DNA of 64,000 bases, from assembly GCA_019638115.1 (NCBI GenBank), contig JAHBUK010000002.1, positions 193,867 through 257,866 on the forward strand. Reading direction: 5' to 3'. Position 1 is the stretch's first letter, and every line of letters starts with the position of its first letter. Positions 1-64,000 of the stretch are shown piece by piece. Position numbers and translations under genes: made by a program. Origin of the DNA: Flavobacteriales bacterium (lineage in GTDB: Bacteria > Bacteroidota > Bacteroidia > Flavobacteriales_F > PHOS-HE28). The notes under the pieces were generated by a model. That model had not been told where the DNA came from, did no database searches, and saw only the letters and a list, made by a program, of their open reading frames with translations.

Positions 1-521
1 GTGGCCGCCCAGAGGTCCTTGTCGCGGGCGTTCATCACGCGTCGCTTATCAGCCGGTGTCACCAACCAGCTGCGCTGCTCCAGTTCTCGTTCCAGTTGTT
101 GGCGCTCCCATCCGGAGTAGCCCACGAAGAAGCGCACGTGTTTGGAGAGCTTCGGGTCCGTTGCAAGTAAGGCGCGCAGTTGCTCATAATCGCCACCCAT
201 GTGTACACCATCCACCACTTCCACGCTGCCCTGCACATGTGGCCCCAGCGTGTGCAGGTAGTATAGATCCCCACTTTGCACGGGGCCACCGATGCTAACC
301 TGCGAACCGATGGGAGGCATGTTGTCCATAAGGTCATGCACTGCAATGTCCATGTGCCTGTTCAGAACGAACCCGAATGAACCTTCTTCATTGTGTTCGC
401 ATAGCAGCACGACCGTGCGCCGGAAATATGGATCCGGAAGGAAGGGTTCACTAACGAGCAACTTGCCACGTGCAGGCCTGTGCTCGTTGTCCGGATCGAG
501 GTCAAGGATGTTGCTGCTCAT
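1..521 (-). CDS. YqgE/AlgH family protein, cut by the left window edge
   Basis: The frame reads leftwards from ATG 521 and runs off the window; about 173 codons are visible, so only the last residues are missing (the family is usually about 185 aa). The family's landmarks are visible in order: KLLVSEPFLPD near residue 20, FGFVLNR near residue 50, then a GGPV/DLYYLHTL block, and FFVGYSGWERQQLE near residue 140. YqgE/AlgH (DUF179) proteins are small and cytosolic with no settled biochemical role; the AlgH name comes from a Pseudomonas alginate phenotype. A possible promoter lies directly upstream, and the divergent neighbour is pdxH. Family assignment is firm; function is unknown. Confidence 0.9.
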   Translation of the reverse strand, partial: MSSNILDLDPDNEHRPARGKLLVSEPFLPDPYFRRTVVLLCEHNEEGSFGFVLNRHMDIAVHDLMDNMPPIGSQVSIGGPVQSGDLYYLHTLGPHVQGSVEVVDGVHMGGDYEQLRALLATDPKLSKHVRFFVGYSGWERQQLERELEQRSWLVTPADKRRVMNARDKDLWAA

Positions 522-528
522 GTGGAGT

Positions 529-560
529 TGAAAGTAAATGCATCGCGCTCTGTTGTGCAA
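529..560 (-). promoter_or_regulatory. Possible Bacteroidota-type promoter for the YqgE gene
   Basis: On the minus strand TTG (558-560) is followed after 21 nt by TACTTTCA (529-536), close to the -33/-7 pattern TTG..TAnnTTTG. It sits 8 nt upstream of ATG 521, which would give a very short leader. The last bases deviate from consensus, so this is a moderate call. Confidence 0.45.
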
Positions 561-633
561 GCACGCACCTGTGCAAGGGCATCGATGCAAGGTCCAGCGG
601 ATACCTTTGCACCGCTCAAAGAACAAGCACACC

Positions 634-1278
634 ATGGACAACGATGCCCACCGTCATTACCGAAAGGACTATACCCGTTCGATCTTGGATGAAGCGACCG
701 CTGGTGATGATCCCATAGCCTTGTTCGGACGCTGGTTGCGCGACGCGGAACAAGCGGAAGTGCCGGAGCCCAACGCCTTCGTGCTTGCCACCGCAGGAAG
801 CCTTACGATCAGTTGCAGGGTGGTCCTGTTGCGCGGCTTCGATGCACGTGGGTTCCAGTTCTTCACCAACTACAACAGCCGTAAGGCGATGGACCTGGAG
901 CGCGATCCGCGCGCTGCCATGAACTTCTTCTGGCCCGATCTGGAGCGCCAAGTGCGTGTGGAAGGTCGCGCGGTGCAAGTGGATGCACAGGAGTCCGATG
1001 AGTACTTCAACACACGCCCATTGGAAAGCCGCATTGGTGCATGGAGCAGCGACCAGAGCCGCCCTGTTGACGACCGTGAGCAATTGGAACAGCGCTATGC
1101 GCGCTGGCAGGAACGCTTTGCACAAGGTGAAGTTCCGCGCCCCCTGCATTGGGGCGGATACCGTATTGAGCCGGTGCGTATCGAGTTCTGGCAGGGCCGC
1201 TCCAACAGGATGCACGATCGCCTGGCCTATGAACGTATGTCCGACAGTGAGTGGATACGAGTGCGGTTGCAACCGTGA
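634..1278 (+). CDS. pdxH: Pyridoxamine 5'-phosphate oxidase
   Basis: A 214-aa FMN enzyme that oxidises pyridoxamine or pyridoxine 5'-phosphate to pyridoxal 5'-phosphate, the last step of PLP synthesis and salvage. The FMN-binding stretch FFTNYNSRKA lies near residue 80, followed by VRVEGRA, SRIGAWSSDQSRPV and the C-terminal signature WGGYRIEP..FWQGR..RMHDR, ending in the characteristic RLxP. ATG 634 gives the usual family length (E. coli 218 aa). The frame is open back to ATG 538, but those extra 32 residues do not resemble the family. A terminator follows the stop. Confidence 0.96.
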   Translation: MDNDAHRHYRKDYTRSILDEATAGDDPIALFGRWLRDAEQAEVPEPNAFVLATAGSLTISCRVVLLRGFDARGFQFFTNYNSRKAMDLERDPRAAMNFFWPDLERQVRVEGRAVQVDAQESDEYFNTRPLESRIGAWSSDQSRPVDDREQLEQRYARWQERFAQGEVPRPLHWGGYRIEPVRIEFWQGRSNRMHDRLAYERMSDSEWIRVRLQP

Positions 1279-1302
1279 TCGATCGCTGCATCGTGCCAAA
1301 GA

Positions 1303-1337
1303 GAAAGCCCGCGTATGCTATGCGGGCTTTCCCTTTT
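1303..1337 (+). terminator. Rho-independent terminator after pdxH
   Basis: GAAAGCCCGC (1303-1312) pairs with GCGGGCTTTC (1322-1331) across a 9-nt loop and is followed by a short T-rich tail. It starts 25 nt after the pdxH stop codon. Confidence 0.85.
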
Positions 1338-1503
1338 GACAAGTGATCTCAGTGTTGCTTGCACGTGTCGCACTGTACTAGCGATCGAGCAGCGTGCATG
1401 GATGTGAGAAGTACGCTATGCATGATCACCAGGCATTGATCGAGGTGTGCGGATACACGCGCGAGGTGACCCTTGGTGCGAAATGGAAAGGTCCATAACG
1501 CAG

Positions 1504-1529
1504 AAGACCCCGACAACGTCGGGGTCTTT
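1504..1529 (-). terminator. Hairpin terminator for the H1-like gene
   Basis: AAGACCCCGA and TCGGGGTCTT form a perfect 10-bp stem with a 5-6 nt loop, about 20 nt beyond the leftward stop at 1551. The U-tract is short on both strands, so it may act in either direction. Confidence 0.6.
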
Positions 1530-1550
1530 GCTTCTGTACGAAAGGAAGTA

Positions 1551-1841
1551 CTACTTCTTCTTCGGAGCAGCCTTCTTGGCGGCAGCCTTCTTAGGAGCAG
1601 CCTTCTTGGCAGCGGCCTTCTTCGGAGCAGCCTTCTTAGCAGCAGCCTTCTTAGGAGCGGCCTTCTTGGCAGCAGCCTTCTTAGGAGCAGCTTTCTTGGC
1701 AGCGGCCTTCTTAGGAGCAGCCTTCTTAGCCGTAGCCTTCTTGGCAGCGGCAACGCGGGTTTTGCGCTTTGCAGGACGGCTCTTTCCCGTGCTTGCAGCA
1801 GTACGCTTGCCCTTCTTCGTTTTCATATCACCTTTTCCCAT
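1551..1841 (-). CDS. Histone H1-like lysine/alanine/proline-rich DNA-binding protein
   Basis: A very basic 96-aa protein. After a Lys/Arg-rich head (about 35 residues) it consists of near-exact repeats of the decapeptide AAPKKAAAKK to the C-terminus. This matches the low-complexity tails of bacterial H1-like proteins, which bind DNA through charge and help compact the nucleoid; no catalytic fold is present. The DNA is correspondingly repetitive. Two starts are possible: ATG 1841 or ATG 1826 (MKTKKGK). The second is preceded by GGAAAAGGTGAT, which looks like a ribosome binding site and favours the shorter 91-aa form. It has its own promoter and terminator. Confidence 0.85.
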   Translation of the reverse strand: MGKGDMKTKKGKRTAASTGKSRPAKRKTRVAAAKKATAKKAAPKKAAAKKAAPKKAAAKKAAPKKAAAKKAAPKKAAAKKAAPKKAAAKKAAPKKK

Positions 1842-1866
1842 TGTATGGAGTGTTAAGGGTTTGATC

Positions 1867-1895
1867 CAAAAGTATCCTGCGCGTCATACGTGCAA
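1867..1895 (-). promoter_or_regulatory. Promoter of the H1-like gene
   Basis: On the minus strand TTG (1893-1895) and TACTTTTG (1867-1874) are separated by 18 nt, an exact match to the Bacteroidota -7 consensus TAnnTTTG. It lies about 25-40 nt upstream of the two candidate start codons. Confidence 0.75.
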
Positions 1896-1998
1896 CACGA
1901 TACATGGTTCCCAATTGTTAACGCATGTTTGTTGATGACGTTGATCGAAGCGATCGATCAACGCGATGCGTGCGCGATGCAACTGCATGCACACTTCA

Positions 1999-2670
1999 TC
2001 AACGTGCGTCATCACGCAAGCGTTGCTCTATCAATGAAGGGTTCTGCAACATGGTGCGTGTCCATTGCAACTTCAATTGCAGCAGTGCTTCATCATGCAG
2101 TTGCCACTGCACATCGCTGCTGCGCAAGCGTTGCATCAGTGTGTACAACACGATGGCCGCCGATACGGAGATGTTGTAGCTCTCGGTGAAACCGTGCATC
2201 GGTATGCGGAGGTGCATGTCCGCTTCTTCCAGCAGTTCATCGCTCAATCCGGTGAGCTCCGTTCCGAAACAGAAAGCGAGCGGACGGTCCAAGGGAATGC
2301 TCTCCGGAGTGATGTGTTCACTGCGTGGTGAAGTTGCTACGATGCAATAGCCCTTCGCACGCAAAGCGCGAACGCAATCCATCGTGCTGCTTTCGGCATT
2401 GCGGTATCGGTGTATGTCTATCCACTTGGAAGAGCCCATGGTCACGTCCGGGTTCAATTGGTATTTGTTCCGGTCTTCGATCACATGGATGTCCTGCACA
2501 CCTACCAGATCGCATGTCCTTATTACGGCACTGGCGTTCTGCGATTGGAAGATGTTCTCGAGCACCACGGTGATGTGTCGTGTACGTTGTGGTGCGATGC
2601 GATCGAAGAGCGCACGTTTGTTGTCGCTGATGAACGCGCTGAGCTTGTCGTACAGTTGAAGGTCGTCCAT
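1999..2670 (-). CDS. trmH: SpoU-class RNA 2'-O-methyltransferase, TrmH-like
   Basis: A 223-aa SPOUT-fold enzyme that uses S-adenosylmethionine to methylate the ribose 2'-OH of RNA; the best match in size and ends is TrmH, which modifies G18 in the tRNA D-loop. The three SpoU motifs are visible: NASAVIRTCDLVG near residue 45 (motif 1, catalytic Arg), FGTELTGLSDE near 135 (motif 2), and the knot-forming ESYNISVSAAIVLY near 165 (motif 3). A basic C-terminal tail follows. The exact substrate nucleotide cannot be read from sequence; a different SpoU subgroup is the main alternative. Confidence 0.88.
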   Translation of the reverse strand: MDDLQLYDKLSAFISDNKRALFDRIAPQRTRHITVVLENIFQSQNASAVIRTCDLVGVQDIHVIEDRNKYQLNPDVTMGSSKWIDIHRYRNAESSTMDCVRALRAKGYCIVATSPRSEHITPESIPLDRPLAFCFGTELTGLSDELLEEADMHLRIPMHGFTESYNISVSAAIVLYTLMQRLRSSDVQWQLHDEALLQLKLQWTRTMLQNPSLIEQRLRDDAR

Positions 2671-2692
2671 GGGATGTACAGGTATGGAGGGT

Positions 2693-2730
2693 GCAAAAAA
2701 AGAAAGTCCCCCGCAGGGCGGAGGACTTTC
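2693..2730 (-). terminator. Rho-independent terminator of the HU gene
   Basis: Reading leftwards, GAAAGTCC and GGACTTTC arms enclose a GC-rich centre and are followed by a strong T-run (the A-rich stretch at 2694-2703 on the plus strand). It lies 20 nt beyond the HU stop codon. Confidence 0.88.
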
Positions 2731-2749
2731 CAGGAAGAAGCGATGAAGC

Positions 2750-3028
2750 TTACTTCACTTTGGCCTGCAGGTCGGCACCAGCCTTGAACTTCACCACCTT
2801 CTTGGCAGCGATCTTGATCTCTTTGCCGGTCTGGGGGTTACGGCCTTTGCGGGCAGCACGCTTGGTGATGGAGAAGGTGCCGAAGCCAACGAGGGCAACG
2901 CGCTCACCTTTCTTCAGGGCCTTGGTGGTGCTGTTCACGAAAGCGTCCAGTGCACGCTTGGCATCGGCCTTGGAGATCTTTGCTTCAGCGGCCATCGATT
3001 CGATCAGTTCGGCTTTGTTCAGTCCCAT
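2750..3028 (-). CDS. hup: HU-family DNA-binding protein
   Basis: A 92-aa nucleoid protein that binds and bends DNA as a dimer. It shows the classic HU layout: helical N-terminus ([13 protein letters not shown]), the turn [12 protein letters not shown] near residue 45, and the DNA-intercalating arm with RNPQTGKEI near residue 63. ATG 3028 gives exactly the HU length; the frame is open 38 codons further up, but that part contains the promoter. It is monocistronic between a strong promoter and a strong terminator, as expected for an abundant protein. Confidence 0.96.
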
Positions 3029-3072
3029 GGTAGTAGGGTTTGTTTGAGTTGGTTGGTTTGTGAACTCTCGGG

Positions 3073-3102
3073 CAAATGTATCCGAGGAACCAGTGCTGTC
3101 AA
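3073..3102 (-). promoter_or_regulatory. Strong promoter of the HU gene
   Basis: On the minus strand TTG (3100-3102) and TACATTTG (3073-3080) are separated by 19 nt, the textbook Bacteroidota spacing, with a perfect TAnnTTTG. The leader to ATG 3028 is about 40 nt. Confidence 0.85.
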
Positions 3103-3318
3103 GGGTTTCCGGCCGGATGTCCTGAAAATGTTGATAAAACAAGGGGTTTGTTCATAAGTGCGCCTGCATCCCGCCCCCAGCAAGGGTTTCAGGAAATGGA
3201 GTTGGTCGCATTCTTGGAACTGTTGGACCAACGGATGTCATGTTCTCTTGCGCGCGATTGCATTATGCCGCGTCCCAATTCTTCAAGCATTCGATTGCTC
3301 ATGAACGTGCTTCGGTGA

Positions 3319-4275
3319 TCACGCGAACATGGCACCGTCCAGACCGGTGTTGCCACGCAGGAACTCAGCCGTGCTCATGCGCCGCTTTCCCTCGGCTTGT
3401 ACTTCCAGCAGCTCCAACGTGCCATCTGCGCATTGCACGAACAGTTGGTCTTTGCGGATGTGAATGGTACCCGGTGATCCGTTCGAGGGATGTGCCGATG
3501 TGCGCGAGGCAAGCACTTTGAAATGGAGCGAAGCCCCGGTTGCGAGCGTCAGCATGGTCCATGCGCCGGGGTAGGGTGATAGGCCACGGATGTGGTCGTG
3601 GACCTGGCGCGCACCACGTGACCAATCGATGCGACAATTCGTTGGGCTGAGCTTGGGTGCTTCTTTGGCCAACGTACCCGGAGCAATGTGTTGGGCTTGT
3701 CGGGCTGCTTTGCCGGAGAAGATGTCCGATGCCGTGCGGACGATCAGTGCTGCACCGATCTCTTTCATGCGGTCATGCAACTCGCCGGCATTCGCATCAG
3801 GAGGTATGGGGATGTGCTCTTGTGCAATGATGTCTCCGGTATCTATCTGCTGGCGGATGTAGAATGTGGTAACACCTGTGGTTTGCTCGCCATTCATGAT
3901 CGCCCAGTTGATCGGCGCGGCGCCGCGGTAGTCCGGCAGTAGCGATCCGTGCAGGTTGATGGTGCCCAGTTCCGGCTTGGACCAGACCACCTCGGGCAGC
4001 ATGCGGAATGCGACCACTATATATAAGGATGCGGCGAGGGTGTCGAGCGTATGCAGGAAGTCTGGATCCCTCAAGCGTTCGGGTTGAAGTACTGGAAGGC
4101 CGTTCGCCATGGCATACTCCTTCACGGCGGATGCCTTCAATTGTCTGCCACGTCCTGCTGGTTTATCGGCAGCGGTAACTACGGCGGCCACATCGAACCC
4201 TGCATCGACCAGCGCTTTCAAGCTGGCCACAGCGAACTCCGGTGTGCCCATGAAGATGATACGTTGGTTGCTCAT
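3319..4275 (-). CDS. fmt: Methionyl-tRNA formyltransferase
   Basis: A 318-aa enzyme that formylates the initiator Met-tRNA using 10-formyltetrahydrofolate. It has the N-terminal formyltransferase domain (FMGTPEFAV at residue 9), the loop AADKPAGRG, the catalytic core INLHGSLLPDYRGAAPI near residue 108 (Asn, His), and DTGDII near 145. The C-terminal OB-like tRNA-binding domain follows, including RGLSPYPGAW near 230. Length is normal for the family. Start ATG 4275 begins directly at the fold. It is likely transcribed alone or after recQ, whose stop is 313 nt upstream. Confidence 0.97.
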   Translation of the reverse strand: MSNQRIIFMGTPEFAVASLKALVDAGFDVAAVVTAADKPAGRGRQLKASAVKEYAMANGLPVLQPERLRDPDFLHTLDTLAASLYIVVAFRMLPEVVWSKPELGTINLHGSLLPDYRGAAPINWAIMNGEQTTGVTTFYIRQQIDTGDIIAQEHIPIPPDANAGELHDRMKEIGAALIVRTASDIFSGKAARQAQHIAPGTLAKEAPKLSPTNCRIDWSRGARQVHDHIRGLSPYPGAWTMLTLATGASLHFKVLASRTSAHPSNGSPGTIHIRKDQLFVQCADGTLELLEVQAEGKRRMSTAEFLRGNTGLDGAMFA

Positions 4276-4588
4276 GGTCCTTCGGTGTGCGAAGGTGGCA
4301 CATGGGAACGTATCGGCAGTAGTGCAATGTCCGGGGTGTATTCAACATACGCCCGTGTACGCGATGCGATGGGCAATTGCAGAGCGGACCGGAGCGCTCC
4401 GGAAGTGGCGACCCACGCATTGGTCCATCCAACTTCGTTGTGCATTCCCCCGCGAGCTGAACTTGCCGGGTCGGCAACTTGGAAGCGGTCCATCCTCAAC
4501 GACCGCGGTGCAGCTGTGCATGGGCGAGGAGAGCCCACGCAGCATAAGGAGGAAGGAATGGTTGAACCGTGGAGTGACCGAATGGCCT
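4276..4588. other. Gene-free interval between fmt and recQ
   Basis: This 313-nt stretch lies between two leftward genes. I see no convincing coding frame, RNA gene, -7 box or terminator. It contains a small palindrome (GACCGGAGCGCTCCGG around 4389-4404). Open frames crossing it on both strands have no family-like sequence. It may hold the fmt promoter in a form I cannot recognise. Confidence 0.5.
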
Positions 4589-6454
4589 CTAAAGGGATGC
4601 CTTTGGGGGGCGCTGTTCCAAACCGGCATCGATGCGTTTTCTCTGCTCCTCGATCCGAATGGTACGGTGGGCATCTGGTTCCGCGAGCAGGTTGTCCGCC
4701 GGGGTATTGGAGTGCGACGGAGCCGGGCGTTGATCCCTGCATGCATCACACTTTCCGCAGTCGTGGTCCATGCTTTCGCCGAAGTATTCAATGAGCTGCC
4801 GCGCCCTGCAAGTCCTGCGGTCCTGTGCGTAGTGGATGATGGCCTCCATGCGTTGCAAGGCTCGTGCTTCGCGGGCGGTGAGTGCTTGTGCATCGGGTGT
4901 TAGCCGTTGCGCATCACTGCGTGGTAGTAATAAAGTAATGGACGGGCGATCACTCTTCGGGCGATAGGAGATGACCCGTTGTTGATCGAGTTCCTTTAGC
5001 CGGGTGATCACCTTTTTCAGATCCCATTCAAGCATCCGGGCCAGGCGCGTTTCATCGATCAACGCCGGTTCTTCGTATAGTCCACCATGCAGGCGCAACA
5101 GCAACTCGATCAAAGGACCGTTCCTGCGGTCGTTCACCCGCATGTGATAGATCACTTGGGGGGAGGTGACGATCAATACACGCGAGGGGCTTCGCAGTCC
5201 ATCGGAGCGTGTAAGACGACCATCGAGCTCCAACACCTTCAGGCAATTGGAAACGACCATGGGCGAAAGTGCGGCCCGGTCGGCCAGTGTGCCAAGGTCC
5301 AGCTCATAGGTCTCCAGAAAGCCGGAACCCATGGCTATCCGGTTCATGTCGGCGAAGGCCTGGTAGGTGCGTCGCACCTCTGCGATGGTCGGGAAAGAGC
5401 GGTTCACGCGTTCACGCAAGGCATCCTCATCGCCGGGGGCCAGGAGCAGGAATGCGTGCGCGGTCTTTCCATCGCGGCCACCGCGGCCGGCCTCTTGGTA
5501 GTAACTCTCCGGATCGTCGGGCAGGTCCATGTGGACCACGGTCCTTACGTCGGCTTTGTCGATGCCCATGCCGAAGGCATTGGTGGCCACTACCACGCGC
5601 TGCGCACCGCTGGTCCAGTCCTGTTGCACCTTATCGCGTTCCGCGGTGGACATGCCGGCGTGGTAGGCCAGAGCCGGTATGCCGTGCTCGCGCAGGTATT
5701 GCGCCAGGCGCATGGTGCCTTTGCGATCGCGCATGTACACGATGGCGCTTCCCGGAGAATGTTCCATGATGCGTAACAAGCGGCCGTGCTTGTCCTCGCC
5801 GTAGCTGACCCAAAGCACCAGTTCCGGGCGTTGAAAGGGAGCGCGCAGAACGTGCGGAACCTTGAAGGCGAGCTGCGCAAGGATGTCCGATACGACAGCG
5901 GGAGTGGCCGAAGCGGTGAGCGCAATTACGGGCACTTGTGGATGGCTCTCGCGGATCTTGGCGATGTTGCGGTACGCGGGTCTGAAATCGTGCCCCCATT
6001 GCGTGATGCAATGTGCTTCGTCCACGGCGATAAGGCCCAGTGGTAAACGATCCAACCGCGCTTGGAACAGTTCGGATCCGATGCGTTCGGGAGCGATGTA
6101 CAGGAAGGAAAGTTTGCCCAGTGCAGCACTTTCCAAAGCATTGTCGATCTCCGCGTACGACATGCCGGAAACAATGGCCCGGGCTGGAATGCCCAGTTTT
6201 TGCAAGCGCTCCACCTGGTCCTTCATGAGGGCGATGAGCGGTGAGATGACCACGCACAACTTGCCCAAGGCCAAGGCCGGCACTTGAAAACAAAGGCTTT
6301 TTCCGCCCCCGGTCGGTAGCAGCGCCAGGGTATCCCTGCCGGCCATCACCGAGCGCACCACCTCTTCCTGCACCGGCCGGAACGCACCGTATCCCCAGTG
6401 CGTTCGCAGCACTTCATGGATATCTCGTACCGGCAGGCTTTCAGGACTTTCCAT
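4589..6454 (-). CDS. recQ: RecQ-family ATP-dependent DNA helicase with C-terminal zinc motif
   Basis: A 621-aa superfamily 2 3'-5' helicase acting in recombination and repair. Visible motifs: Walker A TGGGKSLCFQ near residue 50, VISPLIALMKDQ, the DEAH box VDEAHCITQWGHDFRP near 143, LTASAT, and the motif V/VI block FGMGIDKADVRTV..QEAGRGGRDG near 300-330. A winged-helix-like region follows. The Cys cluster C..RQLIEYFGE..CGKCDAC comes only at about 560-590, near the end. In E. coli RecQ that zinc site directly follows the helicase core, and an HRDC domain ends the protein; no HRDC is seen here. It is divergent from ilvE. Confidence 0.92.
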   Translation of the reverse strand: MESPESLPVRDIHEVLRTHWGYGAFRPVQEEVVRSVMAGRDTLALLPTGGGKSLCFQVPALALGKLCVVISPLIALMKDQVERLQKLGIPARAIVSGMSYAEIDNALESAALGKLSFLYIAPERIGSELFQARLDRLPLGLIAVDEAHCITQWGHDFRPAYRNIAKIRESHPQVPVIALTASATPAVVSDILAQLAFKVPHVLRAPFQRPELVLWVSYGEDKHGRLLRIMEHSPGSAIVYMRDRKGTMRLAQYLREHGIPALAYHAGMSTAERDKVQQDWTSGAQRVVVATNAFGMGIDKADVRTVVHMDLPDDPESYYQEAGRGGRDGKTAHAFLLLAPGDEDALRERVNRSFPTIAEVRRTYQAFADMNRIAMGSGFLETYELDLGTLADRAALSPMVVSNCLKVLELDGRLTRSDGLRSPSRVLIVTSPQVIYHMRVNDRRNGPLIELLLRLHGGLYEEPALIDETRLARMLEWDLKKVITRLKELDQQRVISYRPKSDRPSITLLLPRSDAQRLTPDAQALTAREARALQRMEAIIHYAQDRRTCRARQLIEYFGESMDHDCGKCDACRDQRPAPSHSNTPADNLLAEPDAHRTIRIEEQRKRIDAGLEQRPPKASL

Positions 6455-6518
6455 CTTTTAACATTGGCACCTCCGATGGGCCTGCTACCTTCCCCGCCCG
6501 GCGCATGACGGCCCCGGA

Positions 6519-6526
6519 TAGTTTTG
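6519..6526 (+). promoter_or_regulatory. -7 element upstream of ilvE
   Basis: TAGTTTTG matches TAnnTTTG and lies 22 nt before the ilvE ATG. No clear TTG is seen at -33, so only the -7 box is annotated. Confidence 0.5.
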
Positions 6527-6548
6527 TACCACACTTAAGCACCAGCCC

Positions 6549-7619
6549 ATGATAACCACCGGGCAAAAGATAGCGATCAGACCTTCAGACAGTTCACGTT
6601 TGCAGGCAACGGACCTTGAGCATGTGAAGTTCGGTCGAGTTTTCAGCGACCACATGTTCGTAATGGACCATGCCAACGGCACGTGGAGCGATCCACGTAT
6701 CGTGGCTTTCGAGAACCTTTCCATCAGCCCGGCTTCGGCCGTGTTGCACTACGGGCAGTCCATCTTCGAAGGGCTCAAAGCCTATCGCCGAAATGATGGT
6801 AGCGTGGCCATTTTCCGCCCACAAGCCAACATTGCGCGAATGAACCGGAGCGCCAAGCGCATGTGCATGCCGCCCATTCCGGAGGACCTGTTCATGGAAG
6901 CGATGGCCGAACTGGTGACCCAGGACAAAGGGTGGATCCCCGATGGCGACGACGCATCCTTGTACATCAGGCCCTTCCTCATTGCGAGCGATGAGTACAT
7001 CGGCATTCGTCCGAGCGATACCTACCGCTTCATGATCTTCACCTGCCCGGTGCGCGGCTACTATGCCGAACCCGTGCGTGTGCAGATAGAACAGGAATAC
7101 AGCAGAGCGTTCCCCGGCGGCACGGGCGACGCCAAGTGCGCGGGCAACTATGCCGCAGCCCTTTACCCGGCAAAGCTGGCGCAGGACCGCGGTGTGCACC
7201 AGCTCTTGTGGACCGATGCCACGGAGCACAAGTACATCGAGGAGAGCGGTACCATGAACATCTTCTTCCGGATCGGCGATACGCTGGTCACCCCGGAAAC
7301 CGGTGGGACCATTCTGGAAGGCGTGACACGTGACAGCATCATCCAACTTGCCCGGCGTGCCAAGCTTCCCCTGGAAGTGCGCAAAGTGAGCGTTGCCGAA
7401 GTGGTGGAAGCCGCTCGTGCGGGCCAGTTGAAGGAAGCTTTCGGTGCAGGTACTGCGGCCACCATCGCACACATCGCACAGATCGCGTTCAACGACGAAC
7501 TGTTCGAGTTACCAGCGCTGGAGGAACGCATCGTGGCCAACCGCCTGGGTTCCGAGTTGGATGATATCCGTCGCGGCCGTGCTGTGGATACCTTCGGCTG
7601 GATGGTGCCGGTGGCTTGA
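6549..7619 (+). CDS. ilvE: Branched-chain amino acid aminotransferase
   Basis: A 356-aa fold-type IV PLP enzyme that interconverts valine, leucine and isoleucine with their 2-oxo acids using glutamate/2-oxoglutarate. The length and N-terminal extension fit the longer BCAT form shared with eukaryotes and many Bacteroidota rather than the 309-aa E. coli type. Visible features: HYGQSIFEGLKAYR near residue 65, the PLP-lysine region GDAKCAGNYAAAL near 195, and the phosphate-binding/active-site segments EESGTMNIFF near 235 and GVTRDSI near 265, with GTAA near 310. It is monocistronic and divergent from recQ. Confidence 0.95.
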   Translation: MITTGQKIAIRPSDSSRLQATDLEHVKFGRVFSDHMFVMDHANGTWSDPRIVAFENLSISPASAVLHYGQSIFEGLKAYRRNDGSVAIFRPQANIARMNRSAKRMCMPPIPEDLFMEAMAELVTQDKGWIPDGDDASLYIRPFLIASDEYIGIRPSDTYRFMIFTCPVRGYYAEPVRVQIEQEYSRAFPGGTGDAKCAGNYAAALYPAKLAQDRGVHQLLWTDATEHKYIEESGTMNIFFRIGDTLVTPETGGTILEGVTRDSIIQLARRAKLPLEVRKVSVAEVVEAARAGQLKEAFGAGTAATIAHIAQIAFNDELFELPALEERIVANRLGSELDDIRRGRAVDTFGWMVPVA

Positions 7620-7815
7620 TCCCACCCGTCTTAGTCTATCGGGTCCTCTTCAACGATGACGCCCCGTGGTCATTCCTCGATCTGGTGCAGCCGGGGCGTG
7701 GTCATGCAATGGCGTATGCGTGGATGATGATCCGGCACCAACGGACGAAAATGAGTTAGGGGCCGAGTTTGAAGTGATCCGGGCTACCCTTGGTACCCTT
7801 ATGACTGCTTGGCGT

Positions 7816-8313
7816 TCACCGACGGAGACCTTGCAGGCTTTCCGGAATGGCCAATGCGCCCGGAGCGGTGAAGAACAGCATGTAGTATGGCCAATGCATG
7901 AAGGTGATGCCGATGAGCACGGTGCCCACGGTGGCTATTCCAAAGAGCAAACCGGTGACATGCAGGCCGATGAAGGCCCAACGTTGCAGGCGGGTTGCAG
8001 GCAGTTCATCCTCCTCCGGATCATGGGCCGTGCGATACTTGGTGCGATGGTCTCGAGGATGCCCGCCGCTGCCCGGCCCGGAGGGGCGGTGGTGGGCCAG
8101 TTGTGCATCGTATGCTGCACGCAGCACATCATCGCTCAGAACCGTGTAGGCCTCGTTCACCGCATGGAACACCCGGGCCGCCGAACCGGAGCCGTTCACA
8201 TCCGGATGGCAGGCCTTGGCACGTTCGCGATAGGCTCGCTTCACCTCTTGCGGCGTAGCATCCCGGGTTATGCCCAAAACCTTGTAGTGGTCGTATTGAA
8301 GCGGCTTGCTCAT
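7816..8313 (-). CDS. J-domain protein with C-terminal membrane helices
   Basis: A 165-aa protein. Residues 5-70 form a complete J domain (DHYKVLGITRDATPQEVKRAY, then the catalytic HPD in CHPDVNG, then FHAVNEAYTVLSD), which stimulates Hsp70 (DnaK) ATPase. A charged linker (about 75-105) leads to one or two hydrophobic segments (FIGLHVTGLLFGIATVGTV and MHWPYYMLFFTAPGALAI). It lacks the zinc and C-terminal substrate domains of DnaJ, so it is a membrane-anchored co-chaperone whose client is unknown. The gene stands alone; the 200 nt between it and ilvE show only a long-looped GC inverted repeat near 7660-7700. Confidence 0.85.
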   Translation of the reverse strand: MSKPLQYDHYKVLGITRDATPQEVKRAYRERAKACHPDVNGSGSAARVFHAVNEAYTVLSDDVLRAAYDAQLAHHRPSGPGSGGHPRDHRTKYRTAHDPEEDELPATRLQRWAFIGLHVTGLLFGIATVGTVLIGITFMHWPYYMLFFTAPGALAIPESLQGLRR

Positions 8314-8396
8314 TGCTGCCCGAACATCAATTCAGCTTCAGCGGAAAGGTCACGATATGCATTTTCGCACCCCGCGGTATCTTAACGGTATCGAAC

Positions 8397-9740
8397 ATGA
8401 CCCAAGATCTTCAACACCTGTTCCTGCTTCTTATGTGCGTCCTGCTCCCCAGGGTGGCTACGGCACAAGAGAAGTTGCTGCACGGCCGGGTGCTTGACGA
8501 AGCTACTGCACGTCCCCTTGAAGGCGCGCATATCCGGATCCTTGATCGGGCCGGTGGGGTGGTTACGGATGCACAAGGGCGTTTTCATCTTCCATGGGAC
8601 CAGCGCTCGGTGATCACCCTGCAGGTAACGCACCTGGGGTATGAGCAACTTGTGCACCGGATGGACACGCGCTCCCACGATGGCAGCGCACCGCTCGTAC
8701 TGACCATGAAGCGTGGCGCAAAGGAACTGGCGCCTTTCGTGGTAGGGGTTCGAAAGCCGGAAGTGGTCTACCAACGACAGGATCTGCATGTGGGTGGATA
8801 CCACGCCAACGCACGGGGGCTGTGGGTGTTGGTATATGAGCGCCCCCAATTGCTGCACCGGGAAGAGAACGCGGGCGAACAGTTGTACCGCAATGCCCGC
8901 CTGCACCTGCTCGACACCGCCTTTCAGGAGCGCGCATCGATCGCATTGCCGGGCATGGTAAGGCGCTTGGTGCACGATCACCGGCACCGCACCATCGTGG
9001 AAGGAAAGGAGCTCGCCTGGATGGCCGAAGTGGACGACGAGGGCATCCGACTGGCCCGCATGGACCGCCGCACACTGCGGGAAGAAGTGCTTCCATGGAC
9101 GGATAGCATCCCCGGCTTTCTTCTGGGCAACAACGGATCTGCGGCTTGGCCCGCCTTCGATCATTTCGCTTACGATCCCGCTCCGGACAGTGTGCACATC
9201 ATCTGCTCCGTGAAGGACGAGTTCGTGATGGAGCTGTTCCGCAGCCAATACAAGTACATGAGCGGCAGGGATAAGGTGATGGCCATGGACATGGAACTTG
9301 CAACGGGCATTGATCGGGAGGTTATCGCCGGCTACATGACCGGCTTCCAGCATGATCCCTTCTTCAAGGTGCCGTACGCTCCGCTGTTCGTGGTGCGCGA
9401 TACGCTGTGCGTGTTCGATCATACTGGTATGCGCTTGCGTCGTTTCTCAATGCAGCGTGCGCCGTTGGGCGATGTGCCGTTGGTGCATCAACGTGAGAAA
9501 GGTTGGCGCAAACAACTTGTGCAGGACCCTGCCAGCGAACGCATCTTCGCCGTTTACACCCGCAATGCAAGCACCTGGTTGCGCGAGGTGGATGCAGCCA
9601 ACGGGCAGGTGGGCAGCGCCTTCAAGCTCAGCTATCCCTTCCCGGAGGAAATACAGGTCTTCGATGGCCACGTGTACTACGTGTACCGGCCACACGGCAG
9701 TACGCAACACCGCACCTTGTATCGCGAAGCATTGCGGTGA
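8397..9740 (+). CDS. Exported protein with carboxypeptidase-like regulatory domain
   Basis: A 447-aa protein from ATG 8397, chosen because it starts a clean signal peptide (hydrophobic FLLLMCVLLPRVATAQ). The frame is open to 8313, but that extension lies before the signal peptide. Residues about 27-110 read as a CarboxypepD_reg-like beta-sandwich (LHGRVLDEATARPLEGAHI..TDAQGRF..VTHLGYE), common in Bacteroidota surface proteins. The remaining 330 residues have no family I recognise; they are rich in aromatic/charged beta-strand-like segments and could form a propeller. No TonB plug or barrel and no type IX sorting domain are seen. It is probably periplasmic or outer-membrane-associated. Confidence 0.75.
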   Translation: MTQDLQHLFLLLMCVLLPRVATAQEKLLHGRVLDEATARPLEGAHIRILDRAGGVVTDAQGRFHLPWDQRSVITLQVTHLGYEQLVHRMDTRSHDGSAPLVLTMKRGAKELAPFVVGVRKPEVVYQRQDLHVGGYHANARGLWVLVYERPQLLHREENAGEQLYRNARLHLLDTAFQERASIALPGMVRRLVHDHRHRTIVEGKELAWMAEVDDEGIRLARMDRRTLREEVLPWTDSIPGFLLGNNGSAAWPAFDHFAYDPAPDSVHIICSVKDEFVMELFRSQYKYMSGRDKVMAMDMELATGIDREVIAGYMTGFQHDPFFKVPYAPLFVVRDTLCVFDHTGMRLRRFSMQRAPLGDVPLVHQREKGWRKQLVQDPASERIFAVYTRNASTWLREVDAANGQVGSAFKLSYPFPEEIQVFDGHVYYVYRPHGSTQHRTLYREALR

Positions 9741-9749
9741 AGGGGAAGC

Positions 9750-10298
9750 TTAGGATTGCCCGGGATGCCGTTTGGGCACGTCCATCCAGACCAAGGTGCC
9801 GAGATCGCGCGAGACCATTTTCCAATCGTCGACCGGAAAGTCGATGCGCACGATGCCAGCGGTTGGCAAGTTGCCGATCTCGGCCGTTGCGAGGTACTCC
9901 ACCAAGTCGGTAAAACCCGGGTTGTGCCCGAACAACATGAGCTTTTTCACCTGTGTGGGCTGCTTGCAGATCAGGTGCATCAAAGCGTTCACGCTGGCCA
10001 GGTAGAGCGCTGGTTCAATGCGCATGGGCAAGATTTCCGGCGTGGTGCTTTCACCGTGCTGGTGCGTGGCGGAACGTTCGGTGGCGCCCAGTTCCTGCGC
10101 GTAGCAGCGCGCAGTTGCCAGGGCGCGCGCAGCGGAACTGCTCAGCATCAGTTCCACCGGCTCACCGCGCTGCTTGAACAGCTTGGCCATGAACGGGGCG
10201 TTGCGCATGCCGCGCTCATTCAGCGGTCTGTCGTGGTCGGCCTGGCCGGGGTCCGCCCAACTGCTCTTCGCGTGGCGGCAGATGTATAGGGTCAGCAT
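9750..10298 (-). CDS. SixA-like histidine phosphatase
   Basis: A 182-aa histidine-phosphatase-superfamily protein. The catalytic RHA motif is in YICRHAKSSWADPG at residues 4-18, the second conserved region is DRPLNERGMRNAPFMA near 27, and the second catalytic histidine is in LMLFGHNPGFTDL near 123. The RHAKSSW start and size match SixA, which dephosphorylates phosphohistidine in proteins such as ArcB in E. coli; the substrate here is unknown. ATG 10298 begins directly at the fold, with 8 further codons open upstream. It is convergent with the exported protein ending at 9740. Confidence 0.85.
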   Translation of the reverse strand: MLTLYICRHAKSSWADPGQADHDRPLNERGMRNAPFMAKLFKQRGEPVELMLSSSAARALATARCYAQELGATERSATHQHGESTTPEILPMRIEPALYLASVNALMHLICKQPTQVKKLMLFGHNPGFTDLVEYLATAEIGNLPTAGIVRIDFPVDDWKMVSRDLGTLVWMDVPKRHPGQS

Positions 10299-10367
10299 GG
10301 CGTTCGGGCTTGGTACCTTCAAATTTAGGTGGCCGCATCATGCTTGGTCACCCTTGGGGGAAGACCT

Positions 10368-10808
10368 TCAGACCGTAACGCTCCTCAAGCTCTCCAGCAG
10401 ACTGATGAGCACCACGTTGGGATCCATGGAGATCGGCACTTCGATCTGCACTTGGCGCGCATCGCTGAACTGGTTCCCATTGCGGAAACCTTTGGAAATG
10501 GACAGGAACAGGTCCTGCGGGTACATGCCGGTGAAGTGCAGTTGAGCCATGCCACCGCCGGCCATTCTGAGCACATAGCGTGGGTAGTGGCTGATGCCGT
10601 CGTTCCAACTGGTGTCCTCTTCCAGCACGTGGCCTTGTTCGCGGAGGTCGTTGCCCCACTCGTCCATCACGTATAGGAGCACGTCCTCAACAAAGATCTC
10701 GGGGTCGCGCGGTAACTGGAACTGGTTCTGATCGAGCGGCGCCAGCAATCGGGAACGAGTAAGGCGCAGTGCGGTCGTCAGGTCTTCGATCTGTGCGGAA
10801 AATGTCAT
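10368..10808 (-). CDS. Hypothetical protein
   Basis: A 146-aa soluble-looking protein that I do not recognise. It opens with a helix (MTFSAQIEDLTTALRLTRSRLL), then has a patterned region with MDEWGNDL, a GGGMAQLHF turn and a beta-rich end (VQIEVPISMDPNVVLISLLE). There is no signal peptide or transmembrane segment. Codon use resembles its neighbours and its ends are clean, so it is probably real. It lies 69 nt upstream of the SixA-like gene in the same direction and could share its transcript. The 265 nt upstream of it hold nothing I can identify. Confidence 0.65.
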   Translation of the reverse strand: MTFSAQIEDLTTALRLTRSRLLAPLDQNQFQLPRDPEIFVEDVLLYVMDEWGNDLREQGHVLEEDTSWNDGISHYPRYVLRMAGGGMAQLHFTGMYPQDLFLSISKGFRNGNQFSDARQVQIEVPISMDPNVVLISLLESLRSVTV

Positions 10809-11073
10809 GCGTCAACAGGTCTTTCTGGAAGGCAAGCTATCCCATACCGGCTTCATGCGCAGCTTGGTTCGGGATCGGTTATCCACGATCGATCTCACGA
10901 TCGAAACGCGCTGGAAAGCCGCATCCAACTGGACTTCCCGTTAACCGGATGCTGCGCAGATCGTTGATGGAGCCGAGCGTATGGCCCCGTGGTGGCCAAT
11001 GTGGCTCATGCGGTCCGCGCAGTGACCTGCACTTCGTGAACTCCATACAGTAGCTGGTACTGGTCCGAAGCGG

Positions 11074-11592
11074 TCATCTGCGATCCGCGTTCGGATGGAT
11101 GTTCGACAGCTGCTCCTCTACCTGTTCTTGGCGCGGCCAAAGCATTTCCACGGGGTCCGGCCATTTGTTGAATACCATGAAGTTGATCGCCGCACCGAGG
11201 AACATGGTCACCATGAGCGTCATGATGCTGCTGTACACGCCATGCAGTTCCGGGTGTTGCTGTTTGGCACGCCGCAGCACCACGTATGCCACCAGTGAGG
11301 CAGAACCACCCACCAGCAGAAAGACCCGTCCGTTCGGCCAATGCTGGAACATGAAGAGAACGCCCAAGACCGTGGTCGCCACTCCGTAGCGTGCCATGTT
11401 GATGCCGAATATCCCCATGCGCGTGGCGATCACATCCGGTGTGTGTATCGCACCTCCTTTTGGCAGGTAGTACAAAACCGTAAGCGCACTGCAGGAAAGG
11501 ATGAGGACGATGGAAGCGAACGGCAGGTGCATGAACTTCAGCACCAAGCCCAAAAGAGCAAGGCACCAAAGTGTGGGTACAAGTGTCCTCAT
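11074..11592 (-). CDS. Small integral membrane protein with a GldL-like HWP motif
   Basis: A 172-aa protein with about four or five hydrophobic helices (starting MRTLVPTLWCLALLGLVLKF). The segment ATTVLGVLFMFQHWPNGRVFLLVGG resembles the F-K-x-x-HWPG motif in the membrane part of GldL and related small Bacteroidota membrane proteins. The protein is too short and lacks GldL's long cytoplasmic tail, and gldKMN are not nearby, so it is not the gliding motor subunit itself. It ends in an acidic/polar tail. Function unknown. Confidence 0.65.
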   Translation of the reverse strand: MRTLVPTLWCLALLGLVLKFMHLPFASIVLILSCSALTVLYYLPKGGAIHTPDVIATRMGIFGINMARYGVATTVLGVLFMFQHWPNGRVFLLVGGSASLVAYVVLRRAKQQHPELHGVYSSIMTLMVTMFLGAAINFMVFNKWPDPVEMLWPRQEQVEEQLSNIHPNADRR

Positions 11593-11688
11593 GATGGCGG
11601 ATACGGTGTGGTCCTTGGCGGGCTATGGCGGCGTTCTTCCGTATAGGCCGGAGGTGAGAACGGAAGCGGCAAGACCTTGTAGATCATT

Positions 11689-13143
11689 TTATGGCATGAC
11701 CATCACACGTGCGGCCATACTGCGACCTGCATGCTGCACGCGAACGAGATGTACACCGGGTTGCAGTCCGAGCCCAACGCGAATGGTCTCTCTGTTGCCG
11801 CTTGGCAAGGTCCCCTCGTGCAGTACTTGTCCGTTGGTAGCAAAGACATGCAGGCTCGCGTTCGTTGCGTCGGGGAAGGGGTGGAGCAGCATCAGGTCTC
11901 CGGTGCCGGGCGCTATCCATGCTTGGAGCGCGATCGGGTCGGTGGCCTCGGCAATGCCCGTCACGGCTTCCGGAAGCAAGCGTATGATGTTGCGGTACTG
12001 TACTTCCGCGGGGTTATGGAAGCTTCCGAAGAAGCCGCCCACCAGGATCTTTCCGTCGGCTTGCACCGCTATGTCGCTCACGTACGCGTTGGGTTGGGAG
12101 CCGGGCAAAGCTCCCTCGCCCAATGCGAAGTCATCGTCGCGCGTTCCGTTGGCATGGATGCGTGTGATGCGGTTGGGACCTTCCACCGGTGGCGAGTACA
12201 TAGCGCTGGTGTACTCACCGCCGATCAGGATCATGCCATCGTCCTGCAATGCGATCGTTTTCACACGCGCATAGGGGTAGATCGGTGAAGTGAATGCGGG
12301 ATCGGGCATACCGGCAAGGTCAAGGCGGATCAGGCAACTGGCGGGCTGCATGTTGTGGTATTGGAATTCGCCCCCCACCAGCACCTTGCCATCGGGTTGC
12401 AGCGCCAATGCATACACGGGGCCACCGCCAAAGCCCGGTGTGTTGTTCATGCTGGCATCGTATGGGCCATCCGCGGTGAGCAGCGCGAGGTTGCCGGTAA
12501 GCATGCCGTTGTACATGCCGAATACGCCACCCACCAGGATCCGGTCATCAGGAAGCACCAGCACGCAATGCGCATTGTTGTTGAAGCCCGTTCCGATGTC
12601 GAATCCGAAGTCCATGGACCCGTCCGAGTTGAAACGTGCAATGTGCGGCCTGCTGACGCCGTAACACTCGAAGAAGTCACCGACGGCGATCACCTTCTCA
12701 TCGCGATGCAGTTCAATTGCGTTCACCGCGCCATTGAAGGAGTTGGGCGGTATGTTGAAGGCGAAGTCCCGCATTCCGTTCTCGAAGAGCCGCACGATGG
12801 CCTGGGTCTGCACGCCGTTGTATTCCACGAATCCGCCTGCAACGAGTATACGTCCATCGGGCATCAGAACGATGTCGCGCACCTGGTTTTGCGGGCCCGT
12901 TCCACCGGGGTTCCACGTTGGGTCCACGGTGCCATCGCTGTTCAAGCGGATCAAATGGTTCTTACCACTGCCTGCATAGTTCAGGAAGAAACCACCCAGC
13001 AGGATCTTGCCATCGGGAAGCTCAACCACCTTGTTCACCTGCACGCTCGGTGGCACGGCCAGGAAATCGTAGTCGATGATGGGGACTTGGGCGTGGAGCA
13101 GGGCAGCTACGCCAAGGAGGACGAGGGACAGGGTGTTGCGCAT
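11689..13143 (-). CDS. Delta-60 repeat secreted protein with type IX sorting domain
   Basis: A 484-aa protein from ATG 13143, which starts the signal peptide MRNTLSLVLLGVAALLHAQ (ATG 13152 is an alternative). Residues 25-400 are about seven delta-60 repeats of 50-55 aa, each carrying a phrase like LPDGKILVGGxF and ending with a DPTWNPG-like turn. Such repeats form beta-propeller-like extracellular domains. The last 80 residues read as a type IX secretion C-terminal domain (beta-strands, LQPGVHLVRV near the end), so the protein is probably exported through the outer membrane and cleaved or anchored. Ligand unknown. Confidence 0.88.
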   Translation of the reverse strand: MRNTLSLVLLGVAALLHAQVPIIDYDFLAVPPSVQVNKVVELPDGKILLGGFFLNYAGSGKNHLIRLNSDGTVDPTWNPGGTGPQNQVRDIVLMPDGRILVAGGFVEYNGVQTQAIVRLFENGMRDFAFNIPPNSFNGAVNAIELHRDEKVIAVGDFFECYGVSRPHIARFNSDGSMDFGFDIGTGFNNNAHCVLVLPDDRILVGGVFGMYNGMLTGNLALLTADGPYDASMNNTPGFGGGPVYALALQPDGKVLVGGEFQYHNMQPASCLIRLDLAGMPDPAFTSPIYPYARVKTIALQDDGMILIGGEYTSAMYSPPVEGPNRITRIHANGTRDDDFALGEGALPGSQPNAYVSDIAVQADGKILVGGFFGSFHNPAEVQYRNIIRLLPEAVTGIAEATDPIALQAWIAPGTGDLMLLHPFPDATNASLHVFATNGQVLHEGTLPSGNRETIRVGLGLQPGVHLVRVQHAGRSMAARVMVMP

Positions 13144-13246
13144 GGTGGACATACCGTGATGATGCTGGAAAGGTAGTCCGCGTTGCCCGAGGTGCCCATC
13201 AAAGTAGGAGCGCCTCGCTCGCAACGACCGCTTTGATATCCTTCCC

Positions 13247-14407
13247 TCACCGGTATTTGAACCACGCCGCCATGAACGGGTTGTACGGCGCGTACACCGG
13301 TTTTCCACTCTGGGCGCTGTGTTCACTGATGTACACCAACTCGCGGTCGATCAGCGCTTGCAAGGCGGTTACCAGCGCGGCCGATGAAGGCAGGTCGTAC
13401 TTCTTCATGAAGGCGGAACCGGTGGGGGTGTCCACCTCGCCTTCCTTGGAGATCGCGGCGAAGAGGTCCCACTGGTTGCGGGTGAGTGCGCTGCGCAGCG
13501 TGGCCATGATGGCGTCCTGTTCCCGTACGATACGCAGCAGGATGTCCACGATGGTATCGCGCACTGGCGGGCGGCCATCAGCGAAGAGCCGGTTGAAGAG
13601 TACCTGCACGTAATAGGTGTGCCCCCGGCACAGGTCGTAGCAGAACAGTGCGTCCTCTTCCTTCAGGGTGCGCTTGTGCCGCTTGAAGATGGCCCGGGCG
13701 AAATCCGCGTAGATGCTGCGATCGATACGCTTCAATTCCACTTGGTCGGCACTGCCATAGAAGGGGTTCTTCGCGTTGTTGAAGAGGTCCAGCAAAATAT
13801 GGCGCTGGCTGCCGGAGAAGATCACGCGCACCTTCGAGTTGCGTTGCAGCTCGGTCCGCAGCACGGCGTCCATGCGGATGTCCCCGAACTCCGCGATCTG
13901 CTGGAACTCGTCGATGGCCAGGAAGATGGTGCGGTCCTGTTCGTGCAGGATGCGGAAGATCTCGCGCGTTGTGGCCGCATCCTTATTGGATCCTGCCCCG
14001 GGCCCCGACCCGGGGCTGCGTTCCAGACCGATGCTCGGCTTGCCGGTCAGCTCGTCCACGGTCACCACCGGACGCAGGGCACCGAACCAGGCCATGGCGT
14101 TCTTCAGGAACTGCTTTGGTGTAGGGTTCAGCGCCTCGTGCACGGCGTTCAGCAATATGGTGTTGAACTCGTGCGCATCGCGTGCCGCATAGATGTCGGC
14201 GAAGACGGTCCGTGCGCCGCGCACCTTGGTCAGCGTGTTGAACACATGGTGGATGAGGCCCGTCTTGCCATATCGTCGGGGGCTGTGCAGCATCACGTTG
14301 CGCCCGTTGCGCAGCGCCGATGCGATGGTGCGGGTCTCCTCTTCCCGGTCGCAGAAAAGTTGCGGCGAGAGGTAGGCGTTGACGGCGAAGGGGTTGTCGT
14401 TGGTCAT
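13247..14407 (-). CDS. AAA-type ATPase (archaeal/bacterial ATPase family, PF01637-like)
   Basis: A 386-aa protein from ATG 14407 (a GTG 9 nt upstream is possible). Walker A is HSPRRYGKTGLI near residue 42, Walker B is IFLAIDEFQQI near 165, and a sensor-like VIFSGSQRH follows near 198. The second half is helical with a winged-helix-like end (MKKYDLPSSAALVTALQAL). This is the MNS/STAND-related ATPase layout often found as orphan genes in accessory regions; roles in defence or DNA transactions are suggested for relatives but unproven. A GC-rich palindrome is inserted in frame at 13996-14015 (residues about 132-140). Confidence 0.8.
   Translation of the reverse strand: MTNDNPFAVNAYLSPQLFCDREEETRTIASALRNGRNVMLHSPRRYGKTGLIHHVFNTLTKVRGARTVFADIYAARDAHEFNTILLNAVHEALNPTPKQFLKNAMAWFGALRPVVTVDELTGKPSIGLERSPGSGPGAGSNKDAATTREIFRILHEQDRTIFLAIDEFQQIAEFGDIRMDAVLRTELQRNSKVRVIFSGSQRHILLDLFNNAKNPFYGSADQVELKRIDRSIYADFARAIFKRHKRTLKEEDALFCYDLCRGHTYYVQVLFNRLFADGRPPVRDTIVDILLRIVREQDAIMATLRSALTRNQWDLFAAISKEGEVDTPTGSAFMKKYDLPSSAALVTALQALIDRELVYISEHSAQSGKPVYAPYNPFMAAWFKYR
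13996..14015. repeat. GC palindrome inside the ATPase gene
   Basis: CCCCGGG (13996-14002) and CCCGGGG (14009-14015), extendable by one base pair, form a hairpin inside the coding sequence. It encodes the low-complexity peptide PGSGPGAG on the minus strand, between the two ATPase halves, and looks like a tolerated REP-type insertion. Confidence 0.6.
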
Positions 14408-14500
14408 GGCAGGCACCGTGGATATGCCCGCAAGTTAGGAAAGATTAGTAATGAAAGATTACTAAGCTTTGGTTACTGATCGGGGTGGACTGCTTGTCCA

Positions 14501-14932
14501 TCAGGGTCCGACCAAGCACTTCAGCGACCATTCGGGGCATTGGAACGGCAGGTCGGGCGACCATTCCAAGTGCCATTCGATAGCGCCAAGGAAGAGTAGC
14601 ATGAAAGCCGCGGATATCCCTGCCACGATGGCAAGTGCAGTGCGAATGAACCGGTCGGTGCGCGGATGGTTCCTGGCAGCGCGAAGGAGGCTCCATCGTA
14701 TCGTGATCGCAACCAAAGACCAGAATGCCAGGTCGATCAACAGCCCCTTCATGTAAAGCACGCCGCTCATGCTGTTCACCCAGGGTATGCTTGTGCGGTA
14801 GGGGAGCGGCAGGCCGATCAAGGCAGGGATGTTCTCGTCAGGGCAGGCATCCACACGCACCACGGTAATTAGGTCGGAGAACATCAGCGCTGCGGCCAGG
14901 AGCAGTGCGTAAAGGGCGGGGAGGAAGCGCAT
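14501..14932 (-). CDS. Hypothetical membrane protein
   Basis: A 143-aa protein with three or four hydrophobic segments: an N-terminal MRFLPALYALLLAAALMFSD, a middle LLIDLAFWSLVAITIRW and a C-terminal IVAGISAAFMLLFLGAIEW. It ends with a short loop containing two cysteines (FQCPEWSLKCLVGP). No family is recognised. The frame stays open far upstream, but that part is antisense-like junk over the fic gene. ATG 14932 is chosen because it starts a membrane segment. Confidence 0.6.
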   Translation of the reverse strand: MRFLPALYALLLAAALMFSDLITVVRVDACPDENIPALIGLPLPYRTSIPWVNSMSGVLYMKGLLIDLAFWSLVAITIRWSLLRAARNHPRTDRFIRTALAIVAGISAAFMLLFLGAIEWHLEWSPDLPFQCPEWSLKCLVGP

Positions 14933-14979
14933 GCCAGCAAGATAGTTCCGCCCGTCCGCCGGACAACGGTGGAAACAGC

Positions 14980-15852
14980 TCACTCCTCCTCGTAGTAGTA
15001 CGAGTGGTCGATACCCTTCATGTACATCTCGCGGCTGTCGATCTCGTCGGTCAGCGCGTTCTTCAGCAGCTTCTTCAGGAGGCGGGCGTCCACCGCGCTT
15101 TGGACCATCGCGTTCATGTAATCCTTCTTGCCGATGCGGCTCCAGTCCACGCAGCGCTTCAGGTGCTTCTTCAGCATCAGGTCCAACCAGATGCGCGTGC
15201 TGCGGCCGTTGCCATCCATGAAGGGGTGGGCCACGTTCATCTCCACATATTTGGCCACGATCTGGTCGAAGGTGTTCTCGGGCATCGCGTCGATCTGCTG
15301 CAGGGTGGTGCCGAGGAAGTGCGACGTGGCGAACTGGAAGCCGCCCTTGGAGATGTTCTTCTGTCTGATCTGACCGGCGAAAGGGTAGAGGCCACCAAAC
15401 AGGTAGGCGTGGATCTGCTGCAGGCCCTTGGCGGTGCCCACCTCGATGCTGTCGATGAACGAGCTCTCGAACAGGGCATAGGCCTTCGACCGGCTTTTCC
15501 CGTCCACGCTTTCCTCGCTGTGGGTGAACCACTGGATGAAGCGGTTCGCCTTCTTGCTCGGGAACTCCTTGCCCAAGGCGAGGATGCCATCGTGGTCCAG
15601 CACGTCGGTCAGGCGCCTCTTGCCGTCCGGCGCGAGCAGTTTCAACTGGGTAGTGGCACTAACCACTTCGCTGTTCTCCCGCTTCAACTTGGCCTTGAGG
15701 TATTTCCAGTAGTTGCGGGTCTTTTCGTAGTCGTCCTGGTCGGTCAGCACGGCCACGATGTCCAGCACCGAGAACCACCACTTGGCCTGCTCCTCGTCCC
15801 ACACGGCGCGGACCTCGCGATCGTCGAAGAAGCGGATGGAGATCTTGGTCAT
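14980..15852 (-). CDS. Fic-domain enzyme with Bro-N/antirepressor-like N-terminus
   Basis: A 290-aa protein. Residues 1-100 ([16 protein letters not shown], then [13 protein letters not shown], then YWKYLKAKL) resemble the Bro-N/phage antirepressor domain, which binds DNA. Residues 120-270 are a Fic fold with the complete active-site motif [12 protein letters not shown] at 209-220. Fic proteins transfer AMP or other nucleotide parts onto target hydroxyls. I see no class II N-terminal inhibitory helix. The C-terminal segment [17 protein letters not shown] could contain the control helix or a family-specific tail. No separate small antitoxin gene adjoins it. It sits in the accessory region with the ATPase and DUF4238 genes. 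Confidence 0.88.
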
Positions 15853-15868
15853 GTGGGTGCGCTGTCCA

Positions 15869-16822
15869 CTAGGCTGGCTGTCCTTCGCTTCGGATCTTCT
15901 GGACCCGGAGGATATTGTTCTGGATATCCTTCATGATCCAACGTGCCCACCAGCTTGCATAGAAGTTGAAGGTCGTGTTCATCTCGAATGTACTGTACAA
16001 ATGCAGGCGAAATTTCTGCTCGCCGAGTTGTTCCAATTCGTATGTGCCTTGCAGGACATCGAAATAATTGCCGCCAACGACCACGTGTTCATCAAGGGTA
16101 GTGGACGGGATCTCGTGGGGACGCGCCTCGATGTGGAACACCATGCGTTCCTCATGGATGTAATCCGACACCGTCTCATGGAAGACGAGTCCGTTCGTAA
16201 AGACCGCCTCTCGATATCCACCAACGGCTAGAGTGTCGAGTTCTGCACGCAATGGGCGAGGGAAGCCCAGCAACCGTGTTAGATGACCGCTATCAAGTTC
16301 TTCAGGAATGAGCTTAACACGCGTAACGTTCATCCAGATGAGTTCGGCGGGTGCGTGGATGTCGATGCTGGTCCGAGCTTCGTAGGTACCGGGGATCGTC
16401 CCGATGAAGGATTCCAGCGGGCCTATCATGAAAGGGATAAGGACGGCGATGGAGAGCTGGAGGCGCTCGCTCGTAGTGCGAAGTTTGAAGCGGCGCGCAA
16501 GCAGACCACCGATAGAAGCCGCAACCAGGAACAGGGGAAGTACCATCAACCAGCAAGCCCAGCCTTCAATGGAAAAACCCAGTGTGATCAGCATGAATAG
16601 GCAGATCGGCAGCCAGGGTGCAAGGATACTGTAGGTAATGCGCTGCACTCGCTCCCGGCGGCTGAAATGGACGGTGAGAAATCCGACCACCGTGGGCACG
16701 AGGAACAGGAAGGTGATCGACATGACTCCGAATAGATCCTCACCAGTAAGCATCCTTATGAGGAGTGCATATCCCGTGGGGATGGTCAGTACGACCAGTG
16801 GTTCACGCAGCCGTGGGTGCAT
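15869..16822 (-). CDS. Membrane protein with C-terminal SRPBCC-like domain
   Basis: A 317-aa protein from ATG 16822; a GTG at 16924 would add 34 residues. Residues 1-135 contain four hydrophobic helices (for example [32 protein letters not shown]). Residues 145-300 read as an SRPBCC/START-like helix-grip fold ([20 protein letters not shown], then [18 protein letters not shown], and a long last helix [14 protein letters not shown]), which usually binds hydrophobic ligands. The combination suggests a membrane-tethered ligand-binding protein; ligand unknown. It lies 16 nt from the fic gene in the same direction and may be co-transcribed with it. Confidence 0.7.
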
Positions 16823-16987
16823 GCGGACGAAGTTATCCGAGACACTTGATGCGGCAAGGGGAATGGTGGCATCCCGCACCTTTATGCCTCCTGGTGACCT
16901 TCGACCATCGTCCCATTCGGTCACACACTGTAGGTCGGCCGCTTTTCGACTTCGGTCTATATGGGGCGACGCTTCAGGTGCGATCTT

Positions 16988-17074
16988 TCAGCAAAGCGCA
17001 TAGGCACAAGCCTTTTCCATCTTCGCCTTCCCATTCTTCTTCTCATCGATCGGCTTCCTCAGCACGATCTTCGA
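16988..17074 (-). pseudogene. Degraded duplicate of the clpB 3' end
   Basis: Read on the minus strand from 17074, this stretch is open to a TGA at 16988-16990 and encodes SKIVLRKPIDEKKNGKAKM plus 9 more residues. The last residues of the full ClpB (gene ending at 18310) read [19 protein letters not shown] and then NGKAR. The two agree residue for residue through KIVLRKP.DEK, and the nucleotide match covers about 40-60 nt. There is no start codon or upstream clpB sequence. The DUF4238 gene lies between the two copies. Confidence 0.75.
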
Positions 17075-17139
17075 TCCCCATGCGAAACAGTATGGTGTAG
17101 CGCCAGGTCAAATCAAGAGGTTGTAAATCTTAGGTTCAC

Positions 17140-18039
17140 ATGAGCATTCCGAAGAACCATCACTTTGTGCCGCGAGGCTATCTGAAGCGCCTCGTTATGC
17201 CCGATACCGAGGTACACTACGCGTGGAAGGAGTCGAGAATCATCAGTAGTACATCCGCCAAGAAGCTGTGCAGTGAGATCGATGGCTACAAGCTGGTGAG
17301 CGTGGCACCGGAGGATGCGTTGATTTTGGAAACCACTTACAAGAACCTATGGGAGGATCACTACGATGAGGTTTACAAGACGCTGGTCGATGATACGACG
17401 GTCATCATAGATGATCGTCTACGGCAAATCGTAGTAGGCACTGTTTGTTCGCTTCTTTTCCGCTCCCAGCGTATAGTGAATGCAGTAGATGGCCTTATGC
17501 GCCAGAGCATTGCCTTCATGGCAAATGCACGGGCGCTGGATGGGTCACAACCTAAGGTTGCGGAGCTTGATGGCAAGACGTATCAACTTGAGGGGAAAAC
17601 GGAGGATGATCTATGGGCGGAATACCAAGCGAACACGAACAATGATGGACTTCTTGTGCAGCAGTTCATCACTGGTGTGAGGCTCCAACAGGTTCGGTCA
17701 CGTGATGCGATATGTATCACCAAGGTCCATGGCACGACAGGTTTTATTTCTTCGGATAACCCGACACGGATACACTATCCACCTGACGCAGGGATCGTAG
17801 CGCCCTTCAACGTCACGGATGTATTGACACTACCGCTGAATGAGTCTTATCGAGTGGAACTCGTGCCCGGGATCCCTAAGGTAGAACTCAAGCGCATCTA
17901 CAGGTTCGAGTTGAGTGGGTCTGAGGCCGAGACCGAGGTGCTGGAGAACAACATCCGGCAATTCAATGAGGCGGAGAGAATGGTGCTTGGGCGCAATGAA
18001 AGTCTGGAGTCCTTTTTTGGCCAGGTGCGATCTCGATAG
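17140..18039 (+). CDS. DUF4238 domain-containing protein
   Basis: A 299-aa protein whose opening PKNHHFVPRGYLKRLV is the hallmark of DUF4238, a family of unknown biochemical activity found patchily across bacteria and often in accessory DNA. Other visible features are a helical centre (VVGTVCSLLFRSQRIV near residue 110), TGFISSDNPTRIHYP near 200, and a helical C-terminus. There are no signal peptide or membrane segments. The gene is AT-richer than its neighbours, reads against them, lies between two clpB 3' ends, and is followed immediately by a structured element. It was therefore probably acquired horizontally. Function unknown. Confidence 0.8.
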   Translation: MSIPKNHHFVPRGYLKRLVMPDTEVHYAWKESRIISSTSAKKLCSEIDGYKLVSVAPEDALILETTYKNLWEDHYDEVYKTLVDDTTVIIDDRLRQIVVGTVCSLLFRSQRIVNAVDGLMRQSIAFMANARALDGSQPKVAELDGKTYQLEGKTEDDLWAEYQANTNNDGLLVQQFITGVRLQQVRSRDAICITKVHGTTGFISSDNPTRIHYPPDAGIVAPFNVTDVLTLPLNESYRVELVPGIPKVELKRIYRFELSGSEAETEVLENNIRQFNEAERMVLGRNESLESFFGQVRSR

Positions 18040-18042
18040 GAC

Positions 18043-18262
18043 GCCTAATGTTGTGGGTATTGCTCGCTGCGTGAGGGGGCGCAACGGCAGCCCGGGGTAG
18101 GCAGGGCCTTGCAGCCGCGAGCAGAGAGGAGGCCCCGACGGTAGGAGGGGACCCCGGAGCGCCGCGGGTGCTGGCCCGGACTAGTCCGGCTAAAGCGAAG
18201 CACCCGGCCCCGCCCTCATCCGAGTAGCGAAACCGGGCGCAGCCCACTGGTTGTCATTTAGA
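18043..18262. other. Long GC-rich structured element (attC-like ends) between DUF4238 and clpB
   Basis: It begins 3 nt after the DUF4238 stop. Outer ends CCTAATG..GTGGG and CCCAC..CATTTAG can pair imperfectly. Inside are TGCTCGC/GCGAGCA (18061-18067 with 18117-18123), CGGGTGCT/AGCACCCG (18165-18172 with 18199-18206) and the perfect palindrome CCGGACTAGTCCGG (18176-18189). The first bases, GCCTAAT, come close to the integron R'' box RYYYAAC, but the length and internal branching exceed a usual attC. It could be a structured RNA, a recombination site or a REP-type element. Confidence 0.55.
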
Positions 18263-18279
18263 GGGCGGGGACACGCCCA

Positions 18280-18299
18280 CCCTTCGACTCTGCTCAGGG
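18280..18299. repeat. REP-like palindrome downstream of clpB
   Basis: CCCTTCGACTCTGCTCAGGG has complementary ends (CCCT/AGGG, extended by C..G pairs) and contains the TTCGAC..GCTCAG core found at three other places in this window. It lies 10 nt beyond the clpB stop codon. Confidence 0.65.
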
Positions 18300-18309
18300 C
18301 GGGCTATCC

Positions 18310-20967
18310 TCACACCTCCGCCTTGCTCTTCCTCGCCTTCCCATTCCCATTCGCCTTCTCCGCCTCCTTCTCGTCCACAGGCTTCCGCAACACGATCTTC
18401 CCGTCGAACACATCGATCACCTGCGCCTTCCCCGTCTCCAACGTCCCTGCGATGATCTGCTTGCTCAACTCGTTCAGCAGCTCCTTCTGGATCATCCGCT
18501 TGATCGGCCGCGCTCCGAACTGCGGGTCGAAGCCTTGCGTGCTGATGTGCGCGATCAACTCCTCACTGGGCAGCAGGTGGATGTCCTTCTCCTCCAGCTT
18601 GTGCAAGAGCATGTGCAACTGCAGTTTCACGATCTCCCTTACATCTGCCTGGCTCAGCGGACGGAACATGATCAGTTCGTCCACGCGGTTGAGGAACTCG
18701 GGGCGCACGGTCTTGCGCAGCAGGTCCATCACTTCACGTTGGGTCTTCTCAACGACCGCGTCCACATCCTTGCGCTCCAGGTTCTCGAAATTCTCCTGGA
18801 TGATGTGTGAGCCGATGTTGCTCGTCATGATGATGAGGGTGTTCTTGAAGTTCACCACGCGGCCCTTGTTGTCGGTGAGGCGGCCATCGTCGAGCACCTG
18901 CAGCAGGATGTTCCACACGTCGGGGTGGGCCTTCTCGATCTCGTCCAGCAGCACCACGCTGTAGGGCTTGCGGCGCACGGCCTCGGTGAGCTGGCCGCCC
19001 TCGTCGTAGCCCACGTAGCCCGGGGGCGCGCCCACCAGACGGCTCACGCTGTGGCGCTCCTGGTACTCGCTCATGTCGATGCGCGTCATGGCGTGCTCGT
19101 CGTTGAAGAGGATCTCGCTGAGCGCCTTGGCCAGTTCCGTTTTACCGACGCCGGTGGTGCCGAGGAAGATGAAGCTGCCGATGGGCCGCTTCTCATCGCC
19201 CATGCCTGCGCGGCTGCGGCGCACGGCGTCGGCCACGGCATGCACGGCCTCGTCCTGACCGATCACGCGCTTGTGCAATTCATCCTCGAGGTGGAGCAAT
19301 TTGGTGCGCTCGGCTTCGAGCATGCGCGTTACCGGCACACCGGTCCAGCGGCTCACCACGGCGGCGATCTCCTCCACGTCCACCTCCTCCTTGATCATCT
19401 TGCTCTCGGCCTGGAGCTTCAGCAGCTCGTCCTTGGCGGCGGCCAGTTCCTTCTCGGTCTCCTGGATGCGGCCGTAGCGGATCTCGGCCACTTTCCCGAA
19501 GTCGCCCTCACGCTCGTACTGCTGCGCCTGGTGCTTCAGTTCCTCGATCTGGTCCTTGGCGCTGTTGATGCGTTCCACCAATTGGCGCTCGCTCTCCCAG
19601 CGCGCCTTGAAGCCGTCGCGCTGGCCGCTGAGTTCCGCAAGCTCCTTGTTCAGCTCGGCGAGTTTGGCTTCGTCGTTCTCGCGCTTGATGGCCTCACGCT
19701 CGATCTCCAGCTGCATGATGCGGCGGTCGATCTCGTCGAGTTCCTCGGGCTTGGAGTTGATCTCCATGCGCAGTTTGCTGGCGGCCTCGTCGATCAGGTC
19801 GATGGCCTTGTCCGGCAGGAAACGGTCGGCGATGTAGCGCGTGCTCAGCTCCACGGCGGCGATGATCGCGGCATCCTTGATCAGCACCTTGTGGTGGCTC
19901 TCGTACTTCTCCTTCAGGCCGCGCAGGATGGAGATGGCGTCCTCGCGTGAAGGCTCGTCAACCATCACCTTCTGGAAGCGGCGCTCCAATGCCTTGTCCT
20001 TCTCGAAGTACTTCTGGTACTCGTTGAGCGTGGTGGCGCCGATGCTGCGCAGTTCGCCGCGTGCGAGGGCGGGCTTCAGAATGTTGGCGGCGTCCATGGC
20101 GCCTTCGCCACCGCCGGCGCCCACCAGCGTGTGGATCTCGTCGATGAAGAGGATGATGTTGCCTTCCGAGGCGATCACCTCCTTCACCACGGCTTTCAGG
20201 CGCTCCTCGAACTCGCCCTTGTACTTGGCGCCGGCGATCAGCGCGGCAATGTCGAGGCTGAAGACCTGCTTGCCCTTGAGGTCCTCGGGGATGTCGCCAT
20301 TCACCACGCGCTGAGCGATGCCTTCGGCGATGGCGGTCTTGCCCACGCCGGGTTCACCGATCAGGATCGGGTTGTTCTTGGTGCGGCGGCTGAGGATCTG
20401 CAGCACGCGGCGGATCTCCTCGTCGCGGCCGATGACCGGATCGAGCTTGTTGTCCTTGGCGAGCTGGTTGAGGTTCTTCGCGTACTTGTTCAGCGCGTTG
20501 TAGGTCTCCTCCTGGCTCTGGCTGGTGACCTTGCTGCCCTTGCGCAGCTCCTTGATCGCCGCGATGAGGTCCTTCTTGTTGACGCCGTTATCCTTCAGCA
20601 ACTGGCTCACGGTGTCGCCGCTGTCCAGGATGCCGATGAGCATGTGCTCCACGCTGGCGAACTCATCGCCGAACTCCTTCAGCGCAGCGAGCGCCTTGGT
20701 GAGCGCATCGCTGCTGTAGCGCGAAAGGCTGATCTGTCCGCCGCTCACTTTCGGGTAGCCCTTCACGATGCGGTCCAGCGCCTGCGTCATGGCGGGCACG
20801 TTGACGTTGAGCTTCTTCAGCAGGAAGGGCGTCACGTCGGGATCCACCTCCAGGATGCCCTTGAGCAGGTGGCCGTTCTCGAGCATCTGCTGGCCGTATC
20901 CGGTGGCGATGGTCTGCGCCTGTTGGATGGCCTGCTGGGAGCGGATGGTGAATTTGTTGAGGTCCAT
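18310..20967 (-). CDS. clpB: ATP-dependent chaperone ClpB
   Basis: An 885-aa Hsp100 disaggregase that forms a hexamer and, with DnaK, rescues aggregated proteins in the cytosol. Domain order: double Clp-N repeat (1-145), AAA-1 with Walker [14 protein letters not shown] near residue 205 and Walker [15 protein letters not shown]-like sequence near 270 (read as [14 protein letters not shown]), the coiled-coil middle domain (about 400-525) that separates ClpB from ClpA/C, AAA-2 with [14 protein letters not shown] near 605 and [13 protein letters not shown] near 675, and the C-terminal small domain. A Lys/Glu-rich tail ends the protein. A perfect hairpin sits just before the start codon; no CIRCE operator is visible. 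Confidence 0.97.
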
Positions 20968-20974
20968 CGTTGGT

Positions 20975-20995
20975 CCACAGGCATCTTGCCTGTGG
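20975..20995. repeat. Perfect hairpin in the clpB leader
   Basis: CCACAGGCA (20975-20983) and TGCCTGTGG (20987-20995) are perfect 9-nt arms around a 3-nt loop. The hairpin ends 8 nt before the clpB start codon in the mRNA, so it covers the ribosome-binding region. Confidence 0.7.
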
Positions 20996-21022
20996 TGATT
21001 TTTTGTTGCTGGTTAAGCTATC

Positions 21023-21065
21023 ATGGTCGATCCCACTTCAACTTCGCTCAGTGTCGATCGACCAT
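21023..21065. repeat. REP-like palindrome upstream of clpB
   Basis: ATGGTCGATC (21023-21032) and GATCGACCAT (21056-21065) are perfect 10-nt inverted arms. They enclose CACT/AGTG and the core TTCAACTTCGCTCAG (21037-21051), which occurs identically, in the other orientation, at 35950-35964. Confidence 0.7.
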
Positions 21066-21358
21066 CCAGTGCCTTTCGTGGTAGATAGGTCGACGCGGTG
21101 TCAGCAAAGCATGAACCGATGCACGGACAAGGAAATTGTGGCAGATTTGAATGGTCGCACCTGCAAATTAGTCCGACGATAGACCGGAGTTCCGGACGAT
21201 ATGGCTTGTGCGAGGGAGTTGGAATGAAGAGTTACCAAGGATAGAGTGTGTTCCAGTGTGCGAGAAGTTCCGGCGATGAAGCAGCGTTTTTGATTCTGAG
21301 GGTATCTTGGTCACAGATGCAAAGAGGCGATAGGGCTGCGTTGTGGCCAGAGCATATA

Positions 21359-24300
21359 ATGATCGTGAGAGGCTACATGGCCTGTGCGTGCTTGCTCTTT
21401 GCATGTGTACTGTTTGCGCCTGTGTTGCAAGCCCAGCCCTATTGGGTTCAGGATGTTGGTGGGATCGGTAACGAGCACGTCGCGGACGTGAAGGTGGATA
21501 GCGATGGTTCCATTTACGTGGTGGGGGAGTTCGGAGGAACGATCCAGTTCGGCGGGCAGACCTACACGAGCAGCGGAGGAATAGATGTGTTCGCTGCGCG
21601 CCTGACGCCTGGCGGAGATGTTACCTGGTTCAAGCAAGGTGGAGGTAGTGGGATAGACCGCGGAAAGAAGCTGGCCTTGGGGGCGCAGAACACGCTTGCC
21701 GTAGCCGGTGATTTCATGGGCCAGGCCCAAGTGTTCGGATCAACGCTCACCAGTGCCGGTGGTACTTCGGACATGTTCGTGGCGCTCTTGGAGAAAGCCA
21801 GTGGTGACCTGGTATGGATCCGGCAGGGCGGGGGCGCCACAGGCACGGATTCGCCCGGTGGTGTGAGCATTGCATCCGATGGCCGGGTCACGGTGGCCGG
21901 TGAGTTCCGGGGCAATGCACTTTGGAACGGCAATACGCTGACCAGCATGACCGATATCGATACCGGACAACCGAGTGCGGATGTGTTCATTGTAACCTAC
22001 GCTCCGGACGGCCAACTGCTTTGGCTGAAGCAGGGAGCTGGTGGGCTTACGGACTTTGCGGTCGAAGTGGTGCATGATGCTGGCGGCAACTGTTATGTGA
22101 CGGGCCAGTTCAGCGGCGACATCGCCTTCGGGCAGACATACGCCAACCCCATGGTGAACGCCAGTTTTCTGCTTCGATTGGATGCTGCCGGTAACGACGT
22201 CTGGTTCCGGCGTTTTGGTGGTGGGGCTTTCAACCATGTGCGTGATATGACCTTTACTTCCGGTGGAACGCTGCTGCTGACCGGTGACCTGCAAGGCACG
22301 ATGGTGTGGGTGGGTTCGAGTTCCGTGAATGTCCCCGCCGCTCAGGCGTATGCGTATTACTTGCTCTCCGTTAGTGCCGATGGAGAATTGCTGGCGAACA
22401 CCACGATGGGTTCGGAGAATGGAGTAAGTGTGCGTGGTATCGCGGCCAACGCGGCCCATGTTGCGGTGGTGGGGGAGTTCGATTGTCGCTTCACCGGGTT
22501 GAGCAATTTCTACAACGCCCAGGGCATATTCATGGCCACCGGAACAGAGGATCTGTTCGTGGCCATGCATGCGCCCGGCAGCCTGGCCTTTCAGGAAGCG
22601 CAACAGTTCGGAGGTGGGTCGTCCAAAGCAGCGGGCGCCATTGCATTCATGCCGGGCGGTGATGCCGTGTTCACGGGCTCCTTTCAACAGCACCTGATCT
22701 TTCCGGCAGTGCCTGGTTTCACGGCCGAGCTGACCACCGCGGGTGCTGGCTTGTTGGGCACCTCCAACGGCACTCTGTGCAACGATCCCAACTACGGTGT
22801 TTTCGCGGCAAGCGTGGGCGCTGGCTTGATGGACGGTTTCGTGGCCCGCGGCTACGTGCAAGGTCGGGCACCCTACGATTGGTGGATACGCACGGGTGGT
22901 GGATGCAACAGGCCGGAGTTGGAGCCCTGCATCCGCACCGCCAATGCCAGTGTGTGCCAGGATACCATCAATGTCTGTCTGGGCACCACGCTAACGGTGG
23001 ACCTCAAGTTCCCGCATACGCTCGATGCGCTCCCGCCCTTTGTTTCGCCGTCCATCCAATACCAATGGTCCACCGGAAGCACTGCTCCCACGATCCTGGT
23101 CACCACCAGCGGCACCTATTCGGTCACCATCACTTCGGCCAACGGATGCTGGCAGTGGACCGACAACATCGTCGTACAGGTATCGCCCCTGCCTCCTTTC
23201 CCCTTGATCTTCGATGATGTGGTGGTGAATGCTGGTACATCCGCTCCAGCACTCATCGAATTGTGCCATCCGCAAATGCAATGGGTTTGGGGTACCAACA
23301 TGCCCGCCAATGCCACCATCTGGTGGACCACTCCCTTCGGGGGTGTGCAGGTCTTCAATGACTCGGTGCAAGTGGATACCACGGGTAGCTACGTGCTCCA
23401 TGTAATGAACGAGTTCGGATGCGTGCGTATGGTGAACGTACAGGTGATCGACAACCCTGTTACACCGATGCCTGACATCCAGCTCCTTGTCGACCTAGTC
23501 TTTCCCTTGGATGTGGATCTGAACGACACCATACAAGTTTGCAGAGGAGAGGCGATCGGCTTTCAATACATACCTACGTGGATCGTGGATGGCGAAGTGG
23601 TTGAAGAGCTGCCGCCAGGTTTGCACATCCATTGGAGCCTTGCGCCAGGGCCCCCGGATATCCTTGCGGACAGTGGTCCGCAGCAATCCATATTCTCGCC
23701 CTCCGCCGGAACAGGATGGTACCCGATCGAGGTCATCATCATGGTGGACAACAGTCCATGTTTTGAGGATACCCTCTACTTCACCGTGATCGATAGCATT
23801 CATGTGATCGTGCATCCTGTGTTGGAAGTGGAGGTGGGACTTACCGGACCAACGCAGCTCTGTGACGGCAATGCCGTGGTGCTTGTCGCAACATGCTCCG
23901 GATGCCAGGAAGTATCATGGACGGGACCATCGTTCACGCTCATCGATGAACTGAGCATCTCTGTAAGTGGCGGCGGGTTGTACACGGTGCTCGGCACGGC
24001 CACGGATGAATTTGGATGTATATACACGGATTCGGAAGGCATTGAGGTGTTGGTGCCCATCGGACCGGTGCTCATCATCGACCCACCGGATGGCATCATC
24101 TGTCCGAATACCAGTGCTACCGTGATGACCACCGTGCAAGGCACCGGGCATGTTTGGTATGGTCCGCAGGGGGCGATCAACGGGCAAGGACCTTCGCTGA
24201 CCACCAACGTGCCGGGAGAATACTACTTGAGCATGGTTGTGAGCGGCTGTCCGGTCACCAGCAACAGCGTGCTGCTGTCCGGCTATGGAACGCCCTTCTT

Positions 24301-25684
24301 CGATGTATCAGTTCCACCGGTGCAGTGTTATCCCGGACAACCGGTAACACTACAAGTGGCGAGCGTGCCAGGTGCATTGATCCAGTGGCAGGCGCCGCTT
24401 ACGGGTACGGGGCAGACACAAGTGGTCACTCAACCGGGCACGTACACGTGCAGTGTAAGCGCGTGCAACATCACCACACAATTGTCCATGGTGGTGGTTC
24501 TGGATCCCGTTGTGGTGGAACTGCTGGACGCTGGTCCCTTTTACCTGTGCCCCGGTGATAGTGTGCTGCTGCAAGTGGCACCCGGTCCAGATACGTATTC
24601 CTGGATACCCGGACCCGGCGACACGAACACGCTGGTGGTGAACTCGCCCGGCTCTTATTCGGTGGCCGTTTCCAATGCATCGGGTTGCAGCGATACATCG
24701 GCTGTGGTACTTGTGGAACAGGTGGCCTTTCCCGATCCCTTGGTGGTGTCTGATACCACTGTATGCCAGGGAGACATTGCCGTGCTCCTGGCAACCGGTT
24801 CGAACACGCCGGTGTGGTACGCGGATCCTGGATACACACAGCTGCTTGGCAGTGGTCCCGTGCTCAACATAGTGGCTGAGCAGAGCATGCTGATCCATGT
24901 GCGGCAAGAGCAAAATGGATGCATCGGAGATTCTGCGGTCGCCATGCTTGAGGTGATACCAAGACCGGCAGCACCACAACTTTCGGGGCCTGGGGCGCTT
25001 TGCCTCGGTGATGCTTTCCTTCTTTCGCTTCAGACCGTGGATACGCTGAACTACACCTGGGTCACGCCTGCAGGGCCGTACGCAGGTGGTTCCATTTCCA
25101 TTCCGGAGGTTGCGGTGGAAGATGCAGGCCTCTATTCCTGCGCTGCGGTGTACATGGGCTGTGAAGGGCCCGCCAGCACCCACCAGCTGATCGTTTTCGT
25201 GCCGCAGGATCCCGGCCTTCCGCAGCAGGCTCTTTTGTGCTCAGGTGGATCGGTGGCCTTTACGCTGCCTGAGGGCTTCACCGACATTCAGTGGTCCAAC
25301 GGCATCACCACGCCTTCGGTGGTGATCACGGCCGGAGTGGAGTTGATGGTCAATGCCAACGACCCACAGGGCTGCCCGGTGCAGGCCATGGTGTTGGTGC
25401 AGGAGCAGGACTGCGACATCGAAATACCGAACGTGTTCTCACCCAATGGCGATGGTATCAACGATGGCTGGTTCCCGTCCGGTGGATTCGTAAAGGCCCT
25501 TACGGAGATCCGGAGCCGGTGGGGCAACGTGGTCTATGAAGGCGACATGTTGCTGAAGCCATGGAACGGTCGCCACTTCCGCACTGGCGAACCATGCTCG
25601 GATGGAGTGTACTACTACGTGATCGACCTCGTTCGCTCGGATGGTCGGGTCATCAGCAAAGCCGGGTACTTCCACTTGCAGTAA
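21359..25684 (+). CDS. Giant surface protein with gliding-motility-associated C-terminal domain
   Basis: A 1441-aa exported protein. ATG 21359 opens a signal peptide (ACLLFACVLFAPVLQAQ); ATG 21377 is an alternative start, and upstream open codons are not protein-like. Residues 25-540 are beta-propeller-like repeats with the phrase DSDGSIYVVGEFxG and GGxxxxxFxARL. Residues 560-1350 are a chain of Ig/PKD-like beta-sandwiches typical of Bacteroidota adhesins (GSYSVAVSNASGCSD, CQGDIAVLLATG). The last 85 residues (IPNVFSPNGDGINDGWFP, then GVYYYVIDL) are the CHU_C gliding-motility C-terminal domain, a type-B signal for type IX secretion. It is probably an adhesin; binding partner unknown. Confidence 0.93.
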   Translation: MIVRGYMACACLLFACVLFAPVLQAQPYWVQDVGGIGNEHVADVKVDSDGSIYVVGEFGGTIQFGGQTYTSSGGIDVFAARLTPGGDVTWFKQGGGSGIDRGKKLALGAQNTLAVAGDFMGQAQVFGSTLTSAGGTSDMFVALLEKASGDLVWIRQGGGATGTDSPGGVSIASDGRVTVAGEFRGNALWNGNTLTSMTDIDTGQPSADVFIVTYAPDGQLLWLKQGAGGLTDFAVEVVHDAGGNCYVTGQFSGDIAFGQTYANPMVNASFLLRLDAAGNDVWFRRFGGGAFNHVRDMTFTSGGTLLLTGDLQGTMVWVGSSSVNVPAAQAYAYYLLSVSADGELLANTTMGSENGVSVRGIAANAAHVAVVGEFDCRFTGLSNFYNAQGIFMATGTEDLFVAMHAPGSLAFQEAQQFGGGSSKAAGAIAFMPGGDAVFTGSFQQHLIFPAVPGFTAELTTAGAGLLGTSNGTLCNDPNYGVFAASVGAGLMDGFVARGYVQGRAPYDWWIRTGGGCNRPELEPCIRTANASVCQDTINVCLGTTLTVDLKFPHTLDALPPFVSPSIQYQWSTGSTAPTILVTTSGTYSVTITSANGCWQWTDNIVVQVSPLPPFPLIFDDVVVNAGTSAPALIELCHPQMQWVWGTNMPANATIWWTTPFGGVQVFNDSVQVDTTGSYVLHVMNEFGCVRMVNVQVIDNPVTPMPDIQLLVDLVFPLDVDLNDTIQVCRGEAIGFQYIPTWIVDGEVVEELPPGLHIHWSLAPGPPDILADSGPQQSIFSPSAGTGWYPIEVIIMVDNSPCFEDTLYFTVIDSIHVIVHPVLEVEVGLTGPTQLCDGNAVVLVATCSGCQEVSWTGPSFTLIDELSISVSGGGLYTVLGTATDEFGCIYTDSEGIEVLVPIGPVLIIDPPDGIICPNTSATVMTTVQGTGHVWYGPQGAINGQGPSLTTNVPGEYYLSMVVSGCPVTSNSVLLSGYGTPFFDVSVPPVQCYPGQPVTLQVASVPGALIQWQAPLTGTGQTQVVTQPGTYTCSVSACNITTQLSMVVVLDPVVVELLDAGPFYLCPGDSVLLQVAPGPDTYSWIPGPGDTNTLVVNSPGSYSVAVSNASGCSDTSAVVLVEQVAFPDPLVVSDTTVCQGDIAVLLATGSNTPVWYADPGYTQLLGSGPVLNIVAEQSMLIHVRQEQNGCIGDSAVAMLEVIPRPAAPQLSGPGALCLGDAFLLSLQTVDTLNYTWVTPAGPYAGGSISIPEVAVEDAGLYSCAAVYMGCEGPASTHQLIVFVPQDPGLPQQALLCSGGSVAFTLPEGFTDIQWSNGITTPSVVITAGVELMVNANDPQGCPVQAMVLVQEQDCDIEIPNVFSPNGDGINDGWFPSGGFVKALTEIRSRWGNVVYEGDMLLKPWNGRHFRTGEPCSDGVYYYVIDLVRSDGRVISKAGYFHLQ

Positions 25685-25927
25685 GCTCTTCGCTGCATTT
25701 GCCGTAGCAGCATAAGGTCCGTTTGCGGGTTGAAGCAATGGGGATGTGTGTTAGTGCTCTTCAGCGGTGAGAAGTTCCGTTGGTCTCCGTGGCGAAGTGC
25801 CACTCATGCATACCCCGAGCAGTGCCACGGATGGTAAGCCCAGTGTCCGGGAATGATGCTCTGGTTCGTTCGGTCCACGCTGTTGCCGCTTGTGTAATGC
25901 TTGCCGGTCGGGATCATCGCCGCGGCC

Positions 25928-25935
25928 TACTTTCG
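25928..25935 (+). promoter_or_regulatory. -7 element upstream of the ECF sigma gene
   Basis: TACTTTCG matches the TAnnTTCG variant and lies 11 nt before ATG 25947. A TTG is present but 24 nt upstream, longer than usual, so only the -7 box is called. Confidence 0.45.
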
Positions 25936-25946
25936 GCCCATCGCCC

Positions 25947-26504
25947 ATGGACTTCGCACCCATCGCCGCCGGTGACCGTGCCGCCTTCGAGGCGCTCTTT
26001 CGCCTCCATTACCGGCCGCTGTGCGCCTTTGCCATGGGCTACCTGAAGGATGGTGACAAGGCCGAGGATCTGGTGCAGGACCTCTTTTTCCGCCTCTGGC
26101 TCGATCGCGAAAAGGTGAACATCACCACCAGCGTGAAGGCATATCTCTATGTGGCGGTTCGCAACCGTTGCCTCAATGCTGTGAAGGCCGGTAGCAAGGT
26201 GCGTGCGCTGAACGAGGAGGTGGACGATCACCTTCAGGAGGAAGAGCGGACCGAGGATGAACACACGGAACGCATCGCTCGTGTGCAAGCCGCCATTGAA
26301 GCCCTTCCCGAGGAACGGAGGAAGGTCTTCAAGCTGAGCCGTTACGAAGGGTTGAAATACCAGGAGATCGCCGAACGTCTGGGCATTTCCGTGAAGACCG
26401 TGGAGAACCAGATGGGCAGCGCCCTGAAGACCCTGCGCATCGAACTGAAGGACTTGATGCCTCTGCTGCCCTGGCTTTTCTGGCTGGGCGAAGGGGGCGG
26501 ATAG
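25947..26504 (+). CDS. ECF sigma-70 factor (FecI/Bacteroides expansion type)
   Basis: A 185-aa extracytoplasmic-function sigma factor. Region 2 is at residues 5-75 (FEALFRLHYRPLCAFAMGYL, then AEDLVQDLFFRLW, the core-binding and -10 recognition helix). Region 4 is at 120-175 (ALPEERRKVFKLSRYEGL, then the helix-turn-helix YQEIAERLGISVKTVENQM). This redirects RNA polymerase to a small regulon when released by its anti-sigma factor. The FecR-like gene 90 nt downstream is the expected regulator. ATG 25947 begins at the fold; the frame is open for 19 more codons upstream. Confidence 0.93.
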   Translation: MDFAPIAAGDRAAFEALFRLHYRPLCAFAMGYLKDGDKAEDLVQDLFFRLWLDREKVNITTSVKAYLYVAVRNRCLNAVKAGSKVRALNEEVDDHLQEEERTEDEHTERIARVQAAIEALPEERRKVFKLSRYEGLKYQEIAERLGISVKTVENQMGSALKTLRIELKDLMPLLPWLFWLGEGGG

Positions 26505-26564
26505 GGGTATTGATGATGTCCATTGTCACATACCATGGAAAGGTGTTTATGCACCTCCGGCACC

Positions 26565-26583
26565 GTCGACCCTCCGGGTCGAC
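26565..26583. repeat. Perfect inverted repeat between sigma and fecR genes
   Basis: GTCGACCC (26565-26572) and GGGTCGAC (26576-26583) are perfect 8-nt arms around a 3-nt loop, ending 10 nt before the FecR start codon. It has no T-run, so it is not a normal terminator; it could attenuate or tune translation between the two genes. Confidence 0.6.
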
Positions 26584-26593
26584 TTGACGATCA

Positions 26594-27568
26594 ATGAACG
26601 ATAACACCCCCATCCCCAGCCACCTCCTCGCCGCCTACCTGGCGGGAGAGACCGATGCTGCCCAGCGGCAAGCAGTGGAGGACTGGGCGGCCGCATCGCC
26701 GGAGAACGCTCATGAGCTGGACCGCATGCGCAAGCTCTGGGACCTGGGTGCCGAAGCGCAGGCCTTTCCGGAAGTGGACCTTGAGGCCGCATGGGGCAAG
26801 GTGGAAGAACGTATCGCGGATGCGGAAGGACGTGGACGTGTACGTGCCATAGGCGGTGGTATGAACTGGAAGCGTTGGATGAGCGCTGCTGCGGTGTTGG
26901 CGGGCCTGGTCTTCGCTGCACGTTGGTTCATGCAACCTTCAAGCATGGAGCACCTCGCACAGGCTGAAGCCATCGAAGTATTGCTGGGCGACGAGAGCCG
27001 CAGTGTGCTTTCACCCAGCTCGCGGATGGAGGAGCGCATGGGCAAACAACGCAACATCAGCTTGCAGGGCCAAGCCTACTTCGAGGTAAAGCGCGATGAG
27101 GAGCGACCCTTCGTGGTAAGCGCTGGCGATGTATCCGTGACCGTATTGGGTACCGCCTTTGAAGTGAGCGCGTACGACAGTGCGCGAACGGTTCTGGTGC
27201 GGGTAAGAAGTGGACTTGTGCAGGTGGAGGCGAAGGGAGAGCGGGTTCTGCTCAGCGCAGGAGAACACGTGCTCTTCGACAAGGAACGTCATATTCTGGA
27301 ACGGAAACCAGCACCACCGGCAGAGGTATGGGGCCTCCGCATGCTGCACTTCGAGGGCGCCACGTTGGCCCAGGTGGTGGCGCACTTGGAACGCATCTAC
27401 AAGGTCCGCATCACCCTTTCCAGCGAAGGCATTGCATCGTGCCGCCTTACTGCTGAGTTCGATGATGAGCCGATCGAGGCCATCATGGCAGTGATCGCTG
27501 AGACCTTCGGATTCGAGGTGGAGCACGGCAGTGATGGAATCTATATCCTGAAAGGCGATGGCTGCTGA
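26594..27568 (+). CDS. FecR-family anti-sigma factor
   Basis: A 324-aa single-pass membrane anti-sigma factor. Residues 1-65 form the cytoplasmic domain that holds the sigma factor (AAYLAGETDAAQRQAVEDW). A membrane segment follows near residue 97-112 (WMSAAAVLAGLVFAARWFM). The periplasmic FecR domain spans 125-225 (RNISLQGQAYFEVKRDEERPF, then VLGTAFEVSAY, then LSAGEHVLF). The C-terminal DUF4974 domain covers 250-320 (LHFEGATLAQVVAHLERIY). It passes a periplasmic signal to the upstream sigma factor. In the usual system that signal comes from the STN domain of an outer-membrane receptor; here the next gene supplies the STN domain. Confidence 0.94.
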   Translation: MNDNTPIPSHLLAAYLAGETDAAQRQAVEDWAAASPENAHELDRMRKLWDLGAEAQAFPEVDLEAAWGKVEERIADAEGRGRVRAIGGGMNWKRWMSAAAVLAGLVFAARWFMQPSSMEHLAQAEAIEVLLGDESRSVLSPSSRMEERMGKQRNISLQGQAYFEVKRDEERPFVVSAGDVSVTVLGTAFEVSAYDSARTVLVRVRSGLVQVEAKGERVLLSAGEHVLFDKERHILERKPAPPAEVWGLRMLHFEGATLAQVVAHLERIYKVRITLSSEGIASCRLTAEFDDEPIEAIMAVIAETFGFEVEHGSDGIYILKGDGC

Positions 27569-27575
27569 AGCACAT

Positions 27576-27652
27576 GGTCGCACAGGCATGTCACTGCGAG
27601 GAACGAAGCGGATGTCCGTGCCATGCTTTCTTGGAAGGATGCCTGTGCGACC
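27576..27652. repeat. Long inverted repeat over the start of the STN-domain gene
   Basis: GGTCGCACAGGCAT (27576-27589) and ATGCCTGTGCGACC (27639-27652) are perfect 14-nt arms around 49 nt. The loop contains CACTGCGAGGAACGAAGCG, which resembles a repeat I know from many bacterial genomes. The right arm contains the likely start codon of the downstream gene (ATG 27639), so folding would hide it. Confidence 0.75.
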
Positions 27653-29732
27653 TCTTGCGTTGGCCCTTTTCCTCCTTGGGGTGGTGGTCGTTCAAGCCCA
27701 GGGGCCTTTGCTCGAACGTCGTGTCACCATCCAAGCGGATGATGTGCGCCTGTCCCGCGCACTGGAACTGATCGCCAAAGAGGCTGGCCTGAAACTGAGC
27801 TACAATGCGGCCGTGGTGCCTGTGGATAGCGTGGTTTCCCTGAACACCAACAACGAAACGGTGGAGCGCGTGCTGCGCTCGCTGCTTCCCGGACGCTTGC
27901 GCTGGAGGGCCAGTGGATCCCACTTGATCATTTCCGGCGAGGCCGGACGCAAACAGCGCTTCACCAGTGAGGGTAGCGTGGTGGATGCCACCAACGGCCA
28001 GGGCATCGCAAGGGCCACTGTGCTGGAGGTGCTGCAGAACAACGCGGTGAATACCGATGATCAGGGAGCATTCCGCATACAGCTCACCGGCGATGAAGAA
28101 CGACTACCGCTGCGCATTGCACGCCATGGCTACCGGGACACCATCATCCAGGTGCAACGGAATGCGACGGTAGGTCGGATCGCGCTGCGCCGTTTGGATG
28201 ACTTGGAGCGCTTGGAGCCCCTCTGCAATTTTGAGCGTTGTGCCGTGGAGGACCTGGGTATGACGCGTCTGTTGGTGCCTTCCGCACGTCTTGAGCAGGC
28301 CGCCAACCTGGGGCTTGAAGAACGTGCGGCCTTCCAGTTGTCGCTGGTGCCGGGTCTGAGCACCAATGGCGCCATTGCCGGTTCGGTGGTGAACAGGGTC
28401 TCCATCAACATACTGGGTGGCTACGCCCGCGGGGTTGAAGGCGCCGAAGTGGCCGGTGGCATCAACCTCATCGGCCAGGACATGAACGGATTCCAGTTCA
28501 GCGGGCTGGCCAACTTGGTGGGCGGCAGCACCAACGGATTCCAGATCAGTGGTGGCATCAATCACAGCATGCGATCCTTGCGCGGCCTGCAACTCGGCGG
28601 CCTTGCCAATACGGTGTGGGACACCTTGGCCGGTGTGCAGGTGGCCGGTGGCGTCAACGTGGTGAAACGGGGCATGAGCGGTACGCAACTATCGGGCGCT
28701 ACCAACGTGGCCTTGGGCAATGTGGATGGCCTGCAGGTTTCCGGAGGAGTGAACGTGGCCCATGGCGTGGTGAACAAGGCCCAGGTGGCCGGAGCGCTCA
28801 ATTATGCACGTGGTGTGCGCGGTGGGCAGGTGGCTGGTGGTGTGAACGTGGCATTGGGCGAGGTAAGCGGTGGGCAGGTGGGTTTCGGTGCCAACTATGC
28901 ACAGCGGGTAAGTGGTGGCCAATTCTCATTCGGGGCCAACGTGGTGCCCGGCGAAGTGAGCGGTGGCCAGGTGGGCTTCGGCTTGAACTATGCACACCGT
29001 GTTACCGGTGGCCAATTCAGCTTTGGGGCCAACGTTGTTCCCGGTGTTGTGGAGGCCGGTCAAGTGGGCTTCGGCCTGAACTACGCGCACCATGTTACCG
29101 GTGGACAGTTCAGCTTCGGCGCCAACATCGTTCCCGGAACAGTGGATGGGGGACAGGTGGGGGCGTTCAACTTTGCGCGCCGCATCACCGGTGGGCAGGT
29201 AGGCTTCGTGAACTTCAGCGATACCCTTGAAGGAGGTGCCGTGGGCCTGCTTACCATTTCGCTCAAAGGCTACCACCGCTTCGACCTCATCACCGGCGAC
29301 GTGTTTCCGCTCAGCCTGCAGCTGCGCACCGGCACACGCGTCTTCCACAACATACTCGGCTATTCACCATCGGTCACCGTGGATCAGCGCTGGGGCTTCC
29401 TCTATGGCTTCGGCTTCGAGCTTCACTTCGGCGAACGCTTCTTCGCCAACATCGACATCACCGGCGAGCAAGTGGTGGAGCAGGAGGAATGGGTGGATGC
29501 CTGGAACGTGCTTGGGCGATCATCGGTAACGCCCGGCGTGCGCTTCTCGAACAGGGTCTTCCTTTACGCCGGGCCGGTCCTCAACCTGTTGGCAACGGAT
29601 TGGCGCGATCCGGAGACGGGTGCTTACCTGAGCGCACTACCGCCCGCCGAGCCCAACTTCCAAGAGCGTTCGGGAACCACTGCGTTCCATGGCTGGTGGG
29701 GTTGGAAGGCAGGGCTGGGGGTGAGGTTCTGA
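27639..29732 (+). CDS. STN-domain exported surface-repeat protein
   Basis: A 697-aa protein from ATG 27639, which opens the signal peptide MPVRPLALALFLLGVVVVQAQ; ATG 27612 is the alternative. Residues 25-90 are an STN (secretin/TonB short N-terminal) domain (RRVTIQADDVRLSRALELIA). A carboxypeptidase-like beta-domain (GSVVDATNGQGIARATVLEV) follows near 105-190. Residues 260-540 are a glycine-rich solenoid of about 20-residue units of the form GGQVGFGxNYAxxVxGGQFSFGAN, resembling LA_2272-type surface repeats. The final 150 residues look barrel-like and end in F. There is no TonB plug, so it replaces the usual receptor as third member of the sigma/FecR set. Confidence 0.82.
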   Translation: MPVRPLALALFLLGVVVVQAQGPLLERRVTIQADDVRLSRALELIAKEAGLKLSYNAAVVPVDSVVSLNTNNETVERVLRSLLPGRLRWRASGSHLIISGEAGRKQRFTSEGSVVDATNGQGIARATVLEVLQNNAVNTDDQGAFRIQLTGDEERLPLRIARHGYRDTIIQVQRNATVGRIALRRLDDLERLEPLCNFERCAVEDLGMTRLLVPSARLEQAANLGLEERAAFQLSLVPGLSTNGAIAGSVVNRVSINILGGYARGVEGAEVAGGINLIGQDMNGFQFSGLANLVGGSTNGFQISGGINHSMRSLRGLQLGGLANTVWDTLAGVQVAGGVNVVKRGMSGTQLSGATNVALGNVDGLQVSGGVNVAHGVVNKAQVAGALNYARGVRGGQVAGGVNVALGEVSGGQVGFGANYAQRVSGGQFSFGANVVPGEVSGGQVGFGLNYAHRVTGGQFSFGANVVPGVVEAGQVGFGLNYAHHVTGGQFSFGANIVPGTVDGGQVGAFNFARRITGGQVGFVNFSDTLEGGAVGLLTISLKGYHRFDLITGDVFPLSLQLRTGTRVFHNILGYSPSVTVDQRWGFLYGFGFELHFGERFFANIDITGEQVVEQEEWVDAWNVLGRSSVTPGVRFSNRVFLYAGPVLNLLATDWRDPETGAYLSALPPAEPNFQERSGTTAFHGWWGWKAGLGVRF

Positions 29733-29748
29733 AGAAGATCCGAAAAAC

Positions 29749-31095
29749 CTATCGTTTGGTGCGCTGGGCTTTTTCTATAGCCTCCAGAACCCACTTTCCA
29801 GCTTCCTTCAGACCAGCAATTGGTTGTTCGTGCAAGTGTTGGTGGTATGAAAGAAACTCTACAGCCATTGAAGGGTTTTTCCAAGTAATGGATATGCCCT
29901 CTGGTCCGAATTCAATGTTGAACAGGACATGTCTCCTAGGTGCTACACCTTCGAATTTGTATGAGCCGAACTGTATGGCGAAGGAGAGTACTGAAAGCCT
30001 CTTTCGGTTCCAGTAGTCAAGCAGAATGCTCTTGGTGGCCTTGCGAAGATCTATGTTGAGCGGTTCGAACTTTCCATCTGCATTGGATAGTATCCGGAAC
30101 TTGTTGTCTTTGAAGAACTCTTCGAAATGAAGGACGCTCTGATCGAGCTGCATGAGGATTTCGTCGAAATTGACGCTGATCCAATTAGCAGCTTCCATTC
30201 GCCATTTACGTTCAGTGGACTCGCCTTGATCCTTCTCGGCCTGAGCTTTCCGCAGTAGTATCTGCGCTTGTTTCCTCAGGTCATTGTCCTCTTCGATGTC
30301 ATTTCCCTTGGCCGCCTTTATCCCCAACTCCAACGCTTCGATCTCTCGTAGCGCGAGGTATTCGGTGAATGGTTCCAAGTCACCGGCATCGGCCTGCTGC
30401 AACACGCGCAGGTAGTTCCGCTTGTCAGCGCTCTTGATCACCAGAGGCATCATGCCGGTCCGCATCAGAATGTAGTTCACGACCAGCCTTGCGGTTCGTC
30501 CATTGCCGTCACCGAACGGATGGATGAGCACGAAGCGATGATGAAAGAGGGCGGCACGAACTACGGGGTGCAGGTCGCTGCTTCCTGCATACCACGCCAT
30601 CAGCTCTTGCATCTTGGCAGGTGTTTCTTCCACAGTGGCGAAGAGGAAAACTCCCCCGTTGGGCAACCGGACATTGTTCGCTTGCTCCTTGTATCGACCG
30701 GGAAATATCCGGATGCTCGTGGCACCACCATCCGAAGTGACCGCTTCTTTCCAGAACGGCTCTTTCAACAGCACTTGATTGAGCGTGCGTACATCTGCTT
30801 CATTCAGGTCCCGTTGAGCATCCTTAGCCCAATCGCGCACCATGGATACGGCCAGGTCATGGGCTTTCATCTCCTCGAACTCCCGCATGCTGTGTCCGCC
30901 GTTGACCTGGCCATGGACCAGGAGCAGCATGGTTTCCCCGTAGGTGAGCGTATTGCCTTCGATGTGGTTGCTGTTGTAGTTCCACTCCAAACTGAGCTTC
31001 TGCCACAGGCGATCCTCATGTTCGCGCTTCATGGGTCGCAGGGCTTCCAATTCGGCGTGTAACAGGTCGAGTTGGGCCAGTGTGTCGGCAAGCAT
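29749..31095 (-). CDS. Fic-family enzyme, class II (N-terminal inhibitory helix)
   Basis: A 448-aa protein from ATG 31095 (a TTG 27 nt upstream is possible). The inhibitory motif S-x-x-x-E-G is present as SNHIEGN at residues 42-48, with the catalytic motif HPFGDGNGRTAR near residue 195. This is the class II arrangement, in which a glutamate blocks ATP binding in cis until released, so no separate antitoxin is needed. Residues 270-370 are helical and charged, and the C-terminal 90 residues are beta-rich and unrecognised. The enzyme probably AMPylates a cytosolic target, which is unknown. The gene is AT-richer than its neighbours and reads against them, suggesting later acquisition. Confidence 0.9.
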   Translation of the reverse strand: MLADTLAQLDLLHAELEALRPMKREHEDRLWQKLSLEWNYNSNHIEGNTLTYGETMLLLVHGQVNGGHSMREFEEMKAHDLAVSMVRDWAKDAQRDLNEADVRTLNQVLLKEPFWKEAVTSDGGATSIRIFPGRYKEQANNVRLPNGGVFLFATVEETPAKMQELMAWYAGSSDLHPVVRAALFHHRFVLIHPFGDGNGRTARLVVNYILMRTGMMPLVIKSADKRNYLRVLQQADAGDLEPFTEYLALREIEALELGIKAAKGNDIEEDNDLRKQAQILLRKAQAEKDQGESTERKWRMEAANWISVNFDEILMQLDQSVLHFEEFFKDNKFRILSNADGKFEPLNIDLRKATKSILLDYWNRKRLSVLSFAIQFGSYKFEGVAPRRHVLFNIEFGPEGISITWKNPSMAVEFLSYHQHLHEQPIAGLKEAGKWVLEAIEKAQRTKR

Positions 31096-31212
31096 ATGCT
31101 GATCGGGATTTAACAGTGGCAAGTTACCTACGGCAAGAGTAGACGATCAAGGTGGCGTTCGTGGTTGTGTGCTACGCGGGATCGATACCCTGCGACCTCA
31201 TACAGTGGTTAC

Positions 31213-31244
31213 TGGTGCCAAAAGTGACCAAAGGTGGGACCAAA
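31213..31244. repeat. Short direct repeats resembling an attachment site
   Basis: Three imperfect copies of a CCAAA-ended unit follow each other: GGTGCCAAAA (31214-31223), GTGACCAAA (31224-31232) and GGTGGGACCAAA (31233-31244). An inverted repeat CGCGGG/CCCTGCG lies 20-40 nt upstream. Such arrays occur at attachment sites of tyrosine-recombinase elements, but no integrase is nearby. Confidence 0.35.
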
Positions 31245-31310
31245 TGTTCAGCTCCGGATAGGGGTAACCTCAAGGCTCCCTGTCACACAGGAAACGCAAC
31301 ACACAACAAC

Positions 31311-31979
31311 ATGCTTTCCCGCTTTCTGCACACGCTCGTTCTGCTCACCATTGCATCCATTCCGGCCATTTCGCAACACACGGACGACGCCCCCATGCGC
31401 ACCCTGCTCGGCGACGGTCGCGAACTGCACCATGGCGGTTGGGGTGCCCTTACCAGCCATCATACCCGCTTGCTGGAGAAGGATGCCTTGCTTGTGGGCG
31501 CACGAGGCGGTTGGCTCATCAACCACCGTGTCACCATCGGTTTCGCAGGGCATGGTCTGGTAACGCCCGTCGGGAATGTGGCCTACGATGCACACGTGCA
31601 AGCCCAAGGGGAGGTGCTCCGGAGCAAGAGCAGCCTGCAAATGGGCTATGGTGGACTGTTCATAGAGCCGGTCATCGCATACCGTTCGCCGCTGCATGTC
31701 AGCTTGCCCTTGATCGTGGGTGCCGGTGGCGTTGGCTACGGATACACCAGCCGACTGCCGGAGGGGGCCGACCCCCAAAGCGGCTATCGCACTTCCGATG
31801 CCCAGGCCTTCTTCGTGGTGGAGCCCGGTATCGAGTTGGAACTGAACGTGATCCCCTTGGTGCGCGTGGGCATCGGCGCCAGCTACCGATACACCAGTGA
31901 TGTGGATCTGCCCGCAACGGCCAAGGACGCCCTTCATGGGATCAACGCCGGTCTTACCGTGAAGGTGGGCTGCTTCTAA
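31311..31979 (+). CDS. Exported beta-barrel-like protein
   Basis: A 222-aa protein from ATG 31311, which starts the signal peptide MLSRFLHTLVLLTIASIPAISQ. The mature part is beta-strand-patterned with many Gly/aromatic turns (GWGALTSHHTRLLEKDALLVG, split by turns; YGGLFIEPVIAY; GAGGVGYGYTSRL; GIGASYRYTSDV) and ends in CF, an aromatic C-terminus as in small outer-membrane barrels. No specific family is recognised. The TonB-dependent receptor gene starts 27 nt after its stop, so the two are probably co-transcribed and may act together at the outer membrane. Confidence 0.7.
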   Translation: MLSRFLHTLVLLTIASIPAISQHTDDAPMRTLLGDGRELHHGGWGALTSHHTRLLEKDALLVGARGGWLINHRVTIGFAGHGLVTPVGNVAYDAHVQAQGEVLRSKSSLQMGYGGLFIEPVIAYRSPLHVSLPLIVGAGGVGYGYTSRLPEGADPQSGYRTSDAQAFFVVEPGIELELNVIPLVRVGIGASYRYTSDVDLPATAKDALHGINAGLTVKVGCF

Positions 31980-32006
31980 GTCAACTACTGAAACAACAGT
32001 CGCATC

Positions 32007-34367
32007 ATGAAGCGCTCTTTCCTTCGATCCCTCGCAACGGGCCTTACCATGTTGGCCTGCTTTACCGTGGCGCTGGCCCAAAGCCACACCCAGTCCGTGC
32101 GCGGCAGCGTAGCGGATGCTGATACGCGCCAACCACTGATCGGCGCCACCGTCATCGTGCCGGGCAGTGATCCCCTGATCGGTGCCACCACCGATCTTGA
32201 TGGTCGCTTTGTTCTGCCGCGTGTGCCTGTGGGGCGGATCTCACTGCAAGTGCGCATGCTGGGCTATGAGGAACAAGTGATGGCGAACCTGCTTGTGAAC
32301 AGTGCCAAGGAACTTGTTGTGGAGGTGCGCATGCAGGAGTCGTTGGCGCAATTGCAGGAAGTGGTGGTAAGCGGCAGGCGCTCGCATGGCGAAGTGCGCA
32401 ACGACATGGCGGCCATGAGCGCGCGCAAGATCAGCGTGGAGGAGACCTCGCGCATTGCGGGCGGCATCAACGATCCCGCACGCATGGTCAGCACCTTTCC
32501 CGGTGTTGCCAACGATCCTTCCGGCGACAATACCATCATCGTGCGCGGCAACTCTCCCAAAGGTGTGCTCTGGCGCATAGAAGGCATGGAGATGCCGAAC
32601 CCCAACCACTTCAGCGATGATGGGACCACGGGTGGTCCGATCAACGTGCTGAACAGCGACATGATCGATGACAGCGATTTCTACACCGGTGCCTTTGCAG
32701 CGGAATACGGCAACGTGACAAGTGCCGTGTTCGACATGAAGCTGCGCGATGGGAACGACCGCAAACGCGAGTACACGCTGAAGGCCGGTGTGCTCGGTAC
32801 CGACCTTACCGCGGAAGGTCCTCTTCCCAGCGTGGAAGGAGGCAGCTATCTGGCCAACTTCCGCTACAGCACATTGGCGCTGTTGGACGGTGCCGGTATC
32901 GTGGACTTCCAAGGCGTTCCGCAGTACAGCGATGCCGCGTTCAAGCTGAAGATCCCGACCGCAGGCGCAGGAACGTTCTCTTTGTTCGGCATAGGTGGCC
33001 GAAGCCACATCGACCAACAGGACAAGAGCGCACTGGGCGATACCCTCTTCTCCGATACCCGCTTCAGTTCGCGCATGGGCATCGTTGGCGTTACGCATAC
33101 CCGGCTGATGGGTGCGAACAACTTTCTCTACAGCACCGCGGCAGTGAGTGGCAATGGCAGTAGAACGGACTTCCGGAGCACCGATGCCCCCATGGAGCAG
33201 GAACTGGAGCAACGGCACAAGGATGACATGGGGCGCTGGACCCTGCGCGTGAGCAGCACGCTGAACACCCGCATCAGCGCTGCGCATAAGCTGCGTTCGG
33301 GCCTTGTTCTTTCGGTGGACCGGTTCCGCATGGTGGTGGACAGCTACGACGAGGAGCGTGGCTTGATGCTGCGCCAGGTGGACCAGGATGGCAGTGCCAC
33401 CACCTTGCAGGCCTTCAGCAGTTGGAAGTGGCGCCTGAACGAACGCTTCAGCCTGACCAGCGGTGTGCACGTTCTGCACTATGGTCTGAACGGGTCCACC
33501 AGTGTGGAGCTACGCGCTGCACTGCGTTTCCAAAGGGATGCTGCCAGTGCGTTCACGCTGGGTGCCGGTCTGCACAGCCGAACCGAAGCCGTTATGACCT
33601 ACCTGGCCCAGGACATCGACCAGCAAGGCCGCACGTTCCAACCCAACCGTGGCTTGGGGCTTACGCGCGCTGCACATGCGGTGGCCGGTTACGAGCGCAT
33701 GTTGGCGGAGGATGTACAGTTCAAGGTCGAAGCCTACTACCAATACCTGTACGGACAGCCGGTGGAGAATGCGCCCAACAGCAGCTTCTGGTTGGGCAAC
33801 TGGGATGGCTGGTTCACCACGCGGCCATTGGTGAACGAAGGCACTGGCTACAACACGGGGGTGGAAGTCAGTGTCGAGAAGTTCTTTACACGCGGTTGGC
33901 ATGGCATGACCACCCTCTCGCTCTTCGAGGCGAAGTACCGCGCCATGGACGGCAATTGGTACAACAGCCGCTGGAACCTGGGTGCGGTGGGCAACGTGCT
34001 GGCCGGCAAGGAATGGCAGTTGGGCGGCGAAGGAAAAGACCGTGTGTTGACAGCTGGTTTCCGATACAGTGTGATGGGCGGCCAGTGGAGCACCCCGATC
34101 GATCGGCAGGCCAGTATCGAAGCGGGTTACACCGTGTGGAGCGATGCGGCCATGAGCTTGAAAGGTGATGCGGTACACAAGGTGGATGCCGTGCTGGCCT
34201 ACCGCGTTGGCCGGACCCGGGTGAGCCACGAGATCAAGCTCGATGTGCAGAACGTGCTCAATGCCAATACGCCGGTGTACTTCTACTTCAACGCCCGCAC
34301 CCAGCGCATCGAGACGGTCGATCAACTGGCGATCCTGCCGGTGTTGCAGTACACGCTGCGCTTCTGA
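32007..34367 (+). CDS. TonB-dependent receptor with carboxypeptidase-like N-terminal domain
   Basis: A 786-aa outer-membrane active transporter powered by TonB. Signal peptide at 1-28 (LTMLACFTVALAQ). A CarboxypepD_reg-like domain covers 30-115 (VRGSVADADTRQPLIGATVIV). The plug lies near 120-230 (ARMVSTFPGVANDPSGDN, then IIVRGNSPKGVLWRIEGME), followed by a 22-strand-type barrel ending in QYTLRF. No partner SusD-type lipoprotein is present, so it is not a classic glycan-uptake pair. The substrate cannot be inferred. It follows the small barrel-like gene and is closed by a strong terminator. Confidence 0.93.
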   Translation: MKRSFLRSLATGLTMLACFTVALAQSHTQSVRGSVADADTRQPLIGATVIVPGSDPLIGATTDLDGRFVLPRVPVGRISLQVRMLGYEEQVMANLLVNSAKELVVEVRMQESLAQLQEVVVSGRRSHGEVRNDMAAMSARKISVEETSRIAGGINDPARMVSTFPGVANDPSGDNTIIVRGNSPKGVLWRIEGMEMPNPNHFSDDGTTGGPINVLNSDMIDDSDFYTGAFAAEYGNVTSAVFDMKLRDGNDRKREYTLKAGVLGTDLTAEGPLPSVEGGSYLANFRYSTLALLDGAGIVDFQGVPQYSDAAFKLKIPTAGAGTFSLFGIGGRSHIDQQDKSALGDTLFSDTRFSSRMGIVGVTHTRLMGANNFLYSTAAVSGNGSRTDFRSTDAPMEQELEQRHKDDMGRWTLRVSSTLNTRISAAHKLRSGLVLSVDRFRMVVDSYDEERGLMLRQVDQDGSATTLQAFSSWKWRLNERFSLTSGVHVLHYGLNGSTSVELRAALRFQRDAASAFTLGAGLHSRTEAVMTYLAQDIDQQGRTFQPNRGLGLTRAAHAVAGYERMLAEDVQFKVEAYYQYLYGQPVENAPNSSFWLGNWDGWFTTRPLVNEGTGYNTGVEVSVEKFFTRGWHGMTTLSLFEAKYRAMDGNWYNSRWNLGAVGNVLAGKEWQLGGEGKDRVLTAGFRYSVMGGQWSTPIDRQASIEAGYTVWSDAAMSLKGDAVHKVDAVLAYRVGRTRVSHEIKLDVQNVLNANTPVYFYFNARTQRIETVDQLAILPVLQYTLRF

Positions 34368-34380
34368 ATAGTAAAAAAGA

Positions 34381-34418
34381 AAAACGGCCATCAGGTGTTT
34401 CCTGCTGGCCGTTTTCTT
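34381..34418 (+). terminator. Terminator after the TonB-dependent receptor gene
   Basis: AAAACGGCCATCAGG (34381-34395) pairs with CCTGCTGGCCGTTTT (34401-34415) with one mismatch and a 5-nt loop. A-rich and T-rich flanks on the two sides make it bidirectional. Confidence 0.9.
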
Positions 34419-34483
34419 CGTTGTGCAGAGTCAGAAGTATGAATCTCCTTTGTAACGTCGGATGCCTTTACGAAAACTTCACT

Positions 34484-34927
34484 CTATCGATATCGGATGT
34501 GATGAAGGTTATCCTCAATCGGAGCCTTGGTCATAGCTGATGGACCGATTATTTCTATTGTGAACCCAATCCTACTAGTATCTGACTGAATTCGATTCCC
34601 CTCGAAAGTCGGTTCATCGGCAATTGTAAATGACCCCGAACCATCATGTAGGAAATAAATCCCGAATGAAAGAAAATGAGGCAAATTCGCTTCCTCTGGA
34701 AAGGTCCCATAAAGATGAATGCGTTGATCCTTTCCGTGAGTTGCCATAGCAATCTCAGCATTTCTGATTACGTAGTGTAGGAAGGCATCTTGATCACGAT
34801 GGCGTCCCTTGTCCATGGCAAAAGTGTTTGATATCACCTTTATCAAGGGATGCTCTTCCACATAATTTGGCGTATGACGGCTACCCGTCAGAAGTTGCTT
34901 TACCTTTTCAAATGTCATAGTGCTCAT
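34484..34927 (-). CDS. Hypothetical protein, AT-richer than its surroundings
   Basis: A 147-aa soluble protein of no family I recognise. A helical first half (MTFEKVKQLLTG, then DAFLHYVIRNAEIAM) leads into a beta-rich second half (IHLYGTFPEE, FLSFGIYFLHDGSGSFTIAD). Base composition is clearly lower in GC than flanking genes and codon use differs, suggesting recent acquisition. A -7-like TAAATTCG (34933-34940) lies immediately upstream of ATG 34927, which would give an almost leaderless mRNA, or favour the ATG three codons downstream. It stands alone between two terminators. Confidence 0.6.
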   Translation of the reverse strand: MSTMTFEKVKQLLTGSRHTPNYVEEHPLIKVISNTFAMDKGRHRDQDAFLHYVIRNAEIAMATHGKDQRIHLYGTFPEEANLPHFLSFGIYFLHDGSGSFTIADEPTFEGNRIQSDTSRIGFTIEIIGPSAMTKAPIEDNLHHIRYR

Positions 34928-35002
34928 GGATACGAATTTAACTCGTGTTGGATGACTTCAGAGTATTAATCACGATCAATTTCTGCAAGGGTCTCAAGAC
35001 CT

Positions 35003-35032
35003 CGGCAGGGTCTCCTGCAAGGGACCCTGCCG
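35003..35032 (-). terminator. Inverted repeat downstream of the NlpC/P60 gene
   Basis: CGGCAGGGTC (35003-35012) and GACCCTGCCG (35023-35032) are perfect 10-nt arms with a 10-nt loop, 10 nt beyond the leftward stop at 35042. The T-run is weak, so termination may be partly Rho-dependent. Confidence 0.6.
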
Positions 35033-35041
35033 CTTATCAGA

Positions 35042-35815
35042 TCACAACACCCGCCGCACCATCCGCAGCTTGTGCGTGTACACCCCGGCATCCGCATTGA
35101 AGATGCCCTGTTGGTCGAGCTTGTCGATGCGTACGCGGCCACTGGCATGTGCGATGCGCAGGTCGCCTTCCTCACTACGAGTGAGGATGATGCCCACATG
35201 CACGATGCGTCCTTCCTCGTTCTCGAAGAATGCGAGGTCACCGGGTTCGCAGAGGTCCAGCAGGTCCACGTTGTCGCCTTCGCCGGCCTGTTGGCTGGCA
35301 TCGCGGGGCAGGTAGATGCCCATCAGGATGAAGATCATCTGCGTGAGGCCGCTACAATCAACACCCCATGGCGTGCGCCCGCCCCAGAGGTAGGGAGCAC
35401 CGAGGAAAGGGTGCAGGTAGAGTTCCATCAGATCGGCGCGCTCCAGGTCGGGCTTGTGGTTCGTTACCGCTTGCACATCCACGCGGTGCTCTTCCCAAAG
35501 GATGGTGCCATCCTCGTAGAATGGCAGCACCGCTCCGTAGGGCAACATCACCTGCCTGTGTCCCAGGTCCACCATGCTGTTGGGGCCGATCACGCGCAGA
35601 TCTGGGTCGTAGTTGGGTGTGGCGCACGGTGCCAGTTGCTTGTTGTCCACCCAGCCTTCGTAGCCATCGTGGTCGAACAGCAAGCGGCTCCAGTTGCCTT
35701 TCTGCTCCAGCACTTCCGCGGTCTCGCCAAAGAGCCACTGCGTGACCATTTCAGCGCGGTCGCTGGGTTCGGAGCGCACAGGTACGATGGAAAGGGGGCA
35801 GATGACGGCGGACAT
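35042..35815 (-). CDS. C40 (NlpC/P60) peptidase with SH3-like N-terminus
   Basis: A 257-aa cysteine peptidase of the type that cleaves peptidoglycan stem peptides (D-Glu-diaminopimelate bonds). Residues 1-130 contain two SH3-like beta domains (STVPV-type start ICPLSIVPVRSEP, then EVLEQKGNWSRLLFDHDGYEGWV). The catalytic domain covers 135-250: catalytic Cys in TPWGVDCSGLTQ near residue 155, the first His in VHVGIIL near 210, and the third polar residue in IAHASGRVR near 225. No signal peptide is seen, which is usual for this YkfC-like type and suggests cytosolic recycling of cell-wall peptides, though that is inference. Confidence 0.9.
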   Translation of the reverse strand: MSAVICPLSIVPVRSEPSDRAEMVTQWLFGETAEVLEQKGNWSRLLFDHDGYEGWVDNKQLAPCATPNYDPDLRVIGPNSMVDLGHRQVMLPYGAVLPFYEDGTILWEEHRVDVQAVTNHKPDLERADLMELYLHPFLGAPYLWGGRTPWGVDCSGLTQMIFILMGIYLPRDASQQAGEGDNVDLLDLCEPGDLAFFENEEGRIVHVGIILTRSEEGDLRIAHASGRVRIDKLDQQGIFNADAGVYTHKLRMVRRVL

Positions 35816-35844
35816 GCGTTCAGAGGAGGTGAGAATTAGAGGAT

Positions 35845-35994
35845 GAGGAGATGTGAAGATGTGATGATGAGAGGATGTGAAGATGAGAGGATGTGAAGAT
35901 CAGATCCCGCTGTCACCACAGTTCCACATCTGGTCATCTCCACGTTACGCTGAGCGAAGTTGAAGCGTCCACATCTTCTCATCTCCACATCACG
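35845..35994. repeat. Tandem and inverted GATGTGAAGAT repeats around a REP core
   Basis: On the left, units of GAGAGGATGTGAAGAT recur with a 16-nt period (copies ending at 35860, 35884 and 35900; the last two share a 19-nt match). On the right, 35969-35994 carries the same type of sequence in inverted orientation (CCACATCTTCTCATCTCC). Between them lies ACGCT..AGCGT enclosing CTGAGCGAAGTTGAA (35950-35964), the reverse complement of the core at 21037-21051. Confidence 0.75.
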
Positions 35995-37173
35995 CTACAG
36001 CGCTTCGATCACCATCGCGCTCGCACCACCGCCACCGTTGCAGATGCCGGCCGCACCGTACTTGCCGCCGTTCTGCTTCAGCACGTTGATCAGCGTTACG
36101 ATGATGCGTGCACCGCTGCAGCCGAGCGGGTGGCCAAGGCTCACGGCACCGCCGTTCACGTTCACCTTGGCGGGGTCGAGCTCCATCATGCGCGTGTTCA
36201 CGATGCCAACGGCGGAGAAGGCTTCGTTCAATTCGAAGAACGAGATGTCGCTCATCTTCAAACCGGCTTTTTCCACCGCGCGGGGCACTGCCTTGGCCGG
36301 TGTGGTGGTGAACCACTCGGGCGACTGCTCGGCATCGGCATAACTAAGCACCTTGGCGAGGGGCTTCAGGCCGAGGGCTTGTGCCTTGGCGGCGCTCATC
36401 AGCACCAGTGCGGCGGCGCCATCGTTGATGGTGCTGGCATTGGCGGCGGTCACCGTGCCGTCCTTCTTGAACACGGGCTTCAGCGCGGGGATCTTGTCGA
36501 AGCTCACGTTCTTGTACTCCTCATCGTGGTCCACGATCACGTCGCCCTTGCGGGTCTTCACCGTAACGGGCACCACTTCATCGGCGAACTTGCCGGCGGC
36601 CCAGGCAGCGGCGCTGCGCTTGTAGCTTTCAATGGCGAAGGCGTCCTGCTCCTCACGCGTGATGTTGTGCGTGCTGCAGCACAGTTCTGCGCACACGCCC
36701 ATGGCGGTCTGGTCATACACATCGGTGAGGCCGTCCTTGCTGATGCCATCGATGACGGTGCCGTTGCCGAAGCGGTAGCCGTAGCGCGCGCTGTCCAGGT
36801 AGTAGGGGGTGCGGCTCATGCTCTCCATGCCGCCGGCCACCACCACATCGGCGTCGCCGAGCAGGATGTCCTGCGTGGCCATCATGATGGCCTTCATGCC
36901 GCTTGCGCAGACCTTGTTCACCGTGGTGGCGGTAACCTCGTTGGGCAGGCCTGCGAACTTGCTGGCCTGACGGGCGGGGGCCTGGCCCTGGTTGGCCTGG
37001 AGCACGGTGCCCATGATCACTTCCTGCACATGCTCAGGCTTGATGCCGGCGCGCTCCACGGCGGCTTTCACGGCGGTGGCACCCAGTTGGGTGGCGGGTA
37101 CTTCAGCAAGGCTGCCGCCGAAACTGCCCATGGGCGTGCGAACAGCGGATACGATGACGACTTCGGTGGCCAT
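35995..37173 (-). CDS. Acetyl-CoA C-acetyltransferase (thiolase)
   Basis: A 392-aa thiolase that condenses two acetyl-CoA or, in reverse, cleaves 3-ketoacyl-CoA; this form serves short-chain metabolism or fatty acid oxidation. Visible features: VIVSAVRTPMGSFGG at residue 5, the nucleophile Cys in VNKVCASGMKAI near 89, the second conserved block NGGAVSLGHPLGCSGARI near 345 (His), and the C-terminal catalytic Cys in GICNGGGGASAMVIE near 380. ATG 37173 begins at the fold. No other beta-oxidation gene is adjacent, so its pathway cannot be fixed from context. Confidence 0.95.
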   Translation of the reverse strand: MATEVVIVSAVRTPMGSFGGSLAEVPATQLGATAVKAAVERAGIKPEHVQEVIMGTVLQANQGQAPARQASKFAGLPNEVTATTVNKVCASGMKAIMMATQDILLGDADVVVAGGMESMSRTPYYLDSARYGYRFGNGTVIDGISKDGLTDVYDQTAMGVCAELCCSTHNITREEQDAFAIESYKRSAAAWAAGKFADEVVPVTVKTRKGDVIVDHDEEYKNVSFDKIPALKPVFKKDGTVTAANASTINDGAAALVLMSAAKAQALGLKPLAKVLSYADAEQSPEWFTTTPAKAVPRAVEKAGLKMSDISFFELNEAFSAVGIVNTRMMELDPAKVNVNGGAVSLGHPLGCSGARIIVTLINVLKQNGGKYGAAGICNGGGGASAMVIEAL

Positions 37174-37203
37174 ATCGGTAGGGTTGTTTTCGTTCAGGAG
37201 GCC

Positions 37204-37211
37204 GCAAAGGT
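37204..37211 (-). promoter_or_regulatory. -7 element of the thiolase gene
   Basis: On the minus strand TACCTTTG matches TAnnTTTG exactly and lies 30 nt upstream of ATG 37173. No TTG is seen at the proper -33 distance. Confidence 0.5.
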
Positions 37212-37299
37212 AGTCCCCTGTGTGAACGGTGCCCACATGCAACAATACCCACAGGCACGTGTTCGCTGCCCGGGGCCGGGAAAGGCTGGGTGATCTCGC

Positions 37300-39024
37300 T
37301 CAGCGAACGCCTTTGGACAATTCCTTCAGCGCGATCTTGGAAGCGGGCTGACTGTTCACGTACCAGTTGCGGTCAACGCTCACGGCCGACTTGCCGCCCA
37401 CCTTCACCGGCAGCACTTGCCAATCGGAACGCACCACATGCAAGCCCACATCCTGGCCGTCCACGAAAAGCCGCACGGGCATGTGGAAGCCGTCGATGCT
37501 GTTCTCGAAGCGGACGTACAGCTTGTTCTTGGCCACGCCCCATTCCAAGGTCGGCACCTTCCGGCTGCGCAGGTATTGGTCGAACATCGGGCGCAGGTCG
37601 TGGTCCGTGTACGTGTCCATGAAGGCTTCGATCTCCGCGCTGGTAACGATGCTGTGGTAGTAGCGCCGGTTCATCTCGCGCAGCATTTCCTTGAAGCGCA
37701 CATCGTTGCCGAGGATGTTGCGCACCATGTGCACCAGGTTGGCGCCCTTGGGGTACATGTCCCCACTGCCTTCCTCGTTCACGCCGTAGGGGCCGATCAC
37801 CGGCCGGTCGTTGCGGATGTTGCGGCGGATCCCCACCACATAGTCCTCTGCCGCTTCCTTGCCGTACTGGCATTCCACGTAGAGGGCTTCGGTATACATG
37901 GTGAAGCCTTCGTGCACCCACATGTCCGCGATGTCCGCCGTGCTTATGCTGTTGGCGTACCACTCGTGGCCGCTCTCGTGTACGATGATGTAGTCCCAGT
38001 CCAGCCCGTGCCCGGTGCCGCTCAGGTCCTGGCCCATATAGCCGTTCACGTAGTTGTTGCCGTAGGCGATGGCGCTCTGGTGCTCCATGCCCAAGTGCGG
38101 CGCTTCCACCAGTTTGTAGCCGTCCTTGTAGAAGGGGTAGGGGCCCAGCCAGTCCTCGAAACAGGCCATCATGGTCGGCACCTGCATGAAGTGCGCGCGC
38201 GCTTTCGTGCGGTTGTGCTCCAGCACCCAGTAGTCCAGGTCCAAGGGGCCTTCCACGCCTTCGTACTGCTCCCGGAAGTTCACGTACTTGCCGATGTAGG
38301 GAACCAGGTTGTAGGTGTTGATCGGTGCCGATACGGACCAGTGCCAGGTGGTGGTGCCATCGCCGTTGGCCGTGTTGTTCTGGAAGCGCCCGTTGCCGAC
38401 GCCCACCAGGCTGTCGGGCGCGATGATGTGCAGGGCCGCGCTCTGTGGTTCATCGCTCTGGTGGTCCTTGCAGGGATACCATACGCTGGCGCCCAGCCCC
38501 TGGCAGGCCACGCTCATCCACGGGTTGCCCTTGGGGTCCTTCTTCCAGATCCAGCCACCATCCCAGGGTGGGTTTTTCGCTGCGCGCGGAATGCCGTGGT
38601 AGTGGATGTGGATGGGCATTGCGGTGCCGCTTGCAATGGGCGCAGGAAGGTCCACCATGATGATGTTGCCTTCCCGCTTGTAGGACAACTTGGGGGTGCT
38701 GAAGCTCCCGCCGCGCTCGGTCTTCGTGGTGATCTCGGCCACGATGCTGTCCACCACCAGCGGCTGTTGCAGGTCGATCTGCATGCGTTGCCCATCGGCC
38801 ACGGCTTGGAAGATGATGCTGGTCCGTCCCTGGATGCTGCGTGAGGCGAAGTCGGGCTTCACGGTCACGTCGTAGTGCAGCACGTCCCACCAGGCCCGAT
38901 CCGGGTTGATGGTGCCGCGCAGGGTATCCGCCCGGGTGAAGCCGTTCCGCTTGGCCCCAAGTTGGGCGTGGAGCGGAGGTGCGATGCTCAGGAGTAGAAG
39001 CGACAGTGCAAGGGTGATGCGCAT
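37300..39024 (-). CDS. M1-family zinc aminopeptidase, exported
   Basis: A 574-aa protein from ATG 39024, which starts the signal peptide MRITLALSLLLLSIAPPLHAQ. The M1 features are complete: a GAMEN-like exopeptidase loop read as HLGMEHQSAIAY near residue 310, and the zinc site HESGHEW with the downstream glutamate in MWVHEGF (HExxH-18-E) near 345-370. The N-terminal half is the beta-saddle domain (VDSIVAEITTKTERGG). The long Armadillo-like C-terminal domain of E. coli PepN is absent, which is usual for Bacteroidota periplasmic forms. It lies 17 nt after the GH20 gene and is probably co-transcribed with it. Confidence 0.94.
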   Translation of the reverse strand: MRITLALSLLLLSIAPPLHAQLGAKRNGFTRADTLRGTINPDRAWWDVLHYDVTVKPDFASRSIQGRTSIIFQAVADGQRMQIDLQQPLVVDSIVAEITTKTERGGSFSTPKLSYKREGNIIMVDLPAPIASGTAMPIHIHYHGIPRAAKNPPWDGGWIWKKDPKGNPWMSVACQGLGASVWYPCKDHQSDEPQSAALHIIAPDSLVGVGNGRFQNNTANGDGTTTWHWSVSAPINTYNLVPYIGKYVNFREQYEGVEGPLDLDYWVLEHNRTKARAHFMQVPTMMACFEDWLGPYPFYKDGYKLVEAPHLGMEHQSAIAYGNNYVNGYMGQDLSGTGHGLDWDYIIVHESGHEWYANSISTADIADMWVHEGFTMYTEALYVECQYGKEAAEDYVVGIRRNIRNDRPVIGPYGVNEEGSGDMYPKGANLVHMVRNILGNDVRFKEMLREMNRRYYHSIVTSAEIEAFMDTYTDHDLRPMFDQYLRSRKVPTLEWGVAKNKLYVRFENSIDGFHMPVRLFVDGQDVGLHVVRSDWQVLPVKVGGKSAVSVDRNWYVNSQPASKIALKELSKGVR

Positions 39025-39040
39025 GGCGTAAAGTTCGGTG

Positions 39041-41356
39041 TCAACGTACTTCCACTTCATCCAGGAAGAGCCATGCGGGGTTACCGGCTCCGGGTAGGCC
39101 TTCCGGAATGGCTCCTGCCGAGCGTACCGTCAAGCGCACATAGCGTGCCTTGGTCTGCTGGCTGATGGTCAGTTCCACTTTGCCACTTGCTCCAGCACTG
39201 GGGCGCGCCACGCCTGTTTCCTGGTAGGTCTTCCCGTCCAGGCTGGTACTGAATTCCACTTCTTTCGGCAGGTGGATCCAGCTGTGCGTGTCGCCCAAGG
39301 CGCCGATGCCCATGTGCGTGATCTCCTTCGCTTCGCCCAGGTCCACGGTGATTGTGACATCGCCTTTCCAAGCCAGCCACTCGTTGTCCACGCGTCGGCT
39401 GCTGCCACGGATACCATCCACCAAGGTGAAGGCGCCGCCTGTGCTAAAGCGTTCGTGGGGCGGGGTGCTTAGGGTGATGGGCCGGGCGGTGGCAAGGTTG
39501 AAGTGGAAGTTGCGCCGACTCGACGGCATAGAGATCAACGAGGGGGGCGTGTCATCGATTGCGGCCCATGCGGAAACGAATGCATTATGATCTATGATAA
39601 TGGGGCCATTCACCCGATCTGAATACTGCACACTATAAATGGTCGCTGGATCATGGTTGTCCTGGTCTGTAACTTCTTTCGTTAGGTCGAAGTGGATGGG
39701 AAGATCCTCTCGGCTTCCGCTGAATTCCAGAGCGATCGTACCGGCTTCGTTCCCCTGCTTCGGTGTTATCCGCACTTGGTAAACGCTCTTGCTCGCATTC
39801 ACGCCCAACTGCTCCAACCTCGGGAACTCCCCCTCCAGCCTGCGCATGAAGTCCGCCTCATCCCGCTGCTCCTTGGGCGTCCACAACACTTCCGCAAGGG
39901 CCAGCATGCGCGGCACGGCCATGTATTCCACATGCTCGGGCGATAGGATGTATTCCGTCCACACATTGCCTTGTGCGCCGAGGATGTACTGCTGCTCCTT
40001 CGGCTTCAGCTCGGCGGGGACCGGTTCGTAGCTGTACACTTTCTGTAGCGTGGTGTAGCCCCCGAAGGCCACCGGCTCATTGGCCGGATCCCCTTGGTAG
40101 TGATCGAAGTAGCAATGGCTGCCAGGGCTCATCACGGCGTAGTGCCCGGCCTTGGCCGCTGCGATGCCGCCCTCGGTTCCGCGCCAGCTCATTACGGCCG
40201 CGTTCGGTGCCAGACCTCCCTCCAGGATCTCGTCCCAGCCGATGATCTTCCGCCCCTTGCTATTCACGAAACGCTCCATGCGCCGGATGAAATAGGACTG
40301 AAGTTCATGTTCGTCCTTCAGCCCTTCGGTCTGCATGCGTGACTGGCATTCGGGGCAGGTCTTCCAGCGCGTCTTTGGGCATTCATCGCCCCCGATGTGG
40401 ATGAACGGACCGGGAAAGAGGTCCATCACTTCGGTGAGTACATCCTCCAGAAAGGTGAACACGCTGTCGTTACCCGCGCAGAATACCTCGTCGAACACCC
40501 CCCAGCCGCGTTGCACCTCATAGGGCCCACCTGTGCAGCCCAGGTGCGGGTAGCTGGCCAGCGCCGCCATGGCATGGCCGGGCATCTCGATCTCGGGTAC
40601 GATGGTGATGTGGCGCGCCGCGGCGTATGCCACCACCTCGCGGATCTGGTCCTGGGTGTAGAAGCCGCCGTAGCGCAGGGTGTCGAAGGTCTGTGCGGCA
40701 TAAGGGCCGATCTGGCTGCCCCTGCGCCAGGCGCCCAACGCGGTCAGTTGCGGGTACTTCTTGATCTGGATGCGCCAACCCTGGTCCTCGGTGAGGTGCC
40801 AGTGGAAGGAGTTCATTTTGTAGCGGGCCATGAGGTCGATGTACTTCTTCACGAAGTCGATGCCGAAGAAATGGCGGCACTCGTCGAGGTGCATGCCGCG
40901 CCAGCTGAAACGCGGATGGTCGGTGATGCGCATGCAGGGGATGCCCGCTTCCGTGCCGCCCTGGGGCAGCAGTTGGATGAGCGTTTGCACACCGTGGAAG
41001 ATGCCCGCACCGTCAGCAGCCTCCAACTCGATCCGCTCAGGCGTTACCACCAGCGAATAGCCGGAGGGGGGCAGGTCGGCATCCATGTTCAACAGAAGCG
41101 CGATCACATGTCCTTCCATGCTCATGTTGGGCATCACCATGGGTGGCTCGGGAAGCAGGGGCGTAAGTGCCTCGCGGAGGAAGGAGGCTTCCTGCTTCAG
41201 GCTGCGTTCGCTCACCACGATACCCAGGCGGCTGTCAATGGGGAAGCGACCTTTGTCCATGCTCACGGAAACCGGCCTGGGGATGAGGTCGGGCACGCTT
41301 GCGGGTTGAGCGAGGAGCAGGGTGGGAAGGAGGGCGAAGGCTGCAAGGAGGCGCAT
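39041..41356 (-). CDS. Beta-N-acetylhexosaminidase, GH20
   Basis: A 771-aa exported glycosidase that removes terminal N-acetylglucosamine or -galactosamine from glycans, chitin oligomers or peptidoglycan fragments. Signal peptide 1-17 (MRLLAAFALLPTLLLAQ). An N-terminal GH20b domain precedes the catalytic barrel: RGMHLDECRHFF near residue 155, NSFHWHLTEDQGWR near 180, and the catalytic Asp-Glu pair in HIGGDECPKTRW near 318. The C-terminal 230 residues are beta-sandwiches, the last one coagulation-factor-5/8-like (ITVDLGEAKEITHMGIGAL, then VEFSTSLDGKTY), a probable carbohydrate-binding part. It shares a transcript with the M1 peptidase. Confidence 0.95.
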   Translation of the reverse strand: MRLLAAFALLPTLLLAQPASVPDLIPRPVSVSMDKGRFPIDSRLGIVVSERSLKQEASFLREALTPLLPEPPMVMPNMSMEGHVIALLLNMDADLPPSGYSLVVTPERIELEAADGAGIFHGVQTLIQLLPQGGTEAGIPCMRITDHPRFSWRGMHLDECRHFFGIDFVKKYIDLMARYKMNSFHWHLTEDQGWRIQIKKYPQLTALGAWRRGSQIGPYAAQTFDTLRYGGFYTQDQIREVVAYAAARHITIVPEIEMPGHAMAALASYPHLGCTGGPYEVQRGWGVFDEVFCAGNDSVFTFLEDVLTEVMDLFPGPFIHIGGDECPKTRWKTCPECQSRMQTEGLKDEHELQSYFIRRMERFVNSKGRKIIGWDEILEGGLAPNAAVMSWRGTEGGIAAAKAGHYAVMSPGSHCYFDHYQGDPANEPVAFGGYTTLQKVYSYEPVPAELKPKEQQYILGAQGNVWTEYILSPEHVEYMAVPRMLALAEVLWTPKEQRDEADFMRRLEGEFPRLEQLGVNASKSVYQVRITPKQGNEAGTIALEFSGSREDLPIHFDLTKEVTDQDNHDPATIYSVQYSDRVNGPIIIDHNAFVSAWAAIDDTPPSLISMPSSRRNFHFNLATARPITLSTPPHERFSTGGAFTLVDGIRGSSRRVDNEWLAWKGDVTITVDLGEAKEITHMGIGALGDTHSWIHLPKEVEFSTSLDGKTYQETGVARPSAGASGKVELTISQQTKARYVRLTVRSAGAIPEGLPGAGNPAWLFLDEVEVR

Positions 41357-41383
41357 GGTGCAAAGGTGCTTCGTTGGGGCCGC

Positions 41384-41413
41384 TTGTCATTCCGCAGGAA
41401 ATCCGCACATTTG
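41384..41413 (+). promoter_or_regulatory. Promoter of rpsP
   Basis: TTG (41384-41386) and CACATTTG (41406-41413) are separated by exactly 19 nt. The -7 box deviates from TAnnTTTG only in the first base. The leader to ATG 41450 is about 30 nt. Confidence 0.65.
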
Positions 41414-41449
41414 CAGCCCCAATTCCGGGGAAACCTAAACAACAGCGAC

Positions 41450-41992
41450 ATGCCAACTCGCATCCGCCTTCAGCGCAAGGGCAAGAAAGGCCGGCCCTAC
41501 TACCACTTGGTGGTGGCCGATTCCCGTTCACCACGAGACGGGAAATACATCGAACGGATCGGTGCTTACGATCCCAACCAGAACCCCGCCTTCATCGAGA
41601 TCGATCGGGAAAAGGCCCTGACCTGGCTCCAGAGCGGTGCCCAGCCTAGCGACACCTGCCGTGCGATCCTCAGCTACACCGGTGTGGTCTACAAGAACCA
41701 CCTGGCCAACGGCGTGAAGAAAGGTGCCTTCACCCAGGAAGAGGCTGACCGCCGCTTCGACATCTGGCTGAACGAGAAGAACACGAAGATCGAAGCCAAG
41801 AAGAACGGCTTGCTGCAAGGCAAGGACGCTGCCACCAAGGCACGCATCGAGGCCGAGACCAAGAAGGCCGCCGATATGGCCGCAGCACTCAGCGCGAAAC
41901 TGGCCGCGGCCAGCGCTCCGCCCCCCGCCGCTGCCGAAGAGACCGAAGCTGCTGCCGAAGAGGCTGCTCCCGAGGCTCCTGCCGCCGAGTGA
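41450..41992 (+). CDS. rpsP: 30S ribosomal protein S16 with long C-terminal extension
   Basis: A 180-aa protein. Residues 1-80 are the S16 core (MPTRIRLQRKGKKGRPYYHL, then DSRSPRDGKYIERIGAYDP), which binds 16S rRNA during 30S assembly. The remaining 100 residues are an extension seen in Bacteroidota S16: a Lys-rich helical part (NEKNTKIEAKKNGLLQGK), then an Ala/Glu/Pro-rich tail. ATG 41450 is the S16 start; the frame happens to stay open for about 1 kb upstream across the antisense of the GH20 gene. rimM follows, as in many bacteria, though a terminator intervenes. Confidence 0.97.
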   Translation: MPTRIRLQRKGKKGRPYYHLVVADSRSPRDGKYIERIGAYDPNQNPAFIEIDREKALTWLQSGAQPSDTCRAILSYTGVVYKNHLANGVKKGAFTQEEADRRFDIWLNEKNTKIEAKKNGLLQGKDAATKARIEAETKKAADMAAALSAKLAAASAPPPAAAEETEAAAEEAAPEAPAAE

Positions 41993-42014
41993 TCCTCGCA
42001 ATACCTCGCACACG

Positions 42015-42049
42015 AAGCCCGCGCCCCTTTTTGGAGCGCGGGCTTTTTC
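42015..42049 (+). terminator. Terminator between rpsP and rimM
   Basis: AAGCCCGCGC and GCGCGGGCTT arms flank a short T-rich loop and are followed by TTTTTC. It lies 23 nt after the rpsP stop. Confidence 0.9.
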
Positions 42050-42078
42050 TTGGGATTGGCCGATGGCATCTAATTTCA
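42050..42078 (+). promoter_or_regulatory. Possible promoter of rimM
   Basis: TTG (42050-42052) and TAATTTCA (42071-42078) are separated by 18 nt, immediately after the rpsP terminator and 4 nt before the rimM ATG. The last two bases of the -7 box deviate. Confidence 0.5.
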
Positions 42079-42082
42079 CCGC

Positions 42083-42613
42083 ATGGACCTCGAAAGCCTG
42101 CACCACATCGGCAAGCTCGGTAAGCCTTGGGGCAACCAGGGCGAGTTGACCGTTCACCTGGAGGATTGCGACCTCGATGACCTGGTGCACGCGGGTTCCC
42201 TCTTCGTGGACATCGAAGGGCAGAAGGTGCCCTTCTTCTTCAACAAGCTCTACGACAAAGGCAGGACCGGTGTGCTGGTGAAGTTCGATGACTTCAACGA
42301 CCCGGAGAGCGCGTCCATCCTGGTGGGTCGCGAGCTCTATGCGCCGCCCGGACTTCTGATCGATGGGAGCGATGAGAGTTGGGACCCGGAGGACTGCATC
42401 GGCATGCTGGTGCGCGATGAGGAACACGGCGAACTGGGCGAGGTTACGGCCATAGAAGGCAGCGATAAGAACCCCGTGCTCGTGATCCAACACGGCACGG
42501 AGGAGGTGATGGTCCCCATGGCGGACGACATCATCCTGGGCATCGACCCGGAGGACAACAGCCTGCTGGTGCGCACGCCGCCTGGGCTCATCGCGTTCTA
42601 CCGCGAGCAGTAG
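42083..42613 (+). CDS. rimM: Ribosome maturation factor RimM
   Basis: A 176-aa protein that binds S19 and helps mature the 30S head. The N-terminal beta-barrel starts HHIGKLGKPWGNQGELTVHL (residues 7-26) and the PRC-barrel C-terminal half contains IGMLVRDEEHGELGEVTAIE near 108 and MVPMADDIILGID near 145, both family hallmarks. The position after rpsP supports the call. trmN6 starts 6 nt after its stop, so the two form an operon. Confidence 0.95.
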   Translation: MDLESLHHIGKLGKPWGNQGELTVHLEDCDLDDLVHAGSLFVDIEGQKVPFFFNKLYDKGRTGVLVKFDDFNDPESASILVGRELYAPPGLLIDGSDESWDPEDCIGMLVRDEEHGELGEVTAIEGSDKNPVLVIQHGTEEVMVPMADDIILGIDPEDNSLLVRTPPGLIAFYREQ

Positions 42614-42619
42614 CAACTG

Positions 42620-43330
42620 ATGCCGAAGCCCGTTTTCCGCTTCAAACAATTCGCCGTGCAGCAGGACCGCTGCGCCATGAAGGTGAGCACCGATGGTGTG
42701 CTCTTCGGTGCCTGGGTGGAGCCCGGTGGTGCAAGGCGTGTGCTGGATATCGGCACGGGCACCGGCCTGCTGGCCCTCATTGCGGCACAGCGCAACTCCG
42801 GTGCACGGATCGATGCCGTGGAACTGGATACAGCCGCCGCCGAACAGGCCGCCGAGAACGTGGAGGCAAGTCCCTGGCACGATAGGATCCGCGTGCATGC
42901 CATGGACGTGCGTCGCATGCACACCACGGAACCTTTCGACCTGATCGTTTGCAACCCGCCCTACTACTCGGGTTACAGCACCTCGCCGGACCCCAAGTTG
43001 GGCCTTGCGAAACACAGCGGAGAACTCGAGTTCCCGGACCTGTTGGATGTGGTGGCCAAGCTGCTCGCACCAGAAGGTCGATTCGCCTGCATCATCCCAC
43101 TGAACCGCGAAAAAGCCTTGCAACAGGAAGCCGACCGTGTCGGGCTGCAGGTCTTCAGGCGATGCTCCGTGCGTTATGTGGCACACCGCCCTGCCAAGCG
43201 CTTGCTCTTGGAACTGGCCCGCGGCACGAGGCCCTTGCGCGAAGGGGAGCTCACGGTGGAAGCCACCGGGCCGTTCGATTACACCCCCGAGTACCGGGCG
43301 CTCATCGCCGACCTGATGCTCAATTTCTGA
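42620..43330 (+). CDS. trmN6: tRNA1(Val) adenine-37 N6-methyltransferase
   Basis: A 236-aa S-adenosylmethionine-dependent methyltransferase of the TrmN6/YfiC type. It begins with KPVFRFKQFAVQQDRCAMKV, which with STDGVLFGAWV is the family's N-terminal signature. The SAM site is DIGTGTGLLALI near residue 38, and the amino-methyltransferase motif IV is NPPYYSG near 112. It methylates N6 of A37 in valine tRNA in E. coli. The stop codon abuts that of the convergent saccharopine dehydrogenase-like gene, leaving no spacer. Confidence 0.9.
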   Translation: MPKPVFRFKQFAVQQDRCAMKVSTDGVLFGAWVEPGGARRVLDIGTGTGLLALIAAQRNSGARIDAVELDTAAAEQAAENVEASPWHDRIRVHAMDVRRMHTTEPFDLIVCNPPYYSGYSTSPDPKLGLAKHSGELEFPDLLDVVAKLLAPEGRFACIIPLNREKALQQEADRVGLQVFRRCSVRYVAHRPAKRLLLELARGTRPLREGELTVEATGPFDYTPEYRALIADLMLNF

Positions 43331-44671
43331 TCACTCCACGCTCTCCTGCTCGTGGAACGCGATGCCCAGCGTCTCCAACTCATTGAGCACTGGATCATAG
43401 ATCGCAGGCTTCAGCGGCAGTAGCACACCGCGGTCCGCCACCTCCCCGTTCAGCACCAGTTTGCTGGCCATGGCGATGGGCAGGCCCACAGTGCGGGCCA
43501 TCGCTGTATGGGTCTGGTCGTGCCCGATCACGCCCAACGAGGCCTTGATCACGTGGCGACGCCCGCCAAGCATGTATTGGAAGCGGTGCCACATCACCAC
43601 CAGGTCCTTGTCATCGGCTTCCAGCTTCCATTTGCGCTCCAACAGGCTCTGCAAGGTGGCGGCAGGCGACAGTCCCGATACCCCGATGGCCTCATTCCCG
43701 AACAGGCCGAGCCAGTCCAACTTCTGCATCACCTCGCCCGCCAGGTCGATACCGAGGTATTCCGCCAAGGCTCCGCGCAGGTCCTTTCCGGTGGACCCGG
43801 GTAGAAAGGCGTTCAGGTAGTCGCTCCAAGTGGCATCGGCACGCAGTTCCATCGGGAAGCCATCGTCCGTGCAGCCCAACTGCACGAAGGCATCCCATGC
43901 CGCGCAGTAGCCTGCCTTGCGCAGCGTACCGCGCACCAACGTGGGGATGTCCACCATGCCATAGGCTTCGCGGTACTTCAGGGAGTCGCGGTTGGCGTAA
44001 CCATCGTATTCGCCGAGCCCTTCCACCGCAATGCGCACGGTCTGTTGGAAGAGCTTGTGGTAGGGGATGTACTTGGTGATCCCCTCGCGGATGTACTTCG
44101 CCGATCCACCCTGTCCTGCAAGGATCACGTTGCGCGGGTTCCAGCTGAACTTGTAGCCCCAGGGGTTGGTGTCGCTTTCCGGTGCCACCAGTCCACCGCA
44201 GTAGCTCTCGAAAGCTTCCATCACACCGCCTTTCGCACGGATGGCGTCGAGGATGCGCATGGCGCTCATGTGGTCGATGCCGGGATCGAGCCCCATCTCG
44301 TTCAGTACGATCAGGCCGGCATCCTTGAATTCGCGGTCCATGGCCCACAAGGCATCGGGCACGTAGCTGGGGGTGATCACGTGCTTGCGCAGGCGAAGGC
44401 AGTCTTTCAGCACATCCATGTGCATGAAGGCCGGAAGCATGCTGATCACCAGGTCGTGGCTTTCGATCAAGGCAGCGCGTTCAGCGGCCTGTGTGGCATC
44501 CAACGCAACCCCCAGCGCTGCATTTCCGCCGTTGTGCACCATGCGCCGGGCCTGGGCTTCATCGCGGTCGGCCACGGTCACTTGCCAATCCTGCTCGCTG
44601 GCGTGCTCAATAAGGTAGGAGATGAGGGAGGAAGCCGAACGGCCGGCACCGAGGATGAGGATCTTGCGCAT
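43331..44671 (-). CDS. Saccharopine dehydrogenase-family oxidoreductase
   Basis: A 446-aa NAD(P)-dependent enzyme. The Rossmann dinucleotide site is ILILGAGRSASSLISYLIEH at residue 4, followed by VTVADRDEAQARRM; the catalytic domain contains NEMGLDPGIDHMSAMRIL near 140 and GYKFSWNPRNVILAGQGGSA near 190. The layout matches the glutamate-forming saccharopine dehydrogenase (LYS9/C-terminal LKR-SDH half), which acts in lysine catabolism via saccharopine. No lysine-ketoglutarate reductase gene is adjacent, so the substrate is inferred from family only; carboxynorspermidine-type enzymes are the main alternative. Confidence 0.85.
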   Translation of the reverse strand: MRKILILGAGRSASSLISYLIEHASEQDWQVTVADRDEAQARRMVHNGGNAALGVALDATQAAERAALIESHDLVISMLPAFMHMDVLKDCLRLRKHVITPSYVPDALWAMDREFKDAGLIVLNEMGLDPGIDHMSAMRILDAIRAKGGVMEAFESYCGGLVAPESDTNPWGYKFSWNPRNVILAGQGGSAKYIREGITKYIPYHKLFQQTVRIAVEGLGEYDGYANRDSLKYREAYGMVDIPTLVRGTLRKAGYCAAWDAFVQLGCTDDGFPMELRADATWSDYLNAFLPGSTGKDLRGALAEYLGIDLAGEVMQKLDWLGLFGNEAIGVSGLSPAATLQSLLERKWKLEADDKDLVVMWHRFQYMLGGRRHVIKASLGVIGHDQTHTAMARTVGLPIAMASKLVLNGEVADRGVLLPLKPAIYDPVLNELETLGIAFHEQESVE

Positions 44672-44789
44672 GCGAAGGGAAGGGGATGGGCCCCACTGGG
44701 GCGCGAAGATGCGAAGCGTGCGTCAGAGCAAGCCGTGGAGAGCCGAAGACCTTGAATGGACAGGGCCTTGCGCTCCTTTGGCACAGCCC

Positions 44790-44819
44790 TTGCCTGCCCC
44801 GGCCCAACAGCTAACTTCG
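44790..44819 (+). promoter_or_regulatory. Promoter of the DUF4476 gene set
   Basis: TTG (44790-44792) and TAACTTCG (44812-44819) are separated by exactly 19 nt; TAnnTTCG is a common variant of the -7 box. It lies 18 nt before ATG 44838 and could drive the whole 44.8-49.4 kb set. Confidence 0.75.
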
Positions 44820-44837
44820 CAAACCCAAATTTCAGCC

Positions 44838-45917
44838 ATGAAAGCCTTCTCCACCCTCGTTCTTGCTTCGGCCCTGCTGTTCCCGGCATGGGCATCCGCT
44901 CAAACCGCAGATCTGGTGTTCTTCACCGATGATGGCGCCAAATTCACCCTGGTGGTGGATGGCGAAGTGAAGAACGACGCTCCTGCCACCCGTGTTGTGG
45001 CAACGGGCATCCGCAACGAGACGCCCATGGTCATCATCCGTTTCGAGGATGGTGGTATTCCACAATTGCGCAAGTCGGGCTACTTCCCCTTGGGCATGGA
45101 ATATACCGTGATGGTGACCACCAACAAGAAAGGCGAACGTGTACTTCGTCCCACCGGCGAAGCTGCCTTGGGCACCGCCGCCAAAGCGGAACCCGCCAAA
45201 CCCAAGCCCACCGAGTTCGTGGAGGATGTACCTGTGGTGGTGGTGCCTGCGACCACTACGGTGATCACGCCCGCCAGTACCACGGGTGTTACTCAGACCA
45301 CCACGGTTGGTGGTGTTGATCAAGTGACCACCGTCGTTGTTGTGGAAGAAGAAGGATTCGCCAGCCCCAATGGTGGTGAGAACGTGAACATCAGCATGGG
45401 AGTGAACGGTGTGGGCTTCAACATGAACGTGAAAGTGGACGATGGTGGCATGAACATGAACACGGGCACCACCGGTACCACCAGCACCTCACGCACCACC
45501 ACGCGCACCACCACTACCACCACCACAACGGCAACGCCTGTTCCCGTGCCCACCACGCCTGCACCTACTCCTGTGAAGGAGCCCGAAGTGTACCGTATGC
45601 CCGGATACAGTGGCCCCATCGGCTGCGGCATGCCCATGAGCAGCACCGAATTCAACGATGCCAAGAAGAGCGTGGAGAGCAAGAGCTTCGAGGACACCCG
45701 CATGACCATGGCCAAGCAGATCGCCCGTGATCGTTGCTTCAGTGCGGACCAAGTGAAGAACATGCTCGGTGCCTTCAGCTTCGAGGACACCCGTCTGGAG
45801 TTCGCCAAGTTCGCCTACGACCGCACGCACGACATTGGCAACTACTACAAGGTGAACGATGCCTTCACCTTCGAGAGCTCGATCGAAGAGCTCACCAAGT
45901 ACATCGGTTCACGCTGA
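44838..45917 (+). CDS. Exported DUF4476 protein
   Basis: A 359-aa protein. Signal peptide MKAFSTLVLASALLFPAWASAQ; residues 22-110 form a beta-rich domain (FFTDDGAKFTLVVDGEV). Residues 115-250 are a low-complexity Thr/Val-rich spacer that includes a run of threonines and a TP-rich linker. Residues 262-359 are the helical DUF4476 domain (SSTEFNDAKKSVESKSFED, then RDRCFSADQVKNMLGAFSFED), a Bacteroidota-restricted family of unknown function. The protein probably sits in the periplasm or at the cell surface with a flexible tether between its two domains. It starts the gene set leading to the CsgG-like and LPP20 lipoproteins. Confidence 0.85.
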   Translation: MKAFSTLVLASALLFPAWASAQTADLVFFTDDGAKFTLVVDGEVKNDAPATRVVATGIRNETPMVIIRFEDGGIPQLRKSGYFPLGMEYTVMVTTNKKGERVLRPTGEAALGTAAKAEPAKPKPTEFVEDVPVVVVPATTTVITPASTTGVTQTTTVGGVDQVTTVVVVEEEGFASPNGGENVNISMGVNGVGFNMNVKVDDGGMNMNTGTTGTTSTSRTTTRTTTTTTTTATPVPVPTTPAPTPVKEPEVYRMPGYSGPIGCGMPMSSTEFNDAKKSVESKSFEDTRMTMAKQIARDRCFSADQVKNMLGAFSFEDTRLEFAKFAYDRTHDIGNYYKVNDAFTFESSIEELTKYIGSR

Positions 45918-45961
45918 TCGTACGGATCTAAAGCTCACTCTCCCTACATCCACAGACCGTC

Positions 45962-47341
45962 ATGCCTACCCTCGGATCCCGCATAGCCTTGTTGGCCTTC
46001 GCCACGCTGCTGCAGGCATGCACCGGTTCCAAGCCGCTTTCCAAGAAGGCTACGAAGCTGGATGCCGTAGGGATGTATGCGGAGGCGGCGGAGATGTACC
46101 TGCAGTCCGCCTTGCGGAACAATGGGAACATAGATGCCAAGATCGGTCTGAAGAAGACCGGGCAGATGGTGCTGGACGATAAGCTTGGTGGCTTCTTCCG
46201 TGCAGTGGCCATGGGTGGTGACAAGAGTCTTGCGGTATCTTCTTACCAGGAAGCCATCGCCTACCAGGAGCGCGTAAGACGTGTGGGTGTTCAGTTGGAA
46301 GTGCCCGATCACTACGCCAAGGATTACGACCGGGTGAAAGGAGAACTCCTGGTGGAATTGTATGAGGAGGGCCAGGATCTCCTTGATCGCGATGATCACC
46401 GTGCCGCCGAGCAGGTGTTCGCCAAGATCGTGAAGCTGGAACCCGGCTACCGCGATGCCAGCAGCTTGCAGGCCGTGGCATACCTGGAGCCCTTGTACCG
46501 CAACGGGAAAGCGGACCTCGAAGCTGGCCGGTACCGGAAAGCATACACCGAGTTCGATCAGATCCTTCGCAAGGACCCCAGCTACAGGGATGCCAGTGCG
46601 TTGCGCCAGCAGGCCATCACCAAAGGGCAGTTCTCCATTGCGGTGTTGCCTTTCACCAGCACCAGTAGGGCCAGTGGTATGGTCACCAAAGTGCAGGCTT
46701 ATTCCATGACCGCGCTCACACAAACGAAAGACCCTTTCCTGCGCATCGTGGACCGCGAGAACATGGATCGGATCCTGGAAGAGCAGCGGCTGAGCCTGAG
46801 CGGGGTGGTGGATGAGCAGACCGCGGTGCGCGTGGGTAACTTGATGGGAGCACATGCCGTGCTGATGGGCAACCTCATCGAGTATCGCGAGGAGCCCGGC
46901 CAGTTGCGCCGCAGCACCAAGGACGGTTATGAGAGCTACCGCGTTCAACTGGTGAACAAGGAGACCGGTGAGAAGTACTTCGAGACACGCTACAAAGCGG
47001 TCCGATACAACGAGTTCTACCAGGAGAACAAGGTGTACATGTCCTTCTCTTACCGCTTGGTCTCTTTGGAGACCGGAGAAGTGCTGGTGAGCAAGGTGGT
47101 GGACCGGGAAGTGGCCGACCATATGTATTACGCTGCCTACGAGGGCAACCGCGATGCCCTGTTCCCTGCACGCAACGGGGTGGTGGACCTCGCTGGCAAC
47201 GCACGCCGCGATCTGGTGTCGTTGCTCAATGCACCCCGCCAGATGAAGTCCGTTGCGGATCTCAGCAACCAGTTGGTGCAAACGGCAAGTTCCACCATGG
47301 CATCCTCCATCCAGGCAGAACTCAATTCGCGCTTGCCATGA
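45962..47341 (+). CDS. TPR lipoprotein with CsgG-like domain
   Basis: A 459-aa lipoprotein: the lipobox is LLQAC with Cys at residue 20. Residues 30-210 contain TPR-like helix pairs (AVGMYAEAAEMYLQSALR, then LEAGRYRKAYTEFDQIL). Residues 215-400 match the CsgG/FlgO-type fold (FSIAVLPFTSTSRASGMVT, then RENMDRILEEQRLSLSGVV, then GNLMGAHAVLMGNLIEY). CsgG forms the outer-membrane curli channel; relatives FlgO/FlgT are structural. No curli subunit genes (csgA/B) are seen. The stop overlaps the next start by 4 nt (ATGA), so translation is coupled to the LPP20-like gene. Confidence 0.87.
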   Translation: MPTLGSRIALLAFATLLQACTGSKPLSKKATKLDAVGMYAEAAEMYLQSALRNNGNIDAKIGLKKTGQMVLDDKLGGFFRAVAMGGDKSLAVSSYQEAIAYQERVRRVGVQLEVPDHYAKDYDRVKGELLVELYEEGQDLLDRDDHRAAEQVFAKIVKLEPGYRDASSLQAVAYLEPLYRNGKADLEAGRYRKAYTEFDQILRKDPSYRDASALRQQAITKGQFSIAVLPFTSTSRASGMVTKVQAYSMTALTQTKDPFLRIVDRENMDRILEEQRLSLSGVVDEQTAVRVGNLMGAHAVLMGNLIEYREEPGQLRRSTKDGYESYRVQLVNKETGEKYFETRYKAVRYNEFYQENKVYMSFSYRLVSLETGEVLVSKVVDREVADHMYYAAYEGNRDALFPARNGVVDLAGNARRDLVSLLNAPRQMKSVADLSNQLVQTASSTMASSIQAELNSRLP

Positions 47342-48723
47342 TCCGTCCGCTGGCCATAGCGCTACTCTTGCTGGTAGCGGGTTGCAAAGGCAACAAAGCG
47401 GTGGTGGATGCCAATACACCTTCCGGGCAAGACCTCCGTCCTGAGTGGGTGCGCTCCCGGCCGAGCAGTTCCATGTACTACGTTGGTATCGGTCTGGCCA
47501 ACAAGGCCAGGCCGGAATTCCAGGAAACGGCGAAGAAGAACGCCCTGAATGACCTGGCCAGTGAGATCAGCGTGGTGGTGGAAGGCAACAGCCTGCTCTA
47601 CACCCTCGATCAACGCTCGCGCTTCAACGAGTCCTTCACCAGCACCATCAACACTCGCACCAGTGAACAATTGGAGGGCTTCGAGCTGATGGGGACCTGG
47701 GAGAACGGCACGGAGTATTGGACCTACTACCGCTTGTCCAAATCCGAGCATGCCCGCATCAAAGCGGAGCGCAAGGCCAGGGCCATGGGCAATGCGAAAG
47801 ACCTGCTCATGCGTTCCCGCGAAAGCTTGGCGAACGGAGACCTGCGCGGTGCTTTCGATCAGGACATGCGCGGCCTACTGGCCATACGCGACTATTGGGG
47901 AGAGAACGACCTCGTGGAACTCGACGGTCGTCAGGTTCCTTTGGCCAACGAACTCTTCAGTGATCTGCAGCGCCTCACGAGCGGTATCCGCTTCAGCATC
48001 CTGCCCGAGCGTTGCGAACTGACCTATGCGGACAGGTACCGTCGCGAACTGCTCATCAGTGCCAAGCACGGCACCAATGGGAACCTGCGGGATCTTGCCC
48101 AGTTGCCCGTGGTCATCACCTGGCCGGGAAACAGTGGGCGGGTGACCGAGATGAAGAGCACCGATGGGGCAGGGCATGTACGCACCACGGTGCAGCAGGT
48201 GGATGCGAATGGAAGCCCACGGGAGCTGGTCGTGCGTTTGGACATGGATGCGCTGATCGCCAAGGAGCACGATGCCACCTTCGTCCGAGCCTTGACCTCA
48301 AGCCTTACCGTTCCTGAGAAACGGGCTACGATCGACATCACCATGCCGCGCGTGTTCATGCGAGCACAGGAGACCAACCTCGGGCAGCCCGTCGGCGACG
48401 CCGGTGTATCCATGGTGATCCGGGAAGAGCTCACCAAGAGGGGATTCCGCTTCGTGGAGCGCGAGGCCGATGGCGACATGCTGCTCACCCTTACCGGTAC
48501 CACCCGCCAAGGCGGTGAATCCGGCGGTTTCTTCACCACCTTCCTCGACCTGAACTTCAGCTTCCGCGATCGTCGCAGTGGCGACGTGATCCACGAGGGG
48601 GGAAGCCAGGGTGTGAAAGGCATCCAACTGGACCACCAACGTGCTGGGATCGATGCCTACAAAAGGGCCGCCCAGGATGTGCGACGCGATCTTGTGCCCG
48701 CCATGATGAAAGCCATTATGTAG
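47338..48723 (+). CDS. LPP20-family lipoprotein, long form
   Basis: A 461-aa lipoprotein with lipobox LLVAGC (Cys at residue 16). Residues 35-150 read as an LPP20 domain (RPEWVRSRPSSSMYYVGIGL, then KKNALNDLASEISVVVEGNS). The middle (200-290) is beta-rich, and the last 120 residues (VSMVIREELTKRGFRFVERE, then LTLTGTTRQGGESGG) resemble the CsgG/LptE-like tail found in related surface lipoproteins. LPP20 is a Helicobacter surface antigen, and the FlgP protein of flagellar outer rings is in the same family. Start overlaps the CsgG-like gene. Confidence 0.82.
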   Translation: MIRPLAIALLLLVAGCKGNKAVVDANTPSGQDLRPEWVRSRPSSSMYYVGIGLANKARPEFQETAKKNALNDLASEISVVVEGNSLLYTLDQRSRFNESFTSTINTRTSEQLEGFELMGTWENGTEYWTYYRLSKSEHARIKAERKARAMGNAKDLLMRSRESLANGDLRGAFDQDMRGLLAIRDYWGENDLVELDGRQVPLANELFSDLQRLTSGIRFSILPERCELTYADRYRRELLISAKHGTNGNLRDLAQLPVVITWPGNSGRVTEMKSTDGAGHVRTTVQQVDANGSPRELVVRLDMDALIAKEHDATFVRALTSSLTVPEKRATIDITMPRVFMRAQETNLGQPVGDAGVSMVIREELTKRGFRFVEREADGDMLLTLTGTTRQGGESGGFFTTFLDLNFSFRDRRSGDVIHEGGSQGVKGIQLDHQRAGIDAYKRAAQDVRRDLVPAMMKAIM

Positions 48724-48800
48724 CATTGGCGAGCATTTGCGAAGTTTGGCACGCAATTGGAAACACCTTCAACAGAGACACCATCAAAGTCCGATCGACC

Positions 48801-49400
48801 ATGAAAACCATGACCACCAACCGTACCATGACGGTCCTCCTTACGGCGCTGATGCTGTCCGGGGCCATGACCGCCTGCAAGAGCAAGAAGAATGTTGCTG
48901 AAGTGCCGAAGAACCCCGACGGAGAGGTCGATGTGATCATTCCCTGCTCCGGCCCCGAGTTCTTCACCAACGACAAGGTGTTCCGCGCTAACAGCTTGGG
49001 TGAGAGCATGGACCAGGCCACTGCCAAGAAGAAGGCCATGAGCAACGCCCGCGCCGACCTGGCCGCCGCCATCAACACGCAGGTGAAGGCCGTGATCGAC
49101 AACTACGTGAACAGCCGTGAGATGAACAACCGGGAGGAGGTTGGTGAGCGTTACGAGAGCCTTGCCCGCGAAGTGGTCGACCAACGTCTGAGCGGCACCC
49201 GCACCATCTGCGAGCAGGTGAAGCGCGTTACCAGCAGCGGCAACTACAAGGCCTATGTGGCCATCGAGCTCAGCGCACAGGACCTGCTCAGCGCCTACAA
49301 CCAGCGCCTCAGCAGTGACGAGCGCCTGCGCATCGACTACGACTACGAGAAGTTCAAGGAGACCTTCGACAAGGAGATGGAGAAAATGGGCAACCGTTGA
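48801..49400 (+). CDS. LPP20-like lipoprotein, short form
   Basis: A 199-aa lipoprotein from ATG 48801; two nearby downstream ATGs are also possible. The hydrophobic leader VLLTALMLSGAMTAC carries the lipobox with Cys at residue 26. The mature part (CSGPEFFTNDKVFRANSLGE, then KKKAMSNARADLAAAINTQV) resembles the LPP20 fold: DQAT..K..A...AR..LA..I is the characteristic helix. It follows the long LPP20-like gene after 77 nt and is closed by a strong terminator, so it is the last member of the set. Function unknown. Confidence 0.82.
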   Translation: MKTMTTNRTMTVLLTALMLSGAMTACKSKKNVAEVPKNPDGEVDVIIPCSGPEFFTNDKVFRANSLGESMDQATAKKKAMSNARADLAAAINTQVKAVIDNYVNSREMNNREEVGERYESLAREVVDQRLSGTRTICEQVKRVTSSGNYKAYVAIELSAQDLLSAYNQRLSSDERLRIDYDYEKFKETFDKEMEKMGNR

Positions 49401-49427
49401 CCCCTCAGCCCCAAGGAACACGGAAGG

Positions 49428-49461
49428 ACCCCGGCCACACAGGTCGGGGTTCTTCTTTTTT
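49428..49461 (+). terminator. Terminator closing the CsgG/LPP20 set
   Basis: ACCCCGGCC (49428-49436) pairs with GGTCGGGGT (49442-49450) with one wobble, followed by a T-rich tract to 49461. Confidence 0.88.
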
Positions 49462-49497
49462 ACCCACTAAGCGGGGCACGATACGGACATTTGCACC

Positions 49498-49899
49498 ATG
49501 GACGGACGTAATGTGGCCTGGGCTTCCGTATTCGGAGCAACGGCCGTGCTTTTTGGAGCCTTTGGGGCCCACGCTCTAAAGGCCGCGATAACGCCGGAAG
49601 CACTCTCACAATGGCACACGGCGGTGGAATACCAGTTCTACCATGCTCTTGGATTGCTGCTGATCGGTGCCCTACCCAATGTGGCTTCGCAACGCCAACG
49701 AAGGATGGTCGGCACCCTGTTCATCATCGGTGTTCTGCTCTTTAGTGGTTCACTTTATGTTTTGAGCACCAGGGAGTTGAGTAGTCTGACGGGAGCGGCA
49801 GCCTGGTTGGGGCCGATCACCCCCTTGGGCGGGCTGGCATTTGTTTCCGGGTGGGTGATGTTGTTGATAACGGCTTTGCGCAGGCCTGTCGATCGTTAA
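49498..49899 (+). CDS. DUF423 membrane protein
   Basis: A 133-aa inner-membrane protein with four hydrophobic helices. The N-terminal signature FGATAVLFGAFGAHALKA and the segment WHTAVEYQFYHALGLLL are diagnostic of DUF423 (YgdD-like), and PLGGLAFVSGWVML near 115 completes the family pattern. Biochemical role is unknown. It precedes pckA by 46 nt, but pckA has its own -7 box in that gap. Confidence 0.92.
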   Translation: MDGRNVAWASVFGATAVLFGAFGAHALKAAITPEALSQWHTAVEYQFYHALGLLLIGALPNVASQRQRRMVGTLFIIGVLLFSGSLYVLSTRELSSLTGAAAWLGPITPLGGLAFVSGWVMLLITALRRPVDR

Positions 49900-49920
49900 T
49901 TCCTTGTGACACGAACGGCC

Positions 49921-49928
49921 TAATTTTG
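49921..49928 (+). promoter_or_regulatory. -7 element of pckA
   Basis: TAATTTTG matches TAnnTTTG exactly and lies 17 nt upstream of ATG 49946. The -33 position carries ATT rather than TTG. Confidence 0.6.
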
Positions 49929-49945
49929 CGGCCCATCCCAAAAAC

Positions 49946-51565
<1,620 letters not shown>

Positions 51566-51585
51566 TCCATCCAACGTTCAAGGAG

Positions 51586-51618
51586 AACCCTGTCCCGCAA
51601 GTGCGGGGCAGGGTTTTC
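51586..51618 (+). terminator. Terminator of pckA
   Basis: AACCCTGTCCCGC (51586-51598) pairs with GCGGGGCAGGGTT (51603-51615) with one wobble and a 4-nt loop, followed by TTTTCTG. Confidence 0.9.
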
Positions 51619-51665
51619 TGTTACCAAAGAGCGCATCGCTCATGATCGCACATCCTAACAGAACA

Positions 51666-52775
51666 ATGCCCTGGGTGAGAACTGCACTGCTTCTACCGGT
51701 GCTGTTCCTGCTGTCCTGTGGAGTGGATCGACCGCCACTGCAAGAAGGTGCATGGACCGACCTGCCCAACGAACATGCCCGGCATTTCCAGATCGCAGAG
51801 CGGGGAGGCGTGTTGCGCGTGATCGTGCTGGGGACCGGTGGCGTATCCGACACGCTCTCGGTCCTCTACATCGGACCATCCGAACGAACAGCGTCGGACA
51901 ATGAAGCGAACGGATCTCGGCCGGCGTTCCAACGCGTTGCCGTGGTGAGCACCACGCACCTGCCTTTCATCGACGCTTTGGAGCGCTCCTCCACCGTGGT
52001 GGGGGCTGCGCATTTGGCCCAGGTCATTGATGGACCCATGCTGGAGCGTTTACCTGCCGATCTCGTGGACATCGGCACGGCATCCGGGATCGACCGCGAG
52101 CGGCTGGTGCAACTCGCACCGGAGGCCTTGTTCAACTATCCCTTCGGCCAGCGGTCGGATGCCGCCATCACCATTCCGGGAATGGTGCATGTGCCGGTGA
52201 CCGAGTATTTGGAGGAGCATCCCTTGGGGCGTGCGGAGTGGTTGCGCTTCTTCGGTGCCGTACTGGGCAGAAAAGCCGCGGGCGACAGTTTGTACGCGGC
52301 CATTCGCGATCGCTACCATGCGGCATCGGCCATGGTTGACGGTGCTGAAAGGCCCTTGGTCTTCTTCGGGAGCGCCTGGCAGGGCAATTGGTTCGTGCCG
52401 CCTGGCAACAGCTACATGGCAACGCTCATCTCGGATGCCGGTGGGCGCTACATCCATGCATCGCGAACGGCTTCGGAGAACTTGCCGATGGACCTGGAGT
52501 CCGTGCTCGACCAAGCCTCCCAAGCCGCGCATTTCGGCGCTGTGCTGGCGATTCCGCATGAAGCGCACGCCATGGACCTTGCCCATGGAGATGCCCGCAT
52601 CGCCGCATTACCTGCGTTGCGCAGCGGTGGTTTCGTGGGCAACAGCCACAGCAGCGATCTCTTCGGCCGTGCCGTTATGGAGCCGGATGTGATCCTGCAG
52701 GACCTGCGCTGCATCTTCCACACCTCCGCGTGTGCGGGGCATGTGCCGGTCTATTTCCGGCCGGTCGCTCAGTAG
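51666..52775 (+). CDS. ABC-type metal-chelate (siderophore/cobalamin) binding lipoprotein
   Basis: A 369-aa lipoprotein from ATG 51666: MPWVRTALLLPVLFLLSCG carries the lipobox. Upstream in-frame codons cross the pckA terminator and are not protein-like. After a short beta domain (HARHFQIAERGGVLRVIVLG) the BtuF/FhuD-type fold begins at VVSTTHLPFIDALE near residue 95 and runs through VGAAHLAQVIDGPMLERLPA and LVFFGSAWQGNW to the C-terminus. Such proteins deliver Fe(III)-chelates or cobalamin to an inner-membrane permease. No matching permease or ATPase gene adjoins it, so it must partner with genes elsewhere. Confidence 0.85.
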   Translation: MPWVRTALLLPVLFLLSCGVDRPPLQEGAWTDLPNEHARHFQIAERGGVLRVIVLGTGGVSDTLSVLYIGPSERTASDNEANGSRPAFQRVAVVSTTHLPFIDALERSSTVVGAAHLAQVIDGPMLERLPADLVDIGTASGIDRERLVQLAPEALFNYPFGQRSDAAITIPGMVHVPVTEYLEEHPLGRAEWLRFFGAVLGRKAAGDSLYAAIRDRYHAASAMVDGAERPLVFFGSAWQGNWFVPPGNSYMATLISDAGGRYIHASRTASENLPMDLESVLDQASQAAHFGAVLAIPHEAHAMDLAHGDARIAALPALRSGGFVGNSHSSDLFGRAVMEPDVILQDLRCIFHTSACAGHVPVYFRPVAQ

Positions 52776-53230
52776 GCGATGCCGAAGCGCTTGTAGATGA
52801 AGCCCATCAACCAGGCCGGGCCGATCATCAGGAATTGCAGGTCCTCGAAGAAGCTCGGCTTCTTGCCTTCGATCTTGTGCCCGATGAACTGGCCGATCCA
52901 GGCGAGTACGAAAAGGACCACGCACACCATCCAGAGCGAAAGGTCCGTGCCCAGGTCGATCCAACGCGCCAGGGCAAGGCAGCCGATGCTGAAGAGCATC
53001 ATGCCAAGCATGATGGACAGCGAAAGACGGGCATAGAACACGCCCACGAGCGCTACCACCACCTTGGCCACAATACCTACGCTCGCACCGGGAACGGGAA
53101 TGCTCCACAGAAGACCCACCACACAGAAGTAGATGGTGGGCACGCAGATCCAATGGATCAGTTTGTTGGTGGCGTTGAGATGGCTTTCACCATAGGCGTC
53201 CAACCACTGTTGCATACTACGCGCTGCCAT
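52769..53230 (-). CDS. DUF962 (Mpo1-like) membrane protein
   Basis: A 153-aa membrane protein with four hydrophobic helices. HLNATNKLIHWICVPTIYF near residue 17 and the C-terminal signature IGHKIEGKKPSFFEDLQFL near 115, with conserved histidines, identify DUF962. The yeast member Mpo1 is an Fe-dependent dioxygenase that alpha-oxidises 2-hydroxy fatty acids; whether the bacterial protein does so is inference. It overlaps the DinB-family gene by 14 nt and is thus co-translated with it. Confidence 0.88.
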   Translation of the reverse strand: MAARSMQQWLDAYGESHLNATNKLIHWICVPTIYFCVVGLLWSIPVPGASVGIVAKVVVALVGVFYARLSLSIMLGMMLFSIGCLALARWIDLGTDLSLWMVCVVLFVLAWIGQFIGHKIEGKKPSFFEDLQFLMIGPAWLMGFIYKRFGIAY

Positions 53231-53750
53231 GGTCCAGGTATCGTTGTTGGAGGATGTTGGTGTGGTGCATGGCGTGCCCGGCGATCACCCAACCGAGTGC
53301 ACGCACACTGATGCTGTTGCCGTTGGCGATGCCGCTTCTCTGGAGCATCGCTGGCGAGAAGCTGTTGAAAAGCGCGATGGACGATGCTCGCACCAGGTCC
53401 AGTTCATGCACCAGTTCAGCGAAGGTCCGCCCGTCCGCATCACTGGCGGCAGCATAGGCATCCTCATCGAACCCGGGCAGCTCCGTGCCGTCCTTGCGTG
53501 CGAAGCAGAGTGCACGGTAGGCCATGATGCGTTCACAATCAATGATGTGCTGATATACTTCGCGAATGCTCCACTTGCCGGGGGCATAGCGGTGGGAGGC
53601 TTGCTGCTCGGATATGCGCGCAGTTACGGCAGCAAGTTGCTGTTCGGCCAGTTCCAGGCCATGGCCCGGATCGGTGGTCTTCACTTGTTCAACATAGCCC
53701 CGGTAGAATGCAGGAACCTCGATGAGGTCCGGGCGTTGCGTTTCGTTCAT
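53217..53750 (-). CDS. DinB/YfiT-family putative metal-dependent protein
   Basis: A 177-aa four-helix-bundle protein. The family pattern is visible: RYAPGKWSIREVYQHIIDCE near residue 50 (first metal His in the H-x3-D region), FSPAMLQRSG near 130, and GWVIAGHAMHHTNILQQRYL near 150 supplying the other His pair. DinB-fold enzymes include thiol transferases using bacillithiol or similar cofactors; the reaction here is unknown. ATG 53750 is preferred over ATG 53777 because a TACCTTTTG box lies in between. Confidence 0.85.
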   Translation of the reverse strand: MNETQRPDLIEVPAFYRGYVEQVKTTDPGHGLELAEQQLAAVTARISEQQASHRYAPGKWSIREVYQHIIDCERIMAYRALCFARKDGTELPGFDEDAYAAASDADGRTFAELVHELDLVRASSIALFNSFSPAMLQRSGIANGNSISVRALGWVIAGHAMHHTNILQQRYLDHGSA

Positions 53751-53940
53751 GTGCAAAAGGTAACACCGTTTCTCCATGGATGGACGGCCAAGGGACTGTT
53801 GGCCACCAACTGGTTGTGCCGCTGTTTTTCACCGGCCGATCCGTTGCTGAGCGGAACCCGATGGACCGCACGCTCGGTTCAGGCGTGCAGGCGAAGAGCA
53901 TGCCTGGTGGACGGAGCGCTTGGCGGATGGGCAATAGCTT

Positions 53941-54894
53941 TCATTCCTCGCGCTCGGAGCCCTGAGCATCGAAAAAGGAGGAGGCCGGCAAGCCACCAAG
54001 CTCTTTCATTACGCGCAACCATCCCATTCTATGCTTGAACCAATTGTTCGATGAAGCTTCGGGATCGTGCAATGCGATAATGCCAATGGACATTCCCGGG
54101 TCGCAAGCTTTCCGGAACATCTTTCGGGACCGCCTGGCATGTACGCCCAGTGAGATGATGTTCACAGCTTGAAGGCCGTCCGCCCTGGCTTGTATCGCGA
54201 ATCCCTCCGCGTTGGCCATGGTGCGGCTCTTGGACAGCTCGCTGCCGCGCACCACCGTTATCCTTTCCTGCGGGATGCCTGCGCGTTGCAGCAGGTGTGC
54301 GCAGTGGTCGGCATGCGTTATGGTACCAGGTGTGTAGCTGCCGTTCGTGTGCACAATGCCGCAAGTCTGTGTTGTGGTATGCACGTTCTTGCCGTTCAGG
54401 AGCATGTACTTGATGAAGACCACCGGCGATCCCGACGGTTGCAGCTCCGCATACTGCGGGACCACTTCCAGGTATTGCACGAGCTGCAAGCTTACGGAGG
54501 CCCATTCGGAACGCGGCGCTACCGTGTTGGAGAGCAGCGTATCACCATCCGCGAGCAAGAGGTAGGCCGCCTCGTTCAGCCCCGCCACCTTCAAGCTCAG
54601 CTCACCGGAAACAGGCGGATCCCAGCGGACCACCAACCGGTCGCTCGTGTACAGATGGTAGGAGAAGGGCCTGGTCGTTCCGGTGGTGTACACATGCTCA
54701 TAGCCCCGCTCCTCGATCTCCCTCACCACTTCCGGTATCAGTGCTTCAGGCATCCATCCTTCCACGGCGACCGCAGTGCCATCCACGGGGGCAGTGACCG
54801 CCAGGTAGGGGTGAAGAGATATGCCTGCCAACAGGAGCAGTCCCAGCAGCACGGCCGTTGCCTTGAGCCATCTTGCGATGGATGCCTTGCGCAT
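53941..54894 (-). CDS. YdcF/ElyC-like (DUF218) membrane-anchored protein
   Basis: A 317-aa protein from ATG 54894. An N-terminal anchor (LKATAVLLGLLLLAGISL) is followed by VDGTAVAVEGWMPEALIPEV near residue 38 and a DUF218-type core: THADHCAHLLQRAGIPQERI near 195, then RTMANAEGFAIQARADG and IISLGVHARRSRKMF. This is the YdcF/SanA/ElyC layout; relatives influence envelope integrity and polysaccharide lipid-carrier use, but the reaction is not established. The start overlaps the TPR gene stop (TGATG), tying it to the upstream ABC operon. Confidence 0.75.
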   Translation of the reverse strand: MRKASIARWLKATAVLLGLLLLAGISLHPYLAVTAPVDGTAVAVEGWMPEALIPEVVREIEERGYEHVYTTGTTRPFSYHLYTSDRLVVRWDPPVSGELSLKVAGLNEAAYLLLADGDTLLSNTVAPRSEWASVSLQLVQYLEVVPQYAELQPSGSPVVFIKYMLLNGKNVHTTTQTCGIVHTNGSYTPGTITHADHCAHLLQRAGIPQERITVVRGSELSKSRTMANAEGFAIQARADGLQAVNIISLGVHARRSRKMFRKACDPGMSIGIIALHDPEASSNNWFKHRMGWLRVMKELGGLPASSFFDAQGSEREE

Positions 54895-55217
54895 CAGTCT
54901 TCTTCGTTCAAGGTGGCGAACAGGGCGAGCAACTCCTGCCGTGCCTTGGTATCGCCGGTAACAAGGCACTGCAACGCACCGGCCTTACAGGCTTCGCGCG
55001 CTTCATCCAAACGGCTCATTTCCGCATAGAGCACGGCCAGTTGGTAGTAGCTTGGAATGTGTTTGGGATCATCCCGCAGTAGCGCCTCCAGGTCGGCTAT
55101 GGCCGGTTCCGTGTCACCTGCCCGTTTCTGTTCGAGGGCAATGGCGTAGCGCAGGAATTTGTCTCCGGGCTCATCGGCCAGCATGGCCCTCAATTGCGCC
55201 AATCGTTCGCTGCTCAT
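54894..55217 (-). CDS. Small tetratricopeptide-repeat protein
   Basis: A 107-aa helical protein from ATG 55217. Two to three TPR units are readable: FLRYAIALEQKRAGDTEPAI, then HIPSYYQLAVLYAEMSRLDE and the end helix. No signal peptide is present, so it is cytosolic and probably a protein-interaction adaptor. It overlaps the ABC ATPase stop by 4 nt (ATGA) and the YdcF-like start by 1 nt, so it is translationally coupled on both sides. Confidence 0.85.
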   Translation of the reverse strand: MSSERLAQLRAMLADEPGDKFLRYAIALEQKRAGDTEPAIADLEALLRDDPKHIPSYYQLAVLYAEMSRLDEAREACKAGALQCLVTGDTKARQELLALFATLNEED

Positions 55218-55918
55218 TTGCCTTTTTCCGGATCCGGGAATTGAAGGACATCTTCCGCTTTTCCACAACCCATGATGGCACCATCGCGCATCTCTGCAAC
55301 GCGGTCGGCCATGTGAACGGCATCCTCGCGATCGTGCGTGACCATGATCGCACTGGTGCCGTGTGCCCGCAGAATGCGCAGAACCTCGCCCCGGACGAGT
55401 ACCCGCGTGTCGCTGTCCAAGTCACTGAATGGCTCGTCCATCAGCAGCACTTGAGGGCGCATGACCAGGGATCGTGCTATGGCCACACGCTGCTGCTGGC
55501 CTCCGCTCAGTTGGTGCGGATAGCGATCCCCCAGCCCTTCCAGGTCCACGCTGCGGAGTTCCTCACTGATGCGGTGTTGGCGTTCATCCTGCTTCAATGC
55601 ATGCAGTCCGAAGCCCACGTTCTGAGCCACGGTCAAGTGCGGGAAAAGAGCCAGTCCTTGGAATACCATGCCCACGGAGCGGCGCTCAGGTGCAATGTGT
55701 GTGCGCTCGTTGTTCAGCACCGTGCCAGCCAGGGTGATGGTGCCTGAAGCGGGCCTCTCCAGACCGGCCACCAATCTCAACAGGCTGGTTTTCCCACAGC
55801 CGCTGGGCCCGATGATCACGAGTATTTCCCGCGCTGCCAAGTGGAGCGAAACCCCGCGCAGTATGGTGCGATCGCCTAGGGCGAAATGCAGTTGGTCCAG
55901 TTCAAGTAGGTTGCTCAC
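55214..55918 (-). CDS. Fe(III)-type ABC transporter ATP-binding protein
   Basis: A 234-aa ATPase starting at GTG 55918, chosen because the fold begins right there (NLLELDQLHFALGDRTILRG); longer open frames upstream are antisense-like. Walker A GPSGCGKTSLL near residue 37, Q-loop VFQGLALFPHLTVAQNVGFG near 82, signature LSGGQQQRVAIARSL near 135 and Walker B VLLMDEPFSDLD near 155 are complete, with the H-loop in MVTHDREDA. With the permease and binding protein upstream it forms an FbpABC/FutABC-like importer. The extra C-terminal regulatory domain of longer FbpC/PotA proteins is absent. Confidence 0.93.
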   Translation of the reverse strand: MSNLLELDQLHFALGDRTILRGVSLHLAAREILVIIGPSGCGKTSLLRLVAGLERPASGTITLAGTVLNNERTHIAPERRSVGMVFQGLALFPHLTVAQNVGFGLHALKQDERQHRISEELRSVDLEGLGDRYPHQLSGGQQQRVAIARSLVMRPQVLLMDEPFSDLDSDTRVLVRGEVLRILRAHGTSAIMVTHDREDAVHMADRVAEMRDGAIMGCGKAEDVLQFPDPEKGK

Positions 55919-55950
55919 GGTACGGTATGCGAAACTACGTGGAAGCGCTG

Positions 55951-57537
55951 CTACGCTCTTCCGTCGGCCATGCGATCCAGCAGCAACACGGGCAGGAGCC
56001 CACAAAGCACGATGAACAGCGCCGGAAGTGATGCCTCGCGCAATTGCTCGATGCTTGCCAGTTCGTAGGTGCGTGTGCTCAAGGTGTGGAAGTTGAAGGG
56101 GCGTAGGATCAGGGTCAGGGGGAGTTCCTTGATCACATCGATCGCGACAAGCAGTGCGGCGGCGAGCAATGCGGGGCGCAGAAGTGGAAGGTTGATGTGC
56201 ACGAAGGCGCGCAGGGGAGAAGCACCCAAAAGTCGCGCGGCATCGTCCAGCGCGCGCGTTTGTTGGCCCAAGGCTGCACGCAAGGGTTGGTTGCCCACGG
56301 CCAGAAAACGTACGGTGAGCGCATAGACAAGCAACCCGGTGCTTCCGATCAGGGCGAAAGGGAGCACCATGCTCCGGTCCACAACACCGGCCAATGCCAT
56401 GCTGCTGACCGCGATCACGGCACCGGGTATGGCATAGCCCAAGTTGGCCAAGTGTAGGGACCAAGGTGCCCGTGCGCCATATCGTTCGCGGAAGGTGAAC
56501 AGCACAGCGACGAGGAGAGTGAGCGCTGCCGCCAATGCCGCTACGAGCAAGGTGTTGCCGAACGCGGGAAGCACCTCGGTCCAAGACCAAGTGATGGAGC
56601 CACCGAACACATCGAGCAGGATCTTCGCTATCGGAATGCCGGCCCCCAAGAGCAGCACCAGGGCACACCAAAGCGTGGCCAGTAGTGAACGTAAGCCTCG
56701 TAGTCGTTGGCGTTGCAGCGGCACTTGGTCCGTGGTATGCGCGGCATTGCCGCGTGATCTGCGCTCCGACCAAAGAAGCAGCGCCACGATACCGAGCAGC
56801 ACCAACCCGATACGCAATGCGCTGCCCAGGTCGTAGAGCCCGCCCCAACTTCGGAAGATCGCGGTGGTGAGGGAGCGTTCACCGAAATACTTCACGGCTC
56901 CGAAGTCGTTCAGCGTTTCCATGGCCACCAGCAGTGCGCCCGCAGCAATGGCCGGACGTGCAAGCGGCAGCGCCACGCGCCGGAACCGCATCCATGGGCC
57001 AACCCCCAGTGTTCTGGCGGCATCCAGTTGGCCGCTCATGCCCGCAACGAAAGCTGCACGTGCTGGCAGGTATATGTATGGGAAAAGCACGGCGGCCATC
57101 ACCAGGCATAGCCCCGGCATGTTCATGATGTCAAGCTTCACCCCGACAAGCGCATGGATGCGTGTGGAAACGCTGCCCGTTGGACCCAGCAGGGCCGCAT
57201 AGGTGAAGGCGCTGATGTACGTGGGCAAGGCCAGTGGAAGCACCAGGGCCCAGCGGAAAAAGGACCTTCCGGGGAAGTTGGTCCGGGCCACCAACCAGGC
57301 GCTCGGGACCGCAAATACGAGCGCGGGCAACAGGGTGCCGAAGAGGAGGAGCAGCGAGCCCTTGAGGTGTTCGGGAAGCAGTGCCCGCACTACGTGATCC
57401 CATTCGGGTGCTGCGCTGTGCAGGGGTGAGGTGATGACAACAAGTATGGGCAGGGCAAGCAGAACGGATGCGACCGTGACCGTGGCAAAGAGCCAGCTAC
57501 CAGCGAAAGGCCTGTGTTTGCCGCCCATGGCCATCAT
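55951..57537 (-). CDS. Fe(III)-type ABC transporter permease (fused double domain)
   Basis: A 528-aa inner-membrane protein with about twelve helices in two binding-protein-dependent transport domains, as in FbpB/SfuB. The EAA-type cytoplasmic loops are readable (LDAARTLGVGPWMRFRRVAL near residue 180; LDDAARLLGASPLRAFVHIN near 440). ATG 57537 overlaps the binding-protein stop by 4 nt (ATGA), which fixes the start. It forms the channel for the substrate delivered by the upstream lipoprotein and is powered by the downstream ATPase. Confidence 0.93.
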   Translation of the reverse strand: MMAMGGKHRPFAGSWLFATVTVASVLLALPILVVITSPLHSAAPEWDHVVRALLPEHLKGSLLLLFGTLLPALVFAVPSAWLVARTNFPGRSFFRWALVLPLALPTYISAFTYAALLGPTGSVSTRIHALVGVKLDIMNMPGLCLVMAAVLFPYIYLPARAAFVAGMSGQLDAARTLGVGPWMRFRRVALPLARPAIAAGALLVAMETLNDFGAVKYFGERSLTTAIFRSWGGLYDLGSALRIGLVLLGIVALLLWSERRSRGNAAHTTDQVPLQRQRLRGLRSLLATLWCALVLLLGAGIPIAKILLDVFGGSITWSWTEVLPAFGNTLLVAALAAALTLLVAVLFTFRERYGARAPWSLHLANLGYAIPGAVIAVSSMALAGVVDRSMVLPFALIGSTGLLVYALTVRFLAVGNQPLRAALGQQTRALDDAARLLGASPLRAFVHINLPLLRPALLAAALLVAIDVIKELPLTLILRPFNFHTLSTRTYELASIEQLREASLPALFIVLCGLLPVLLLDRMADGRA

Positions 57538-58565
57538 CGCCAACCGGCAGCGTCCATACGCTTGGTGGCTTCTGCGTTGAATTTGGCAAGAAGGGCAAGG
57601 TCCAAGGTGTCGGGCACGAAAGCACCCCAGGCAGCAAGCGTTCCTGACGGTGGTATCCCCGGTTTCACCGGATACTCCTTGTTGGCCTCCGCGAATACAC
57701 GCTGGGCATCATCACCGCTAAGGAATTCGAGCAGGGCCACGGCCGCAACCTTGTTCGGCGCATGCCTGGCCACCCCGGCGCCGCTCACGTTCACGTGGGT
57801 GCCGTGCGCACCGTTCACGGGGAAGCACACACCCAGCAAGGCCTTGGCTTTCTGCTTTTCCGGCTCGTCGCTGCTCAGGAGCTTGCCCACGTAGTAGGAG
57901 TTCACCAAGGCCACATCACCGATGCCTTCACCGATGGCCAGCAGTTGGTCCGTATCGCCGCCTTTGGGTGTGCGCGCCATGTTCGCCACCAGGCCCTTGG
58001 CCCAGGCTTCTGCTATCGCAGGTCCATCGTGGGCTATCATGGACGCCATCAGGCTCTGGTTGTACACGTTCTCCGCGCTGCGCACCAGCACACGCCCCTT
58101 CCACTCGGGCAAGGTCAGGTCCTGGTAGGTCCGGAGCGAGTTGGGGTCCACCTTATCCTTGTTGTAGGCCAGTAGGCGTGCCCGCATGGTGAGCCCGAAC
58201 CAATGGTCCTCCGCATCGCGCAAGTGGGCCGGGATGTTCGCCTTCAGGGCCGGGCTTTCAATGGCTTGCAGCAGCCCGCGTGCCTTGGCCAGCCCCAGCC
58301 TTCCGGCATCTGCCGTGATGAACACATCACAGGGGCTTCTTGGGCCTTCCTGCTCCAAGCGTGCCAGCAGTTCATCATCACCAGCCTGGATGATGTTCAC
58401 GCGGATGCCGGTGGCTTCGGTGAAGTGGGCATAAAGTTCCTTGTCCGCATCGTAGTGGCGGTGCGTGTACACGTTCACCTCACCGGGCTGATCCGCGTTA
58501 TCGGTGGTAGGTGCTCCGCACGCGAGGAGCAGCAGAGCTGACAAGGCTACGAACAGGGTGCGCAT
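57534..58565 (-). CDS. Fe(III)-binding lipoprotein of the ABC importer
   Basis: A 343-aa lipoprotein from ATG 58565: MRTLFVALSALLLLACG has the lipobox with Cys at residue 16. The mature part matches FbpA/FutA-type ferric-binding proteins: VNVYTHRHYDADKELYAHF near residue 30, then GDDELLARLEQEGPRSPCDV and NSYYVGKLL near 220, where the paired tyrosines that coordinate Fe(III) in this family are found. The tyrosine pair supports an iron substrate; other metals or polyols are less likely. It is the first gene of a five-gene operon (binding protein, permease, ATPase, TPR, YdcF-like). No Fur-box palindrome was recognised. Confidence 0.92.
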   Translation of the reverse strand: MRTLFVALSALLLLACGAPTTDNADQPGEVNVYTHRHYDADKELYAHFTEATGIRVNIIQAGDDELLARLEQEGPRSPCDVFITADAGRLGLAKARGLLQAIESPALKANIPAHLRDAEDHWFGLTMRARLLAYNKDKVDPNSLRTYQDLTLPEWKGRVLVRSAENVYNQSLMASMIAHDGPAIAEAWAKGLVANMARTPKGGDTDQLLAIGEGIGDVALVNSYYVGKLLSSDEPEKQKAKALLGVCFPVNGAHGTHVNVSGAGVARHAPNKVAAVALLEFLSGDDAQRVFAEANKEYPVKPGIPPSGTLAAWGAFVPDTLDLALLAKFNAEATKRMDAAGWR

Positions 58566-58586
58566 GGGGCATTTCCGGCTGGGGCG

Positions 58587-58615
58587 CGAAAGTAACCTTG
58601 CCATGTCGGCGGCAA
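58587..58615 (-). promoter_or_regulatory. Promoter of the iron ABC operon
   Basis: On the minus strand TTG (58613-58615) and TACTTTCG (58587-58594) are separated by 18 nt, fitting TTG..TAnnTTCG. The leader to ATG 58565 is about 20 nt. Confidence 0.7.
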
Positions 58616-58695
58616 CATCGCACGATCGCGGTATGGAAAGACCGAATGCCACCGCATAGGCAACCGTAGCGCTGTTCTTCGCGTAGGAACGCACC

Positions 58696-59703
58696 ATGCT
58701 CCGGACCATACACCCCTTGACCTCCCTGGGTGCCCTGTTATTGATCACGTCCATCCCGTTCCTGCTGGTGGGAGAGACCTGGCTTGGAATACTGATGCTG
58801 ACCGGTGCCTATGGCGCGGCGGCGGCGGAATTCAAGAAGTACACCAGCGATTTCCAGTTCGCCATGCTCATGGTAAGCGGTCCGGCGCTGGGCATCGTGC
58901 TCGATCAGCAGTACCACACCTGGCCGCTGGAAACGTTGGTCATTAGCATGGCCGCATTCGCGACCATTGCCCGACAGAAGTACATGCAGCAATTCACGTA
59001 CGTGAACCTGCTCTGGTTGGATAGCGGCCTTGCCCTGTCGGCTTTGGGTCTGCATGTATGGGCCGTGTACTCGACCACCTTCGATGCATTCCTGTGGCTG
59101 CCACCGCTGTTGCCCATCGGTGGAGCGCTATTCCTGACCGCCGCCTACGTGCAGGACGGTTTCAAGATCAAACGTTCGGTGCAAGGTGGTTACCGGATAG
59201 CCGTTGGTGCCGAAGCACCGGATTTTGAATTGCCCGATGAGAACGGTGCCCTGCTCCGCTTATCGAGCCTGCGTGGCAAATGCCCGGTGCTGCTCATTTT
59301 CGTGCGAGGTGATTGGTGCCCCGGTTGTCATATGATGCTGCGTACCTACGAGCGCAACCGGGAGGTCTTCATGAGCAAGGGGGTCCATGTACTGGGCATC
59401 GGTCCGGACGATATCAGCGTGAACAAGGATATGGTCGGTCGTATCGGAGTGGGCTTCAGAATGCTCTCGGATACCGGCCAGTCCATTTCCACCAAGTACG
59501 GAGTGGTCTACACGAACCCGGCCATCGAATTGATGACCGACTATTCGGTGGGCATTCCCCTTCCTGCATCGTTCCTGGTGGATATCGATGGTCTGGTGCG
59601 CTATGTATCACGCCCCGAAAGGGTGGGGGAGTTCCTTGATCCCGCTTTGATCTTCAAGACGTTGGATGCATTGCCCGCACGTTCCGATCTTGCATGGAAC
59701 TGA
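58696..59703 (+). CDS. Membrane-anchored redoxin (AhpC/TSA-like)
   Basis: A 335-aa protein. The first 150 residues contain four or five membrane helices (LGALLLITSIPFLLVGETWL, then LPPLLPIGGALFLTAAYV). Residues 165-325 form a peroxiredoxin/thioredoxin-like domain (VGAEAPDFELPDENGALLRL) with the active-site segment RGDWCPGCHMM near 210: Cys-Pro-Gly-Cys, where most peroxiredoxins have a single peroxidatic Cys, so a disulfide-exchange role is equally possible. It overlaps the PP2C gene by 10 nt. Confidence 0.82.
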   Translation: MLRTIHPLTSLGALLLITSIPFLLVGETWLGILMLTGAYGAAAAEFKKYTSDFQFAMLMVSGPALGIVLDQQYHTWPLETLVISMAAFATIARQKYMQQFTYVNLLWLDSGLALSALGLHVWAVYSTTFDAFLWLPPLLPIGGALFLTAAYVQDGFKIKRSVQGGYRIAVGAEAPDFELPDENGALLRLSSLRGKCPVLLIFVRGDWCPGCHMMLRTYERNREVFMSKGVHVLGIGPDDISVNKDMVGRIGVGFRMLSDTGQSISTKYGVVYTNPAIELMTDYSVGIPLPASFLVDIDGLVRYVSRPERVGEFLDPALIFKTLDALPARSDLAWN

Positions 59704-60968
59704 GTACAACCATTCTCTTTGGCGTGCTTCCAGTGCTCTTTCTCGGGGCATCCGTGGGGCTTGCTGTGGCATACAACCGTTTGCATGGCATGCACGGTCA
59801 GGTTGAGCGGGACCGCGAGAGCTACCTGGAGGTGCTCGAAGGAAGCTATGATGCGCTCTTCGTGATCAACTTCGTGAACGGGCGGATCCTGCAAGCGAAT
59901 GCCCGCGCAGGCCATCTGCTGGGCTACGACAGAGCCGCTTTGGAAGGCTTGACCATCTTCCAACTTCATCCGCAGGAGTTCCTGCACCAGAGCGCCATGC
60001 GCATTGCCGATGCATGGGAGCAGAAGGGTTCGGTGTACCAGGACATCCCATTGCTTACGGCACAAGGTGAGCGGATACAAGTGGAGTGCAGTACCAAAGT
60101 GACCAGCTATGCCGGCAAGCCGGCGGTGATCCTGTTCGCCAGGGATATCCGGGAGCGGCTGGCGCTTGAGCAGCGTGTTGCCTTGCAACAAGCCGAGTTG
60201 CAGCAAACGAACGCCGATCTTGTTGCGGGGATACGCTACGCACAACGCATACAGCGGGCGGTGCTACCCGAGCCCGAGCGTTTGCAGGAGATCATCCCAG
60301 ATTCCTTCATCCTGTTCCGGCCACGAGACATCGTTAGTGGTGACCTATATTGGTTCGCGGAGCGTGAGGGGCATCTGGTGGTGGCCGCCGCGGATTGTAC
60401 GGGCCATGGTGTGCCCGGTGCCCTTTTGAGCGTGGTGGCAGCATCCTTGTTCGAAGAGCAGGTTGTAGCCAAAGGCATGCTCGGGGCAGCGGATATCCTT
60501 GAAGCCGCGCGCGAAGGCATGATCGCTGCCTTGAACAGGAACGACGAAAGCACCGAAAGCCGTGATGGGATGAACGTTGGCCTGGCGGTGATCGGTCCCA
60601 AGCGGGATTCACTCCGCTATGCTGGCGCGTACGGTCCGTTGTATCTGGTCCGAAGCGGGGAACTCATCGAGTACAAAGGCGACCGGATGCCCATAGGAGC
60701 GCATCATGGCGAGGTGGTGCCCTTCCGCGAGGAATTGATCGAACTGCAAGCAGGTGACCGCATCTTCCTCTTCTCCGATGGCATGGTCGATCAATTCGGC
60801 GGACCACAGGGCAAGAAGCTGCGCAGTGCGGGGCTGAAGCAGTGGTTGCTGGAGACCTCCAACTTGCCCATGGACGATCAGTACCAGGCCATCAGCGATC
60901 GCTTCAGGATGTGGAAGGGAAAGGAGGAGCAGGTGGACGACGTACTGCTCATCGGCATCGCCGTTTGA
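59694..60968 (+). CDS. PAS-domain PP2C/SpoIIE-type protein phosphatase
   Basis: A 424-aa membrane protein. One N-terminal helix (TTILFGVLPVLFLGASVGL), a PAS domain at about 40-155 (SYDALFVINFVNGRILQANA, then GYDRAALEGLTIFQLHP), a short coiled coil (ALQQAELQQTNADL), and a SpoIIE/PP2C phosphatase domain at 185-420 with DIVSGDLYWF near 215, AADCTGHGVPGALLS near 235 and IFLFSDGMVDQFGG near 365 providing the metal-binding aspartates. It dephosphorylates Ser/Thr on a target, probably an anti-sigma-factor antagonist-like protein; the target gene is not nearby. It overlaps the redoxin gene by 10 nt. Confidence 0.9.
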   Translation: MELSTTILFGVLPVLFLGASVGLAVAYNRLHGMHGQVERDRESYLEVLEGSYDALFVINFVNGRILQANARAGHLLGYDRAALEGLTIFQLHPQEFLHQSAMRIADAWEQKGSVYQDIPLLTAQGERIQVECSTKVTSYAGKPAVILFARDIRERLALEQRVALQQAELQQTNADLVAGIRYAQRIQRAVLPEPERLQEIIPDSFILFRPRDIVSGDLYWFAEREGHLVVAAADCTGHGVPGALLSVVAASLFEEQVVAKGMLGAADILEAAREGMIAALNRNDESTESRDGMNVGLAVIGPKRDSLRYAGAYGPLYLVRSGELIEYKGDRMPIGAHHGEVVPFREELIELQAGDRIFLFSDGMVDQFGGPQGKKLRSAGLKQWLLETSNLPMDDQYQAISDRFRMWKGKEEQVDDVLLIGIAV

Positions 60969-60971
60969 GCA

Positions 60972-61868
60972 TCAGGGCCCCTCCACCAACGCGATCATGC
61001 GATCGATATCCTGCGGTGCGCAAGGTTTCCAGTTCCCATCGCGCCGGAACCAGGTACCCTGCCGCTTGGCGTAGTTGCGCGTGTGCTGCTTCACCAGGGC
61101 GATGGCTTCTTCCAGGCCGAACTCGCCGTCGAAGTGCAGGAAGAGCTCGCGGTAGCCCACGGTCTGCAAGGCGTTCAGGCTTCGAGCGGGAAGCAGGTCG
61201 CGCGCTTCCTCCACCAGCCCGTCCTGCACCATGCGGTCCACGCGTTCATCAATGCGCTTGTAGAGCGCTTCCCGCGGCAGATCCAGTACTATCCGCACGA
61301 TCCGCATATCGTCGCGATCCACTGGAGTGCTGCGTTGTTCGCTGTAGGGCTTCCCAGTTAGCAGGCACACCTCCAAGGCACGCAGCACACGGTGCGGGTT
61401 CTGCTTGTCGATACGCTCCCAGGTCGGGCGGTCGTGCTGTTCCAACTCGGTGAGGAGCGGGTCCAGGCCCTCGTGCTTCAAGCGGTGCTGCAAACGCTCA
61501 CGCAGGCGGATGTCCGAAACGGGTAGCGGGTCCAGTCCTTTCAAGAGCGCGTCGATATAGAGGCCGCTTCCACCCACCAGCACGGCGATACCATGCTTGT
61601 CGAGCAGTTCTTGGAGTACCGGCTCTGCGGCGCGCGCAAAGGCTCCTGCGCTCCACGTCTCGGAGAGCGGCAGGTGGCCCAGGAAATGGTGCTTCACACC
61701 CTGCAATTCAGCCTCCGTGGGCCGGGCCGTACCGATGCGCATGGCACCGTAGAACTGGCGCGAATCCGCGCTGATCACCTCCGTTCCGAAGTGCTTGGCA
61801 AGCGTTACGGCGGCGGCGGTCTTTCCCGAGGCTGTGGGACCACCGATCACGACGAGGGTGCGGGACAT
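60972..61868 (-). CDS. miaA: tRNA dimethylallyltransferase
   Basis: A 298-aa enzyme that attaches a dimethylallyl group to N6 of A37 in tRNAs reading UNN codons. The P-loop is IGGPTASGKTAAAV at residue 6, followed by ISADSRQFYGAMRIGTARP near 31 (catalytic Asp, tRNA contact), VGGSGLYIDALLKG near 93, the insertion domain, and KQNPHRVLRALEVCLLTGKP near 150 with QTVGYRELF near 235. ATG 61868 starts directly at the P-loop; 9 further codons are open upstream. It is convergent with the PP2C gene, 3 nt apart. Confidence 0.96.
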   Translation of the reverse strand: MSRTLVVIGGPTASGKTAAAVTLAKHFGTEVISADSRQFYGAMRIGTARPTEAELQGVKHHFLGHLPLSETWSAGAFARAAEPVLQELLDKHGIAVLVGGSGLYIDALLKGLDPLPVSDIRLRERLQHRLKHEGLDPLLTELEQHDRPTWERIDKQNPHRVLRALEVCLLTGKPYSEQRSTPVDRDDMRIVRIVLDLPREALYKRIDERVDRMVQDGLVEEARDLLPARSLNALQTVGYRELFLHFDGEFGLEEAIALVKQHTRNYAKRQGTWFRRDGNWKPCAPQDIDRMIALVEGP

Positions 61869-61949
61869 GCTGTGTGGAGGCCTTGGTGCGCTCACTGTTC
61901 CGCGAAGAAAGCGGATCCCTCGGGATCGGTGCCAGCGCCCTTGGCGGGC

Positions 61950-62537
61950 CTATCGATACTCTTCGCCGAGGTCGTCGATGTTGCCGTGGCCACCGAACTC
62001 GTCATCACCATCCTCTCCGAAGAGGTCGTCCTCATCATCCGCCTCGTAGCCGTGTTCTTCGGGTCCGGTCGCATAGGGATCCTCGTCCTCCAGGATGCCG
62101 TCGGCGAGGTCCATCTCTTTGCTGTGCTCGTCGGGTGCCTGCCCCATGCTCATCACCACGCGGGGGTATTGCACGCCGGGCAGTGCTTCGCTCGCGCCGA
62201 TCAGTTCGATCATGAACATCCACAGGTGCAGGAAGTCGTAGGCATAGATGAAGCGCTGCTGGGTGCTGCGGATGTGATCGCTGATGAGCACCTGGTCCAT
62301 CAATGCCGGTGCTTCGTCGCCATCCATGCCGAAGCCGAGGTCCGCGAGCGGGATCTCCGGTCCTTTGCCCCATTCCTCGTCGCTCACATAGAAGCAGGCC
62401 ATCTCCTGGCCGATGAAAGCGAAGGCGTCCTTGATCGCAGTGTGCAGATCGAGGAAGCTCTGGTCGCTCTGGATCTCGATGTCCCGGAAAGCCTCGCTGG
62501 GATGGTCGATCAGAACGCGGAAACGATGGATGCGCAT
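61950..62537 (-). CDS. Plasmid pRiA4b ORF-3-like protein
   Basis: A 195-aa soluble protein. Residues 1-130 match the pRiA4b ORF-3-like fold (HRFRVLIDHPSEAFRDIEI, then FLDLHTAIKDAFAFIG, then RFIYAYDFLHLWMFMIELIG). The last 55 residues are strongly acidic (runs of Asp/Glu/Gly). The family is widespread, sometimes plasmid- or transposon-linked, and without established function. It lies 81 nt upstream of miaA in the same direction and may be co-transcribed with it. Confidence 0.82.
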   Translation of the reverse strand: MRIHRFRVLIDHPSEAFRDIEIQSDQSFLDLHTAIKDAFAFIGQEMACFYVSDEEWGKGPEIPLADLGFGMDGDEAPALMDQVLISDHIRSTQQRFIYAYDFLHLWMFMIELIGASEALPGVQYPRVVMSMGQAPDEHSKEMDLADGILEDEDPYATGPEEHGYEADDEDDLFGEDGDDEFGGHGNIDDLGEEYR

Positions 62538-62600
62538 GGGGTCGGTGCGGAAGGCGGAAAGTGCGGCAAAGCTACGGCCTACGGGATCAGCGGTTGTTCA

Positions 62601-64000
62601 TCAAGCGCTTGCTGTGGAAGGCCGTGCCGGACCGGGGTCGGCAGTGTATTGGGCCTGTAGCCCGATGCGTGCACCTTCTTCCAACATCAAGGGCCAGGCG
62701 GCCTGGCGGTCATTGGGAATGCGGCCGTCCAGGATGGCGTCCTTGATCACGGTCTTGATGTCGCCGATCGCACGACAAGGGGGGATGCCGAATGCCAGCA
62801 TGATGTCCTCTCCGGTAATGGGTGGCTGGAAGTTTCGCACGCGGTCTTTTTCCTCCACCTCGGCCAGCTTGCGCATCAGCAGGTCGTAGTTGCGCAGGTA
62901 GCGCTCCTTCTTCTTCTCGTTCTTGCTGGTGATGTCGGCCCGGCACAGGATCATCAGCGCATCGATGTCATCGCCCGCATCGAAGAGCAGTCGGCGCACC
63001 GCGCTGTCGGTCACTTCCTCCTTGGTGAGCGAGATGGGGCGCAAGTGCAGGGCCACCAGCTTCTGCACGAACTTCATCTTCTCGTCCAGCGGCAGCTTCA
63101 AGCGCCTGAAGATCTTCGGCACCATGCGCGCACCCTTGTCCTCGTGCCCGTGGAAGGTCCAGCCCATGCCGGGCACGAAACGCTTGGTGGCTGGCTTGGC
63201 GATATCGTGCAGCACCGCACCCCAGCGCAGCCAGAGGTCGTCGCTCTTCTCACACACGTTGTCCAGCACCTGCAGGGTATGGTGGAAGTTGTCCTTGTGC
63301 CCGATGCCGAATTTCTCCTCGGCCCCAGCCAATTCCAGGAACTCCGGGAAGAACTCCTGGAGCAGCCCACTGTCGCGCAACAAGTTGAAGCCGATGCTGG
63401 GCCTGGCGGTGGCGATGATCTTGTTCAGTTCGGTGTGGATGCGCTCCGCACTGATGATCTCCAGGCGGCGCGCATTGCGCTTGATCGCATCGAAAGTGAC
63501 CGGGTCGATGGTGAAGCCGAGCTGGTTGGCAAAACGCACGGCGCGCAGCATGCGCAGCGGATCATCGCTGAAGGTGATGTCCGGATCGAGCGGTGTGCGG
63601 ATGAGGCCCTGGTCCAGGTGAAGGATGCCCCCGAAGGGGTCCACCAACGCGCCAAGACTGCCCGCGTTAAGCGAAATGGCCAGCGCGTTGATGGTGAAGT
63701 CGCGGCGTTCCTGGTCGTCCTTGATGGTGCCGGGCTCCACCTCGGGCTTGCGGCTGTTGCGGCTGTAGCTCTCCTTGCGGGCACCCACGAACTCCACTTG
63801 GAGGTCATCCTGAGCCTGTCGAAGGATGAACATCGCCGTCCCGAAGTTCTTGAAGACGTGCACATGCCCGGCGTTCAGGCGTTCGGCCACGGCTTGGGCG
63901 AAGGTGATGCCATCACCCTCCACCACGAAGTCGATGTCCTTGCAGGCCCTGCCGATGAGCCGATCGCGCACAAAGCCGCCAATGGCGAATGCGGGAATGC
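62601..64000 (-). CDS. tRNA nucleotidyltransferase / poly(A) polymerase family protein, cut by the right edge
   Basis: The frame runs leftwards from beyond the window edge; 466 codons are visible including the stop. The poly(A)-polymerase head domain is readable: the GG motif [15 protein letters not shown] at the edge, the metal-binding [10 protein letters not shown], and [13 protein letters not shown] near codon 90 (A-motif region), then [20 protein letters not shown] and [14 protein letters not shown]. An HD-type domain ([24 protein letters not shown]) follows. This fits a CCA-adding enzyme or its HD-fused relative. A REP palindrome is inserted in frame at 63806-63828. Confidence 0.93.
63806..63828. 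repeat. REP-type palindrome inside the nucleotidyltransferase gene
   Basis: The stretch starts CATCCTGAGCCTGTC and ends GAAGGATG. CATCCT and AGGATG are complementary arms around the GAGCCTGTC/TTCGAC core (reverse strand TTCGACAGGCTCAG). On the coding strand it adds the peptide ILRQAQDD between two conserved blocks of the enzyme, in frame. Confidence 0.8.

Follow-up and report, generated by a model that had tools for sequence, protein, structure and literature searches.

The window, a 64,000-nt stretch of a Flavobacteriales genome, contains a structured, GC-rich repeat in the space between an accessory gene for a DUF4238 protein and clpB. The element starts 30 nt from the DUF4238 stop codon, and its other end, at 18278, is 31 nt away from the clpB stop codon on the opposite strand. 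These ends were set at 18069 (GCGTGAGG) and 18278 (GGGACACGCCC) by comparing copies at other sites, and the element was scored with R1, a covariance model built from 33 copies, all of them long. The following features were assigned at the locus.

17020–17072, minus strand: a second, degenerate clpB 3' end on the far side of the DUF4238 gene (E 3e-7, with 78% identity across 51 nt)
17140–18039, plus strand: DUF4238 gene (PF14022, E 4.6e-17), the accessory gene, on the GCGTG side of the element
18069–18278, plus strand: structured repeat of 210 nt, GCGTGAGG...GGGACACGCCC (R1 120.4 bits, E 4e-20, full length over model positions 1–167)
18069–18073, plus strand: 5' strand of the closing helix P1, GCGTG, the terminus on the cargo side
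18075–18206, plus strand: long interrupted arm (helices 2–8), its basal part corresponding to the Flavo-1 core and its apical part expanded
18208–18270, plus strand: 3' side hairpin, enlarged here, with CCCCGCCC (18208–18215) pairing with GGGCGGGG (18263–18270)
18272–18276, plus strand: 3' strand of P1, CACGC, followed by CC (18277–18278) as the element end on the core-gene side
18280–18299, no strand assigned: short palindrome CCCTTCGACTCTGCTCAGGG, outside the element, between it and the clpB stop codon
18310–20967, minus strand: clpB, the conserved gene on the CACGCC side

Beyond the DUF4238 gene, the accessory stretch of the window (13247–15852) also encodes a Fic-domain protein with a Bro-N domain (14980–15852) and an AAA ATPase (13247–14416). 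Short palindromes similar to that at 18280–18299 were observed after, beside or inside several other copies of the repeat (L005, L018, L027; CCTGCCTACCGGCAGGCAGG), as if the elements attracted other small repeats.

The original prediction had placed a structured GC-rich element at 18036–18264, directly after the DUF4238 stop codon. The element is real, structured and GC-rich (72% GC), but its correct extent is 18069–18278. All of the strings quoted in that prediction are present, namely TGCTCGC (18061–18067), GCGAGCA (18117–18123), GCCTAAT (18043–18049), CGGGTGCT (18165–18172), AGCACCCG (18199–18206) and CCGGACTAGTCCGG (18176–18189), together with the two bracketing strings GGTTGTAAATCTTAGG (17119–17134) and GGTTGTCATTTAGAGG (18249–18264). 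The fold proposed from them is not the conserved one, with TGCTCGC lying outside the element and the CCGGACTAGTCCGG palindrome forming no helix of the conserved structure. The sequence GCCTAAT, taken as an R''-like edge of the element, also lies outside 18069–18278 and is absent from other copies. The supposed direct repeat bracketing the gene matches at 11 of 16 positions and appears to be due to chance, given that 74 pairs of 16-mers in the two stretches agree at 11 or more positions; one of its copies falls within the element's own 3' hairpin. Given that the minimum free energy of the element was no better than that of shuffles of the same composition (z −0.69, with 46 of 200 shuffles equally good, a score that is uninformative at 72% GC), stems seen in the single sequence mean little and comparison of copies decides. 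The structure described here thus rests on covariation and not on minimum free energy.

Repeat family, conserved fold and relation to Flavo-1

A DNA search of the window's genome returned 12 matches to the repeat, and R1 found 21 copies in that genome, a census made by model search only; these are dispersed over contigs, with only one in the window. Of 35 genus genomes, counting that of the window, a corresponding DNA search detected the repeat in 31; 23 genomes from other families gave no match. With R1, copies were found in 37 of 39 genus genomes, with up to 21 dispersed copies per genome, and weaker relatives were found under strict filters in 16 of 155 sampled Bacteroidia genera. The element is therefore not unique, and a repeat family of this lineage, which the original prediction had listed among several options, is established by these counts. 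When 84,980 species genomes were scanned for an exact pattern, repeated matches were confined to uncultured Flavobacteriales or Bacteroidia genomes (MAGs); the remaining matches were scattered and due to chance, apart from one in a contig that had been binned as Planctomycetota. This contig (L260, CAUJKE010000391.1) carries a copy of 114 bits at its end, for which binning error or transfer is possible. Pattern and sequence searches revealed no copy in viral contigs and no match in plasmids. Close inverted pairs of elements, with GCGTG ends facing each other 40–150 nt apart, were seen at L211, L224, L244, L252 and L263, in two other Bacteroidia genomes.

In a model alignment of 54 distinct copies, 96.2% of cells were paired and both sides had changed in 30 of the 41 pairs. 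None of 500 shuffles of this alignment approached the real pairing, and slid structures reached at most 47%. RNAalifold, applied to a structure-free MAFFT alignment, also yielded 41 pairs, with compensatory changes in 21. The closing helix P1 was 99.2% paired over the 54 copies, with both sides changed in three of its five pairs, and its variants include GCGTG/CACGC, GCGTA/TACGC, GCGCC/GGCGC and GCGTT/AACGC. The 3' hairpin, which follows the long arm inside P1, is variable in sequence and is shorter at the same place in other copies. Judged from these alignments, the pairs of P1, of the long arm and of the 3' hairpin are shown to be kept by selection, and the very strong covariation answers the concern that the element might prove to be unstructured when copies were compared.

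The composition of the pairs bears on the nature of the folded molecule. G.U accounted for 1.4–2.0% of paired cells in the family, with a G.U to A.C ratio of about 2:1, compared with 8.1% G.U in 11 tRNAs from the same loci, a small sample obtained with a tRNA finder that admits no A.C pairs. Such a constraint, indifferent to strand, is more in keeping with a DNA hairpin than with an RNA, without proving DNA. The structured RNA that the original prediction had envisaged is thus supported with regard to structure, by covariation, and disfavored with regard to RNA, by the rarity of G.U.

In the window's genome, short members of the family (about 100 nt, 45–51 bits with R1) scored 34.9–39.3 bits (E 4e-5 to 6e-4) with the 76-nt Rfam model for Flavo-1 (RF01705), for which the gathering cut-off is 42 bits. 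Copies in other families scored 55.9 and 44.8 bits, above the cut-off, and the R1 and Flavo-1 models match the same segments at L063, L064, L066, L067, L276, L277, L278 and L273. A covariance-model search with Rfam gave no match of the window copy to RF01705; a match of the window element to KCNQ1OT1 (E 0.09) was attributed to chance. Because the window copy itself lacks a match to RF01705 and the short copies of its own genome fall below 42 bits, we refer to it as related to Flavo-1 and not as a member: on these model scores, it is an expanded, GC-rich relative that falls outside the family as defined by the curated cut-off. The two types share a basal arm with repeated AGCGGa.AGC internal loops (GAUuGaAGcGGAA...AgCGgAaAGCggGA), a Bacteroidota host, dispersed copies and the absence of a fixed neighbor. 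The window type differs in that it has, beyond what the Rfam model describes, the 3' hairpin and an outer helix, P1, with covariation, and in that its apical arm is greatly enlarged and GC-rich, with the result that it escapes this model altogether. The restriction of Flavo-1 to Bacteroidota was borne out for the family in the pattern scan, chance matches and the Planctomycetota-binned contig aside.

Polarity of the copies and junctions at their ends

The copies are polarized between genes, with the CACGCC end directed toward the ends of housekeeping genes and the GCGTG end toward variable accessory genes. In 71 of 107 distinct copies, the CACGCC end faced a stop codon, which lay within 40 nt in 33 of the 71, and in 32 it faced a start codon. 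Copies were found in all gene orientations, including 14 between divergent starts. Housekeeping families that recurred on the CACGCC side were methylmalonyl-CoA mutase (five), DinB (four), aldehyde dehydrogenase, CarB and ClpB (three each) and TRCF (two), counts that include some same sites in different species. Families on the GCGTG side hardly recurred and include TIR, McrBC, ApeA, ORF6N and a CDI immunity family. GC content over 1 kb was 0.585 on the GCGTG side and 0.628 on the other (paired p 3e-7), a difference that in part reflects gene ends versus spacers. Copies thus lie at varied genes such as carB, mutase and dinB, and the constant tie to clpB that would have weakened the original prediction was not encountered. 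The cassette-like layout of a gene plus a structured site that it had recognized does recur, with fixed polarity between a core gene and variable cargo, but the attC-like edges attributed to it are unsupported.

At a handful of sites, similarity between species was shown to stop at the foot of P1, so that a given core gene with its element adjoins unrelated DNA, or a given cargo with its element adjoins an unrelated gene. In the window's genome, an 8.3-kb metal-efflux segment that ends in an element is 96–99% identical to segments in seven other species (G018, G020, G033, G013, G002, G061 and G010), and this similarity stops exactly at the last base of the element. The next gene is carB in the window's genome, whereas in the others it is a mutase gene truncated at its 5' end. 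No element was found at the other end of this segment (L281:7227). At three core-gene sites (L068/L087, L147/L241 and L047/L052), the two copies share gene and element and lose similarity 0–1 nt from the first base of GCGTG, beyond which the neighbors are unrelated at both the DNA and protein levels. At 79–89% identity, an alignment that ends at the element edge can reflect mere divergence of the spacer beyond it, unless the neighboring genes differ as well. In the best cases, similarity between species breaks within 0–2 nt of the element termini, such sharp breaks being limited to a handful of independent sites. At the clpB site, the copies of G003 and G029 have only the gene and the 3' part of the element in common, and in G010 the orthologous element is cut midway, with different cargo beyond the cut.

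The bases flanking the elements are also constrained, with a pyrimidine at −1 in 75 of 78 copies (p 2e-20) and at −2 in 66, and A or C at +3 in 68 (p 4e-11). No target duplication was apparent at the copies, observed values being close to those for shuffled sequences for lengths of 2–8. Both flanks were conserved in 31 orthologous pairs, indicating that most copies are stable. No clean empty site that would demonstrate insertion of the element alone was found; at ffh and ribonucleotide reductase genes, the element is present in few genomes and the spacers are too diverged to define an exact empty site.

Partial copies of core genes accompany the elements. In seven congeners, diverged copies of the clpB 3' end that are longer than that of the window lie 0.1–7 kb beyond intact clpB, with accessory genes in between. 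The 3' end of a ribonucleotide reductase gene is duplicated with one element at each copy, and a carB duplicate extends over 1.5 kb at 91% identity. The presence of such partial copies beside elements suggests that homologous recombination probably takes part at these sites. The clpB 3' end is a hotspot of accumulation, as seen at 17020–17072 of the window and at L128, L129, L130, L131, L132, L133 and L134. A metal-efflux island at L281:2370–15523 (G000:C1), which encodes a CadA-type ATPase and CusB/CusA-like proteins, has inverted elements at its flanks, as well as a 91% duplicate of the 3' part of carB, and occurs in other species at 96–99% identity.

Possible roles of the element and candidate enzymes

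We tentatively favor a reading of the element as a folded-DNA site for integration or joining of acquired genes, served by a putative enzyme. The tendency of the repeat to lie where foreign genes start behind a housekeeping gene suggests a DNA joining point and not a small RNA. The element would act in the form of a folded DNA single strand, such as may arise during replication or uptake, and a putative single-strand–acting transposase or recombinase would cut at the P1 foot. DNA would be joined after pyrimidines (−1, −2) and before A or C (+1 to +3), so that the element would be a place where acquired genes land and are joined behind housekeeping genes, resembling an integron in its effect while standing outside the integron family. 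The partial clpB, ribonucleotide reductase, carB and mutase copies beside elements suggest that homologous recombination may complete or repeat integration. A wider version of this proposal, which we regard as doubtful, would make Flavo-1 and its expanded relatives together folded-DNA attachment sites and not RNAs, belonging to an integron-like system of cargo capture in Bacteroidota in which acquired genes, some of them for defense, are joined behind housekeeping genes at the P1 foot. Flavo-1 has been listed in Rfam since 2010 as a small RNA of unknown function, and the Rfam model lacks the outer helix, the exact ends, the junction bases and the fixed polarity between core and acquired genes that the expanded relatives reveal. 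If these elements are DNA joining sites, they would explain how clpB, carB, ribonucleotide reductase and mutase genes of this lineage come to have accessory genes stacked behind them.

A passive dispersed repeat, similar to a MITE or REP, that spreads itself and does nothing for the cargo is a somewhat unlikely alternative that would nevertheless mark junctions, given that it would offer multicopy homology for recombination and lie in insertion-tolerant spacers behind gene ends. The dispersed intergenic copies, which number up to 21 per genome, their terminal inverted repeats (P1), the close inverted pairs in two other genomes and the core-gene remnants, which show frequent homologous recombination at the sites, are all compatible with such a repeat. 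It does not account for the absence of target duplication or for covariation along the whole arm, which exceeds the need of inverted ends, and the best-case breaks fall at the termini and not inside, although that in G010 does fall inside. We consider it unlikely that the element is a structured RNA, either an sRNA or a 3'-UTR element produced by read-out of a neighboring gene. Rfam assigns RF01705 the type sRNA, Flavo-1 was judged to be probably an RNA and not cis-regulatory (Weinberg et al. 2010, PMC2864571), copies are placed beside stop codons, and slightly more wobble is tolerated on the plus strand. However, G.U is scarce and the strands are nearly symmetric, copies occur in every gene orientation, including those between divergent starts, and the neighbors differ and are unrelated. 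In the transcriptome of F. psychrophilum, moreover, Flavo-1 matches were indistinctly sense or antisense and many were untranscribed (PMC9723704).

Integron attC sites carry the terminal boxes R'' (RYYYAAC) and R' (GTTRRRY). An accessory gene with a site behind it that can fold and is about as long as expected invites comparison with them, but that the window element is the attC site of a gene cassette is scarcely credible: its P1 ends vary under covariation and contain no R''/R' boxes, none of the 39 genus genomes encodes an integron integrase (TIGR02249) above the cut-off, the best candidate lacking model positions 179–239, and copies are dispersed singletons without arrays. The lineage also carries attC-type sites of another sequence, located near a 400-residue IntI-like tyrosine recombinase in five genomes. 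This recombinase, which lacks the IntI patch, is highly improbable as the partner of the element. Genomes with its gene hold more copies (median 11 versus 3, p 1e-5; p 0.0013 in genomes at least 90% complete), and the gene adjoins an R1 copy in G124 and G078. The correlation is unspecific, however, since the trend is also seen for RAYT genes (p 3e-4), and G060 and G020 lack the recombinase yet have 11 copies. The gene, present in 22 of 39 congeners, is also commoner in the class than is the element (120 versus 40 of 295 genomes), and it has its own sites nearby.

The RAYT (Y1) genes, too, were rejected as mobilizers, with an R1 copy in none of six RAYT loci and none near RAYT genes by coordinates in the single-contig genome G010, and with copy number correlating with RAYT as it does with the recombinase. 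Among known systems, the window type resembles attC in being able to fold, in lying between an accessory gene and the next gene and, probably, in being recognized as a single strand. It differs in having two hairpins under one closing helix, in lacking R/L boxes and IntI, and in occurring as dispersed singletons with a conserved gene on one side. With REP/RAYT systems it shares intergenic structured repeats in many copies, and the bases at its junctions, which show no target duplication, are reminiscent of single-strand transposition. Window-type copies are 150–210 nt long, compared with 20–40 nt for REPs, have no RAYT beside them and lack the GTAG/CGTC tag (PMC3733652). Bacterial MITEs are likewise small, dispersed and without a gene, and have inverted ends; the window type is distinguished from them by the absence of target-site duplication and by covariation of the whole arm.

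One contig end (G000:C2:1–3859, locus L305:1–3859) encodes an IntI-like tyrosine recombinase of 399 amino acids along with small, AT-rich genes; an attC-type site, GGTTTGGC...GCCAAAC, lies at L305:1640–1790. This locus is an integron-like array of the lineage, separate from the window element, and similar sites lie near the recombinase gene in G010, G025, G146 and G078.

Follow-up and report, generated by a model that had tools for sequence, protein, structure and literature searches.

Lipoproteins of the FlgP/FlgT/LPP20 and CsgG types have been described mainly in connection with flagella, curli and the export of exopolysaccharides. The Vibrio H-ring contains FlgT, FlgO and FlgP (3w1e, 8z5n). 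The genes for these three proteins are sigma54-dependent class III genes (excerpt of PMC6504787), and Campylobacter flgP is likewise given as sigma54-dependent (excerpt of PMC4626219). In the FlgP family, ring formation correlates with inserted residues that separate the helix from the second strand (excerpt of PMC12222027). Helicobacter pylori has both a small Lpp20 protein and a multi-domain protein whose first domain is Lpp20-like (excerpt of PMC11756786). A literature search for CsgG paired with LPP20 found no such pairing in the papers covered, and a search for LPP20 in Bacteroidetes, judged by titles, gave nothing bearing on the genes described here.

We found that a 64,000-nucleotide stretch of a Flavobacteriales genome (the window) contains a set of four plus-strand genes (44838-49400) that encode, in order, a secreted DUF4476 protein, a TPR/CsgG-like lipoprotein, a long LPP20 lipoprotein and a short LPP20-like lipoprotein. 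Open reading frames and Pfam matches place all four where an initial sequence-only reading had put them as an envelope gene set, in the same order. The ATGA overlap it described between genes 2 and 3 is exact (47338-47341), with the start of gene 3 inside the stop of gene 2, and the terminator it placed at the end lies after gene 4. The features of the set are:

44777..44794, plus strand: sigma54-type -24/-12 element TTTGGCACAGCCCTTGCC upstream of gene 1; no other exact TGGCAC-N5-TTGC occurs within the 64 kb of the window
44812..44820, plus strand: conserved TAnnTTCGC in the gene 1 leader, which may serve as a second promoter box (Bacteroidota -7 like)
44838..45917, plus strand: gene 1, secreted protein with a Thr-rich linker and a C-terminal DUF4476 domain (residues 267-356)
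45962..47341, plus strand: gene 2, lipoprotein (C20) with a helical TPR head and a C-terminal CsgG/PelC/FlgT-M-type domain (223-459)
46886..47026, plus strand: gene 2 residues 309-355, a long polar segment at the position of the first CsgG membrane hairpin
47338..48723, plus strand: gene 3, lipoprotein (C16) with LPP20 (33-147), Ig-like (215-335) and CsgG/PelC-type (336-461) domains
47569..47682, plus strand: gene 3 residues 78-115, an insert between the LPP20 helix and the second strand
48745..48762, plus strand: sigma54-type element TTTGGCACGCAATTGGAA upstream of gene 4, with a perfect -24 box and a weak -12 box
48801..49400, plus strand: gene 4, short lipoprotein (C26) with a divergent LPP20 domain
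49422..49462, plus strand: intrinsic terminator, a hairpin of 15 pairs (49422-49456) followed by a T run; terminator-like sites in this stretch are overall no commoner than in shuffles

The four genes are kept together within the genus. Every one of the 16 distinct genus genomes read in wider context, the window among them, has all four in this order (L005 and L054 are one contig, counted once, and L006 begins inside gene 1). The immediate flanks, read by eye from their translations, are presumably a methyltransferase, a saccharopine dehydrogenase-like gene, DUF423 and pckA. Each of four genes flanking the set in the window was found in only 6 of the 15 other genus genomes and was missing in 9. 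Because the order is kept while the surroundings change, we regard the set as a conserved unit. Wherever gene 3 is present in the genus (34 genomes, our own included), it adjoins gene 2. Gene 3 was missing in 1 of 35, a genome that is 76% complete, and in some draft genomes a contig end cuts gene 2 or gene 3. The 4-base overlap between the two genes was present in 9 of 18 pairs (window included), two of them from other families, and short gaps separate the genes in the remaining pairs.

The C-terminal part of gene 2 has, by prediction, the fold shared by CsgG, PelC and the FlgT middle domain. The protein matched Pfam CsgG (43.7 bits, cut-off 20.8; positions 6-156 of the 210 in the profile), LpoB (29.9 bits, cut-off 22.3) and TPR_2 (29.4 bits, cut-off 27). 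Residues 222-459 of the predicted structure (pLDDT 87.7) matched a DUF330 protein (Z 14.7), FlgT (Z 14.6, rmsd 2.8, 145 aligned), PelC (Z 14.4), the LPHT ring (Z 14.4) and CsgG (4q79_H; Z 13.4, rmsd 6.5, 170 aligned, with the core fold present), where Z values within 1 of each other are ties. In a Foldseek search with the gene 2 model, CsgG was top-ranked (E 8.5e-6). PelC, which is dodecameric according to PDB entry titles, shares this core fold; in contrast to the Pel system, the set has no Pel exopolysaccharide gene and gene 2 carries a TPR head.

These matches might indicate that gene 2 forms a CsgG-type export pore, secreting the DUF4476 protein or some other substrate. The Pfam match, the CsgG fold over 170 residues and the presence of a secreted, Thr-rich protein as the first gene of the set are in keeping with this. 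However, FlgT, PelC and the DUF330 protein score equal to or above CsgG, and the membrane hairpins of CsgG cannot be recognised in gene 2. The segment at the position of the first hairpin is about 30 residues longer than that hairpin in CsgG. Averaged over the family, both of its strand faces are mostly polar by a crude measure that, among three true Bacteroidota CsgG proteins used as controls, found lipid-facing windows at the TM1 position in two. With this polar segment in place of the first hairpin, a curli-type channel is unlikely, and the sequence leans against pore formation by gene 2. As the sequence-only reading had said of curli subunits, csgA/B/E/F were not found among the four genes (Pfam) or in the immediate flanks (translations read). 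On these two grounds, unrecognisable hairpins and no curli gene in the set, we dropped curli export as the leading reading. The channel that had been proposed as one form of the machine is thus unlikely, and we consider secretion through a gene 2 pore very improbable.

Gene 2 could also be an LpoB-like regulator, an outer-membrane lipoprotein that extends across the periplasm to modulate a peptidoglycan synthase or hydrolase. The LPP20 proteins would then be its partners; the E. coli neighbours YcfL and LpoB may partner likewise. The Pfam LpoB match is above its cut-off and the LpoB C-terminal domain matched the gene 2 model (Z 11.1), but the score against the NCBIfam LpoB equivalog (27 bits) is far below its cut-off (110.55) and the TPR head sets gene 2 apart. 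In families f51 and f40, the LPP20 genes repeatedly have an M48 peptidase with SH3 and a CHASE2-cyclase as neighbours, and one f51 locus (L065) has an MltC-type transglycosylase there. The peptidase and the transglycosylase count in favour of an LpoB-like role; against it, no peptidoglycan gene is present among the four genes or in the immediate flanks in the window. We consider this role rather unlikely. The f51 and f40 neighbours were also considered as a clue to a partner machine and set aside, since nothing of the kind lies beside the set in the window. The neighbourhoods of four paralogues (L042, L070, L072, L073) contained no informative neighbour.

We found that gene 3 has, by prediction, a second CsgG/PelC-type domain, which the sequence-only reading had missed. 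Gene 3 matched Pfam LPP20 (54.4 bits, cut-off 25.9), as did all 19 aligned family members at E<=0.1; a Big_1 match was present in 4 of the 19 and a DUF4136 match in 7. In the predicted structure (pLDDT 82), Lpp20 (5ok8) matched with Z 10.5, and CsgG and PelC each matched the CsgG/PelC-type domain with Z 10.2. FlgT (3w1e, 1-263) matched residues 46-461 with Z 9.6 and an rmsd of 24.8 over 185, which indicates agreement of the domains only, not of their arrangement. Foldseek matches spanning domains were to FlgT (E 3.8e-4, 469 columns) and to H. pylori HP1454 (E 8e-4, 409 columns). These predicted folds bear out the relationship to CsgG, LPP20 and FlgT that had been proposed for the set. As predicted, the domain order in gene 3, LPP20-type followed by CsgG/TolB-N-type, is that of Vibrio FlgT. 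The C-terminal fold that genes 2 and 3 appear to have in common is seen in the structure models only; profile-profile comparison of the two did not detect it (probability 12.8). The CsgG/PelC/TolB-N/LptE fold is itself common to many proteins not known as ring formers, an observation that counts against reading a scaffold from it.

The insert in the LPP20 domain of gene 3 is 38 residues long, is modelled with low confidence in the monomer and has four invariant residues (V79, S85, L87, F96). It lies at the position of the insert that goes with ring formation in the FlgP family, which is no more than suggestive of ring formation by gene 3.

Gene 4 is, judging from profile comparisons, a distant LPP20 lipoprotein. 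Alone it falls below the Pfam LPP20 cut-off (20.0 vs 25.9 bits). LPP20 was matched at E<=0.1 by 15 of 17 aligned gene 4 members (best 5e-5), and gene 4 matched gene 3 in profile-profile comparison (probability 88.7). The gene 4 profile had no match among PDB sequences. The pairing of a multi-domain Lpp20-like protein with a small Lpp20 protein resembles that of H. pylori HP1454 and Lpp20 (HP1456; 4kzs, 5ok8), encoded in one operon. HP1454 was the best PDB sequence match of the gene 3 profile, but the similarity is weak (E 0.016), and we know of no CsgG-TPR gene or DUF4476 in the H. pylori operon. The remaining member of the set, gene 1, matched Pfam DUF4476 at 2.9e-21 (76 bits, cut-off 22.5). 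In the literature searched, DUF4476 turned up in one animal paper.

The three lipoproteins are probably on the periplasmic face of the outer membrane. The lipobox cysteine is invariant in the alignments (C20 of gene 2 in 18 sequences, C16 of gene 3 in 19 and C26 of gene 4 in 17). Surface lipoproteins of Bacteroidota have an acidic export signal. The residues from the lipid-bearing cysteine onward are CTGSK, CKGNK and CKSKK, basic or neutral and without such a signal, and we infer a periplasmic placement from them.

The sequence-only reading had a single promoter upstream of the set. Instead, a sigma70 promoter scan found none on the plus strand of the set, and there are two conserved sigma54-type elements. 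All 15 genus genomes compared at gene 1 have its element, TGGCA[CT]-N5-TTG, 57-65 bases upstream, and 14 of them have C at -12. At gene 4, all 16 genomes compared have TTTGGCAC 50-87 bases upstream and G at -13. These counts include near-identical genomes and are not all independent. The -12 box of the gene 4 element has C in only 2 of 16, mostly reading GA rather than GC, and so agrees only partly with TGGCAC-N5-TTGC. The pattern TTTGGCAC-N3..5-TTG occurs twice in the window (0.07 expected), at these two elements, and nowhere in another 400 kb from this genome (464 kb examined in total). A looser sigma54 search that allowed one mismatch showed no enrichment (9 vs 5.9 expected). A matrix built from the gene 1 sites was scanned upstream of the sets of other families and compared with 1000 shuffles. 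For f29, f10 and each of the three f14 loci, it gave a match ahead of the set's leading gene (0-2 of 1000 shuffles); the matches in f11 (7/1000) and f5 (25/1000) were weaker. The scan found no sigma54-type element in f40, f44, f49 or f51 or upstream of the two paralogues tested. The genome has rpoN, and we infer that both elements use sigma54. A strict pattern for the sigma54 activator motif found none in loci L037-L094 or the window.

The gene 1 leader might have a second promoter. TAnnTTCG is present in 15 of 15 gene 1 leaders, with TTG 18-22 bases upstream in 9. A Bacteroidota vegetative promoter was rejected as an account of both sites because none of 16 gene 4 leaders contained the TAnnTTCG/TTG box.

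Beyond the genus, the set is conserved but patchy. Among 247 genomes from the phylum, each at least 90% complete, the gene 2 profile matched 53 (mostly via the CsgG or TPR part), the gene 3 profile 14 and the gene 4 profile 6; Pfam LPP20 was found in 32 and Pfam CsgG in 79. Nine genomes had gene 3 matches better than 1e-60 (one of these, G187, covers only positions 23-337); within ~3 kb of it, seven of the nine have a gene 4-like gene and three a gene 2-like gene. Outside the genus, all four genes were together only in family f29 (L062). Genes 2 and 3 were paired in f5 (L038) and f11 (L037), and genes 3 and 4 in f10 and f14 (L040, L041, L063, L064), with a gene 2 relative on a separate contig in f10 (L039). 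Family f40 (L069) has a gene 2-3-4 trio in which a WD40 head replaces the TPR head, and f44 (L067) has a small CsgG gene paired with gene 3. The partial sets point to gene 3 as the hub. The f14 genomes have genes 3 and 4 without a full-length gene 2, indicating that gene 2 is not always needed. The proposed co-occurrence across Bacteroidota thus holds within the genus and in one other family but is not a general feature of the phylum.

The patchy distribution (14 of 247), the different partial sets in each family and the separate promoter element of gene 4 might also indicate that these are loose envelope-stress or housekeeping lipoproteins, co-expressed and not part of one complex. This is rather doubtful, given that the order is kept in 16 of 16 genus genomes while the flanks change and that genes 3 and 4 adjoin in six families (f1, f10, f14, f29, f40, f51).

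A close likeness is that to the Vibrio H-ring. The FlgT domain order in gene 3, the CsgG-type domain in gene 2, a separate LPP20 lipoprotein (gene 4) and the sigma54-type promoters are alike. In contrast to the H-ring, the set has an Ig-like domain, a TPR head and a DUF4476 partner, and its ring is putative. None of the four proteins matched Pfam FlgO or FlgT at E<=1. Consistent with the absence of flagella in the sequence-only reading, flgI, the flagellar gene that was searched, was not found in the genome, which is given as 100% complete. For these reasons we liken the set to an H-ring and do not identify it as one; by analogy it may work like one. The parallel in domain types and sigma54 control is striking and could be coincidence. 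In a separate observation, a paralogue at L043 had a FlgO match (0.0089) that was below the cut-off.

Our results are most consistent, tentatively, with the notion that the set makes a sigma54-controlled, periplasm-facing and probably oligomeric outer-membrane lipoprotein scaffold without a CsgG-type pore. Three lipoproteins and a secreted DUF4476 partner would be made together from the sigma54-type promoters, and the lipoproteins would be anchored on the periplasmic face of the outer membrane. There, the CsgG/PelC/FlgT-M-type domains of genes 2 and 3 and the LPP20 domains of genes 3 and 4 would most likely assemble into a scaffold, homo- or hetero-oligomeric and plausibly ring-shaped as in the Vibrio H-ring, and the TPR head of gene 2 would recruit a partner. 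Such a scaffold would act without a CsgG-type pore. Speaking against it are the missing Pfam FlgO and FlgT matches, the f14 genomes that do without a full-length gene 2, and the GA in the -12 box of gene 4. The initial interpretation, an outer-membrane ring or channel of a different machine, is partly supported: the gene unit, the predicted folds and the conserved elements stand, whereas sigma54 use, leaflet, oligomer and partner machine are putative.

A bolder possibility, which we think quite unlikely, is that some flagella-free Bacteroidota have a sigma54-controlled outer-membrane ring made of the same two domain types as the H-ring. If so, the H-ring toolkit and its sigma54 control would exist apart from flagella and serve another envelope-spanning machine, and flagellar H-rings may be a recruitment of that toolkit. 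A conserved, separately regulated set in a lineage where no flagellar P-ring gene was detected offers a clean place to ask what ring-prone domains do in the absence of a flagellum, and whether an older outer-membrane scaffold was the source from which motor rings were recruited. With the sigma54-type elements, this can be tested directly.

We found a distant second paralogue of the short LPP20 lipoprotein (gene 4 of the set) in the window's genome (contig C2, 677799-678329) and in four other genomes. In the phylum sample, this second paralogue was present in all same-class genomes that have gene 4 (5/5). We searched upstream of the copy in the window's genome for a sigma54-type element and did not find one. 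Gene 2 also has a paralogue in this genome, a TPR/LpoB-like gene (G000:C3:621023) with recX and an RNase E/G gene nearby.

In other Bacteroidota classes, the genes next to the long and short LPP20 genes at three loci (L065, L066 and L069) encode a CHASE2-guanylate cyclase and an SH3-containing M48 peptidase. The LPP20 neighbours at L065 additionally include an MltC-type transglycosylase and a PrsW protease. At L069, a trio of genes 2-3-4, the CsgG domain is fused to an N-terminal WD40 propeller (6201-7850 of the locus). The propeller occupies the head position, whereas the head of gene 2 in the window is TPR.

The leader of gene 1 contains a short conserved box:

44812-44820, + strand: TAnnTTCGC, gene 1 leader

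This box was kept in 15/15 relatives from the genus. It could act as a second promoter, or alternatively as a translation signal.
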